Shown piece after piece: positions 1 through 34,753 of a stretch of DNA of 34,753 nucleotides. This DNA comes from Bacteroidales bacterium (GTDB lineage Bacteria > Bacteroidota > Bacteroidia > Bacteroidales > UBA932), in NCBI GenBank assembly GCA_017443845.1, contig JAFSXX010000033.1, forward strand, positions 1 to 34,753, written 5' to 3'. Within the stretch, counting starts at the first letter, position 1. Each line of letters begins with the position of its first letter. A model generated the notes under the pieces. That model saw nothing but the letters and a program-made list of their open reading frames with translations, made no database searches and was not told the DNA's origin. The position numbers were made by a program, and so were the translations under genes.

Positions 1-272
1 ACATTCAATACCGGATAGGGGCACGGATTACTGTCGGTCAATAGCCTATATTATTGATAATCAATTGATATATTATTATTGATTGTTGGTAAACCGCAGT
101 AAAATTGAGTATCTAGGAGTAATTTTCAAATCCCGCCCGGGGCGCTCTTGCCCCGTTCAGGCAGCTGCCCCTCCTGCCGACCGCTTCACAATAGGCTCGC
201 TGTGTTAAGCCTGAAGTCCTTGCCGGGAAAAGGCTGAAAGAATATGTTTCGATGGAGCGACTATGCGAGCGC
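1..272. other. Intergenic stretch without a recognised gene
   Basis: The first ~110 bases are A+T-rich with runs of TATTATTGAT-like sequence. The rest is GC-rich and leads into the repeat module that starts near 273. Open frames here have no recognisable protein features and run on into the repeats, so I call no gene. The A+T-rich part could hold the promoter or the 3' end of a gene outside the window. Confidence 0.5.
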
Positions 273-387
273 GAAGGCGCAGGGAATATGGCTTGAGGGT
301 ATGTGAGGCCCAAGAGGGATGCGCCTTGACTACCTGTATGGGGCGGAAGGCGCAGCGGATGGGCAAAACAAGGGCTTCCAGTGGGGA
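273..387 (+). repeat. 115-bp leader module of repeat array 1
   Basis: This segment begins GAAGGCGCAGGGAATAT and ends at the first 73-bp unit. A module of the same length with the same ends lies at 1632-1746. Both copies share the stretch from GATGCGCCTTGACTACC through GGCAAAACAAGGGC, while about 30 bases in the middle differ without changing the length. The module itself holds the inverted pair TGCGCCTT...AAGGCGCA also seen in the 73-bp units. Confidence 0.75.
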
Positions 388-640
388 TTCCTTGCGCCTT
401 CCCGGTGAATCCGGGGTGGAAGGCGCAAGTCAAAGGCCCAGGAGAGCCATTAGATGATGATTCCCTGCGCCTTCCCGATGAATCCGGGGCGGAAGGCGCA
501 AGTCAAAGGGCCTGGAGAGCCATTAGATGATGATTCCCTGCGCCTTCCCGATGAATCCGGGGCGAAAGGCGCAAGTCAAAGGGCCTGGAGAGCCATTAGA
601 TGATGATTCCCTGCGCCTTCCCGCCAACACCCCCGCCCAA
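388..640 (+). repeat. 73-bp tandem hairpin repeat, array 1 (3 units plus a partial)
   Basis: Units start TTCC(C/T)TGCGCC at 388, 461, 534 and 607, exactly 73 bp apart; the last is cut after about 16 bases and runs into CCGCCAACACCC. Each full unit contains TGCGCCTT and, about 18 bases later, AAGGCGCA, plus inner CCC/GGG pairs, so a single strand could fold into a hairpin. The next 43 bases (to GATGATGA) link the units. 73 is not a multiple of three, so the open frames across the array are not evidence of coding. Confidence 0.9.
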
Positions 641-661
641 CACCCGCCAGCATCGTCAGCT

Positions 662-797
662 CTCGTCCCACTTTCAGGGACGACAACGACACTTCGGTGC
701 GATTATCGTTGCTCTCGTCCCACTTTCAGGGACGACAACGACACTTCGGTGCGATTATCGTTGCTCTCGTCCCACTTTCAGGGACGACGGCGACACG
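662..797 (+). repeat. 52-bp tandem hairpin repeat (three copies)
   Basis: CTCGTCCCACTTTCAGGGAC recurs at 662, 714 and 766, exactly 52 bp apart. Each copy contains CGTCCC-N7-GGGACG, a short inverted repeat, followed by ACAACGACACTTCGGTGCG or a close variant. The same motif, with the same 52-bp spacing, returns at 19535-19700. No gene is recognisable between here and the stop codon of the kinase-like gene at 891. Confidence 0.88.
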
Positions 798-890
798 CCG
801 GCAGCGCCATATCGAGGTGCAAAGTCCAAGGCATAAAACGCCGTTGAAGCCGGTAATCCGAAGGAGAGGCCTTCTGACCCCGTTCTCTAT

Positions 891-1538
891 TTATTTGCTG
901 TTTATATAGGCCAGGATGATGTTGGCCAGCTGCTCCTCGCTGTGGCCGTCGGCACTGAGGACCAGATCGTAGTTGCGGGCGTCGTAGCGGCTGGTGCCCG
1001 TATAGCGCTTGATGTAATTCTCGCGTGCCTTGTCGATTTTATCGATCAGGGCCCTGGCCTGCTCCTCGGTCATGTTCTGCTTCTTCATCACGCGGGCTAC
1101 CCGGTTTGCGTAAGAAGCCTTGATGAATACGCTCAGGTGGTTGGGATGTTCCCTGAAGACGAAGAACCCGGAACGGCCCGCGATGACGCAGGAACCCTCT
1201 TCGGCTATCTCCCTTAGGATCTCCGTCTCGGCCCTGTAGATATCGTCGGTAGTGACTTCCGGCGTGAACTCCCGGATAAATTGGGCATCCACTCCCATCA
1301 AAGGCGCCGCCGTGAAGGGGGATACGTGCTGGAAGAACTCATCCAGCCAGTTCCTCTTCTCTCCCTTGAGCTTTTCTATTTTTCCGGCGCTGAGGTCGAA
1401 CTTCTGTTCCAACGCCTTGATGAGGTTCTTGTCGCAGTAACGGACATTCAGCTTGTCGGCAACGAACTGCCCTACCGTATGTCCTCCGGATCCTATTTCC
1501 CGGCTGATGGTGATGACAAAGGGTTCTTTTGGGTTCAT
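891..1538 (-). CDS. Cytidylate kinase-like family protein
   Basis: This 215-residue protein belongs to the cytidylate kinase-like P-loop family common in gut anaerobes, which is distinct from the essential Cmk. The N-terminus reads ITISREIGSGGHTVG, where the GSGG segment forms the nucleotide-binding loop. Further on, SCVIAGRSGFFV and an Arg-rich lid (residues ~140-180, VARVMKKQN...YIKRYTG) fit the fold. The substrate is not established; nucleoside monophosphate phosphorylation is the family-based guess. I chose the ATG at 1538 (MNPKEPF) because the longer frame begins at TTG. It is a single gene enclosed by the two 73-bp repeat arrays, with its own promoter-like sequence upstream. Confidence 0.85.
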   Translation of the reverse strand: MNPKEPFVITISREIGSGGHTVGQFVADKLNVRYCDKNLIKALEQKFDLSAGKIEKLKGEKRNWLDEFFQHVSPFTAAPLMGVDAQFIREFTPEVTTDDIYRAETEILREIAEEGSCVIAGRSGFFVFREHPNHLSVFIKASYANRVARVMKKQNMTEEQARALIDKIDKARENYIKRYTGTSRYDARNYDLVLSADGHSEEQLANIILAYINSK

Positions 1539-1567
1539 AGACAATTGATAGATATACTGTTGTACTA

Positions 1568-1601
1568 CAAAGATACGCTATTTCCCGCTACGGAAATCAA
1601 A
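1568..1601 (-). promoter_or_regulatory. Putative Bacteroidota promoter of the kinase-like gene
   Basis: Read on the minus strand there is TTTG (1601-1598), 22 bases, then TATCTTTG (1575-1568), matching the -33 TTTG / -7 TAnnTTTG pattern. The start codon lies about 30 bases downstream. The spacing is slightly long compared with the commonest values, but equals that of two other promoters in this window. Confidence 0.6.
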
Positions 1602-1631
1602 TCCCGGAACTTTTTGAAGAGTTCCGAGCGG

Positions 1632-1746
1632 GAAGGCGCAGGGAATATTGTTTAGGGGCAGTTTAAACTCAAACGAGATGCGCCTTGACTACCTGTATGG
1701 GGCGGAAGGCGCAGCGGATGGGCAAAACAAGGGCATCCAGTGGGGA
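1632..1746 (+). repeat. 115-bp leader module of repeat array 2
   Basis: Second copy of the module at 273-387, with the same boundaries and length. It differs mainly in a central block (TTTAGGGGCAGTTTAAACTC here). Just before it, CGGAAC-N10-GTTCCG (1604-1625) forms a short separate hairpin. Confidence 0.75.
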
Positions 1747-2215
1747 TTCCCTGCGCCTTCCCGATGAATCCGGGGCGAAAGGCGCAAGACAAAGGGCCTG
1801 AAGAGCCATTAGACGATGATTCCCTGCGCCTTCCCGATGAATCCGGGGCGAAAGGCGCAAGGCAAAGGGCCTGAAGAGCCATTAGACGATGATTCTCTGC
1901 GCCTTCCCGATGAATCCGGGGCGAAAGGCGCAAGTCAAAGGGCCTGAAGAGCCATTAGACGATGATTCCCTGCGCCTTCCCGATGAATCCGGGGCGAAAG
2001 GCGCAAGTCAAAGGGCCTGGAGAGCCATTAGATGATGATTCCCTGCGCCTTCCCGGTGAATCCGGGGCGAAAGGCGCAAGGCAAAGGGCCTGAAGAGCCA
2101 TTAGACGATGATTCTCTGCGCCTTCCCGATGAATCCGGGGCGAAAGGCGCAAGGCAAAGGGCCTGAAGAACCATTAGACGATGATTCCCTGCGCCTTCCC
2201 GCCAACACCCCGCCC
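1747..2215 (+). repeat. 73-bp tandem hairpin repeat, array 2 (6 units plus a partial)
   Basis: Units start at 1747, 1820, 1893, 1966, 2039, 2112 and 2185, all 73 bp apart. The last is truncated and continues as CCGCCAACACC, exactly as in array 1. Variant bases repeat with a three-unit rhythm: the units at 1893 and 2112 both carry TTCTCTG, and the units just before them share AAGGCAAAGG. This suggests expansion in blocks. Each unit has the TGCGCCTT/AAGGCGCA hairpin. Several apparent frames of 60-120 codons on either strand are by-products of the repeat. Confidence 0.92.
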
Positions 2216-2233
2216 AACGCAACGCCACCCCGC

Positions 2234-2272
2234 CCAAAACAACAGGCACGGAGCCCCAAAGCCCCGTGCCTG
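2234..2272 (-). terminator. Rho-independent terminator of the mre-gcvP operon
   Basis: On the minus strand CAGGCACGG (2272-2264) pairs with CCGTGCCTG (2251-2243) across a 12-base interior, and TTGTTTTG follows at once. It lies about 30 bases after the stop codon of the last gene in the minus-strand operon. Confidence 0.82.
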
Positions 2273-2301
2273 ATAATAATCCGACCGGAAAGAGAGAAAA
2301 A

Positions 2302-3690
2302 CTACTTCTTAGCCTCCTCCACCGGTGCCGGTAAGTTGACTCCCACGATGTAGGGAACACCGTTGAGCACATCCACGCGGCCGGTGTAGCGGACACCCTT
2401 CTCGGTATCGAGAGAGGTGACGGTGGTGTTGCAGAAAACGGAGATAAAATACTTGCCGGGAGCAGGTGCGGGAATCTCCAGCACCTTATCGGTCTTCAGC
2501 GAGATATCCATATACTTGGCATTCTCGCGGAAAGCGAAATCGCCCGGATTGGCGAAGAGATACAACTCGTAATCCTCGAAACCCTTGACGCTGCGCAGCT
2601 CCACCCTCAGGGTATCGGTACCCTCGGGCACATCCACCGTGAAATGATGATACTGCTTGTCGCCGATACGCGTAAACTCCGGCAGACGGTCGTGGGTCGC
2701 GCGGTCCATCACGCGGGGCTCGCCGAGAACCAGAGAACCTTTAACTCGTGCGGGAGCATTGCCGTCCAGCGCATAAAGCACCATAGCGCTCATCAGCTGG
2801 AGACGGTCGCCGTAAGTCGAACCTTCGGGATGGGAACCGCAGGAAATCACGCGTCCCCACTCCTCCTTCTCCTTCACGGACCAGATCACGGGCAACTTGT
2901 CGAACTGGCGCTTGGTCTTGATCTTGGAAGTATCGAAGCGGGCCAGAACCTCGCCGTTGGCGGGCCAGAGGGTATCTTCCACGGCGTGGCAGCCTCCGTT
3001 GTGGAACACCTCATCGACATACATATCGCCGCCGAAATCGAAATAACGCAGCAGAGCGCTGCCCGGCTCGATATGGACGCCGGTCGGGGTCCTCGTCAGA
3101 TAGGTATTGCGTACGACACCCGGCCAGATACCGATATACTCGGGGGTATAATCCTTCACCCCGTCGTCCATCAGCTTATAATGGCAAGGGAAAAACGCTC
3201 CGGCGCAGGAACCTACATAACTGCCGCCCCCGTGCACGAAATCGATGAACACCTGACGGCCCGCATCCTTGAGGGCGTGGGTCAGGCTCATAGCGTTTCC
3301 ACCGTTCATATAAACCATACGGAAACGGGGAGCCCCGTCGGGATAGAGCAGGCATCCATTCTCGTCCAGGGCGGAGCTGATGAGAAGCTCATTCTGGAGA
3401 ATGGTATCGGCAGCCGAAAGTTCGGCTGTTTCGCTGGAGATGAAAGCCTCCATCTGAAGGCCCAGGTAGCGTGCGGCGGGGAGATCCTTGCGGGATGAAA
3501 CTCCGATGCCGCTGTCCATGAAGATGTCTTTGTAGTAACCCTTGTCGTTGGTCACCACCTTGGCAGGTTCGGGTACGGCGGGGGCCGCCTTGACCTTCTT
3601 CCTTGCGGAAGCCTCGGGGGAGGCCGCCGCAAGTGTGAAGAGGGCCGTAAGGGCCGTTGCCGCAATAAGGTTCAAAGATTTGCGGAACAT
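2302..3690 (-). CDS. Secreted BPL_N / glutamine-amidotransferase-like protein with C-terminal PPC-like domain
   Basis: The product (462 residues) starts with a signal peptide (basic MFRKSL, then a hydrophobic stretch to about residue 29). Residues ~60-300 resemble the class I glutamine-amidotransferase-like fold of the biotin-protein-ligase N-terminal (BPL_N) family: MVYMNGGNAMS, then a nucleophile-elbow-like VGSCAGAFF with Cys162, then VDEVFHNGGCH. Residues ~345-455 (HHFTVDVPEGTDTLRVEL...GKYFISVFC) look like a bacterial pre-peptidase C-terminal (PPC) beta-sandwich. The substrate is unknown; an exported hydrolase or amidase acting in the envelope is possible. It starts 6 bases after gcvP and is the last gene before the terminator, so it is co-transcribed with gcvP and the mre genes. 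Confidence 0.75.
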   Translation of the reverse strand: MFRKSLNLIAATALTALFTLAAASPEASARKKVKAAPAVPEPAKVVTNDKGYYKDIFMDSGIGVSSRKDLPAARYLGLQMEAFISSETAELSAADTILQNELLISSALDENGCLLYPDGAPRFRMVYMNGGNAMSLTHALKDAGRQVFIDFVHGGGSYVGSCAGAFFPCHYKLMDDGVKDYTPEYIGIWPGVVRNTYLTRTPTGVHIEPGSALLRYFDFGGDMYVDEVFHNGGCHAVEDTLWPANGEVLARFDTSKIKTKRQFDKLPVIWSVKEKEEWGRVISCGSHPEGSTYGDRLQLMSAMVLYALDGNAPARVKGSLVLGEPRVMDRATHDRLPEFTRIGDKQYHHFTVDVPEGTDTLRVELRSVKGFEDYELYLFANPGDFAFRENAKYMDISLKTDKVLEIPAPAPGKYFISVFCNTTVTSLDTEKGVRYTGRVDVLNGVPYIVGVNLPAPVEEAKK

Positions 3691-3696
3691 AACTAT

Positions 3697-6510
3697 TTAT
3701 TCTGCGGTTGTTACAAGATTACGGTCGCCATATCCATTGTCCACACGCGCGCAAGCGGGCCAGAACTTATTGTCGCGGACCCAATCCAGAGGATAAGCCG
3801 CCTGCTCGCGGCCGTAGGCGTGCTTCCACTCGTCGGCGCAGCACTCCTCGGCGGTATGGGGCGACATCTTCACGGGATTGTCCTCCTTGTCGAGCTTGCC
3901 GGCCTTGATATCCTCGCACTCGCGGACGATATACTTGAGAGTCTCCACGAAACGGTCGATCTCTGCGAGAGGCTCACTCTCGGTAGGCTCGATCATAAGG
4001 GTCTCGTGAACGGGGAACGAAAGGGTAGGAGCGTGGAAACCGAAATCCATAAGACGCTTTGCGATATCGGTAGCGTCAACGCCGTACTCGGCGCGGAAAT
4101 GCTGCAGGTCGATGATGCACTCGTGAGCGACGCGGCCGGTAGCACCGGTATAGAGGGTCTTGAGCTCGGGCATCAGCTTGGCCGACATATAATTTGCATT
4201 GAGGATAGCGACCTCCGAAGCCTTGCGGAGACCCTCGGCGCCCAGCAGCTTGATATAAGCGTGGGTGATAGGGAGCAGGAACGGGCTGCCGTAAGGAGCC
4301 GCTCCGACCGCATCCATACCCTTGCCGCCGCACTCGGGAACCACGGGGTGGCCCGGGAGATACGGGGTGAGGGCCTTGGTAGCGCAGATGGGGCCTACGC
4401 CGGGACCGCCGCCGCCGTGAGGCATTGCGAAGGTCTTGTGCAGATTGAGGTGGCAGACATCGGCACCGATCGTACCGGGGTTGGTCAGGCCGACCTGTGC
4501 GTTCATATTGGCGCCGTCCATATAGAGGAGGCCGCCGTTGCGGTGGATAATATCCACGATCTCGCGGATCTTCACCTCGAACACACCGTGGGTCGAAGGA
4601 TAGGTGATCATCATACCCGCAAGCTTGTCACCGGCCTCTTCGGCCTTCTGGCGGAGCTCATCCACATTGATGTTGCCGTGCTCGTCGCAGCTGACCAGGA
4701 CGATATTGAAACCTGCCATAGCTGCCGAAGCGGGATTCGTTCCGTGGGCCGAGGTAGGGATGATCATAATGTTGCGGTCGGCGCCTCCGTTGGCCTTGAA
4801 GTAGCGGCGGATGGTCATCAGGCCGGCATATTCGCCTGCCGCACCGCTGTTGGGCTGGAGCGAGCAGCCGTAGAAACCGGTGATGACGGCCAGATCGTGC
4901 TCGAGATCCTTGATGATATCGAGGGTACCCTGGCACTGGTCTGCGGGAGCGTAGGGGTGAACGTTGCCGAGCTCGCTCCAGGAGAGGGGCATCATCTCGA
5001 CGGCGGCGTTGAGCTTCATCGTGCAGGAACCAAGTGGAATCATCGAGTGGGTCAGGGAGATATCCTTGCGCTCGAGCTTCTTGATATAACGCATCATCTC
5101 GGTCTCGGAATGATAGGTATTGAACACCTTCTGGGTGAGGATCGGAGTCTCGCGCTTCATGAAGACGGGAGCTTCGGGGCAGGCGGGGCATCCCTCCTTG
5201 CAGCCGAAAATCTCACCGATCGCCTTCGCCTCGGCGCAGTTGGAGAGCTCGTCGAAGCTGATGCGGATCTTACCGTCGGCGGTATAGAAGAAATTGATGC
5301 CGGCAGCGATAGCCTTGGCGCGGATCTTCTCCACGTCGGCGCCGCAGACCTCGATGGTATCGAAGAAATTCTCGTTGGTGAGCTTGTAGCCGGCTTCCTT
5401 GAGTTTGGATGCCACTGCGTGGGCAAAACCGTAGGCGTTCATCGCAATCTCGGTGATGCCCTTGGGGCCGTGCCATACTGCGAACATTCCGGTCATCGAA
5501 GCCAGCAGTGCGGTAGCGGTGCAGATGTTCGAGGTAGCCCTCTCGCGCTTGATATGCTGCTCGCGGGTCTGGAGGGCGAGGCGGTAACCCTTATTGCCGA
5601 GGCGGTCCACCGAGATACCGATGATACGGCCCGGAAGATTGCGCTTGTACTGGTCGGAGCAAGCCATGAAACCTGCCACGGGGCCGCCGAATCCCATAGG
5701 GAGACCGAAACGCTGCGCGCTTCCGCAAACGATATCGGCACCCCAGGCAGCGGGCTCCTTGAGGATGGCGAGGGCCAGGAGGTCGCAGTCGGCTGCCACG
5801 AGGGCGCCGGCAGCGTGAGCCTTGGCGCAGAATGCGCTGTAGTCGCGGACCTCCCCGTCGGCTGCGGGATACTGCAGGATGGCGCCATAGCACTTCTCTT
5901 CGAACTCGTAGCTCTTCCAGTCGCCCAGACGGATCTCGATGCCGAGTCCGCCGGCGCGGGTCTTGAGCACTGAGAGAATCTGCGGGAAGATATTCTCATC
6001 CACGAAGACGACATTCTTGCCGGCCTTGACGGCGTCGCGGCTGCGGAGCTCGAACATCATCCTCATAGCCTCTGCGGCTGCGGTGGCGTCGTCGAGCATA
6101 GAGCAGTTGGCGAGGTTGAATCCGGTGAGGGAGGAGATCATCGTCTGGAAATTGACGAGGGCCTCGAGGCGGCCCTGCGAGATCTCGGCCTGATACGGAG
6201 TATAGGAGGTGTACCAGCTGGGATTCTCGAAGATGTTGCGCATAATCACGGCGGGGGATGCGGTGCCGTAGAATCCCATTCCTATGAGGGAGCGGAAATT
6301 CTTGTTCTTCGAAGCAGTTTTCTTGAGGGCTGCTGTGTATTCATACTCGCTAACGGCCTCGTCGAGCTTGAGGGGTTCCTTGAGCATGATGTCCTGGGGA
6401 ACGGTCTGGCTGATGAGTTCCTCGAGCGAGGAGCAACCGAGGGCCTTGAGCATCTCTTTCTGCTCGGCTTCTCTCGGACCATTGTGTCTGTCTGCGAAAT
6501 TGAGGGGCAT
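3697..6510 (-). CDS. gcvP: Glycine dehydrogenase (decarboxylating), P-protein
   Basis: This PLP enzyme decarboxylates glycine and passes the aminomethyl group to the lipoyl arm of GcvH, as part of the glycine cleavage system. At 937 residues it is the fused single-chain form, with both homologous halves present. The N-terminal half carries YTPYQAEISQGRLEAL and the C-terminal half carries HLNLHKTFAMPHGGGGPG, in which Lys692 is the PLP-binding lysine. MIPLGSCTMKLN marks the linker between halves. No gcvT, gcvH or lpd gene lies in the window. It follows rodA by 25 bases and precedes the secreted amidotransferase-like gene by 6, which is an unusual companion set for a metabolic enzyme. Confidence 0.97.
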   Translation of the reverse strand: MPLNFADRHNGPREAEQKEMLKALGCSSLEELISQTVPQDIMLKEPLKLDEAVSEYEYTAALKKTASKNKNFRSLIGMGFYGTASPAVIMRNIFENPSWYTSYTPYQAEISQGRLEALVNFQTMISSLTGFNLANCSMLDDATAAAEAMRMMFELRSRDAVKAGKNVVFVDENIFPQILSVLKTRAGGLGIEIRLGDWKSYEFEEKCYGAILQYPAADGEVRDYSAFCAKAHAAGALVAADCDLLALAILKEPAAWGADIVCGSAQRFGLPMGFGGPVAGFMACSDQYKRNLPGRIIGISVDRLGNKGYRLALQTREQHIKRERATSNICTATALLASMTGMFAVWHGPKGITEIAMNAYGFAHAVASKLKEAGYKLTNENFFDTIEVCGADVEKIRAKAIAAGINFFYTADGKIRISFDELSNCAEAKAIGEIFGCKEGCPACPEAPVFMKRETPILTQKVFNTYHSETEMMRYIKKLERKDISLTHSMIPLGSCTMKLNAAVEMMPLSWSELGNVHPYAPADQCQGTLDIIKDLEHDLAVITGFYGCSLQPNSGAAGEYAGLMTIRRYFKANGGADRNIMIIPTSAHGTNPASAAMAGFNIVLVSCDEHGNINVDELRQKAEEAGDKLAGMMITYPSTHGVFEVKIREIVDIIHRNGGLLYMDGANMNAQVGLTNPGTIGADVCHLNLHKTFAMPHGGGGPGVGPICATKALTPYLPGHPVVPECGGKGMDAVGAAPYGSPFLLPITHAYIKLLGAEGLRKASEVAILNANYMSAKLMPELKTLYTGATGRVAHECIIDLQHFRAEYGVDATDIAKRLMDFGFHAPTLSFPVHETLMIEPTESEPLAEIDRFVETLKYIVRECEDIKAGKLDKEDNPVKMSPHTAEECCADEWKHAYGREQAAYPLDWVRDNKFWPACARVDNGYGDRNLVTTAE

Positions 6511-6535
6511 AATTCTTAAAATTTATATGATTTTG

Positions 6536-7969
6536 TTATTGTCTTCCTTCGAAGTCCAGTCTGATGAAGATAAAAAGCAATATGGTGAAGGCCCACAGGG
6601 ATGATCCGCCGTAGCTGATGAAGGGCAGCGGGATTCCGATGACCGGCATCAGTCCGATGGTCATTCCGAGGTTGATCATCACGTGCATAAATATACACGA
6701 TGCGGCGCAATATCCATAAATGCGGGCGAAGCGGCTCTTCTGCCGCTCGGCGGAATTGTACATCCGCATAAGCAGTATCACATAGCAGATAATCACCAGC
6801 AGCGAGCCCACGAAGCCCCACTCCTCTCCCACGGTGCAGAAGATGAAGTCGGTGCTCTGCTCCGGCACGAAATCGAAACGGGTCTGGGTACCATGCAGGA
6901 AGCCCTTGCCGATGATGCCGCCCGAGCCGATGGCGATCTTGGACTGGTGCACGTTGTATCCGGCTCCCATAGGGTCATCCTTGATGCCGAGGAGCGACTC
7001 GATACGGAGCCTCTGGTGGTCCTGCAGCACGTGGTCGAAGACGAAATCCACCGAGAAAACCAGTCCGACTCCGATAAGATATGCGATCAGGGCGTTGCGC
7101 ATCCTGTCGCTGCGCTTGCGGTAGAAGGAGCGCACTATGAAGAAAATGGCCGCCGGCACCGTCAGGATGGTGAGCCATACCTCTGGGGTGAAAATATTGA
7201 AGACTCCCGAAATGGCCTCGATGCGGCCCAGGCGGGGCAGGAACGAGACAATCGCTATGGCCAGCAGGCCGATGGCGCTGTTGACTATGAAATTGCGGGA
7301 GTAGAACGATACGTAGAGCACGATCATCCCGATGAAAATCAGGATAGTGGCAAACGGCGAGGTGACCAGCGTGAGGATGAACAGCAGAATGGCCAGCAGG
7401 CCCGAGAGAATCAGCCAGGGGGTCATTCCCTCGCGGTAGAAGGCCAGCAGGAAGCCCAGATAGACCAGGGCCAGACCCGCCTCCCTCTCGGCCAGGATCA
7501 GCAGCATCGGCACGCCGATGACCGAGAAGGCGGCGAGGGCGTCGAGCTTGTTGGTGAACCTGAAACTGAACTTCTCCATCAGCGCGGCCAGCGCCAGGGC
7601 GGTGAAAATCTTTGAAAACTCCGCCGGCTGGATTCGCAGCGGCCCCATCACGATCCACGACTTGGAGCCGTTGACCTCGTGGCCGATGACAATTACGGCC
7701 AGCAGCGACAGCAGCATAAAGGCGTACATCCACCAGGCGAAGACGCTGTAGAAGCGCGCAGGGATGACATATACGATGACCAGGGCGATCAGCACGGCCG
7801 AGGCTATCCAGATGAGCTGCATTCCGTATTTTGCCCTCCAGTCGAAACCAACCGAGGCGTCCCCGAGCGACGAAGAGTAGATATTCATCCACCCGAAGAT
7901 GACCAGGAAGATGTAGCATCCTATCAGGATCCAGTCCAGTTTCTTGTTGAGGGTGGTCTTCGGCGTCAT
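6536..7969 (-). CDS. rodA: Rod-shape SEDS peptidoglycan glycosyltransferase RodA
   Basis: RodA polymerises lipid II glycan strands in the elongasome together with PBP2. The 477-residue product has about ten membrane helices and the SEDS signatures MGPLRIQPAEFSKI (residues ~100-115), a long central periplasmic region, and, near the end, DFIFCTVGEEWGFVG and PVIGIPLPFISYGGSS. The start codon overlaps the end of mrdA by 4 bases, indicating translational coupling. FtsW is excluded as the first choice by the adjacent mreCD and PBP2 genes. It is longer than the roughly 370 residues of the E. coli protein because of an expanded periplasmic/middle segment. Confidence 0.95.
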   Translation of the reverse strand: MTPKTTLNKKLDWILIGCYIFLVIFGWMNIYSSSLGDASVGFDWRAKYGMQLIWIASAVLIALVIVYVIPARFYSVFAWWMYAFMLLSLLAVIVIGHEVNGSKSWIVMGPLRIQPAEFSKIFTALALAALMEKFSFRFTNKLDALAAFSVIGVPMLLILAEREAGLALVYLGFLLAFYREGMTPWLILSGLLAILLFILTLVTSPFATILIFIGMIVLYVSFYSRNFIVNSAIGLLAIAIVSFLPRLGRIEAISGVFNIFTPEVWLTILTVPAAIFFIVRSFYRKRSDRMRNALIAYLIGVGLVFSVDFVFDHVLQDHQRLRIESLLGIKDDPMGAGYNVHQSKIAIGSGGIIGKGFLHGTQTRFDFVPEQSTDFIFCTVGEEWGFVGSLLVIICYVILLMRMYNSAERQKSRFARIYGYCAASCIFMHVMINLGMTIGLMPVIGIPLPFISYGGSSLWAFTILLFIFIRLDFEGRQ

Positions 7970-9810
7970 CTCTTCCTAACCCTTACTTTGTGCATCAGGC
8001 TGGTGCTCACGATGCGGTTCTCAAGATCCTTGCGCCCTTCGGAGATCTCCCCCTTGAGGTACATCTCCACCAGCAGCGAGGCGATGGGGGCGGCCCAGGT
8101 GGCACCGAAACCGGCATTCTCCACATAGGCTGCCACCGCGATCTTGGGGTCGTCCATCGGGGCGAAGCAGATGAAGACCGAGTGCTCGTCGCCGTGCGGG
8201 TTCTGGGCGGTTCCGGTCTTGCCGCAGACCGCGATGCCTGGGATATCGGCCACGCGCGCCGTCGAGCCGGCTCCGCCGTTGACCGCCATCCTCATACCCT
8301 TGACCACCTCCTTGAAGTAGGAGGTATCGACCATCGTGTAACGGCGCTCCTTGAAGCGGTCGTCGATGGGGTGCTCGGGGGTATCCTTCTGGATGTGCGG
8401 TGTATAGAAATAGCCGCGGTTGGCCACCGTGGCTGCGAAATTTGCGAGGTGAAGCGGCGTGCAGCCGATCTCGCCCTGTCCGATGGAGAGGGAGATGATC
8501 GAGAGCGACTTCCACTTGTTCTTGCCGTGGAGCCTGTCGTAACGCTCCGCGGTGGGCATCGTGCCCGCCTGCTCGGAGGGGATGTCGGTGCCCAGCTTGG
8601 TGCCGAATCCGAAACTCTCGGTGTACTCCTTCCACTTGTTGAAGGCGTCCCTGACGCTGTCGTACTTGGGATTGTCTATGATATTGCGGAAGACGTGGCA
8701 GAAATAGGCGTTGCACGACATCTGGATGGCCTGGTAGAAATCCAGCGGGCTGGGATGGGCGTGGCAGCCCACCTTCAGTTTGCCCACTATGAAGCCGCGG
8801 TTGCAGCCGTAGCGGTTGGCCGGGGTGACGACCCCTTCCTGCAGGCCGATCAGGGCGTTGACCACCTTGAAGCAGCTGCCCGGAGGCTGCGGCGACATCA
8901 CCGCGCGGTTGTACATCGGGCGGTAGGGGTTCGAGACAATCTCGTTGTAGTACTTGTTGATCTCGGCCAGCTTCTCCACGTCGATGCCGGGGCTGGAGAC
9001 CATTGTGAGGATCTCGCCCGTCGAGGGCTCGATGGCCACCAGCGAACCCACCTTGTTGCGCATCAGCTTCTCGCCGTAGGCCTGCAGCGGGGCGTCGATG
9101 GTGGTTATGACATCCTCTCCGGCCACCGCGGCCACATCCTTCTCGCCGTCGCGGTAATGCTCCTTGATCTGGTTGTGGGCGTCGCGCAGGTAGATGGTGT
9201 AGCCTTTCTTGCCGCGCAGGATATGCTCATAGGCCTCCTCCATTCCGGTGCGGCCGGCATAGTCGCCGCTGCGGTACTCCGGATGCTTGCGGATATAATC
9301 CTGGTCCACCTCGGAGATGTAGCCCAGCAGGTTGCCGCCGGCGTTGTAGTTGTAGGTCCTCGAAGTCCTGGGCACCCCCTCGAATCCGGGGAACATGAAC
9401 CCCTTCTCCACGAAGACATTGTACTGCTCGCCCGAAATCTGCTTGAGGATGGTCATAGACTGGTAGCCGATCTTGCGGCGGTTGGCCTTGTAATAGCGGA
9501 AGCGCTCGTTGATGTACGAGGTGTCGATGTCGAATATGCGGCAGAATTCGAGGGTGTCGAACTCGGGCACGTTGTAGGGAGTTACGTGGATGTCGTAGGT
9601 TATCTTGTTGCCCACTATGATGCGCCCCTCGCGGTCCCTTATCAGGCCGCGGGCGGGGTAGCGGGTCTCGAACTTGAGGGCGTTGTTCTGGGCGCTCTCG
9701 CGGTATTCGGAGTTGATTATCTGGATGAAGAACAGCTTGATCACGATCAGCGCGAAAACCGCCAGCATCGCGATCAGCAGAACGTCCTTCCTGTCAGAAT
9801 TGATATCCAT
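7966..9810 (-). CDS. mrdA: Penicillin-binding protein 2 (elongasome DD-transpeptidase)
   Basis: This class B PBP cross-links the peptidoglycan made by RodA. The 614-residue protein has an N-terminal membrane anchor (residues ~10-30, LLIAMLAVFALIVIKLFFIQ), a pedestal/dimerisation domain (YPARGLIRDREGRIIVGN), and a transpeptidase domain. The active-site motifs are complete: SCFK with the acylated Ser312 and Lys315, SCN (MSCNAYF), and KTGTAQNPHG. It starts 3 bases after mreD and overlaps rodA by 4. The order mreD-mrdA-rodA is the standard one. Confidence 0.96.
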   Translation of the reverse strand: MDINSDRKDVLLIAMLAVFALIVIKLFFIQIINSEYRESAQNNALKFETRYPARGLIRDREGRIIVGNKITYDIHVTPYNVPEFDTLEFCRIFDIDTSYINERFRYYKANRRKIGYQSMTILKQISGEQYNVFVEKGFMFPGFEGVPRTSRTYNYNAGGNLLGYISEVDQDYIRKHPEYRSGDYAGRTGMEEAYEHILRGKKGYTIYLRDAHNQIKEHYRDGEKDVAAVAGEDVITTIDAPLQAYGEKLMRNKVGSLVAIEPSTGEILTMVSSPGIDVEKLAEINKYYNEIVSNPYRPMYNRAVMSPQPPGSCFKVVNALIGLQEGVVTPANRYGCNRGFIVGKLKVGCHAHPSPLDFYQAIQMSCNAYFCHVFRNIIDNPKYDSVRDAFNKWKEYTESFGFGTKLGTDIPSEQAGTMPTAERYDRLHGKNKWKSLSIISLSIGQGEIGCTPLHLANFAATVANRGYFYTPHIQKDTPEHPIDDRFKERRYTMVDTSYFKEVVKGMRMAVNGGAGSTARVADIPGIAVCGKTGTAQNPHGDEHSVFICFAPMDDPKIAVAAYVENAGFGATWAAPIASLLVEMYLKGEISEGRKDLENRIVSTSLMHKVRVRKR

Positions 9811-9813
9811 CTC

Positions 9814-10323
9814 CTAGTCCCTGTCCAAAATAGAGTTGCTGACGATGGCCATCAGGGCCACATTCACCACGAGGCTGATGAGGATCCTGATTACGATGAA
9901 GAGGAAAGGCCTCAGTGAGAAGCACTCCATGACCATATACGAGCAGAGGTAGATCAGCGTGCAGATGGTCAGGTAGAAGATGTAGTTGAAAATGCCTATG
10001 TTGCGCATCGAGGGGACCTCGATGTTGTAGCGGTGCTCCTTGTTGACCGTCTTCTGGAAGATGGGGCCCTTGAAGGCCGCGACCCAGGTTGCCGCCGCCG
10101 CGTTGAGGCCCAGCACACCGTTGGCGAAGACGTCGAGCAACAGTCCGATTGCGAAGCCGATGATCATCGTGAGCCGGATATCGACCTTCATCGGGATATT
10201 GATGACCAGCAGGGGGATGAGGCAGATGTAGATATACGCGCCCAGATCGACATAGCTGCTGATGAGTACCTGCAGTATGAAGATCAGGACGAAGAGTATT
10301 ATGTTCCAGAGTTCGCTTTTCAT
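9814..10323 (-). CDS. mreD: Rod shape-determining protein MreD
   Basis: A 169-residue, strongly hydrophobic protein with about five to six membrane helices and few polar loops, starting MKSELWNIILFVLIFILQ. MreD bridges MreC and the RodA/PBP2 pair in the inner membrane. Sequence conservation in this family is low, so the call rests on size, topology and position: its start overlaps the mreC stop codon by 4 bases and mrdA follows 3 bases after its end. Confidence 0.9.
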   Translation of the reverse strand: MKSELWNIILFVLIFILQVLISSYVDLGAYIYICLIPLLVINIPMKVDIRLTMIIGFAIGLLLDVFANGVLGLNAAAATWVAAFKGPIFQKTVNKEHRYNIEVPSMRNIGIFNYIFYLTICTLIYLCSYMVMECFSLRPFLFIVIRILISLVVNVALMAIVSNSILDRD

Positions 10324-11114
10324 TTCTCAAGCTCCTTTATCTGGGCGGCGTTGTTGTTGGCCACGACATAGACGTGCTGCAGCGCGCCGAAATTCTGGAA
10401 TAGTTCGACATTGATGTCGATCGAGACGCCGTTGTCGAATACTTTGGTCACCGTGCCGAGCGGGATGTCGGGCGGGTAGATGGCCGAAAAACCGCTGGTG
10501 AGGATCGTGTCGCCGGGGTTCACCTCGGTATGCTCGGGAATCTCGCTCATCCGGGCCTGCCTTACCGAGCGGCCTTTCCAGGAGAGCGGGCCGAAGGTGC
10601 CGTTGGTGGCTATCTTGGCGCTGACCCTCTGGTCGGCGCTCAGGAAGGAGATGACCTGCGAGTAGTTGTCCTGCACGGCGTTGACCACTCCCACCACGCC
10701 GTTGTCGGTGATGACTCCCATCCCCGTTTCGATGCCGTCGGCGCGGCCCCGGTTGAGGATGATGAAGTTATGCTGCCTGTTGGTCGAGTTCTTGACGACC
10801 CTGGCCAGGATGTAGGTGTAGTCGGCACTCTTTCTGACCGAATCGACGGCGGCCTCCGCCGTGCGGTAGCGGTCGAGCTCCTGCCGGAGGGCTATGTTCT
10901 CCTTCGCCAGTTTCTCATTCTCGACTTTGTAGTTGATGAAATACTGGACCTTGCGGGAGGTGTTCCACATCGAGGCCTGGGCGTTGCGCACGCCCCCCAT
11001 CACACGGTAACGCTGCACGATGCTGTTGTTGGAGGCCAGGATTATCGAGAAAACCTCGAGGGCCACGAAGATCAGCACCGTGGAGATAATGTAGAATAGC
11101 TCTGTGCGCCGCAT
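10320..11114 (-). CDS. mreC: Rod shape-determining protein MreC
   Basis: A 264-residue bitopic protein: an N-terminal membrane helix (residues ~7-27), a coiled-coil-like segment (VENEKLAKENIALRQELDRY, residues ~62-82), then the beta-rich periplasmic core. RADGIETGMGVITDNGVVGVV and DTILTSGFSAIYPPDIPLGTV are recognisable MreC core motifs. It organises RodA-PBP2 in the elongasome. The gene lies 7 bases after mreB and overlaps mreD. Confidence 0.95.
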   Translation of the reverse strand: MRRTELFYIISTVLIFVALEVFSIILASNNSIVQRYRVMGGVRNAQASMWNTSRKVQYFINYKVENEKLAKENIALRQELDRYRTAEAAVDSVRKSADYTYILARVVKNSTNRQHNFIILNRGRADGIETGMGVITDNGVVGVVNAVQDNYSQVISFLSADQRVSAKIATNGTFGPLSWKGRSVRQARMSEIPEHTEVNPGDTILTSGFSAIYPPDIPLGTVTKVFDNGVSIDINVELFQNFGALQHVYVVANNNAAQIKELEK

Positions 11115-11121
11115 CTGAGCA

Positions 11122-12141
11122 TTATCTCATCAGGAAGTTGAATCTGCTTGAATTCTTGAGTGCGGTGCAGGTGCCCCTCGCTACGGCGCGCAGAGGGTCC
11201 TCGGCCACGTGGAACGGTATGTTGATCTTCTTTGCGAGGCGTTTGTCGAGGCCCCTGAGGAGGGCGCCGCCGCCGGTGAGGAAGATACCCTTCTTGACGA
11301 TATCGCCGTAAAGTTCGGGCGGGGTCTGCTCCAGGACGGAGAGGACTGCCTGCTCGATGCGGACGAGCGACTTGTCGAGGCAGTGCGCGATCTCCTGCGA
11401 GGAGACGGATGCCTCCACGGGGTGCACCGTCATCAGGTTCGGGCCGCTCACGATGCAGGGGTCGAGGGGTTCGTCGAGATCCGAGATAGCGGCTCCGACC
11501 TCGATCTTGATGCGCTCTGCGGTAATCTCACCGACCTTGATGTTGTACTGCTGGCGCATGTACTGCTGGATGTCGTTGGTGAAGACATCGCCCGCGGTCT
11601 TGATGCTCTCGTCGGCCACGATGCCGCCGAGGGAGATGACCGCCACCTCGGTGGTACCGCCTCCGATATCGACGATCATGCTGCCCGAAGGGGCGGTGAC
11701 ATCGACACCGATGCCGAGGGCTGCTGCCATAGGCTCGAAGATGAGGGCCACGTCGCGGCCTCCCGAGCGCTCAGCTGCGTCGCGGACGGCGCGGATCTCG
11801 ACCGGAGTGGAACCGGAAGGGATGCAGACCACCATCTTGAGGCTGGGGGCGAAGAAGCTCTTCTTGTAGTTGATCATCCCGATGAAGCCGCGGATCATCA
11901 TCTCTGCGGCGTCGAAGTCGGCGATGACTCCGTCCTTGAGGGGACGGACGGTGCGGATGTTGGGGCTGGTACGCTCGTGCATCTCCTTTGCCTTGGAGCC
12001 GACGGCGATGAGTTTGTTGGTGAGTTTATCTATTGCGACGATGGAAGGCTCATCGATCACTTTCTTGTCGTTCATGAAAATGACGGTATTGGCGGTTCCA
12101 AGGTCTATCGCGAGATCCTGTGTGAGAAAATTGAGTGCCAT
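11122..12141 (-). CDS. mreB: Rod shape-determining actin homologue MreB
   Basis: A 339-residue cytoplasmic actin-fold ATPase that forms filaments under the inner membrane and guides the cell-wall elongation machinery. It has the phosphate-1 loop DLGTANTVIFMNDK, the phosphate-2 motif MIVDIGGGTTEVAVISLGG and the adenosine-site motif FLTGGGALLRGLD. Length and motifs are ordinary for MreB. It is the first gene of the minus-strand operon, and its promoter region is shared with the divergent ispD gene. Confidence 0.98.
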   Translation of the reverse strand: MALNFLTQDLAIDLGTANTVIFMNDKKVIDEPSIVAIDKLTNKLIAVGSKAKEMHERTSPNIRTVRPLKDGVIADFDAAEMMIRGFIGMINYKKSFFAPSLKMVVCIPSGSTPVEIRAVRDAAERSGGRDVALIFEPMAAALGIGVDVTAPSGSMIVDIGGGTTEVAVISLGGIVADESIKTAGDVFTNDIQQYMRQQYNIKVGEITAERIKIEVGAAISDLDEPLDPCIVSGPNLMTVHPVEASVSSQEIAHCLDKSLVRIEQAVLSVLEQTPPELYGDIVKKGIFLTGGGALLRGLDKRLAKKINIPFHVAEDPLRAVARGTCTALKNSSRFNFLMR

Positions 12142-12177
12142 TTGAGGTATGTTGAATTAGCAGGTTAGTACGAATAG

Positions 12178-12185
12178 CAAAATTA
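12178..12185 (-). promoter_or_regulatory. Putative -7 element for mreB
   Basis: TAATTTTG on the minus strand fits TAnnTTTG and lies about 36 bases before the mreB start codon. The only -33-like TTG (12211-12209) is 23 bases further up, a weak match. Confidence 0.45.
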
Positions 12186-12198
12186 CTCAAAAAAATTC

Positions 12199-12206
12199 TA
12201 CATTTG
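12199..12206 (+). promoter_or_regulatory. Putative -7 element for ispD
   Basis: TACATTTG on the plus strand fits TAnnTTTG and lies 32 bases before the ispD ATG. It falls within the spacer of the opposing mreB promoter, so the two transcription starts may interfere. No clear -33 TTTG is seen. Confidence 0.45.
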
Positions 12207-12238
12207 CACAACTGCAATATTTTTTACAAAAATATTTG

Positions 12239-12913
12239 ATGGAGAGGAAAAAGTATGCCGTCATAATGGCGGGAGGAGAGGGGCTGCGTATGGGCGCGGC
12301 CGTCCCGAAACAGTTTCTCGAACTGGGCGGAAAGCCTATCCTGCGCCTTACCGTCGAGCGCTTCCTGGAGTACGATCCGGCCATCTCCCTGGTCATCGTC
12401 CTGCCCGCCTCCGGCAAGGAGATGTGGAAAGAATACTGCGCCTCCACGGGCTTTCTGGAGCGCTACACAATGGCCACCGGGGGCATCACCCGGTTCCATT
12501 CGGTCCAGAATGCGCTCAAGTATGTCCCGGACGGGGCTGTGGTGGCCGTTCACGACGGCGTGAGGCCCTTCGTAACCACGGAATTCCTGGGCCGGATGTT
12601 CGACGCCGCGAAGCGTTGCGAGGCGGCCGTTCCCGTGGTTCCGGTGGTGGATTCCCTGCGCGAGACGGACCCTTCGGGGAGCTCCCTCACCATCGACCGT
12701 TCGCGGATCGTGGCGGTCCAGACGCCCCAGGTGTTCCGCAGCGAGATACTCAGGTCGGCATATAAACAAGCCTACTCGACTTCATTTACCGACGATGCGT
12801 CGGTAGTGGAGTCGGCAGGCTTCAAGATAACCCTTTGCGAAGGTCTCCGGGGCAATTTCAAGATAACCACTCCGGAGGATTACAAAATGGCAATGGCCCT
12901 TGCGGGCCGTTGA
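12239..12913 (+). CDS. ispD: 2-C-methyl-D-erythritol 4-phosphate cytidylyltransferase
   Basis: This 224-residue enzyme transfers CMP from CTP to methylerythritol phosphate, the third step of the MEP isoprenoid pathway. The N-terminal nucleotide-binding motif is AGGEGLRMGAAVPKQF, and DGVRPFV, VPVVDSLRE, TPQVF and FTDDASVVE are also in place. I use the ATG at 12239 (MERKK) rather than the TTG one codon earlier. No Shine-Dalgarno sequence is visible, as for many genes here. The stop codon directly abuts that of the convergent lrp-type gene. Confidence 0.95.
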   Translation: MERKKYAVIMAGGEGLRMGAAVPKQFLELGGKPILRLTVERFLEYDPAISLVIVLPASGKEMWKEYCASTGFLERYTMATGGITRFHSVQNALKYVPDGAVVAVHDGVRPFVTTEFLGRMFDAAKRCEAAVPVVPVVDSLRETDPSGSSLTIDRSRIVAVQTPQVFRSEILRSAYKQAYSTSFTDDASVVESAGFKITLCEGLRGNFKITTPEDYKMAMALAGR

Positions 12914-13423
12914 TCATTTCTTTTTCTTCTTTGCTACGTCCGTATAGTTGTCAACCCAAATCTGGCGGTCGATGGCCTGATTGAGTGAGAGCCAGGTTTC
13001 AGTCTTGCGGATGCTGGGAATGCTGGTGAGCTTGTTGCAGATCACATCCATAAGGTGATTGTGGTCAGAACAATAAATCTTAAGCAACATTCCGAATTCG
13101 CCCGTGATGAAGTGGCATTCGACTACTTCCGGAATCATTTTCAAAGCCTCTATGGTACTGTCCAGGTCGCCGTTTGACAGAGATACTGCGATGTAGGCAC
13201 AAACATTGAGGCCAAGGGTGGAAGGCTTTACAAGAAGACGGCTTCCGGTGATGACGCCGTTATTTTCCATCTTCTTGACTCTCTGGTGGATAGCTGCACC
13301 TGAAACGCCGCATTCGCGGGCTATTTCAAGGTATGGCATCCTTGCGTTTTTAACAAGGAATTTGAGGATTTTCTTGTCAGTGTCATCAATATGGTAAACT
13401 GACACTTTTTGAGTTGTTTTCAT
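12914..13423 (-). CDS. Lrp/AsnC family transcriptional regulator
   Basis: A 169-residue regulator with an N-terminal winged helix-turn-helix (IDDTDKKILKFL...MPYLEIARECGVSGAAIHQRVKKMENNGVI, residues ~14-60) and a C-terminal RAM/AsnC ligand-binding domain (residues ~65-150). Members sense amino acids and act as DNA-wrapping oligomers; the ligand here cannot be told. The tail is Lys-rich (KKKKK). The longer frame begins with TTG, so I take the ATG at 13423. It follows topA by about 63 bases on the same strand but has its own promoter. The last codon meets the ispD stop without a gap. Confidence 0.92.
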   Translation of the reverse strand: MKTTQKVSVYHIDDTDKKILKFLVKNARMPYLEIARECGVSGAAIHQRVKKMENNGVITGSRLLVKPSTLGLNVCAYIAVSLSNGDLDSTIEALKMIPEVVECHFITGEFGMLLKIYCSDHNHLMDVICNKLTSIPSIRKTETWLSLNQAIDRQIWVDNYTDVAKKKKK

Positions 13424-13429
13424 GGAGAG

Positions 13430-13459
13430 CAAAAGTAGTTAAAAAATGAAACAATGCAA
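13430..13459 (-). promoter_or_regulatory. Putative promoter of the Lrp/AsnC gene, nearly leaderless
   Basis: On the minus strand TTG (13459-13457), 19 bases, then TACTTTTG (13437-13430): both boxes and spacing fit the Bacteroidota consensus. The ATG is only 6 bases after the -7 box, so the transcript would start at or within a few bases of the start codon. Confidence 0.6.
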
Positions 13460-13486
13460 CATTTTTTAACAAATATTTAAAGAAAA

Positions 13487-15847
13487 TTAGCTTTTTCTGC
13501 GCCGGAATCCCCTTCTGGCGGAGGGTTTCTCCCCGGCCTTGCTTATGATTTCCAATGCTTTTTCGGCATCTATCGAAGCGGGATCGGTTCCGCGGGGTAT
13601 CTTGTAGTTGGCCCCGGCGTGCTTGATATAGGGTCCGTACCTGCCGTTGAGGATCTGTATGTCCTGCTCCTTGAATTCGGCAATGGGGCCTCTTGAAGCC
13701 TCTTTTTCGGCTTCGGATCGTATGAGTTCCAGTGCTTCCGCTTCGGTCAGGGTGTAGGGGCTGAGATTTCTGGGAATAGATACGTATTTGACTTTTTTAC
13801 TTTCGGATTCGATGTATTTGACATAGGGCCCGAGCTTACCGATTGCAACCGTCATGTCGTTGCCCTGGTATCTTCCCACGCATCGGGGCAGCTGCAGCAG
13901 CTTGAGCGCCTCTTCGAGCGTTACGTTCTCGATGAGCATTCCCTCGGGCAGCGATGCGAAGCGCTTCTCCTTGTCGTCGTTGTCGCCCAGCTGGACGATG
14001 GCGCCGTAGCGCGCGATCCTGGAGATGACGGGCTTTCCGGTCGCGGGGTCGGTGCCGATGACCCTCTCGGTCTTGGGAGCCCTCTCGGCGAGGCTCTCGG
14101 TGACGCTCTCGTGGAACGAGGAGTAGAAGTCGGCTATGACCTTGTTCCATACCTTCTTGCCGCCGGCGATCTTGTCGAAATCCTCCTCCACCTTGGCGGT
14201 GAAGCCGTAGTCCACAATGTCGGGGAAGGATTCGGTCAGGTAATCGGTGACGGCCATTCCGATATTCTCGGGGAAGAGTTTCTTCTTCTCGCTTCCGGTC
14301 ATCTCCTTCTTGTCGGAGGCGGTGATGGCGCCCCCCTTGAGGGTGAGGATGCGGATGCTCCTCTCGGTGGCGGGCTTGCTGCCCTCGAAGACATATCCGC
14401 GGTCCTTTATTGTCTTGACGGTGGGGGCGTAGGTCGAGGGGCGGCCGATTCCGAGCTCCTCCATCTTCTTGACGAGGGTGCCCTCACTGTATCGGGGCGG
14501 GCACTGGGTGTAGGATTCGGTAGCCTTGATCTCCTTTCCCGTGAGGGATGCGCCGCTGCGCAGGCCTGGAAGGGTGGAGGTGGCCTCGCCGGTCTCCTCG
14601 TCGTCGGTGCCTTCGATATAGAGTTTCAGGAAGCCGTCGAAGAGCACCTTCTCGCTCTGGGCGGTGAACTCCTCGGTGATGTTGCCGCCGGCGATGGTGA
14701 CCACCGTACGCTCGATGCGCGCGTCGGCCATCTGCGATGCGACGGTGCGCTTCCAGATGAGGTCGTAGAGGCGTTTTTCGGCTGCGGAACCGTTGATGGC
14801 GGTGTTGTCTATATATGTGGGGCGGATGGCCTCGTGTGCCTCCTGGGCTCCTTTGGAACGGGTCTTATAGTTGCGGGGCTTGGAATATTCCGGCCCGTAA
14901 AGTCCGGTGATGGTCTCCTTGGCGGTGTTGATCGCAAGGGCGGAGAGGTTGGTCGAGTCGGTTCTCATATATGTAATGAGACCGGCCTCGTAGAGCCTCT
15001 GAGCGGTGGACATCGTCTGGTTGACGGAGAATCCCAGTTTGCGGGCCGCCTCCTGCTGGAGCTGGGAGGTGGTGAAGGGGGCCGCGGGGCTGCGGGTTCC
15101 GGCCTTCTTCTCGACCTGCGAGACCGTGAATTCGGCTGCCTTACACTTCTCGAGGAATTCGAGGGCCTCCTTTTCGTTGGCGAAGCGCTTGTCGAGGGTG
15201 GCCTTGAAGGTGCCTCCGTCGCCGGCGGCGAAGACGGCGTCAACCCTGTAGTAGCCCTGCGCGTTGAAGGCGTTTATCTCCCTCTCGCGGTCCACTATGA
15301 GCCTGACTGCGACCGACTGTACGCGGCCTGCCGAGAGCCCTCCCTTGATCTTCTTCCAGAGCACGGGGGAGAGTTCGTATCCCACCAGGCGGTCGAGGAC
15401 GCGGCGGGCCTGCTGCGCCTTGACGAGGTTCATATCGATGCCGCGCGGGTTCTCCACCGCGTTGAGGATGGCGTTCTTGGTGATTTCGTGGAACACGATC
15501 CTGCGGGTGGCCGTGGGATCGAGTTTGAGGGTGTCGCAAAGGTGCCATGCGATGGCTTCCCCTTCGCGGTCTTCATCGGATGCCAGCCATACGGTGTCGG
15601 CTTTGGCCACTTCGGCGGCCAGGTCGGAGATCACCTTCTTCTTGTCGGCGGGCACCACGTAGAGGGGCTCGAAGGAGCCCGAGGTGTCGATGCTCAATTT
15701 ATCGGAAGGCAGATCGCGGACGTGTCCGTAGCTCGCCTTCACGGTATAATCCTTTCCCAGAAATTTTTCGATTGTCTTGGCCTTGGCCGGTGACTCTACT
15801 ATAACAAGATTCGCTCCCATATCCAACTTCTCTTTCGTTTTTGTCAT
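13487..15847 (-). CDS. topA: DNA topoisomerase I (type IA)
   Basis: It relaxes negative supercoils by a tyrosine-linked single-strand break. From the ATG at 15847 it has 786 residues. The TOPRIM domain opens with VIVESPAKAKTIEKFLG and holds ASDEDREGEAIAWHL (metal-binding acidic residues). The active site is ITYMRTDSTN with Tyr293. The C-terminus has three or more short topoisomerase C-repeats (ARYGAIVQLG, GKLGPYVKYIES, GRYGPYIKHAG) and a basic tail, instead of the zinc fingers of the E. coli enzyme. A frame extending 41 codons further upstream would overlap the divergent PBP1A gene and is rejected; MGANLV at 15820 is an alternative start. Confidence 0.96.
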   Translation of the reverse strand: MTKTKEKLDMGANLVIVESPAKAKTIEKFLGKDYTVKASYGHVRDLPSDKLSIDTSGSFEPLYVVPADKKKVISDLAAEVAKADTVWLASDEDREGEAIAWHLCDTLKLDPTATRRIVFHEITKNAILNAVENPRGIDMNLVKAQQARRVLDRLVGYELSPVLWKKIKGGLSAGRVQSVAVRLIVDREREINAFNAQGYYRVDAVFAAGDGGTFKATLDKRFANEKEALEFLEKCKAAEFTVSQVEKKAGTRSPAAPFTTSQLQQEAARKLGFSVNQTMSTAQRLYEAGLITYMRTDSTNLSALAINTAKETITGLYGPEYSKPRNYKTRSKGAQEAHEAIRPTYIDNTAINGSAAEKRLYDLIWKRTVASQMADARIERTVVTIAGGNITEEFTAQSEKVLFDGFLKLYIEGTDDEETGEATSTLPGLRSGASLTGKEIKATESYTQCPPRYSEGTLVKKMEELGIGRPSTYAPTVKTIKDRGYVFEGSKPATERSIRILTLKGGAITASDKKEMTGSEKKKLFPENIGMAVTDYLTESFPDIVDYGFTAKVEEDFDKIAGGKKVWNKVIADFYSSFHESVTESLAERAPKTERVIGTDPATGKPVISRIARYGAIVQLGDNDDKEKRFASLPEGMLIENVTLEEALKLLQLPRCVGRYQGNDMTVAIGKLGPYVKYIESESKKVKYVSIPRNLSPYTLTEAEALELIRSEAEKEASRGPIAEFKEQDIQILNGRYGPYIKHAGANYKIPRGTDPASIDAEKALEIISKAGEKPSARRGFRRRKS

Positions 15848-15897
15848 CAGATTGCAAAGTAAGGGATAAAGTGGGCAAAATTCAAAATAATTATTCC

Positions 15898-15905
15898 TAT
15901 TTTTG
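15898..15905 (+). promoter_or_regulatory. Putative -7 element for the PBP1A gene
   Basis: TATTTTTG matches TAnnTTTG and lies about 32 bases before the ATG at 15938. No TTTG is found at the expected -33 position. Confidence 0.4.
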
Positions 15906-15937
15906 CGAATTCGGAATTGTTTAACGAAGTTAAAAAA

Positions 15938-18301
15938 ATGCCGGCTGCAAAAATGGAAACCGCAAAGCAAAATAAGCTGAAGAAATGGTTCTGGGGCATC
16001 ATACTGGTACCGATAGGGATGCTAGCACTGATGCTGCTCCTGGTGGACCTGTTCGCCGAGATCCCCTCCTTCGAGGAGTTGGAGGACCCCGACAGCAACC
16101 TCGCCACACTGCTTATCTCGGAAGATGGCAAGACCTTCAGCACATATCATCTCGAGAATCGTTCCTATGTCAAATTCGAGGAGCTCCCGCAATCCCTCAT
16201 AGATGCCGCCGTCGCCACTGAGGACTCCCGTTTTTACAAGCATTCGGGCATCGACTTCCGAGGTCTGGCGCGCGTGGGATTCAAGACCATATTGATGGGC
16301 AATTCGAGCCAGGGCGGCGGAAGTACCATCACCCAGCAGCTCGCCAAGTCGCTCTATCCGCGCGAGGAGGCCCGCAGCAAGATACCCGGGGCGAAGTATG
16401 TCAAACTGGTGGTTACCAAGCTCAAGGAGTGGATTACGGCAGTCAAGCTGGAGCGCAACTATACCAAGAACGAGATCGTGACGATGTATCTCAACACGAT
16501 TTTCTTCGGAAGCAACGCCTACGGCATCCGCGCAGCGGCCAGCACCTTCTTCTCCAAGGAGCCGCGCGAGCTGACCACCGAGGAGAGCGCCTGCCTGGTA
16601 GGAATGGTCAACAAGCCCACCCGCTACAATCCGGCCATCAATCCCGAGCAGTCGCTCGAAAGGCGCAACCACGTCCTGGGCAGGATGGTGAAGCACGGCT
16701 ATCTCTCGCAGCACGACTGCGACTCCATCTCGCAGATTCCCATCCAGCTGGTTTACCAGCAGCAGGACCACAACTCGGGCATCGGCGCCTATTTCCGCGA
16801 CATGCTCCGCAAGACGATGAACGCGAAGGAACCGAAACGCTCTTCATATAAGCAGGTCGAGGATTACAGGGTCGATTCCACCCTTTGGAAAGACGATCCC
16901 CTATACGGATGGCTCAACAAGAACCTGAAGCCCGACGGGACGCAGTACAACCTCGACAAGGACGGCCTGCGCATCTATACCACCATCGACTCTAGGATGC
17001 AGAAATATGCCGAGGAGGCCATCGCCGAGCATCTGGGCGGCGAGCTTCAGAAGGCATTCTACAACGATCTGAAATACAAGCGCAACGCTCCCTTCTCCAA
17101 CGACATTCCGGAGGATGTGACGGAGTCCCTGATGAAGCAGGCCATCCGCTGGAGCGACCGCTATACCGGTATGAAGGCCGAGGGGATTCCGGAGGCGGAG
17201 ATAATCGATTCGTTCCACAAACAGGTCAAGATGAGGGTCTTCGCCTGGAACAAGAACCATTACATCGATACCCTGATGACGCCTTACGACTCCATTAAAT
17301 ACTATAAGTCGTTCCTGCGCAGCGCGCTGATAGCGATGGAGCCGCATACGGGCAAGGTCAAGGCATACGTGGGCGGTCCGGATTACCGCTACTTCAAGTA
17401 CGACAACGGACGGCAGGGCAAGCGCCAGGTGGGCTCCACCATCAAGCCGTTCCTCTATACCCTCGCGATGCAGGAGGGGTACAACCCCTGCTCCAAGGTG
17501 GTCAACGTGCCCTATTCCTTCGAGGTGGGGGAGAACAGCGTCTGGACGCCGCACAGCACCGACAGGGCCGCCTATATCGGCCGCACGGTGACCCTCAAGT
17601 GGGGCCTGACGCACAGCTCCAACAACATCTCGGCCTACCTGATGAAGCAGTTCGGGCCCGAGGCAATGGTAAATATGTGCCGCAAGCTGGGCATCGGCAG
17701 CTACCTCGATCCGGTCTATTCGCTCTGCGTGGGATCGTGCGACCTTTCGGTCTATGAGATGGTGGCGGCCTACAATACATATCCGAGCAGGGGAGTCTAT
17801 ACCTCCCCGATGCTGGTCAACCGCATCGAGGACAAGGACGGCAACGTGCTGGCCAACTTCTCCGCGCGCAAGCGTGAGGCCATCGGCGACCCTACAGCCT
17901 ATCTGATGGTCAACCTGATGCTGGGCGTGGTCAACGAGGGTACGGCGAGCCGCCTGAAGTGGAAATACGGCATCTCGAACGTGGCCGGCAAGACGGGAAC
18001 CACCAACGACCAGTCGGACGGCTGGTTCATAGGCTACTGCCCCAAACTGACCACCGGCGTATGGGTAGGCGCGGAGGACCGTCAGGTCCACTTCGAAAGC
18101 CTCGCCCTCGGCGGCGGTTCCAACATGGCCCTCCCGATTTTCGGCATTTTCTACAAAAAGATTTACAACGACCCCTCGATCAACATCAATTCCGACGACA
18201 AATTCGTACCGCCGTTGGGATGGAATATGAATCTGGGCTGCACCGGTTCGGAAGAGGACCTCGGAGGTTCCTCGGGGAACGATAACGGGTATTTTGATTG
18301 A
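15938..18301 (+). CDS. Penicillin-binding protein 1A (bifunctional transglycosylase/transpeptidase)
   Basis: A 787-residue class A PBP that polymerises and cross-links peptidoglycan. Order: cytoplasmic basic tail, one membrane helix (residues ~18-42), glycosyltransferase GT51 domain with the catalytic EDSRFYKHSG (Glu95) and GGSTITQQLAKSLYPR, then the transpeptidase domain. That domain has GSTIKPF (nucleophile Ser500, Lys503), SSNN and KTGTTNDQSDGWFIGY. All key residues are present. The ATG at 15938 (MPAAKMETA) is preferred to an upstream TTG. The acidic, Gly/Ser-rich C-terminus is probably disordered. prmC follows 29 bases downstream on the same strand. Confidence 0.95.
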   Translation: MPAAKMETAKQNKLKKWFWGIILVPIGMLALMLLLVDLFAEIPSFEELEDPDSNLATLLISEDGKTFSTYHLENRSYVKFEELPQSLIDAAVATEDSRFYKHSGIDFRGLARVGFKTILMGNSSQGGGSTITQQLAKSLYPREEARSKIPGAKYVKLVVTKLKEWITAVKLERNYTKNEIVTMYLNTIFFGSNAYGIRAAASTFFSKEPRELTTEESACLVGMVNKPTRYNPAINPEQSLERRNHVLGRMVKHGYLSQHDCDSISQIPIQLVYQQQDHNSGIGAYFRDMLRKTMNAKEPKRSSYKQVEDYRVDSTLWKDDPLYGWLNKNLKPDGTQYNLDKDGLRIYTTIDSRMQKYAEEAIAEHLGGELQKAFYNDLKYKRNAPFSNDIPEDVTESLMKQAIRWSDRYTGMKAEGIPEAEIIDSFHKQVKMRVFAWNKNHYIDTLMTPYDSIKYYKSFLRSALIAMEPHTGKVKAYVGGPDYRYFKYDNGRQGKRQVGSTIKPFLYTLAMQEGYNPCSKVVNVPYSFEVGENSVWTPHSTDRAAYIGRTVTLKWGLTHSSNNISAYLMKQFGPEAMVNMCRKLGIGSYLDPVYSLCVGSCDLSVYEMVAAYNTYPSRGVYTSPMLVNRIEDKDGNVLANFSARKREAIGDPTAYLMVNLMLGVVNEGTASRLKWKYGISNVAGKTGTTNDQSDGWFIGYCPKLTTGVWVGAEDRQVHFESLALGGGSNMALPIFGIFYKKIYNDPSININSDDKFVPPLGWNMNLGCTGSEEDLGGSSGNDNGYFD

Positions 18302-18330
18302 TAGGTAAATGACAGAGGGGTAACCGAAAG

Positions 18331-19356
18331 ATGACTTACCGGGATTTCATAGCAATGGCCGTCGAGCGTCTCGCTCCGATATATGGCGCGGACGAGGCCC
18401 GCGCCGCCGCCTCGGCGCTGCTGTGCCATTATCTTGGCATCCAGCCTTATATAATTATAGCCGAGCCGGAGACTGAGATTTGTGTGGGTGCTGCGGGTGC
18501 TGTTTCTGGCGCTTCCGGTGCTTCTGATACATCCGGTGGGGCTGGAGCGTCCGATGCTTCCGGTGTGGCGGGTGCACGTGGTGCTATTTCTGGCACTTCT
18601 GGCACCTCCGAAACTTCCGGTGGGGCTGCGGAGGCGCTTTTTGGGGCCCTTGCCCGGATGGAGGAGGGGTGCCCCCTGCAATATGTGCTGGGCTTCACGG
18701 AATTCTGCGGGATGAAAGTCCGGGTCTCTCAGGGATGCCTGATTCCCAGGCCCGAAACCGAGGAGATGGTGTCGCTGATCCTCGACACCTTTGAGCCGCC
18801 GGTGCCCGAAGGCGAACCCTTCAACATACTTGACCTCTGCACGGGCTCGGGCTGTATCGCCTATGCCCTGGCGCGCGCCTTTCCCGAGGCCCAGGTCTTC
18901 GGCTGCGACATTTCCACCGCGGCCCTCGATGTGGCCTGCCGCCAGCGGATCAAGGTGGGCGGAGCGCGGCCGGTCTTTTTCCAGGCCGACATCCTGAAGG
19001 CCCCCCCGGCCGGTCTCCCGAAGTTCTCGCTGATAGTCTCCAATCCGCCCTATGTGATGGAGTCGGAGAGGGCGCAGATGCGCCGCAACGTCCTCGACTA
19101 CGAGCCTTCCGAGGCCCTTTTCGTCCCCGACGACGACCCCCTGCGCTTCTACGCCGCCATCCGTTCCTGGGCCTCTGCCCTGCTGCTCCCCGGCGGCGAA
19201 ATCTGGATGGAAATCAATGAGCGGCTCGGTGCAGAAACCGCCGCGGTGTTCGGCGAAAATGGTGATAATCCTCCTCCTTCTCCTGCTCCTGCTCACCGTG
19301 CTGTAGAAGTCCTCCAGGACCTCTCCGGGAAGGATCGCTTCATTCGCGTCCGCTGA
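18331..19356 (+). CDS. prmC: Peptide chain release factor N5-glutamine methyltransferase with low-complexity insert
   Basis: PrmC (HemK) methylates the glutamine of the GGQ motif in RF1 and RF2, using S-adenosylmethionine. The catalytic domain is intact: PLQYVLGFTEFCG, LIPRPETEEMV, the SAM loop ILDLCTGSGCIAYALA, and the glutamine-binding SNPPYV. At 341 residues it is about 50-60 longer than usual. The excess is an Ala/Gly/Ser/Thr-rich stretch at residues ~51-103, between the N-terminal helical domain and the catalytic domain, plus a short PPPSPAPAP-like insert near residue 312. At DNA level the first insert contains two 46-bp imperfect direct repeats. The frame is uninterrupted. It is probably co-transcribed with the PBP1A gene. 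Confidence 0.92.
   Translation: MTYRDFIAMAVERLAPIYGADEARAAASALLCHYLGIQPYIIIAEPETEICVGAAGAVSGASGASDTSGGAGASDASGVAGARGAISGTSGTSETSGGAAEALFGALARMEEGCPLQYVLGFTEFCGMKVRVSQGCLIPRPETEEMVSLILDTFEPPVPEGEPFNILDLCTGSGCIAYALARAFPEAQVFGCDISTAALDVACRQRIKVGGARPVFFQADILKAPPAGLPKFSLIVSNPPYVMESERAQMRRNVLDYEPSEALFVPDDDPLRFYAAIRSWASALLLPGGEIWMEINERLGAETAAVFGENGDNPPPSPAPAHRAVEVLQDLSGKDRFIRVR
18499..18628 (+). repeat. Two 46-bp imperfect direct repeats inside prmC
   Basis: The segments 18499-18544 and 18583-18628 both run from GCT(G/A)TTTCTGGC to ATCCGGTGGGGCTG or ACTTCCGGTGGGGCTG. They are offset by 84 bases (28 codons), so the reading frame is kept. The whole stretch encodes alternating Gly, Ala, Ser and Thr. 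Confidence 0.75.
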
Positions 19357-19712
19357 TCTTCTTCTCGCTGTCCCGTCACCCCCGAAGCCCCCGCCGGTCT
19401 CATTCATCGTCCTGCGGCTTCCACTCATAGCCATACTGCTCCCGTCAGTCTCGCTCATCGCTACACCACTCCCGAAGTTTCCGTAGCTCCTGTGGTGTCG
19501 TCCGCTCCCGCTTTCCCAGCCGGTTTTCGCTGCCGTCGTCCCATTTTTTGGGACGACAGCGACACTTTTGGGCGGTTTCTGCTGTCGTCGTCCCATTTTC
19601 TGGGACGACAGCGACACGTCGTCCCATTTTTAGGGACGACAGCGACACTTTCGGGAGGTTTCTGCTGTCGTCGTCCCACTTTTTGGGACGACGGCGACAC
19701 TTTCGGGCGACT
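19357..19712 (+). repeat. Intergenic region with 52-bp hairpin repeats (second locus)
   Basis: GTCGTCCC-N7-GGGACGAC, an 8-bp perfect inverted repeat, begins at 19535, 19587, 19618 and 19670. The spacings are 52, 31 and 52 bases, so the third copy follows a shortened unit. Each hairpin is followed by (A/G)GCGACAC. This is the family seen at 662-797. The first ~175 bases (19357-19530) are C+T-rich with degenerate CTCATCGC-type repetition and no recognisable gene. The region lies between the ends of two convergent genes; no T-run follows the hairpins, so simple rho-independent termination is not obvious. Confidence 0.85.
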
Positions 19713-20339
19713 TTAGCGTCGCTGAGCGTTCAGGATTGCGCGGATTGCATCTTCCAGGGATGCGTGGAGGGGGACGCCGTAACGGCTGCAGGTGATCCGG
19801 ACATTGTCGTAACGGTAGAATTCCGGCGGACATATGACGAAGAGTTTGCCGCTCCGGGCGAAGAGTCCGAGTTCCAGCAGGGTGATCGGCGACTGGCTTC
19901 CCGGCAGGAAATTCATCAAGATGAAATCGGCCTTCTCGAGATGCTCCAGTTCCCATCCGACCTGGTAGTCCATTTCGCCGGGCCGCTCCGGGTGCCACTC
20001 TTTCTGCCTGGGATTGAAGATGATGCACTTCTTCAGCCCCGCCTCCAGCATCGCAGCGGCCTCCTCCTGCCAGTCTATGCTGTTCCCGCCGTCGATGGTT
20101 CCGGCTAGGAAGATAGATGTCGCTCCGGGGATTTTCGGTTCTATTTCGTGGGGACGGACGGTCCGGGAAATGGGAAGAACGGATGCTGAATCGGTCCGGG
20201 AAATGTGAAGATCAGATGGTGAATCGGCTATGGAAATGGGACTGTCAGATGCGGAATCGGCCCGGGAAGCGGTGATGTTTGCCGGGCCGCAGGCAATTGT
20301 CAGCGTCAATCCCAGGGTGAAAGCCCAAAAGTGTCTCAT
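19713..20339 (-). CDS. Nucleoside 2-deoxyribosyltransferase-like protein with lipoprotein-like N-terminus
   Basis: The C-terminal ~140 residues (IFLAGTIDGGNSIDWQ...MDYQVGWELEHLEKADFILMNF...SPITLLELGLFARSGKLFVICP) match the nucleoside 2-deoxyribosyltransferase-like family, which is normally cytoplasmic and about 150 residues long. Here it is preceded by MRHFWAFTLGLTLTIAC, a signal-like segment with a lipobox-like end (TIAC). Then comes a linker made of 10-11-residue repeats (ADSASDSPIS, IADSPSDLHIS, RTDSASVLPIS). I use the ATG at 20339 (208 residues); an in-frame ATG at 20354 would make the signal less typical. The activity is unverified. It lies downstream of the symporter gene on the same strand, after a 259-bp spacer. 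Confidence 0.7.
   Translation of the reverse strand: MRHFWAFTLGLTLTIACGPANITASRADSASDSPISIADSPSDLHISRTDSASVLPISRTVRPHEIEPKIPGATSIFLAGTIDGGNSIDWQEEAAAMLEAGLKKCIIFNPRQKEWHPERPGEMDYQVGWELEHLEKADFILMNFLPGSQSPITLLELGLFARSGKLFVICPPEFYRYDNVRITCSRYGVPLHASLEDAIRAILNAQRR
20157..20270 (-). repeat. 33-bp in-frame tandem repeat in the deoxyribosyltransferase-like gene
   Basis: Units at 20157-20189, 20190-20222 and 20223-20255, with a partial at 20256-20270, share ATCGGYCCGGGAAATGKGA and related sequence. The unit length is 11 codons, so copy number can change without a frameshift. They encode the Ser/Asp-rich linker. Confidence 0.8.
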
Positions 20340-20460
20340 TGAACAAACTCTCATTTGTGTGTGGTTGTGTGTTTCGGCCCAGGTTGTCCCAAATAGATGT
20401 GGACCAGGCCCGAAAACTGAGGCGTTTCAGTCCAACCGGCACAGCATGCTGGACACCTGA

Positions 20461-20613
20461 ACTGTGCTGCCAGCACAACATCCCAGCCCAACATCCCGGC
20501 TCAGCCTACCGGTTCAGTTCTCCGGCCGAACCCTATCCCCGGCTCAAACCGAACTCCAACCCTCCTGTCGAGCCCAACTCTCCAGCCGAACTCCAGCCCT
20601 CCAGCTCCAGCCC
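20461..20613. repeat. Degenerate C-rich repetitive spacer
   Basis: Between the symporter stop codon and the next gene, short motifs such as CCGGCTCA, CCGAACTCCA, CCAGCC and CTCCAGC recur irregularly. There is no clean period and no supported gene. An open plus-strand frame running through it into antisense symporter sequence is an artefact of base composition. Confidence 0.5.
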
Positions 20614-21903
20614 CTAGTCGTTGACCGTGAGTTCTTCGCCTTCGCTGTGGGCGATGATGACGGCTCCGCAGGCGTCGCCGTAGGAGTTGATCATTGTGCG
20701 GGGCATGTCGCAGAACTGCTCGACGGCCAGGACAATGCCGACGCCCTCGAGAGGGAGGCCGACGGCGCCGAGGACTATGGCCAGCATCACCATTCCGGCC
20801 ATGGGGATGCCGGCGGTGCCGATGGCTGCCAGAAGGGCGGTGAGGACTACCACAATCTGCTGTACGAGTGTCAGTTCGATGCCGTATGCCTGGGCGATGA
20901 AGATGGCGGCCACGCACTCATAGAGCGCCGTGCCGTTCATATTGATGGTACTGCCGAGCGGCAGGACGAAACTTGCGATCTTGGGCGAGACTCCGCACTT
21001 CTCCTGGGAGTCGCGGATGTTGATGGGCAGCGCCGCTCCGGAGGAGCAGGTGGAGAAGGCAGTAAGTATGGCGCTGGACATCTTGGAGATGTGTTTCCAG
21101 GGGTTCTGTTTGCCCAGGAAGCGGACCAGGCAGGGGAGGACGACTCCGCCCTGCAGCAGGAGGCCGCACCAGACTACCAGCACGAATACTCCAAGGCTCT
21201 TGAGCATCGAAAGCAGGGCCGCGGGGTCGTCGGCCTGTTTGCCCACTATGTTGGCGACGATGGCGAAGACTCCGTAGGGTGCCAGTTTTATGATTGCGAA
21301 GGTGATTTTCATTATCACCTCGTATGTGGCGTTGAGGACGCCGGAGAGGACGTCGCTGTGCTTTTTGTCGACCTTGGTCATGAAGAGACCGAAGATGATG
21401 GCGAAGAAGATGATCGGCAGCAGGTCGCCCTTGGCGGCCGATTCGAATACATTGGCCGGAACGATGTTGACGATCTGGTCGATGAACGAGACCTTGCCGG
21501 CGCTGTCGGCCACGGCTCCTACGGAGGAGACCTCCTCGGTGAGGTTGAGCGACGCTCCGACGCCGGGCTTGACGATGTTGACCAGCGTCAGGCCGATGGT
21601 GGCGGCTACCAGGGTGGTGGCCACGTAATAGATGATTGTCTTGCCTGCGATGCGTCCCAGGGCGGCGGTGGTGCCCATTCCGGCGACGCCCATCGCGATG
21701 GATGTGAAGACGAGCGGGATGACGATCATCCTGAGCGCGCGGAGGAACATATCTCCCGCCCACTTGATCCAGGGTGACCAGTTTTCGTAAGGGGTGATTT
21801 TACAAAGAACGATGCCTGTAATGACACCGAGTCCGATTCCGATGAGGATTTTCCAGTGGAGCGCCAGACCTTTGCGCTCCTTTTTTCCGCCAGTTTCTTC
21901 CAT
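20614..21903 (-). CDS. Dicarboxylate/amino acid:cation symporter (DAACS family)
   Basis: A 430-residue transporter of the glutamate/aspartate/C4-dicarboxylate Na+ or H+ symporter family in the inner membrane, with about eight helices and two re-entrant hairpins. Signatures are the serine-rich loop STCSSGAALPIN, NMNGTALYE (NMDGT motif with Asn in place of Asp), the GIPMAGMVML hairpin 2, and FCDMPRTMINSYGDACGAV in helix 8, where the Asp and Arg usually determine substrate choice. The RT pair in helix 8 is reminiscent of acidic amino acid carriers, but the substrate is not certain. The ATG at 21903 (MEETGGKK) is preferred to a longer frame starting at 21999, which would overlap the promoter region. 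Confidence 0.9.
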   Translation of the reverse strand: MEETGGKKERKGLALHWKILIGIGLGVITGIVLCKITPYENWSPWIKWAGDMFLRALRMIVIPLVFTSIAMGVAGMGTTAALGRIAGKTIIYYVATTLVAATIGLTLVNIVKPGVGASLNLTEEVSSVGAVADSAGKVSFIDQIVNIVPANVFESAAKGDLLPIIFFAIIFGLFMTKVDKKHSDVLSGVLNATYEVIMKITFAIIKLAPYGVFAIVANIVGKQADDPAALLSMLKSLGVFVLVVWCGLLLQGGVVLPCLVRFLGKQNPWKHISKMSSAILTAFSTCSSGAALPINIRDSQEKCGVSPKIASFVLPLGSTINMNGTALYECVAAIFIAQAYGIELTLVQQIVVVLTALLAAIGTAGIPMAGMVMLAIVLGAVGLPLEGVGIVLAVEQFCDMPRTMINSYGDACGAVIIAHSEGEELTVND

Positions 21904-21926
21904 TGCCTTTTCTTTATTAAGGAATA

Positions 21927-21958
21927 CAAAATTACAAAATCTTTGGTTATCATCGAAA
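21927..21958 (-). promoter_or_regulatory. Putative promoter of the symporter gene
   Basis: TAATTTTG on the minus strand (21934-21927) fits the -7 box. TTTC (21958-21955), 20 bases upstream, is a one-mismatch -33 box. It overlaps the divergent hydrogenase promoter. Confidence 0.5.
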
Positions 21959-21973
21959 ATTGGATTATTTTTG
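21942..21973 (+). promoter_or_regulatory. Promoter of the hnd hydrogenase operon
   Basis: TTTG (21942-21945), 20 bases, then TATTTTTG (21966-21973): both boxes and spacing match the Bacteroidota consensus exactly. The start codon of hndB is 63 bases after the -7 box, leaving an untranslated leader of about 55-60 bases. Confidence 0.75.
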
Positions 21974-22025
21974 GCGGATAAATCAGAACTATATTGCAAC
22001 TAAATAATCAACATTTCAAAACATT

Positions 22026-22030
22026 GGAGG
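22026..22030 (+). promoter_or_regulatory. Shine-Dalgarno sequence of hndB
   Basis: GGAGG lies six bases before the ATG at 22037. A similar GGGAGG (24245-24250) precedes hndD. Most other genes in the window lack such a match. Confidence 0.7.
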
Positions 22031-22036
22031 AAACCT

Positions 22037-22426
22037 ATGGATAAAATCAAAAATCTCGCGGAACTCCGCAAGATGAGAGAAGGTATGCAAGGCAAGATGT
22101 CAATGCGTGAAAACAGCAACTCTTCCGAAGCTATCATTCAAATCAAGGTCGGTATGGCCACCAGCGGTATCGCCTCGGGTGCTAAGGAAACCATGAACTA
22201 CCTCATCACCGAGATCGACAAGCGTCAGATCAAGGCCCTGGTGATGCAGGTCGGCGATATGGGTTACTGCCATGCCGAGCCTACTGTCGAGGTCACCATT
22301 CCCGGCAAGGATCCCGTCGTGTTCGGCAATGTCAACATCGCCCGCGCACAGGAGATCATCGACAAATACATTGTCAACGGCGAGCTCATCGAGGGCATTC
22401 TGCCGGCAAACTACAGGTCAATCTAA
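22037..22426 (+). CDS. hndB: HndB-like subunit of NAD(P)-linked [FeFe] hydrogenase, with reduced cysteine set
   Basis: The 129-residue protein resembles the HndB subunit, a thioredoxin-like [2Fe-2S] ferredoxin fold encoded with HndA, C and D in many anaerobes. IKVGMATSGIASGAKE and VGDMGYCHAEPTVEVTIP correspond to the usual cluster-binding segments. In the family as I know it the first has Cys where this protein has Ser43, and the second has a Cys where this has Asp74; only Cys78 remains. It may therefore not bind a [2Fe-2S] cluster, or may bind one differently. First gene of the four-gene operon, 24 bases before hndC. Confidence 0.8.
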   Translation: MDKIKNLAELRKMREGMQGKMSMRENSNSSEAIIQIKVGMATSGIASGAKETMNYLITEIDKRQIKALVMQVGDMGYCHAEPTVEVTIPGKDPVVFGNVNIARAQEIIDKYIVNGELIEGILPANYRSI

Positions 22427-22450
22427 CCCTAACCACCCACACGAGCGATT

Positions 22451-24244
22451 ATGGCAATTAAAATGCACATTTTGGTATGTGGTGGTACAGGTTGCACCGC
22501 ATCAGGAAGCAAGGAGATCATTGAGGAACTCAACAAGGAGCTGACCGCGCACGACCTCAACGATTTCGCGAAGGTCGTCGTCACCGGTTGCTTCGGCTTC
22601 TGCGAAAGGGGTCCCATCGTCAAGATCATCCCTGACAATACATTCTACACAAGGGTAAAGCCCGAGGACGCCAAGGAAATCATCGAGGAGCACATCATCA
22701 AGGGACGTAAGGTCCAGCGCCTCCTCTATGTGGCTCCCGACACCAACCAGAGCGTCTCCGACTCCAAGCACATGGAGTTCTACAAGAAGCAGGTCCGCAT
22801 CGCGCTGCGCAACTGCGGTTTCATCGATCCTGAAAACATCGACGAGTCCATCGCACGCGACGGCTATGCAGCTCTCGGCAAGTGCCTTACCGAGATGACC
22901 CCCGAGCAGGTCATCGATGAGATCAAGAAGTCCGGCCTCCGCGGACGCGGCGGCGCAGGCTTCCCCACCGGACTTAAGTGGGAGATCGCATCCAAGAGCC
23001 GCGTAGGCGAGCAGAAGTATGTAGTCTGCAACGCCGACGAGGGTGACCCGGGTGCGTTCATGGACCGTTCCCTCCTCGAGGGCGACCCTCACTCCATCCT
23101 TGAGGCAATGGCAATCTGCGGTTACTGCATCGGTGCAAACCACGGTCTTATCTATATCCGAGCCGAGTATCCTCTCGCAATCCACCGTCTCCAGGTGGCT
23201 ATCGAGCAGGCAGAGCAGTACGGACTCCTTGGCAAGGACATCCTCGGTACCGGTTTCGATTTCACCATCGAACTCCGCTACGGTGCAGGCGCATTCGTCT
23301 GCGGCGAGGAGACCGCGCTCATCCACTCGATGGAAGGAAAGCGCGGCGAGCCTACCTTCAAACCCCCGTTCCCCGCACAGAGCGGTTATCTCGAGAAACC
23401 GACCAACGTCAACAACGTCGAGACCTATGCCAACATCCCCGTCATCATCAACAAGGGAGCTGACTGGTTCAACAAGATCGGTACCGAGAAGTCGAAGGGT
23501 ACCAAGGTCTTCGCACTCGCAGGCAAGATCAACAACGTCGGCCTTATCGAGGTCCCTATGGGAATCACCCTCCGCGAAATCATCTACGAGATCGGCGGCG
23601 GCATCAAGGGCGGCAAGAAGTTCAAGGCTGTCCAGACCGGCGGTCCTTCGGGCGGATGCCTTACCGAGAAGCACCTCGACACCCCTATCGACTATGACAG
23701 CCTCGTGGCTGCAGGTTCGATGATGGGTTCCGGTGGAATGATCGTCATGGACGAGGACGACTGTATGGTGGCTATCGCCAAGTTCTACCTCGGCTTCACC
23801 GTCGATGAGTCTTGCGGAAAGTGCACTCCTTGCCGCGTCGGCAACAAGCGCCTCCTCGAGATCCTCACCAAGATTACCGAAGGAAAGGGCACGATGCAGG
23901 ATCTTGAAGAGCTCAAGAACCTCTCGAACGTCATCAAGGATACCGCGCTCTGCGGCCTCGGACAGACCTCTCCGAACCCGGTTCTCTCGACCATCAACAA
24001 TTTCTGGGACGAGTACGTCGAGCACGTCACCGAGAAGAAGTGCCGCGCCGGCCAGTGCAAGGCTCTCAAGAAATATGTCATCGATCCCGACAAGTGCAAG
24101 GGCTGTACCGCCTGCGCAAGGGCGTGCCCTGTCAGCGCTATCACCGGTACCGTCAAGAACCCGCACGTCATCGATCAGGACAAGTGCATCAAGTGCGGTA
24201 CCTGCTACGAGAAGTGCAAATTCGGTGCTATCAGCATTAAATAA
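22451..24244 (+). CDS. hndC: NAD(P)H-binding flavoprotein subunit of [FeFe] hydrogenase (HndC/HydB, NuoF-like)
   Basis: This 597-residue subunit exchanges electrons between NAD(P)H, via FMN, and iron-sulfur clusters, in the cytoplasm. Domains in order: a thioredoxin-like [2Fe-2S] domain (residues ~1-90) with all four cysteines (CGGTGC, GCFGFC); the NuoF core with the nucleotide-binding GRGGAGFPTGLKW (~164-176) and FMN-site ADEGDPGAFMDR; SLBB region; the [4Fe-4S] motif SCGKCTPCR (Cys455, 458, 461) with Cys501; and a C-terminal 2x[4Fe-4S] ferredoxin domain (CKGCTACARACP, CIKCGTCYEKC). This architecture matches the bifurcating HydB/HndC subunits rather than respiratory NuoF. Confidence 0.94.
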   Translation: MAIKMHILVCGGTGCTASGSKEIIEELNKELTAHDLNDFAKVVVTGCFGFCERGPIVKIIPDNTFYTRVKPEDAKEIIEEHIIKGRKVQRLLYVAPDTNQSVSDSKHMEFYKKQVRIALRNCGFIDPENIDESIARDGYAALGKCLTEMTPEQVIDEIKKSGLRGRGGAGFPTGLKWEIASKSRVGEQKYVVCNADEGDPGAFMDRSLLEGDPHSILEAMAICGYCIGANHGLIYIRAEYPLAIHRLQVAIEQAEQYGLLGKDILGTGFDFTIELRYGAGAFVCGEETALIHSMEGKRGEPTFKPPFPAQSGYLEKPTNVNNVETYANIPVIINKGADWFNKIGTEKSKGTKVFALAGKINNVGLIEVPMGITLREIIYEIGGGIKGGKKFKAVQTGGPSGGCLTEKHLDTPIDYDSLVAAGSMMGSGGMIVMDEDDCMVAIAKFYLGFTVDESCGKCTPCRVGNKRLLEILTKITEGKGTMQDLEELKNLSNVIKDTALCGLGQTSPNPVLSTINNFWDEYVEHVTEKKCRAGQCKALKKYVIDPDKCKGCTACARACPVSAITGTVKNPHVIDQDKCIKCGTCYEKCKFGAISIK

Positions 24245-24258
24245 GGGAGGAATTATAT

Positions 24259-26034
24259 ATGGATACTATCAAATTGACTATAGACAACAGAACCGTGGAA
24301 GTACCCAAAGGTACTACCATTTTGAAGGCTGCTGCACAGATGGGTATCAAGATTCCTACCCTCTGTAATTTCGAGCTCGAAGGCCTCGCCCTCAAGAACC
24401 ATCCGGGCGGATGCCGCGTATGCGTCGTGGAAGTGGCCGGCCGCCGCAACCTCGCTCCCGCCTGCATTACCGAATGTATGCCGGACATGGTTGTCAAGAC
24501 CAACTCCCTCCGTGCCGTCAACGCACGCAGGACCGTCCTCGAGCTTATGCTCTCCGATCACCCGAATGACTGCCTCCAGTGCCCCAAGAGCGGCAAGTGC
24601 GAGCTCCAGGCTCTCGCTGCCGATATGGGCATCCGCGACATCCCCTACAAGGGCGAGCAGTCCCACTATCCCATCACCCTTTCGCCTTCGATCGTCCGCG
24701 ATGAGAGCAAGTGCATAATGTGCCGCCGTTGCGAGGCTGTATGCCACGAGTATCAGACCGTCGGCGCCATCGGCGCTGTGGACCGCGGATTCCCCGCTGT
24801 GGTTTCGACCGCATTCGGCGAGGACCTCATCGATACCAACTGTATCTTCTGCGGCCAGTGCATCGCTGTCTGCCCTGTCGGAGCCCTCTCCGAGGTTGAC
24901 CATACCGCACGCATCCTCCGCGACATCGCAAATCCCGATGTCAAGACCTGCGTCCAGGTTGCTCCCGCAGTCCGCGTCGCTCTCGGCGAGGAGTTCGGTA
25001 TGCCTGCCGGCAGCATCGTCACCGGCAAGATCGCAGCCGCCCTCAAGGCTATCGGTTTCGACTATGTATTCGATACCGACTGGTCCGCCGACCTTACCAT
25101 CATGGAGGAAGGCACCGAGTTCATCCAGCGCATCAAGGCTTATCTCGCCGGCGACAAGAACGTCAAGATTCCTTTGATGACCTCCTGCTGCCCCGCTTGG
25201 GTCAACTTCTACGAGAAGTTCTATCCCGAACTCCGCGAGTATCCTTCCACCGCCAAGTCCCCTCAGGGAATGTTCGGCGCTACCGTGAAGAGCTATTTCG
25301 CAGAGAAGATCGGCGTCGCCCGCGAGAATCTCGTAAGCGTCTCGGTGATGCCTTGCGTCGCCAAGAAGTACGAGTGCGAGCGTGAGGAACTCAAGGTGAA
25401 CGGCAATCCCGACGTGGATTACTCCATCACCACCCGCGAGCTTGCACGCCTCATCAAGATCTGCAACATCGACTTCACTACCCTTCCCGAAGCCAAGTTC
25501 GACTCTCCTCTCGGTGAATCCACCGGTGCGGCTGTCATCTTCGGCGTAACGGGCGGTGTGATGGAGGCGGCTCTCCGTACCGCAGTCGAGGTGCTTACCG
25601 GCAAGACCCTCCCGAAGATCGACTTCGAAGAGGTCCGCGGCCTGGAAGGCCTCCGCGAGGCTACAGTTTCCGTTCCCGGCGTTGCCGACGTCAAGGTCGC
25701 TGTCGCTTACGGAATGAAGAACGCGCGCGTCATCATGGAGCAGATAAAGGCCGGCAACTGCCCTTATCACTTCGTTGAGGTTATGGCATGCCCCGGCGGT
25801 TGCATCGACGGTGCAGGACAGCCTTACCACCACGGCGACGCTTCCATCGTGAAGGCACGCTATGCTGCAATTTACAAGGCAGACCGCGAGATGCCTCTGC
25901 GCAAGTCCCACGAGAATCCCGAGATCATCTCGATCTACAAAGAGTTCTACGGCGAGCCTTGCTCCGAGAAGTCGCACCATCTGCTTCACACTCACTACTT
26001 CGACAAGAAGATCAAGTTTGACATCGAAAAATAA
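24259..26034 (+). CDS. hndD: [FeFe] hydrogenase catalytic subunit (HndD/HydA)
   Basis: It produces or consumes H2 at the H-cluster. The 591 residues comprise an N-terminal plant-type [2Fe-2S] domain (LCNFELEG...GGCRVCVVEV), a His/Cys [4Fe-4S] motif (HPNDCLQCPKSGKCELQ), two [4Fe-4S] ferredoxin motifs (CIMCRRCEAVC, CIFCGQCIAVCP), the H domain and a short C-terminal small-subunit domain (HHLLHTHYFDKK). H-cluster motifs are complete: TSCCPAW (Cys310), MPCVAKKYE (Cys366) and EVMACPGGCIDGAGQP (Cys511, Cys515). Size and partners fit group A trimeric, electron-bifurcating/confurcating enzymes. The HydEFG maturases needed for the cluster are not in the window. Confidence 0.96.
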   Translation: MDTIKLTIDNRTVEVPKGTTILKAAAQMGIKIPTLCNFELEGLALKNHPGGCRVCVVEVAGRRNLAPACITECMPDMVVKTNSLRAVNARRTVLELMLSDHPNDCLQCPKSGKCELQALAADMGIRDIPYKGEQSHYPITLSPSIVRDESKCIMCRRCEAVCHEYQTVGAIGAVDRGFPAVVSTAFGEDLIDTNCIFCGQCIAVCPVGALSEVDHTARILRDIANPDVKTCVQVAPAVRVALGEEFGMPAGSIVTGKIAAALKAIGFDYVFDTDWSADLTIMEEGTEFIQRIKAYLAGDKNVKIPLMTSCCPAWVNFYEKFYPELREYPSTAKSPQGMFGATVKSYFAEKIGVARENLVSVSVMPCVAKKYECEREELKVNGNPDVDYSITTRELARLIKICNIDFTTLPEAKFDSPLGESTGAAVIFGVTGGVMEAALRTAVEVLTGKTLPKIDFEEVRGLEGLREATVSVPGVADVKVAVAYGMKNARVIMEQIKAGNCPYHFVEVMACPGGCIDGAGQPYHHGDASIVKARYAAIYKADREMPLRKSHENPEIISIYKEFYGEPCSEKSHHLLHTHYFDKKIKFDIEK

Positions 26035-26041
26035 TTGAACT

Positions 26042-26527
26042 ATGTGTGGATCAAAAGTAAATATTTCGGAAGCCAATTACCTTAAGATCAAGGAAATCTG
26101 CGCTTCGTTCAATAATAATCCCGGTGACCTGATCAATGTGCTTCACAAGACTCAGGACCACTTCGGATATCTTCCCGTCGAAGTCCAGAAGGTCGTGGCC
26201 GAGTGCCTCGGAATTCCTGCTACGAGGGTTTACGGCGTCGTTTCGTTCTACAGCTTCTTCACAATGAAGCCCAAGGGCAAATACGCCATCTCCGTCTGCC
26301 TCGGTACCGCTTGCTATGTCAAGGGCGGCGAAAAGATCCTGGACGCTCTCAAGAGCGAGCTCAAGATCAGCGAAGGCGAAGTTACCCCCGACGGCAAGTT
26401 CTCCATCGACGTGCTCCGCTGTGTCGGTGCCTGCGGTCTTGCTCCCGTGATGACCATCAACGGCAAGACGTACGGCCGTCTCGTTCCCGAGGATGTCAAG
26501 GGCATCCTCGCTGAGTACGCTGACTAA
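26042..26527 (+). CDS. hndA: NuoE-like [2Fe-2S] subunit of [FeFe] hydrogenase (HndA/HydC)
   Basis: A 161-residue thioredoxin-like [2Fe-2S] protein of the NuoE/HydC family. It has an N-terminal helical bundle (residues ~10-70, ending GIPATRVYGVVSFYSFF) and the cluster ligands CLGTAC (Cys86, Cys91) and CVGAC (Cys127, Cys131), all present. It partners the HndC flavoprotein. It begins 7 bases after hndD and ends the operon, followed by a hairpin terminator. The gene order B-C-D-A, with the NuoE-like gene last, differs from the A-B-C-D order of Desulfovibrio. Confidence 0.94.
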   Translation: MCGSKVNISEANYLKIKEICASFNNNPGDLINVLHKTQDHFGYLPVEVQKVVAECLGIPATRVYGVVSFYSFFTMKPKGKYAISVCLGTACYVKGGEKILDALKSELKISEGEVTPDGKFSIDVLRCVGACGLAPVMTINGKTYGRLVPEDVKGILAEYAD

Positions 26528-26548
26528 GACAGGCTTTGCTTAGAATCT

Positions 26549-26585
26549 GCGGGCCGGCCCAGTAGGGTCGGCCCGCTTGTTTTAC
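26549..26585 (+). terminator. Terminator of the hnd operon; copy 1 of the repeated palindrome
   Basis: A 12-bp stem (GCGGGCCGGCCC / GGGTCGGCCCGC, one G-T pair) closes an AGTA loop and is followed by TTGTTTTA. It lies 21 bases after the hndA stop and directly before the convergent response-regulator gene, so it may act in both directions. The same palindrome recurs at 31549 and 33783. Confidence 0.85.
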
Positions 26586-27349
26586 TTCGGTTGAATCAGA
26601 AGGTCCATAAGTATTTTACGCCGTTCGGTCGTCAAAGGAATCTCAGTATCCGAATAGGGTGCATCCAATGTGATGATGAAATTTCGACCTTCTCCTGCAT
26701 CAATGCTTTTGATTTTCTCGATGTTTACAATAGTCTGGCGGTTGGCCCGGAAAAACCTCTTTTTATCCAGGCTGGCTGCAAGGTCGAGCAGGGAATGGGT
26801 GTTGGGAATGCCCCAGTTTCCGTCAGAGAGGAATGCTTTGGTATATCCACGTTCGGTGGTAATATAGCATATGTCTTCTACGTTGATAATCAGCATCTTC
26901 TGCCCTTTTTGAAGGAAAAGCCTTTTTCTCACCTTAACTTCGTGGTGTAGGATTTCGCGCGACATAGTGCTGATTTCGTCACCGCCTATTCTTTCGAAAC
27001 GGCTTTCACAGCGGGTCAGGGCCCTTTCGAGCGCGGCATCGGAAACTGGCTTCAGAATATAATCCGCGCAATTGTAATCGAACGCCTTAAGGGCGTATTC
27101 GTCAAATGCTGTGATAAAAACGACCATAGCTTCTGTCTGGACTTTGTCGAAAACCGAGAAAGAGAGGCCATCGTCAATCTTTATATCGGAGAATATTATG
27201 TCGATATCGGGATGATTCTCGAGGAAAGCTATAGAGTTCTTTATACTTGTAGTGCACCCTGCGATATCGATATCCTGGCGAAGCCTGCAAAGCTTCGCTT
27301 CAAGAGCAGCAGCCTGGGTTGCTTCATCTTCTATTATCAAAATCTTCAT
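26582..27349 (-). CDS. LytTR-family response regulator
   Basis: A 255-residue DNA-binding response regulator. The receiver domain (residues ~1-120) has the acidic pair Glu7-Asp8 and the phospho-acceptor Asp55 (IIFSDIKI), with conserved Thr/Lys positions (VVFITAFDEYA, YILKPVSD). The C-terminal LytTR domain (~150-250) contains KMLIINVEDICYITTERGYT, FFRANRQTIVNIEKI and a basic end; such domains bind pairs of direct repeats about two helical turns apart. I use the ATG at 27349, because the upstream alternative is TTG. It overlaps the kinase gene by 26 bases, so the two are translationally coupled. The likely targets are the repeats at 28498 and 31692. Confidence 0.94.
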   Translation of the reverse strand: MKILIIEDEATQAAALEAKLCRLRQDIDIAGCTTSIKNSIAFLENHPDIDIIFSDIKIDDGLSFSVFDKVQTEAMVVFITAFDEYALKAFDYNCADYILKPVSDAALERALTRCESRFERIGGDEISTMSREILHHEVKVRKRLFLQKGQKMLIINVEDICYITTERGYTKAFLSDGNWGIPNTHSLLDLAASLDKKRFFRANRQTIVNIEKIKSIDAGEGRNFIITLDAPYSDTEIPLTTERRKILMDLLIQPK

Positions 27350-28439
27350 CTTCAAGATCTTCAATAAACAGTAAAGGGATGCTTACTGTAAAATAACCGT
27401 TTTCATTATGAATACCAATCTCCTTGCCGGAAAGCGTCCTGTATCTGGACGCTAGATTCTCGAGCCCTTTTCCGGACGATTCCTCCATATCCGTGAGCGG
27501 AAGGATATTGTTGCTGACTTTTATATAATCTCCCTCTTTCGTCACCCTGATGCGGAGGGAATCTTCAGATCCGTGGCGATTATGCTTGACGGCATTTTCC
27601 ACCAAGGGTTGTATGGAAACGGGGGAGACCAGGGGAGAAAGAACGTCTTCCGGAACGTCAATAGTGACATCGACTCCTTTATAGCGGTATTTGAGCAATT
27701 CGGCAAACTGCCTTGTGAAGGAAATCTCTTCTTGCAGAGGAACCAGATGCTTGTCGGCATTGATAACAAGATACCGATACATACCGGTAAGCCTGTCAAG
27801 AAAGAGAGTTGCATCATGGTTGTCTTCTACCATTCCAGCCAACGTGCTGAAGCAGTTGAACATAAAGTGGTTGTCACTTTGTATCGCCAGTTTGTCCAGC
27901 TTTGATTGAAGAGCATCGTACTCCTTCATTTTTGCGCTGTATTCGGCTTTCAAACGGGACTCCTGCTCATCACGGAAACGGCTTATCAGGTACGAAACAA
28001 AGAAAGTTGAAGAAATCGTCGTAACCACTATCCCGTCGGTAAACATCACTTTCCAGAAAATGGATTCCCTGTCCGGATAGATATATTGATACAGCAGAGC
28101 CATTACTACAGTTGACAGGGTGTTCATCACAGTCAGGATCAGAACCTGCCAGAAGAGTCGCCTCATCGTCTTCTCTTCCTTCATAAAGAACAACACGATC
28201 TGCTTGCTGTAAAACAGTGACAGAAAGACGAGAACAGCTACCTCCGCTATGCTTCCGATAAGGTCAGCCGCAATGGTTTTCGCTCTCTGTCCGGGATCGA
28301 GACCGGCATAGTAGCCGATATTGACGAATACCCAGATTGCGGAGCAGAAGATGAAGGCGGCGACGAACAACAGTAAGTGCCTCCTTCTGGCCTCCTCCGG
28401 AGTCGTATTATATGTATTCAGAAATTCGTAATACCTCAT
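27324..28439 (-). CDS. LytS/YehU-type sensor histidine kinase
   Basis: A 371-residue inner-membrane kinase. Four membrane helices (about residues 21-42, 58-80, 95-118 and 134-153) are joined by short loops with no large periplasmic sensor domain. A coiled-coil segment (~155-187) follows, then the His_kinase domain with the phospho-acceptor region SDNHFMFNCFSTLAG (His191) and the N-box PLVENAVKHN (~279-287). The usual NPHFLFN appears here as DNHFMFN; the histidine is kept. G-box residues GKGLENLASR are present. The stimulus is unknown and may come from the membrane itself. Divergent from the exported-protein operon at 28598. Confidence 0.93.
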   Translation of the reverse strand: MRYYEFLNTYNTTPEEARRRHLLLFVAAFIFCSAIWVFVNIGYYAGLDPGQRAKTIAADLIGSIAEVAVLVFLSLFYSKQIVLFFMKEEKTMRRLFWQVLILTVMNTLSTVVMALLYQYIYPDRESIFWKVMFTDGIVVTTISSTFFVSYLISRFRDEQESRLKAEYSAKMKEYDALQSKLDKLAIQSDNHFMFNCFSTLAGMVEDNHDATLFLDRLTGMYRYLVINADKHLVPLQEEISFTRQFAELLKYRYKGVDVTIDVPEDVLSPLVSPVSIQPLVENAVKHNRHGSEDSLRIRVTKEGDYIKVSNNILPLTDMEESSGKGLENLASRYRTLSGKEIGIHNENGYFTVSIPLLFIEDLEDEDFDNRR

Positions 28440-28461
28440 TGCTCTGACTACAATTTTCTCG

Positions 28462-28469
28462 CAAAGTTA
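28462..28469 (-). promoter_or_regulatory. Putative -7 element of the two-component operon
   Basis: TAACTTTG on the minus strand fits TAnnTTTG and lies 22 bases before the kinase start codon. No matching -33 box is seen, suggesting a weaker or differently regulated promoter. Confidence 0.4.
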
Positions 28470-28475
28470 GCCCAA

Positions 28476-28572
28476 GAATTCTGATTGTTCACTAAAAATG
28501 TCGGTTTCAACATCAAAAATGTCGGGTTCAGCAACTTTTTTGCTTCGGCGATAGGTTTCTTCGATACTTTTG
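28476..28572 (+). promoter_or_regulatory. 76-bp shared operator plus promoter of the first exported-protein operon
   Basis: Positions 28476-28551 match 31670-31745 at 70 of 76 bases. Inside are two direct repeats, ATGTCGGTTTCAACA (28498-28512) and ATGTCGGGTTCAGCA (28519-28533), 21 bases apart. Next come TTTTTTG (28536-28542, candidate -33), 22 unrelated bases and TACTTTTG (28565-28572, -7). The ATG is at 28598. The layout suggests an activator, most likely the adjacent LytTR regulator, binding just upstream of the -33 box; this binding is inferred. Confidence 0.72.
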
Positions 28573-28597
28573 TCGATACAATTAAACAAAATGTTAT

Positions 28598-30226
28598 ATG
28601 AAAAGTATTAAAAAATCTTTATTATTTGTATTGTTATTATTTGGTGCAGCATGCTCCAAAGAGTCTGAATCTATCGTATCTTCCTCAAATCTGATTAGTA
28701 ATACAGAGAGTTTAGGTGTATACGAAAAACATTTTTCGGAAATATTGTCCAAAGCAATATATGATTCGGAGCCGATGCGTTCATTTATCAAAAATGAAGC
28801 AATAAAGCAGTTTGACAACGATTTTGATGTGCTGTATGGTATGGTTAAAGATAAAGTGGTTGTAGAGGGTAGATCTTTTAGAGAGATCTTATTGCAATAC
28901 TGTGATTCAGAAAGTCAACTTGAAGAGATTGAGAATGCACTACCACTACTAAATATTCTTGTACCAGATGTGTCCTGGTTGTCAAGCGATGGTTTTTCAG
29001 CTAATAATTGGGATACTGAAGATAATGAGATAGTTGTTACATATCGCGAAGGTAATTGCAATAATGAATATTTCGGTAATGGAGAGGTCGTTTGCGAACT
29101 GGATGAGAATCAGATTCCGGCCTTTCCCTTTCTTGTCGTTAAAAACAATGAAAGGATGATGGTTAGCGGTATCACCCGTAGTGGCTTTACCTATGAGTTT
29201 AAAAATGATGCTTATAATGGTTTATTAACAAAAGGAGGAACTCATAATTATAATGGAACGGTAGTGCCGACAATGATAGGCAACTCTCCGACTGTTACTG
29301 CATCACAATTAAGGCAGTTGAGCCGGAGAGCATACGATGCGTATAATGAATTTGGAGTGAATTCGTCAGTGGCATGTCAAAGAGACTACTGTTATTACCA
29401 GATGACAAACGATAATCTCACAAATGGCATTTTGCAGAGAAATGTATATGAGAAACTATTCAGATTTAAGCTAAACCTGAATAATATTGTTAATTATGAC
29501 GACGATTTAGGTGATCCAATAAAAAACAAATCAATAGATACATCTTTTATATATTACAAAGGAAATAATGATATTGAAGAACTGACTCCGGATGCTGTAA
29601 TGGCTACTGGACTAATGGAACTTAATACAAAGTTTTTTGAAGATGGCAATTTGGAAATAGTTATCAATTGCGTCCGCCAGACATCTTCTGGCCAGACAAT
29701 ACAATCACCATATTACTTTACAGTACAACCTGGTGATTTATTTGAATTCAACAATGTAAGATTCTTTTATATTCACTCTTCATTCTGGCGTAAGGCAAAG
29801 TATACATATGTATTTGATAAGAACTTTATTGTATCTAAATGGTATTATCCAGAAACGGATATATACTTCTTCAATTGGAGCCTTGGTACTAATGCCGTTG
29901 ATTATTATCTTGAAATATCAGAGCAGGATTCCGGTGATACTGTTACAACGGTCGATACCTTTTCTTTCGGATTTACTACCAACATAACTGTTTCTGGTAA
30001 TGAAGAACAGAAGACATCAGCGGGCCTCGGAACCACAACAACAAAAGGATATCAATTCTCTCGTTCACATCAAGAGAATTCTGATCTAATATCCAGATCT
30101 ATCATTAACTATGCTGAAGATTTTGTTCTTAACAGAACAATTAGCGGTAACGATACTACCTTTACCCTTCGCAACTATGATAATAATGCTATATCTGTAT
30201 GTATTATTCCTTCAGAGATGTATTAA
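28598..30226 (+). CDS. Lipoprotein of unknown function (first gene of the LytTR-linked operon)
   Basis: A 542-residue protein starting MKSIKKSLLFVLLLFGAACSK, a clear lipoprotein signal with lipobox GAAC; the mature chain begins at Cys19. The N-terminal third is acidic and helical, ending LLNILVPDVSWLSSDGFS, and IPAFPFLVVKNNERMMVSG follows, a type of segment I associate with large Bacteroidales surface lipoproteins. The C-terminal half is Asn/Tyr/Thr-rich and beta-like, with no metal or catalytic motif I recognise. Codons are clearly richer in A+T than in the metabolic genes nearby. The stop codon overlaps the next start (TAATG). A surface-exposed role is inferred from the signal and context only. 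Confidence 0.75.
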   Translation: MKSIKKSLLFVLLLFGAACSKESESIVSSSNLISNTESLGVYEKHFSEILSKAIYDSEPMRSFIKNEAIKQFDNDFDVLYGMVKDKVVVEGRSFREILLQYCDSESQLEEIENALPLLNILVPDVSWLSSDGFSANNWDTEDNEIVVTYREGNCNNEYFGNGEVVCELDENQIPAFPFLVVKNNERMMVSGITRSGFTYEFKNDAYNGLLTKGGTHNYNGTVVPTMIGNSPTVTASQLRQLSRRAYDAYNEFGVNSSVACQRDYCYYQMTNDNLTNGILQRNVYEKLFRFKLNLNNIVNYDDDLGDPIKNKSIDTSFIYYKGNNDIEELTPDAVMATGLMELNTKFFEDGNLEIVINCVRQTSSGQTIQSPYYFTVQPGDLFEFNNVRFFYIHSSFWRKAKYTYVFDKNFIVSKWYYPETDIYFFNWSLGTNAVDYYLEISEQDSGDTVTTVDTFSFGFTTNITVSGNEEQKTSAGLGTTTTKGYQFSRSHQENSDLISRSIINYAEDFVLNRTISGNDTTFTLRNYDNNAISVCIIPSEMY

Positions 30227-30894
30227 TGATGAAGAATAAGAAAACCATAATACTCTGTCTTATTACTTTTGCTCTCATTGTATGTTCCTGTACCAAAGAC
30301 GATGGTGTCAGCCGTTTTTCAAAGGATATTGCAGGCCAGTATATGTGTGAATCGGCTGTCTGGATGTCAGACAACGACATCGATATCAACGGAGATTCGG
30401 TGTCGGGCAAAGACTTGTTCGCAGAATTCTCCGGAATAGACTGGGCTGAAGAAGCCCTGAACAAATCGGTAATTCACGTGATTCCCGTTCGGGATTTCAA
30501 TGTACTCAGCGAAAGCAGTTTTGTGAAGATTCCGCTCCAGGGGCTCAAGTATGATGAGAATAGTAATACATACTCGCAATTCGGAGTAGAATTCTGTGCC
30601 TTTGGGTTTGCTTATTCTATCAATCCTGACGGTATGGTATCGTTTTCAGTGAAAGATATCATTTCAATCGATAACATTGATACATTTTTGCCCAAAAGTG
30701 AGGATATCAAGATTAATAGCATTGGGAACAATTATCTGTACATCACTGTCAACACGTTATTCTATGACTTCAGGACCGCTGAATTGGTAAGCGGACCGGT
30801 GCAATATACATTCCGCAGATTATACAGCGATCCTTATAAATGCACCCTCGACACATTTATACCCTATTACAGCTCAAACAAATCTTCGCTATGA
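30226..30894 (+). CDS. Small lipoprotein of unknown function
   Basis: A 222-residue protein beginning MMKNKKTIILCLITFALIVCSCTKDDG, with a lipobox before Cys21 and an acidic post-Cys stretch (KDDG) that could favour surface export in Bacteroidota. The body (ISKDIAGQYMCESAVWMSDNDIDINGDSVSGKDLFAEFSG and on) has the look of small Bacteroidales lipoproteins with a beta-sandwich fold, but I do not recognise a named family. It shares a TAATG junction with the gene before and an ATGA junction with the gene after, so the three genes are one translational unit. Confidence 0.78.
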   Translation: MMKNKKTIILCLITFALIVCSCTKDDGVSRFSKDIAGQYMCESAVWMSDNDIDINGDSVSGKDLFAEFSGIDWAEEALNKSVIHVIPVRDFNVLSESSFVKIPLQGLKYDENSNTYSQFGVEFCAFGFAYSINPDGMVSFSVKDIISIDNIDTFLPKSEDIKINSIGNNYLYITVNTLFYDFRTAELVSGPVQYTFRRLYSDPYKCTLDTFIPYYSSNKSSL

Positions 30895-31514
30895 AAAGAA
30901 CTCTCCTTATAATAATGTCAGGCTTTCTTATAAGCCTTCTCTCAGTTGAAACCTCAGCCGCAGACAGGTATGTCGGCGGAAGCGTTTCGGCAGGGGTTGC
31001 AACAACATTCGGAGGCGTCAGGGCTAATTCTTTTTCCCTGATGCTGTCACCTGAATACGGTTACTGCCTCGGCGACAAGTGGATGGCCGGGGTCCGGCTT
31101 TCTCTCGGTATTACTGCCGGCGACGGTGAAAAATCAGTATCGTCGAAAAACAGCATGATTGAGACGAAGTCAACCTCCTCGGCCAACCTCTTTACCGCAG
31201 GACTCAATCCGTATGCGCGGTATAAGTGCCTTTCCTGGAATTCCCTGGCTGTATGGGCGGAGGGCAACCTGAATCTGTCGGATATCTTTGCCGCCGGAGG
31301 TTCAGCCAATACTTTTATTGCAGGAATCTCCGTTAAGCCGGTAGTCACATACGATATCTCTCCTAAAGTGTCTTTGTGTTCAGGCCTTGATTTATTCAGT
31401 ATAGGATACTCTTTCTTTGATGTTTCAGGAAGCACATATTCTACGGCGTACCTTGGCATTGACTCTTCGCTGAATCTAGGCGACATCACTATCGGCTTGA
31501 TCTACAAGTTGTAG
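30891..31514 (+). CDS. Probable outer-membrane beta-barrel protein
   Basis: A 207-residue protein with a signal peptide (MKRTLLIIMSGFLISLLSVETSAA) and alternating hydrophobic/polar strands through to the end (VGGSVSAGVATTFGG, MLSPEYGYCLGDKWMAGVRLSLG, ...). It finishes ITIGLIYKL, with aromatic and hydrophobic terminal residues as in small eight-stranded OmpW/OmpA-like barrels. Function and substrate are unknown. The ATG at 30891 overlaps the preceding stop codon (ATGA). It is less A+T-rich than the first gene of the operon. A palindrome, possibly a terminator, follows 34 bases after the stop. Confidence 0.78.
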   Translation: MKRTLLIIMSGFLISLLSVETSAADRYVGGSVSAGVATTFGGVRANSFSLMLSPEYGYCLGDKWMAGVRLSLGITAGDGEKSVSSKNSMIETKSTSSANLFTAGLNPYARYKCLSWNSLAVWAEGNLNLSDIFAAGGSANTFIAGISVKPVVTYDISPKVSLCSGLDLFSIGYSFFDVSGSTYSTAYLGIDSSLNLGDITIGLIYKL

Positions 31515-31548
31515 ATATCGTTAAAACAGACTGTCGTTCTCAAGAACT

Positions 31549-31579
31549 GCGGGCCGACCCAGTAGGGTCGGCCCGCTTT
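31549..31579 (+). terminator. Repeated palindrome, copy 2, after the first exported-protein operon
   Basis: GCGGGCCGACCC (31549-31560), loop AGTA, GGGTCGGCCCGC (31565-31576): a perfect 12-bp stem followed by only three T's. It probably terminates or protects the transcript end. Apart from one base it equals the copies at 26549 and 33783. Confidence 0.7.
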
Positions 31580-31669
31580 GCCATCCATGTTTTTATGCCA
31601 TTTTATGGACGGGAAGACACCCGCCCGTTGCCGTTGTCTCCGTTAAGCGAAGTGCTTGCGGCGGAACTC

Positions 31670-31766
31670 GAATTCTGATTATTCACCCAAAATGTCGGTT
31701 TCAACATCGAAAATGTCGGGTTCAGCAACTTTTTTGTCTCGGCGAAACAATATTTAAATAGTTTTG
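31670..31766 (+). promoter_or_regulatory. 76-bp shared operator plus promoter of the C10 protease operon
   Basis: Second copy of the element at 28476. The direct repeats are ATGTCGGTTTCAACA (31692-31706) and ATGTCGGGTTCAGCA (31713-31727), again 21 bases apart. TTTTTTG ends at 31736, then 22 bases that differ from the first copy, then TAGTTTTG (31759-31766). The leader before the ATG at 31834 is longer than at the first operon. Confidence 0.72.
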
Positions 31767-31833
31767 CCACTCGACAATAAACATAATTGTACTTGTTTTA
31801 TAAAATGATCAGTTATTATTAACTTTACGAAGA

Positions 31834-33069
31834 ATGAAAAAAAGATTTTTGCCTATTGTGGCCTTTTTGTTTTCGGCTTGTTCTATTGAGGGCGTAACAG
31901 AAGAACCTTTAACTACAACAGAACAATCTTCAATAATCACAATCTCAGAAGCTCTGAAAAACCTTGACTCGTTTTATGAGACGATAAATTCTAGCGGTGG
32001 AATCACAAGAAGTCAGCGAAATCGTGCCATTGATGAGATTATTACTGTAAAACCCTCAGATATTGAAGTGCATACTAAGTCTTCAGATGAGTCTTTCAGT
32101 ACAGATGAACCTCTCGTTTATCTTATTAATTACCAAAATGATGGCGGATATGCCATTCTTGCAGCTAATAGTAACTTGCCTGATCCCGTAATAGCTGTGA
32201 CCGAAAAAGGAACAATTGACGGGAACCTTATGATAGAAGACAACAATGTGAGTCAAGAAAGCGATTTTTCCGCATTTATGCAGAATGTTATAGGTAATTA
32301 TCTTGTTAATGTTGGATCTGATGATCAGGAAACAGAGATTGAAACAAGAAATAATACAGCATTGCTTAATGTTTCCCCGTTATTTCCCAATTGGTGGTAT
32401 CAGGAAGCCGAGTTTTCTAAATATTGTCTAAACGAGGCAGGAGAAAGATGTCTAGTTGGCTGTGTAGGGTTGGCGACAGCAATGGCATTATGCCGTTACA
32501 AAAAGAATTCATCTTTTGTGCATGCATATGGTACAAACTATAATTGCAAGGATATGCAAGATTTTCTTCATTCTCCCAAGCAGGTTGTAATTCAAGAGAG
32601 AGAGTCCTTGGCAGATTCTGTTTTCAGATATGTGGCAGACGTGGCAAAAGCTGTACATACGACTTTCGGTACCGAAAGATCACATGCATCACTTCAAGAG
32701 GCCGCCATCTACTTCCACTCAATACAGATATACACAGCAGAAAGGCATTTGAATTACAAGTTGGATTATGTGACCGATATGCTTCCTTCTGGAAAGCCTG
32801 TAGTTATGGCAGGATTCAATAATATCACATTTTCCCACGGACATGCTTGGATAGTGGATGGAATCCAGCAATCATACAAGAGCAACGGCAGCGTAGCTAC
32901 ATATCTTCACTGCAACTGGGGCTATTGGGGCGTGTCCAATGGATATTATGCTTCCAAAGTCTTTTCTCCTAGAACCGGACCAGAATATCAAGATGTCAAC
33001 ATTGATAACACAGCCTCCGAAAGAGCAGAACACAATTATAATTGTTATTACAGAACATTAACATATTGA
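31834..33069 (+). CDS. C10 family (streptopain-like) cysteine protease, lipoprotein
   Basis: A 411-residue secreted protease with the lipoprotein signal MKKRFLPIVAFLFSACS (lipobox FSAC). Residues ~30-190 form a pro-domain resembling the Spi inhibitor fold (ISEALKNLDSFY..., VYLINYQNDGGYAILAANSNLPDPVIAVTEKG). The mature domain has the active-site GCVGLATAMA with Cys210 and GHAWIVDG with His337, followed by HCNWGYWGVSNGYY, as in streptopain, interpain and Bacteroides Bfp/Btp proteases. The catalytic pair is intact. Transcribed from a copy of the 76-bp operator, with a lipoprotein gene 5 bases downstream. The substrate is unknown; host or competitor proteins are plausible. Confidence 0.9.
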   Translation: MKKRFLPIVAFLFSACSIEGVTEEPLTTTEQSSIITISEALKNLDSFYETINSSGGITRSQRNRAIDEIITVKPSDIEVHTKSSDESFSTDEPLVYLINYQNDGGYAILAANSNLPDPVIAVTEKGTIDGNLMIEDNNVSQESDFSAFMQNVIGNYLVNVGSDDQETEIETRNNTALLNVSPLFPNWWYQEAEFSKYCLNEAGERCLVGCVGLATAMALCRYKKNSSFVHAYGTNYNCKDMQDFLHSPKQVVIQERESLADSVFRYVADVAKAVHTTFGTERSHASLQEAAIYFHSIQIYTAERHLNYKLDYVTDMLPSGKPVVMAGFNNITFSHGHAWIVDGIQQSYKSNGSVATYLHCNWGYWGVSNGYYASKVFSPRTGPEYQDVNIDNTASERAEHNYNCYYRTLTY

Positions 33070-33074
33070 TTGCT

Positions 33075-33764
33075 ATGAAGCATATTTATTTCTGTCTTTA
33101 TATTCTTGCTTTCTTTATTTTGTCCTCATGTGTTCAAGAACCTGATTTATATGAAGCGCGTGGCTCATTTGTGGCAGGATACTCGGTAGGAAACCTTGAT
33201 GCGGAGTTTGTTAATAGGGAGGAAACAAACACGGACTATCCTGAAAAGCTTAGTAATTATAAAATAATTGTACATACAAAACCTGGCGCTCATATTGCTT
33301 GGCACAACTCTCAAGGGCAGGACAGTATTCTTTTTCGTAATATTAGTGTAAAAAACAGCGATACGAGATATCCTTTAAAGTATACTTACAGGTTCCCAAA
33401 TATTTGCTTTTTCCAGAATTTCACTAGCATTGAACTTGCTAGCGATCATGATTATGATGAAATGCATAAAGCGGGAGAATCACTTCTTGACATTGTTTAT
33501 TACCTAGCCTCTTCCTGCCTCAATTTCATAGAAAGTGATTATAAAAAAGAGGAGCCTTATCAAAGAGTGCTAGTTGAGGGAGACTCGTTAACAACACGTG
33601 ATATGACGCTGTTGCGCTGGGGAGTGAACTCATGGCTCTTTGAATTAAACTTCCCCACGCCTCCGACGCTGTCCAAGGTACACAATTTTACAATCACTCT
33701 TGTTGCAGACGACGGCACCAAATATGTCCTTCCCGTCGCGGCGACCTTTGATGAGGAGCAATAG
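33075..33764 (+). CDS. Lipoprotein of unknown function paired with the C10 protease
   Basis: A 229-residue lipoprotein, MKHIYFCLYILAFFILSSCVQEPD, with lipobox LSSC. The rest is mixed beta-like sequence (KIIVHTKPGAHIAWHNSQGQ, ASDHDYDEMHKAGESLLDIVYYL, FTITLVADDGTKYVLPVAATFDEEQ) that I cannot assign to a family. I take the ATG at 33075, five bases after the protease stop; the longer frame overlaps that gene. In Bacteroides and Streptococcus, C10 proteases are often paired with small inhibitors or chaperone-like partners; this protein is larger than those inhibitors, so such a role is only a possibility. Confidence 0.8.
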   Translation: MKHIYFCLYILAFFILSSCVQEPDLYEARGSFVAGYSVGNLDAEFVNREETNTDYPEKLSNYKIIVHTKPGAHIAWHNSQGQDSILFRNISVKNSDTRYPLKYTYRFPNICFFQNFTSIELASDHDYDEMHKAGESLLDIVYYLASSCLNFIESDYKKEEPYQRVLVEGDSLTTRDMTLLRWGVNSWLFELNFPTPPTLSKVHNFTITLVADDGTKYVLPVAATFDEEQ

Positions 33765-33782
33765 TTATAGCATAAAAAATCT

Positions 33783-33813
33783 GCGGGCCGACCCAGTAGG
33801 GTCGGCCCGCTTT
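33783..33813. terminator. Repeated palindrome, copy 3, likely bidirectional terminator
   Basis: A perfect 12-bp stem GCGGGCCGACCC / GGGTCGGCCCGC around AGTA, 19 bases after the lipoprotein stop. On the plus strand TTT follows. On the minus strand the stem is followed within two bases by ATTTTTTATG, a better T-run, so it may also stop transcription of the convergent gene at 33883. Confidence 0.75.
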
Positions 33814-33882
33814 GCGTTTGCCCGGTTCGGCATTCCTCGGACTCTTTTGCTCCCGGCTTGACATTCCGCAGCAGACAAGTGG

Positions 33883-34753
33883 TCATCGCAGTAACTGCAG
33901 CACATCTTCTGGCAGGAGAGAGTTGCCGGCATCGTCATCCGGTCGTATCTTAGTAAATAGTTTATATACGATTTGTTTTCCTTTCGTAAACGGAAGCAAT
34001 GTCGCTATCTTCTTCAATCTGTTTGTCAATAAACGTCCATTCTCGCCGGTTGTCCATTTGCATTCTCCAATGAGAATGGTCGAGTGGTCCAGAGACTCAG
34101 CTACGACATCCAGTTCAATATCCTCGATTTCCGGCTTTCCGTCTTCGCCCATAACTTTAATCTTTCCCCACCAACGACGGGCAATGCCGTAACTGATTCC
34201 GTCAATTATATTTCCGCTCACGGCATCACGACAGATGTGCTCCCACCAATAACCGACATGCCCAGGGAAATCCCGTTCAAGCGCCGTTTCAACAGGAGCA
34301 TTTCGTCTAAGTTCTATGAAGGATTTGTTGGGTACGACAAACTTGTTGTAGAAAAGGAGGAATGGATCGGCAATTCTGTATAGGCCTCTCTTGGAAGACT
34401 TTACAGATTCACCAAAAGGAACCTCTTTCTCCAGGTATCCCAGATCTATCAACTTGGCCAGCGGCCTGGAAAGGTTCGTTGCGGGTTCACCCAGGCGGGA
34501 AGCAATCTCAGACAGGCGGTTGGTCCCGTCCCCGATGACGGACATGAGGGTTGATGTCTTGACGATATCCTTCATATCGTCCCGGAAAAGACGGAGCGGT
34601 TCTTCGTACAAAGCTCCCATGTCAGACAGGATATGTGTCCAAATGGCATCCTTCAGGGAAGCCGAGGATTCCGCCAGTTTCCAGTATCTGGGGACACCGC
34701 CCCAAACGGCGTAATGCTCGATGGTTTCCTGGGCATCCAGATTCAAGGCTTCT
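33883..34753 (-). CDS. DUF234-type ATPase, C-terminal part (truncated at the window edge)
   Basis: The frame remains open to the right end of the window, so the N-terminal P-loop ATPase domain is missing. The visible ~290 residues start in the region ETIEHYAVWGGVPRYW, typical of archaeal/bacterial AAA-type ATPases of the DUF234 group. A winged-helix segment follows (LSEIASRLGEPATNLSRPLAKLIDLGYLEKEVP), then RGLYRIADPFLLFYNKFV, and a C-terminal nuclease-like DUF234 fold (IEDIELDVVAES...ILIGECKW, reminiscent of a D-ExK motif). Cellular role unknown. The TTG at 34746 is not taken as a start. Convergent with the protease operon. Confidence 0.85.
   Translation of the reverse strand, partial: EALNLDAQETIEHYAVWGGVPRYWKLAESSASLKDAIWTHILSDMGALYEEPLRLFRDDMKDIVKTSTLMSVIGDGTNRLSEIASRLGEPATNLSRPLAKLIDLGYLEKEVPFGESVKSSKRGLYRIADPFLLFYNKFVVPNKSFIELRRNAPVETALERDFPGHVGYWWEHICRDAVSGNIIDGISYGIARRWWGKIKVMGEDGKPEIEDIELDVVAESLDHSTILIGECKWTTGENGRLLTNRLKKIATLLPFTKGKQIVYKLFTKIRPDDDAGNSLLPEDVLQLLR

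Follow-up and report, generated by a model that had tools for sequence, protein, structure and literature searches.

In the published LytTR pattern, two repeats of 9-11 nt are separated by spacers of 11-13 nt (PMC4847170, cited from an excerpt), and the repeats are located just upstream of the -35 box (PMC2714321, in excerpt). For PlnC, the repeat TACGTTAAT spans 9 bp and the spacer 12 bp, ahead of the -35/-10 boxes (same excerpt of PMC2714321). The operators of RcoM and CoxC have three direct repeats with a TTC, spaced by about two turns (excerpt of PMC11347149).

We analysed a stretch of 34,753 nucleotides from a Bacteroidales bacterium (contig JAFSXX010000033.1 of assembly GCA_017443845.1), referred to here as the window, in which two copies of a similar element precede operons for exported proteins (Table 1). 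The LytTR operator is a known kind of element, and the present one is a new member; no description of such an operator in Bacteroidales-type bacteria was found in the literature, as judged by titles and abstract openings. The sequence comparisons make it highly likely that both elements serve as operators for the adjacent LytTR regulator, which would activate 28598-31514 and 31834-33764.

Table 1. Features of the operator locus in window coordinates
Feature	Position	Strand	Basis or remark
Response regulator, receiver and LytTR DNA-binding domains	26582..27349	-	Pfam PF00072, PF04397 above cut-off
Membrane sensor histidine kinase, His_kinase class	27324..28439	-	Pfam PF06580, 1e-13
-7 box TAACTTTG of presumed divergent kinase/regulator promoter	28462..28469	-	Sequence; putative role
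Operator-promoter copy 1	28478..28572	+	Model E 2.3e-15; copy in training set
Copy 1, upstream TTCA	28488..28491	+	
Copy 1, repeats	28495..28509, 28516..28530	+	
Copy 1, TTTTTTG	28536..28542	+	
Copy 1, -7 box TACTTTTG	28565..28572	+	
Operon 1 gene 1, 542-aa lipoprotein, family A	28598..30226	+	No Pfam match
Operon 1 gene 2, small lipoprotein-like protein, family B	30229..30894	+	D-I-N-G-D motif
Operon 1 gene 3, exported protein	30891..31514	+	28% identical to gene in same operon of G336
GC-rich hairpin after operon 1	31549..31576	+	Near-identical copies at 26549-26576, 33783-33810
Operator-promoter copy 2	31672..31766	+	Model E 1.0e-15; copy in training set
Copy 2, upstream TTCA	31682..31685	+	
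Copy 2, repeats	31689..31703, 31710..31724	+	
Copy 2, TTTTTTG	31730..31736	+	
Copy 2, -7 box TAGTTTTG	31759..31766	+	
Operon 2 gene 1, lipoprotein, Spi propeptide and C10 peptidase domain	31834..33069	+	PF01640 4e-20, PF13734 1e-6
Operon 2 gene 2, lipoprotein	33075..33764	+	No family match

Two nearly identical operator copies

The elements at 28476-28551 and 31670-31745 were identical at 70 of 76 positions, confirming the near-identity claimed in an earlier note on this DNA; 12 shuffled pairs reached at most 37 identities per 76-mer. The repeat ATGTCGGKTTCARCA was found without mismatch at 28498, 28519, 31692 and 31713; at up to two mismatches the window held 4 matches, against 0.16 expected. 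The repeat pair with its 21-bp period matched twice in the window (0.00 expected), and the genome-wide search for 21-bp-spaced pairs proposed in the earlier note returned only these two copies at up to three mismatches in the 93%-complete assembly (2,055,367 bases). On these counts and the shuffles, a chance origin of the elements was rejected. The two repeats per element, their 21-bp period and the TTTTTTG behind them were all present as the note had described, while the repeat unit proved longer than claimed (AAAATGTCRGGTTCA) and was usually accompanied by a third TTCA box upstream. This further TTCA, absent from the earlier description, lay 18 bp upstream of the TTCA of the first repeat in the window copies, versus 21 bp in most cases.

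Alternatively, the 76-bp repeat might lack a regulatory role and be a transcript leader, or a repeat spread by mobility or recombination. In the window, L034 and L181, the copies agree even at poorly conserved positions and so were probably duplicated; L034 has longer duplicated flanks. Against this alternative, the assembly contains just two copies, and the distance to the -7 boxes is fixed across genomes. The leader reading was rejected because the repeats stand upstream of the -7 box; there was also no Rfam match at gathering thresholds. A repeat devoid of regulatory role is extremely improbable in our judgement.

Fixed promoter geometry

Across loci, the operator consisted of AAAATGTCRGGTTCA twice at a period of 21 bp, mostly followed by the Bacteroidetes -7 box TAnnTTTG exactly 34 nt after the last TTCA, as in both window copies. 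The geometry was scanned first on 28 loci and again on 48; among 56 hits over the 48 loci, counted with a repeat-only matrix, an exact TAnnTTTG stood at offset 34 in 21, at offset 55 (one repeat further) in 8 and at another offset in 2. Since chance alone would give 10.6 TAnnTTTG boxes in the window, the fixed 34-nt distance is the stronger evidence for a promoter. The -33 zone is less uniform: the window has TTTTTTG 22 nt from the -7 box, whereas relatives are T-rich but variable, with a TTTG to -7 distance of about 20 nt in most. Three of 28 sites (L150:6356, L181:7136 and L188:7032) showed no 34-nt spacing and were left out before model building. Excluded before the 28-site set were L151, cut by a contig end, and L152-L156, loci fetched by pattern from genomes lacking a kinase match, which gave no repeat-only hit above 15 bits. 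A sigma-70 reading was rejected, as the window total of such promoters was 24 versus 18.8 (sd 4.1) in shuffles, with none inside either operator.

In 25 of 25 aligned cases the repeats ended upstream of the -33 region of the operon promoters. Judged from the constant position relative to TAnnTTTG, they lie just upstream of the putative -33 element, which is the position of LytTR activators. This placement argues against a regulator that binds the repeats but mainly represses, or does both, damping its own synthesis with secondary effects on the operons. Such damping could occur at the presumed divergent promoter through protein bound at 28476-28533, where the upstream TTCA box and the distal repeat of copy 1 overlie the -33 region of the TAACTTTG promoter. 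CoxC, a LytTR repressor, has three repeats at distances of 18-21 bp (excerpt of PMC11347149). However, the CoxC operator overlaps the -35 box, unlike the operon promoters here, and in four genomes (G329, G334, G390 and the CAMJBH record) the element points towards the kinase/regulator genes themselves. We consider mainly repressive or dual action unlikely and prefer activation of the operons.

The operator co-occurs with the kinase

Pfam bore out the LytTR regulator and LytS-type kinase that the earlier note had placed at 26582-28439. The regulator starts at the ATG at 27349; the ORF could begin at 27364. Six regulator orthologues were 42-56% identical, with the phospho-acceptor D55 and the acidic pocket E7-D8 invariant, and in the kinase H191-F-x-F-N, N282-A-x-K-H-N and G325-L326 were invariant among seven orthologues of 43-47% identity. 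Judging from gene adjacency, this PF06580 kinase with intact catalytic motifs is probably the partner of the regulator.

Conservation in related genomes, a check named in the earlier note, was evident: the operator (E<=1e-6) occurred in 13/13 family genomes with a kinase orthologue versus 3/385 others (398 genomes; Fisher 7e-22), 12 of the 13 having helped train the operator model. Outside training, it was found in 2/2 genomes with the kinase versus 2 of about 676 without (p 2.6e-5). In 295 order-wide genomes, the sole other operator adjoined the sole other kinase orthologue above 300 bits, in a genome of another family (G623), within about 50 bp and divergent as in the window. Of 16 loci with the orthologous LytTR/His_kinase pair, 14 had the same operator; scored leaving one genome out, these 14 reached 29.9-80.1, versus a maximum of 20.8 and a median of 2.4 for 77 control loci. 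The 14 include 10 of the 12 loci fetched by the kinase alone.

No operator was detected on the G336 regulator contig or at L035, whose contig breaks off 276 nt past the regulator. Nor was one found for six weaker relatives of the kinase (220-285 bits) at E<=1e-6 or for G652 (211 bits) at E<=1e-5; such absences are uncertain because genome scans score the best few candidates per genome. The strict window pattern had no match in 39 other genomes of the genus at up to three mismatches. A loose family pattern (up to two mismatches) matched 43 of 398 genomes versus 4 with a reversed control pattern; in just 7 of these 43 did the 95-column model also hit the same positions, so the loose pattern was used for leads only.

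The same data bear on whether another transcription factor binds the element, the kinase/regulator pair being just one more target. The kinase/regulator genes come first behind the element in the four genomes named above, and three family genomes (G351, G404 and G432) have an operator match but no kinase orthologue, as another factor would allow. On the other hand, direct repeats at a 21-bp period with a core resembling GTTCA are consistent with LytTR sites, and the element is present in all 13 family genomes that carry the kinase and in G623. The window, L143, L184 and G623 have it divergent from the kinase, and in L033 it comes behind the pair and precedes a lipoprotein gene. Control by a different factor seems very unlikely to us, and the LytTR regulator remains the preferred candidate.

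Candidate target genes recur behind the operator

The genes behind the two elements are unrelated within the window, as the earlier note had said, but homologues of both lead genes stand behind the same operator elsewhere. Family A homologues of 30-32% identity were found behind operators in G336, G390 and G434; the 4 family A genes detected in the 13 kinase genomes were all directly behind operators, and G270, one of these genomes, had none. The structure predicted for family A (mean pLDDT 51) was not used. For family B, 8 others behind operators aligned at 18-38% identity; its AF2 model (mean pLDDT 81.5) was beta-rich and gave no match at E<=0.001 in a fold search against the PDB. The product of operon 1 gene 3 is perhaps a small outer-membrane barrel. 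A C10 homologue in G334 has an operator in front of it, on another contig. Concerning the hairpins, the terminator scan listed those at 26549 and 33783 and not the 31549 copy, which has fewer Ts in its tail.

Candidate targets coded for exported lipoproteins, proteins of outer-membrane type and C10 peptidases, and in some cases for the regulator itself. Among non-regulator lead genes at sites above 40 bits, 28/28 passed the export filter versus 168/479 genes from the same loci (overlapping shifted hits in L147, L148 and L150 were removed before this count). The operator-linked genes of the window genome and related species very probably form the gene set of this regulator. The putative regulon is local in the window genome, as the earlier note proposed; in G334 and G336 it is spread over contigs.

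Of the 10 genomes that have several operator copies, 3 showed a copying signal, in 5 of 21 within-genome pairs. We tentatively raise the possibility that the regulon grows by copying an operator-promoter cassette of about 76-160 bp before unrelated exported-protein genes, on an AT-rich island of patchy distribution carrying its own kinase/regulator, and so represents a surface-protein module that travels and can be re-loaded, not a fixed set of genes. An empty island site was not shown: G020, G027, G031 and G039, of the same genus, have the 26042-26527 gene and no island match in the fetched stretches, with other genes after that homologue where read.

Proposed mechanism and its significance

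The membrane kinase would sense a signal and phosphorylate the regulator, a dimer of which would bind the two repeats on one helix face, possibly with a further regulator molecule at the upstream TTCA box. Bound just upstream of the -33 region, with the -7 box exactly 34 nt downstream, the regulator would recruit RNA polymerase and help the housekeeping sigma factor start both operons, yielding exported lipoproteins, an outer-membrane-type protein and a C10 peptidase. The regulator-element link suggested in the earlier note is supported by the co-occurrence and by the 14/16 kinase loci scoring above all 77 controls; direct binding, activation rather than repression and dependence on phosphorylation are what we infer.

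These results provide, for Bacteroidales-type bacteria, a concrete operator of a LytTR two-component system whose promoter geometry is rigid. With this pattern, regulon members of uncultured species can be predicted from their sequences, and an input is assigned to C10 peptidases and to lipoprotein families that otherwise lack a name. The signature of cassette copying in three genomes offers a testable case of regulon growth via promoter duplication.

Comparison with known systems

The kinase/regulator architecture is the same as that of YpdA/YpdB of Escherichia coli, a LytS-type kinase with a LytTR regulator. The only known main target of that system is yhjX, whereas here there are several exported-protein operons and, in some genomes, apparent autoregulation. 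The direct repeat of YpdB, GGCATTTCAT, resembles RGKTTCA of the present operator (excerpt of PMC4847170).

The bacteriocin regulons of Lactobacillus plantarum under PlnC/PlnD are alike in having a pair of direct repeats, separated by about two helical turns and immediately upstream of the promoter, and in sharing the element among several operons, the regulatory one included (excerpt of PMC2714321). Unlike in PlnC, the unit here is about 15 bp, AAAATGTCRGGTTCA, and tied to TAnnTTTG, and the kinase is of the PF06580 class. Among the 16 target or neighbour proteins scanned in addition to the kinase and regulator (ORFs of at least 60 aa), Pfam named no pheromone or bacteriocin gene.

Compared with RcoM/CoxC, the additional TTCA lies at 21 bp in most cases and at 18 bp in the window. 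CoxC is a membrane-bound, single-component repressor, in contrast to the two-component regulator here, whose operator mostly has two full repeats. The sigma-ABfr promoter of Bacteroidetes has TAnnTTTG at -7 and TTTG near -33 (excerpt of PMC7366714). The promoter here shares the TAnnTTTG, with a T-rich stretch that may correspond to the -33 element, and differs from a plain promoter of this type in that its -7 box is locked 34 nt from an activator-type repeat.

Near-identical elements precede two exported-protein operons

The elements upstream of operon 1 (copy 1) and operon 2 (copy 2), which the earlier note had claimed to be near-identical, agreed at 70 of 76 positions, against a maximum of 37 in 12 shuffled pairs. 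The claimed paired repeats were also confirmed, as each element contained two ATGTCGGKTTCARCA with a period of 21 bp. The genome-wide search proposed in that note was carried out on the assembly of 2,055,367 bases in 57 contigs, and detected just these two copies when up to 3 mismatches were allowed; as the assembly is 93% complete, a further copy is possible. The pattern was absent from all 39 other genomes of the genus. Pfam supported both genes of the LytTR/kinase pair described previously, and among the proteins of the two operons, both of which were scanned, it matched the C10 peptidase only.

Both elements were followed by a -7 box of the Bacteroidetes type, 34 nt past the last TTCA in either case. 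As TAnnTTTG-type boxes alone are common (15 observed in the window, 10.6 expected), the fixed distance is the telling evidence. In the window an additional TTCA lies upstream, at a distance of 18 rather than 21 bp from the one that follows.

Coordinates of the regulator pair, the candidate operators, the genes behind them and associated features
Feature	Position	Basis
Hairpin, GC-rich, 28 bp	26549-26576	
Response regulator, receiver-LytTR	26582-27349	Pfam
Sensor kinase, His_kinase class	27324-28439	Pfam
-7 box of the presumed divergent kinase promoter, TAACTTTG	28462-28469	
Copy 1	28476-28551	
-7 box after copy 1, TACTTTTG	28565-28572	
Three exported-protein genes behind copy 1	28598-31514	
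Hairpin, same type	31549-31576	
Copy 2	31670-31745	
-7 box after copy 2, TAGTTTTG	31759-31766	
C10 peptidase lipoprotein with Spi-type propeptide, behind copy 2	31834-33069	Pfam
Second lipoprotein behind copy 2	33075-33764	
Hairpin, same type	33783-33810	
DUF234-type protein with winged-helix match, beyond the putative island on the opposite strand	33883-34746	

Orthologues of the kinase and operator geometry

A search of species-representative genomes with the kinase gave 568 relatives, the best 80 of which were used. Three of these 80 loci (L033, L034 and L035) encoded full-length orthologues with 44-46% identity, and the other 77, showing identity of at most 39% (40% over a part in L061), served as the control set. 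The named records among the orthologues, together with the promoter type, suggest that the organism belongs to Bacteroidales. Period-21 repeats of the same kind were found in L033 and L034 by a scan knowing only the period, which found none in L035. When 398 family genomes were searched with a profile of seven kinases, 19 gave matches at E<=1e-60, 13 of them at 428-653 bits and six at 220-285 bits; the 13 were taken as orthologues by a cut set after the gap was seen.

Scanning of 15 orthologue loci for repeated 12-mers with at most one mismatch gave 19 repeats at period 21, some of them non-operators, followed by periods 33, 42 and 18 with 8, 8 and 7 repeats, respectively. When 28 sites were lined up, 25 had TAnnTTTG exactly 34 nt past the last TTCA (19 exact, 6 with one mismatch), and these 25 could be aligned without gaps over 95 nt. 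One of the three sites lacking this spacing, L150:6356, had the box displaced downstream by one 21-nt repeat period. The consensus consisted, in order, of the upstream TTCA, two AAAATGTCRGGTTCA with the 21-bp period, CC, a T-rich stretch near -33, and TACTTTTG. Genome G336 contained arrays of three and four repeats at period 21 (L147:1181-1296 and L148:5701-5816) with the variant half-site TGTAAGGTTCA.

Circularity was examined with a matrix of the repeat columns alone, blind to the -7 box, which, over 48 loci totalling 0.66 Mb, gave 56 matches exceeding 15 bits. Exact TAnnTTTG occurred at offset 34 in 21 of these, at offset 55 in 8, where the match begins a repeat earlier, and at any other offset in 2. 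When one mismatch was tolerated, offsets 34 and 55 accounted for 35 and 12 matches, and no other offset for more than 4. The same matrix gave 52 matches in a subset of 28 of the 48 loci and five in the 77 control loci (1.23 Mb). Three of these five (L071:7183, L073:7437 and L112:7460) lay no more than approximately 850 nt ahead of the region matched in a distant kinase relative, a hint that this motif type is wider in Bacteroidota.

Co-occurrence of operator and kinase

Conservation of the element in related genomes, another check named in the earlier note, was found to track the kinase. A sequence-only model of the 25 aligned operators matched 16 of the 398 family genomes at E<=1e-6, namely all 13 with a kinase orthologue and 3 of the 385 others (G351, G404 and G432), the training genomes including 12 of the 13 and G404. 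Absences are uncertain because in each genome the two scans score a handful of top candidates only (at most 10 and 5). When training genomes were left out, both kinase genomes (G343 and G623) matched versus two (G351 and G432) of approximately 676 without the kinase, a count in which a few genomes appear twice between the family and order-wide searches (Fisher p 2.6e-5). Across 295 genomes from 184 genera of the order, the operator was detected at E<=1e-5 in the window's genome and G623 only, and the kinase profile matched only these two and G652 (322 bits in G623, 211 bits in G652); G652 had no operator at that threshold. The operator of G623 lay within approximately 50 bp of the kinase gene, divergent as in the window, and its -7 box had one mismatch at the usual distance.

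In leave-one-genome-out scoring, 20 of 22 loci scored 29.9-81.6; control loci scored with the full matrix reached at most 20.8, with a median of 2.4. The kinase loci passed in 14 of 16 cases, and in 10 of 12 when fetched by the kinase alone. The two failing were L177, the regulator contig of G336, whose operators were on two other contigs, and L035, where the contig ends. Of the six weaker kinase relatives, G313 had a weak operator match at 2.3e-5 and three others had weak ones at 1e-4 to 0.006; for the rest no match at E<=0.01 was obtained. In three genomes with weaker kinase relatives (G213, G313 and G295), weak operator-like sites of 20-28 bits at L187:8923-9017, L188:6990-7084 and L186:10364-10458 preceded genes whose large products have signal-like starts.

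Genes behind the operators

The loci examined contained 40 sites of at least 14 bits, of which 32 exceeded 40 bits. The first gene at these 32 was the kinase of the pair in four cases and passed an export filter, a crude hydropathy/lipobox test, in 28; the background was 168 of 479 non-overlapping ORFs of the same loci. Four of the eight weaker sites also passed.

The 542-aa lipoprotein of the window (family A) had homologues of 30-32% identity in G336, G390 and G434, each encoded by the first gene after an operator. Searching the 13 orthologue genomes for this family gave exactly four genes, the same four that built the profile, and 19 genomes without a kinase orthologue gave fragments in G118 only. 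Family B comprised small lipoprotein-like proteins with a D-I-N-G-D motif, nine of which aligned to the window's protein at 18-38%. Small outer-membrane-type proteins with low similarity (13-28%) were another recurrent target type. A TonB-dependent receptor and a DUF4249 lipoprotein were among the targets in G336 and likewise, judged by look only, in G404. In G334, a C10 peptidase target was present on a contig without full-length kinase. This genome had two operators on contig C2 and others on C13 and C34, the last of which also encodes the full-length kinase; targets can thus be in trans. G334 also had a second kinase match of half length (C33:37289-37774, 231 bits over the N-terminal half, near the contig end) in an open frame of 295 aa.

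Origin of the copies and the region

At poorly conserved positions, identity was 68% between the window copies, 74% between two copies in L034 and 79-84% among three in L181, and the mean for copies from different genomes was 30%, with one pair (G334/G351) at 68%. The high-identity pairs accounted for 5 of 21 within-genome pairs, in 3 of 10 genomes; the remaining 16 showed 21-53%. In L034 (87%) and one L181 pair (90%), the identity continued for at least 60 nt upstream; in the window it stopped at the element edge, the upstream flank being 27% identical. Judging from the high within-genome identity at these positions and, in L034 and L181, in the flanks, operator cassettes were probably copied within the three genomes. 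The region L034:5500-10800 also contained a 187-nt sequence six times (61-86% alike), and 211- and 243-nt stretches twice around operators.

Between 26000 and 34000, where the regulator and both operons lie, the G+C content was 35-46% versus 51-60% in the 6 kb upstream, and the strict operator was present in 1 of 40 genus members, the others having none at E<=1e-6 with the operator model. The region is therefore probably an acquired island. Hairpins of identical type, whose 40-nt contexts were 83-95% alike, bounded the regulator-plus-operon-1 block and the operon-2 block, and a search of the assembly allowing up to 3 mismatches found no fourth copy. Near the window start, ORF translations of both strands shared peptide strings (527-847 and 1652-2396), pointing to a dispersed DNA repeat.

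Proposed mechanism and comparison with known systems

According to excerpts of the literature, the sites bound by LytTR regulators are pairs of 9-11 nt direct repeats with 11-13 nt in between (PMC4847170), binding is cooperative, with one regulator per repeat, and takes place directly upstream of the promoter (PMC2714321), and the housekeeping promoter of Bacteroidetes has -7 TAnnTTTG and -33 TTTG (PMC7366714). In such a promoter, a putative activator on the repeats would be placed to touch RNA polymerase around -33, and the operator anatomy predicted here fits this arrangement. In the window, the operator also overlies the -33 region of the presumed promoter for the divergent kinase gene, so the regulator could possibly damp its own synthesis. 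In G329, G334, G390 and the CAMJBH record, an element points towards the kinase gene instead.

The earlier note's reading was right in substance. In the titles and opening parts of abstracts searched, no LytTR operator was described in Bacteroidales. The system very probably belongs to a known kind, the LytTR regulons, with a new predicted operator, a strict promoter geometry and, in three genomes, indications of cassette copying. For the upstream TTCA, a precedent is found in the excerpted account of CoxC and its binding site of three repeats at distances of 18-21 bp (PMC11347149).
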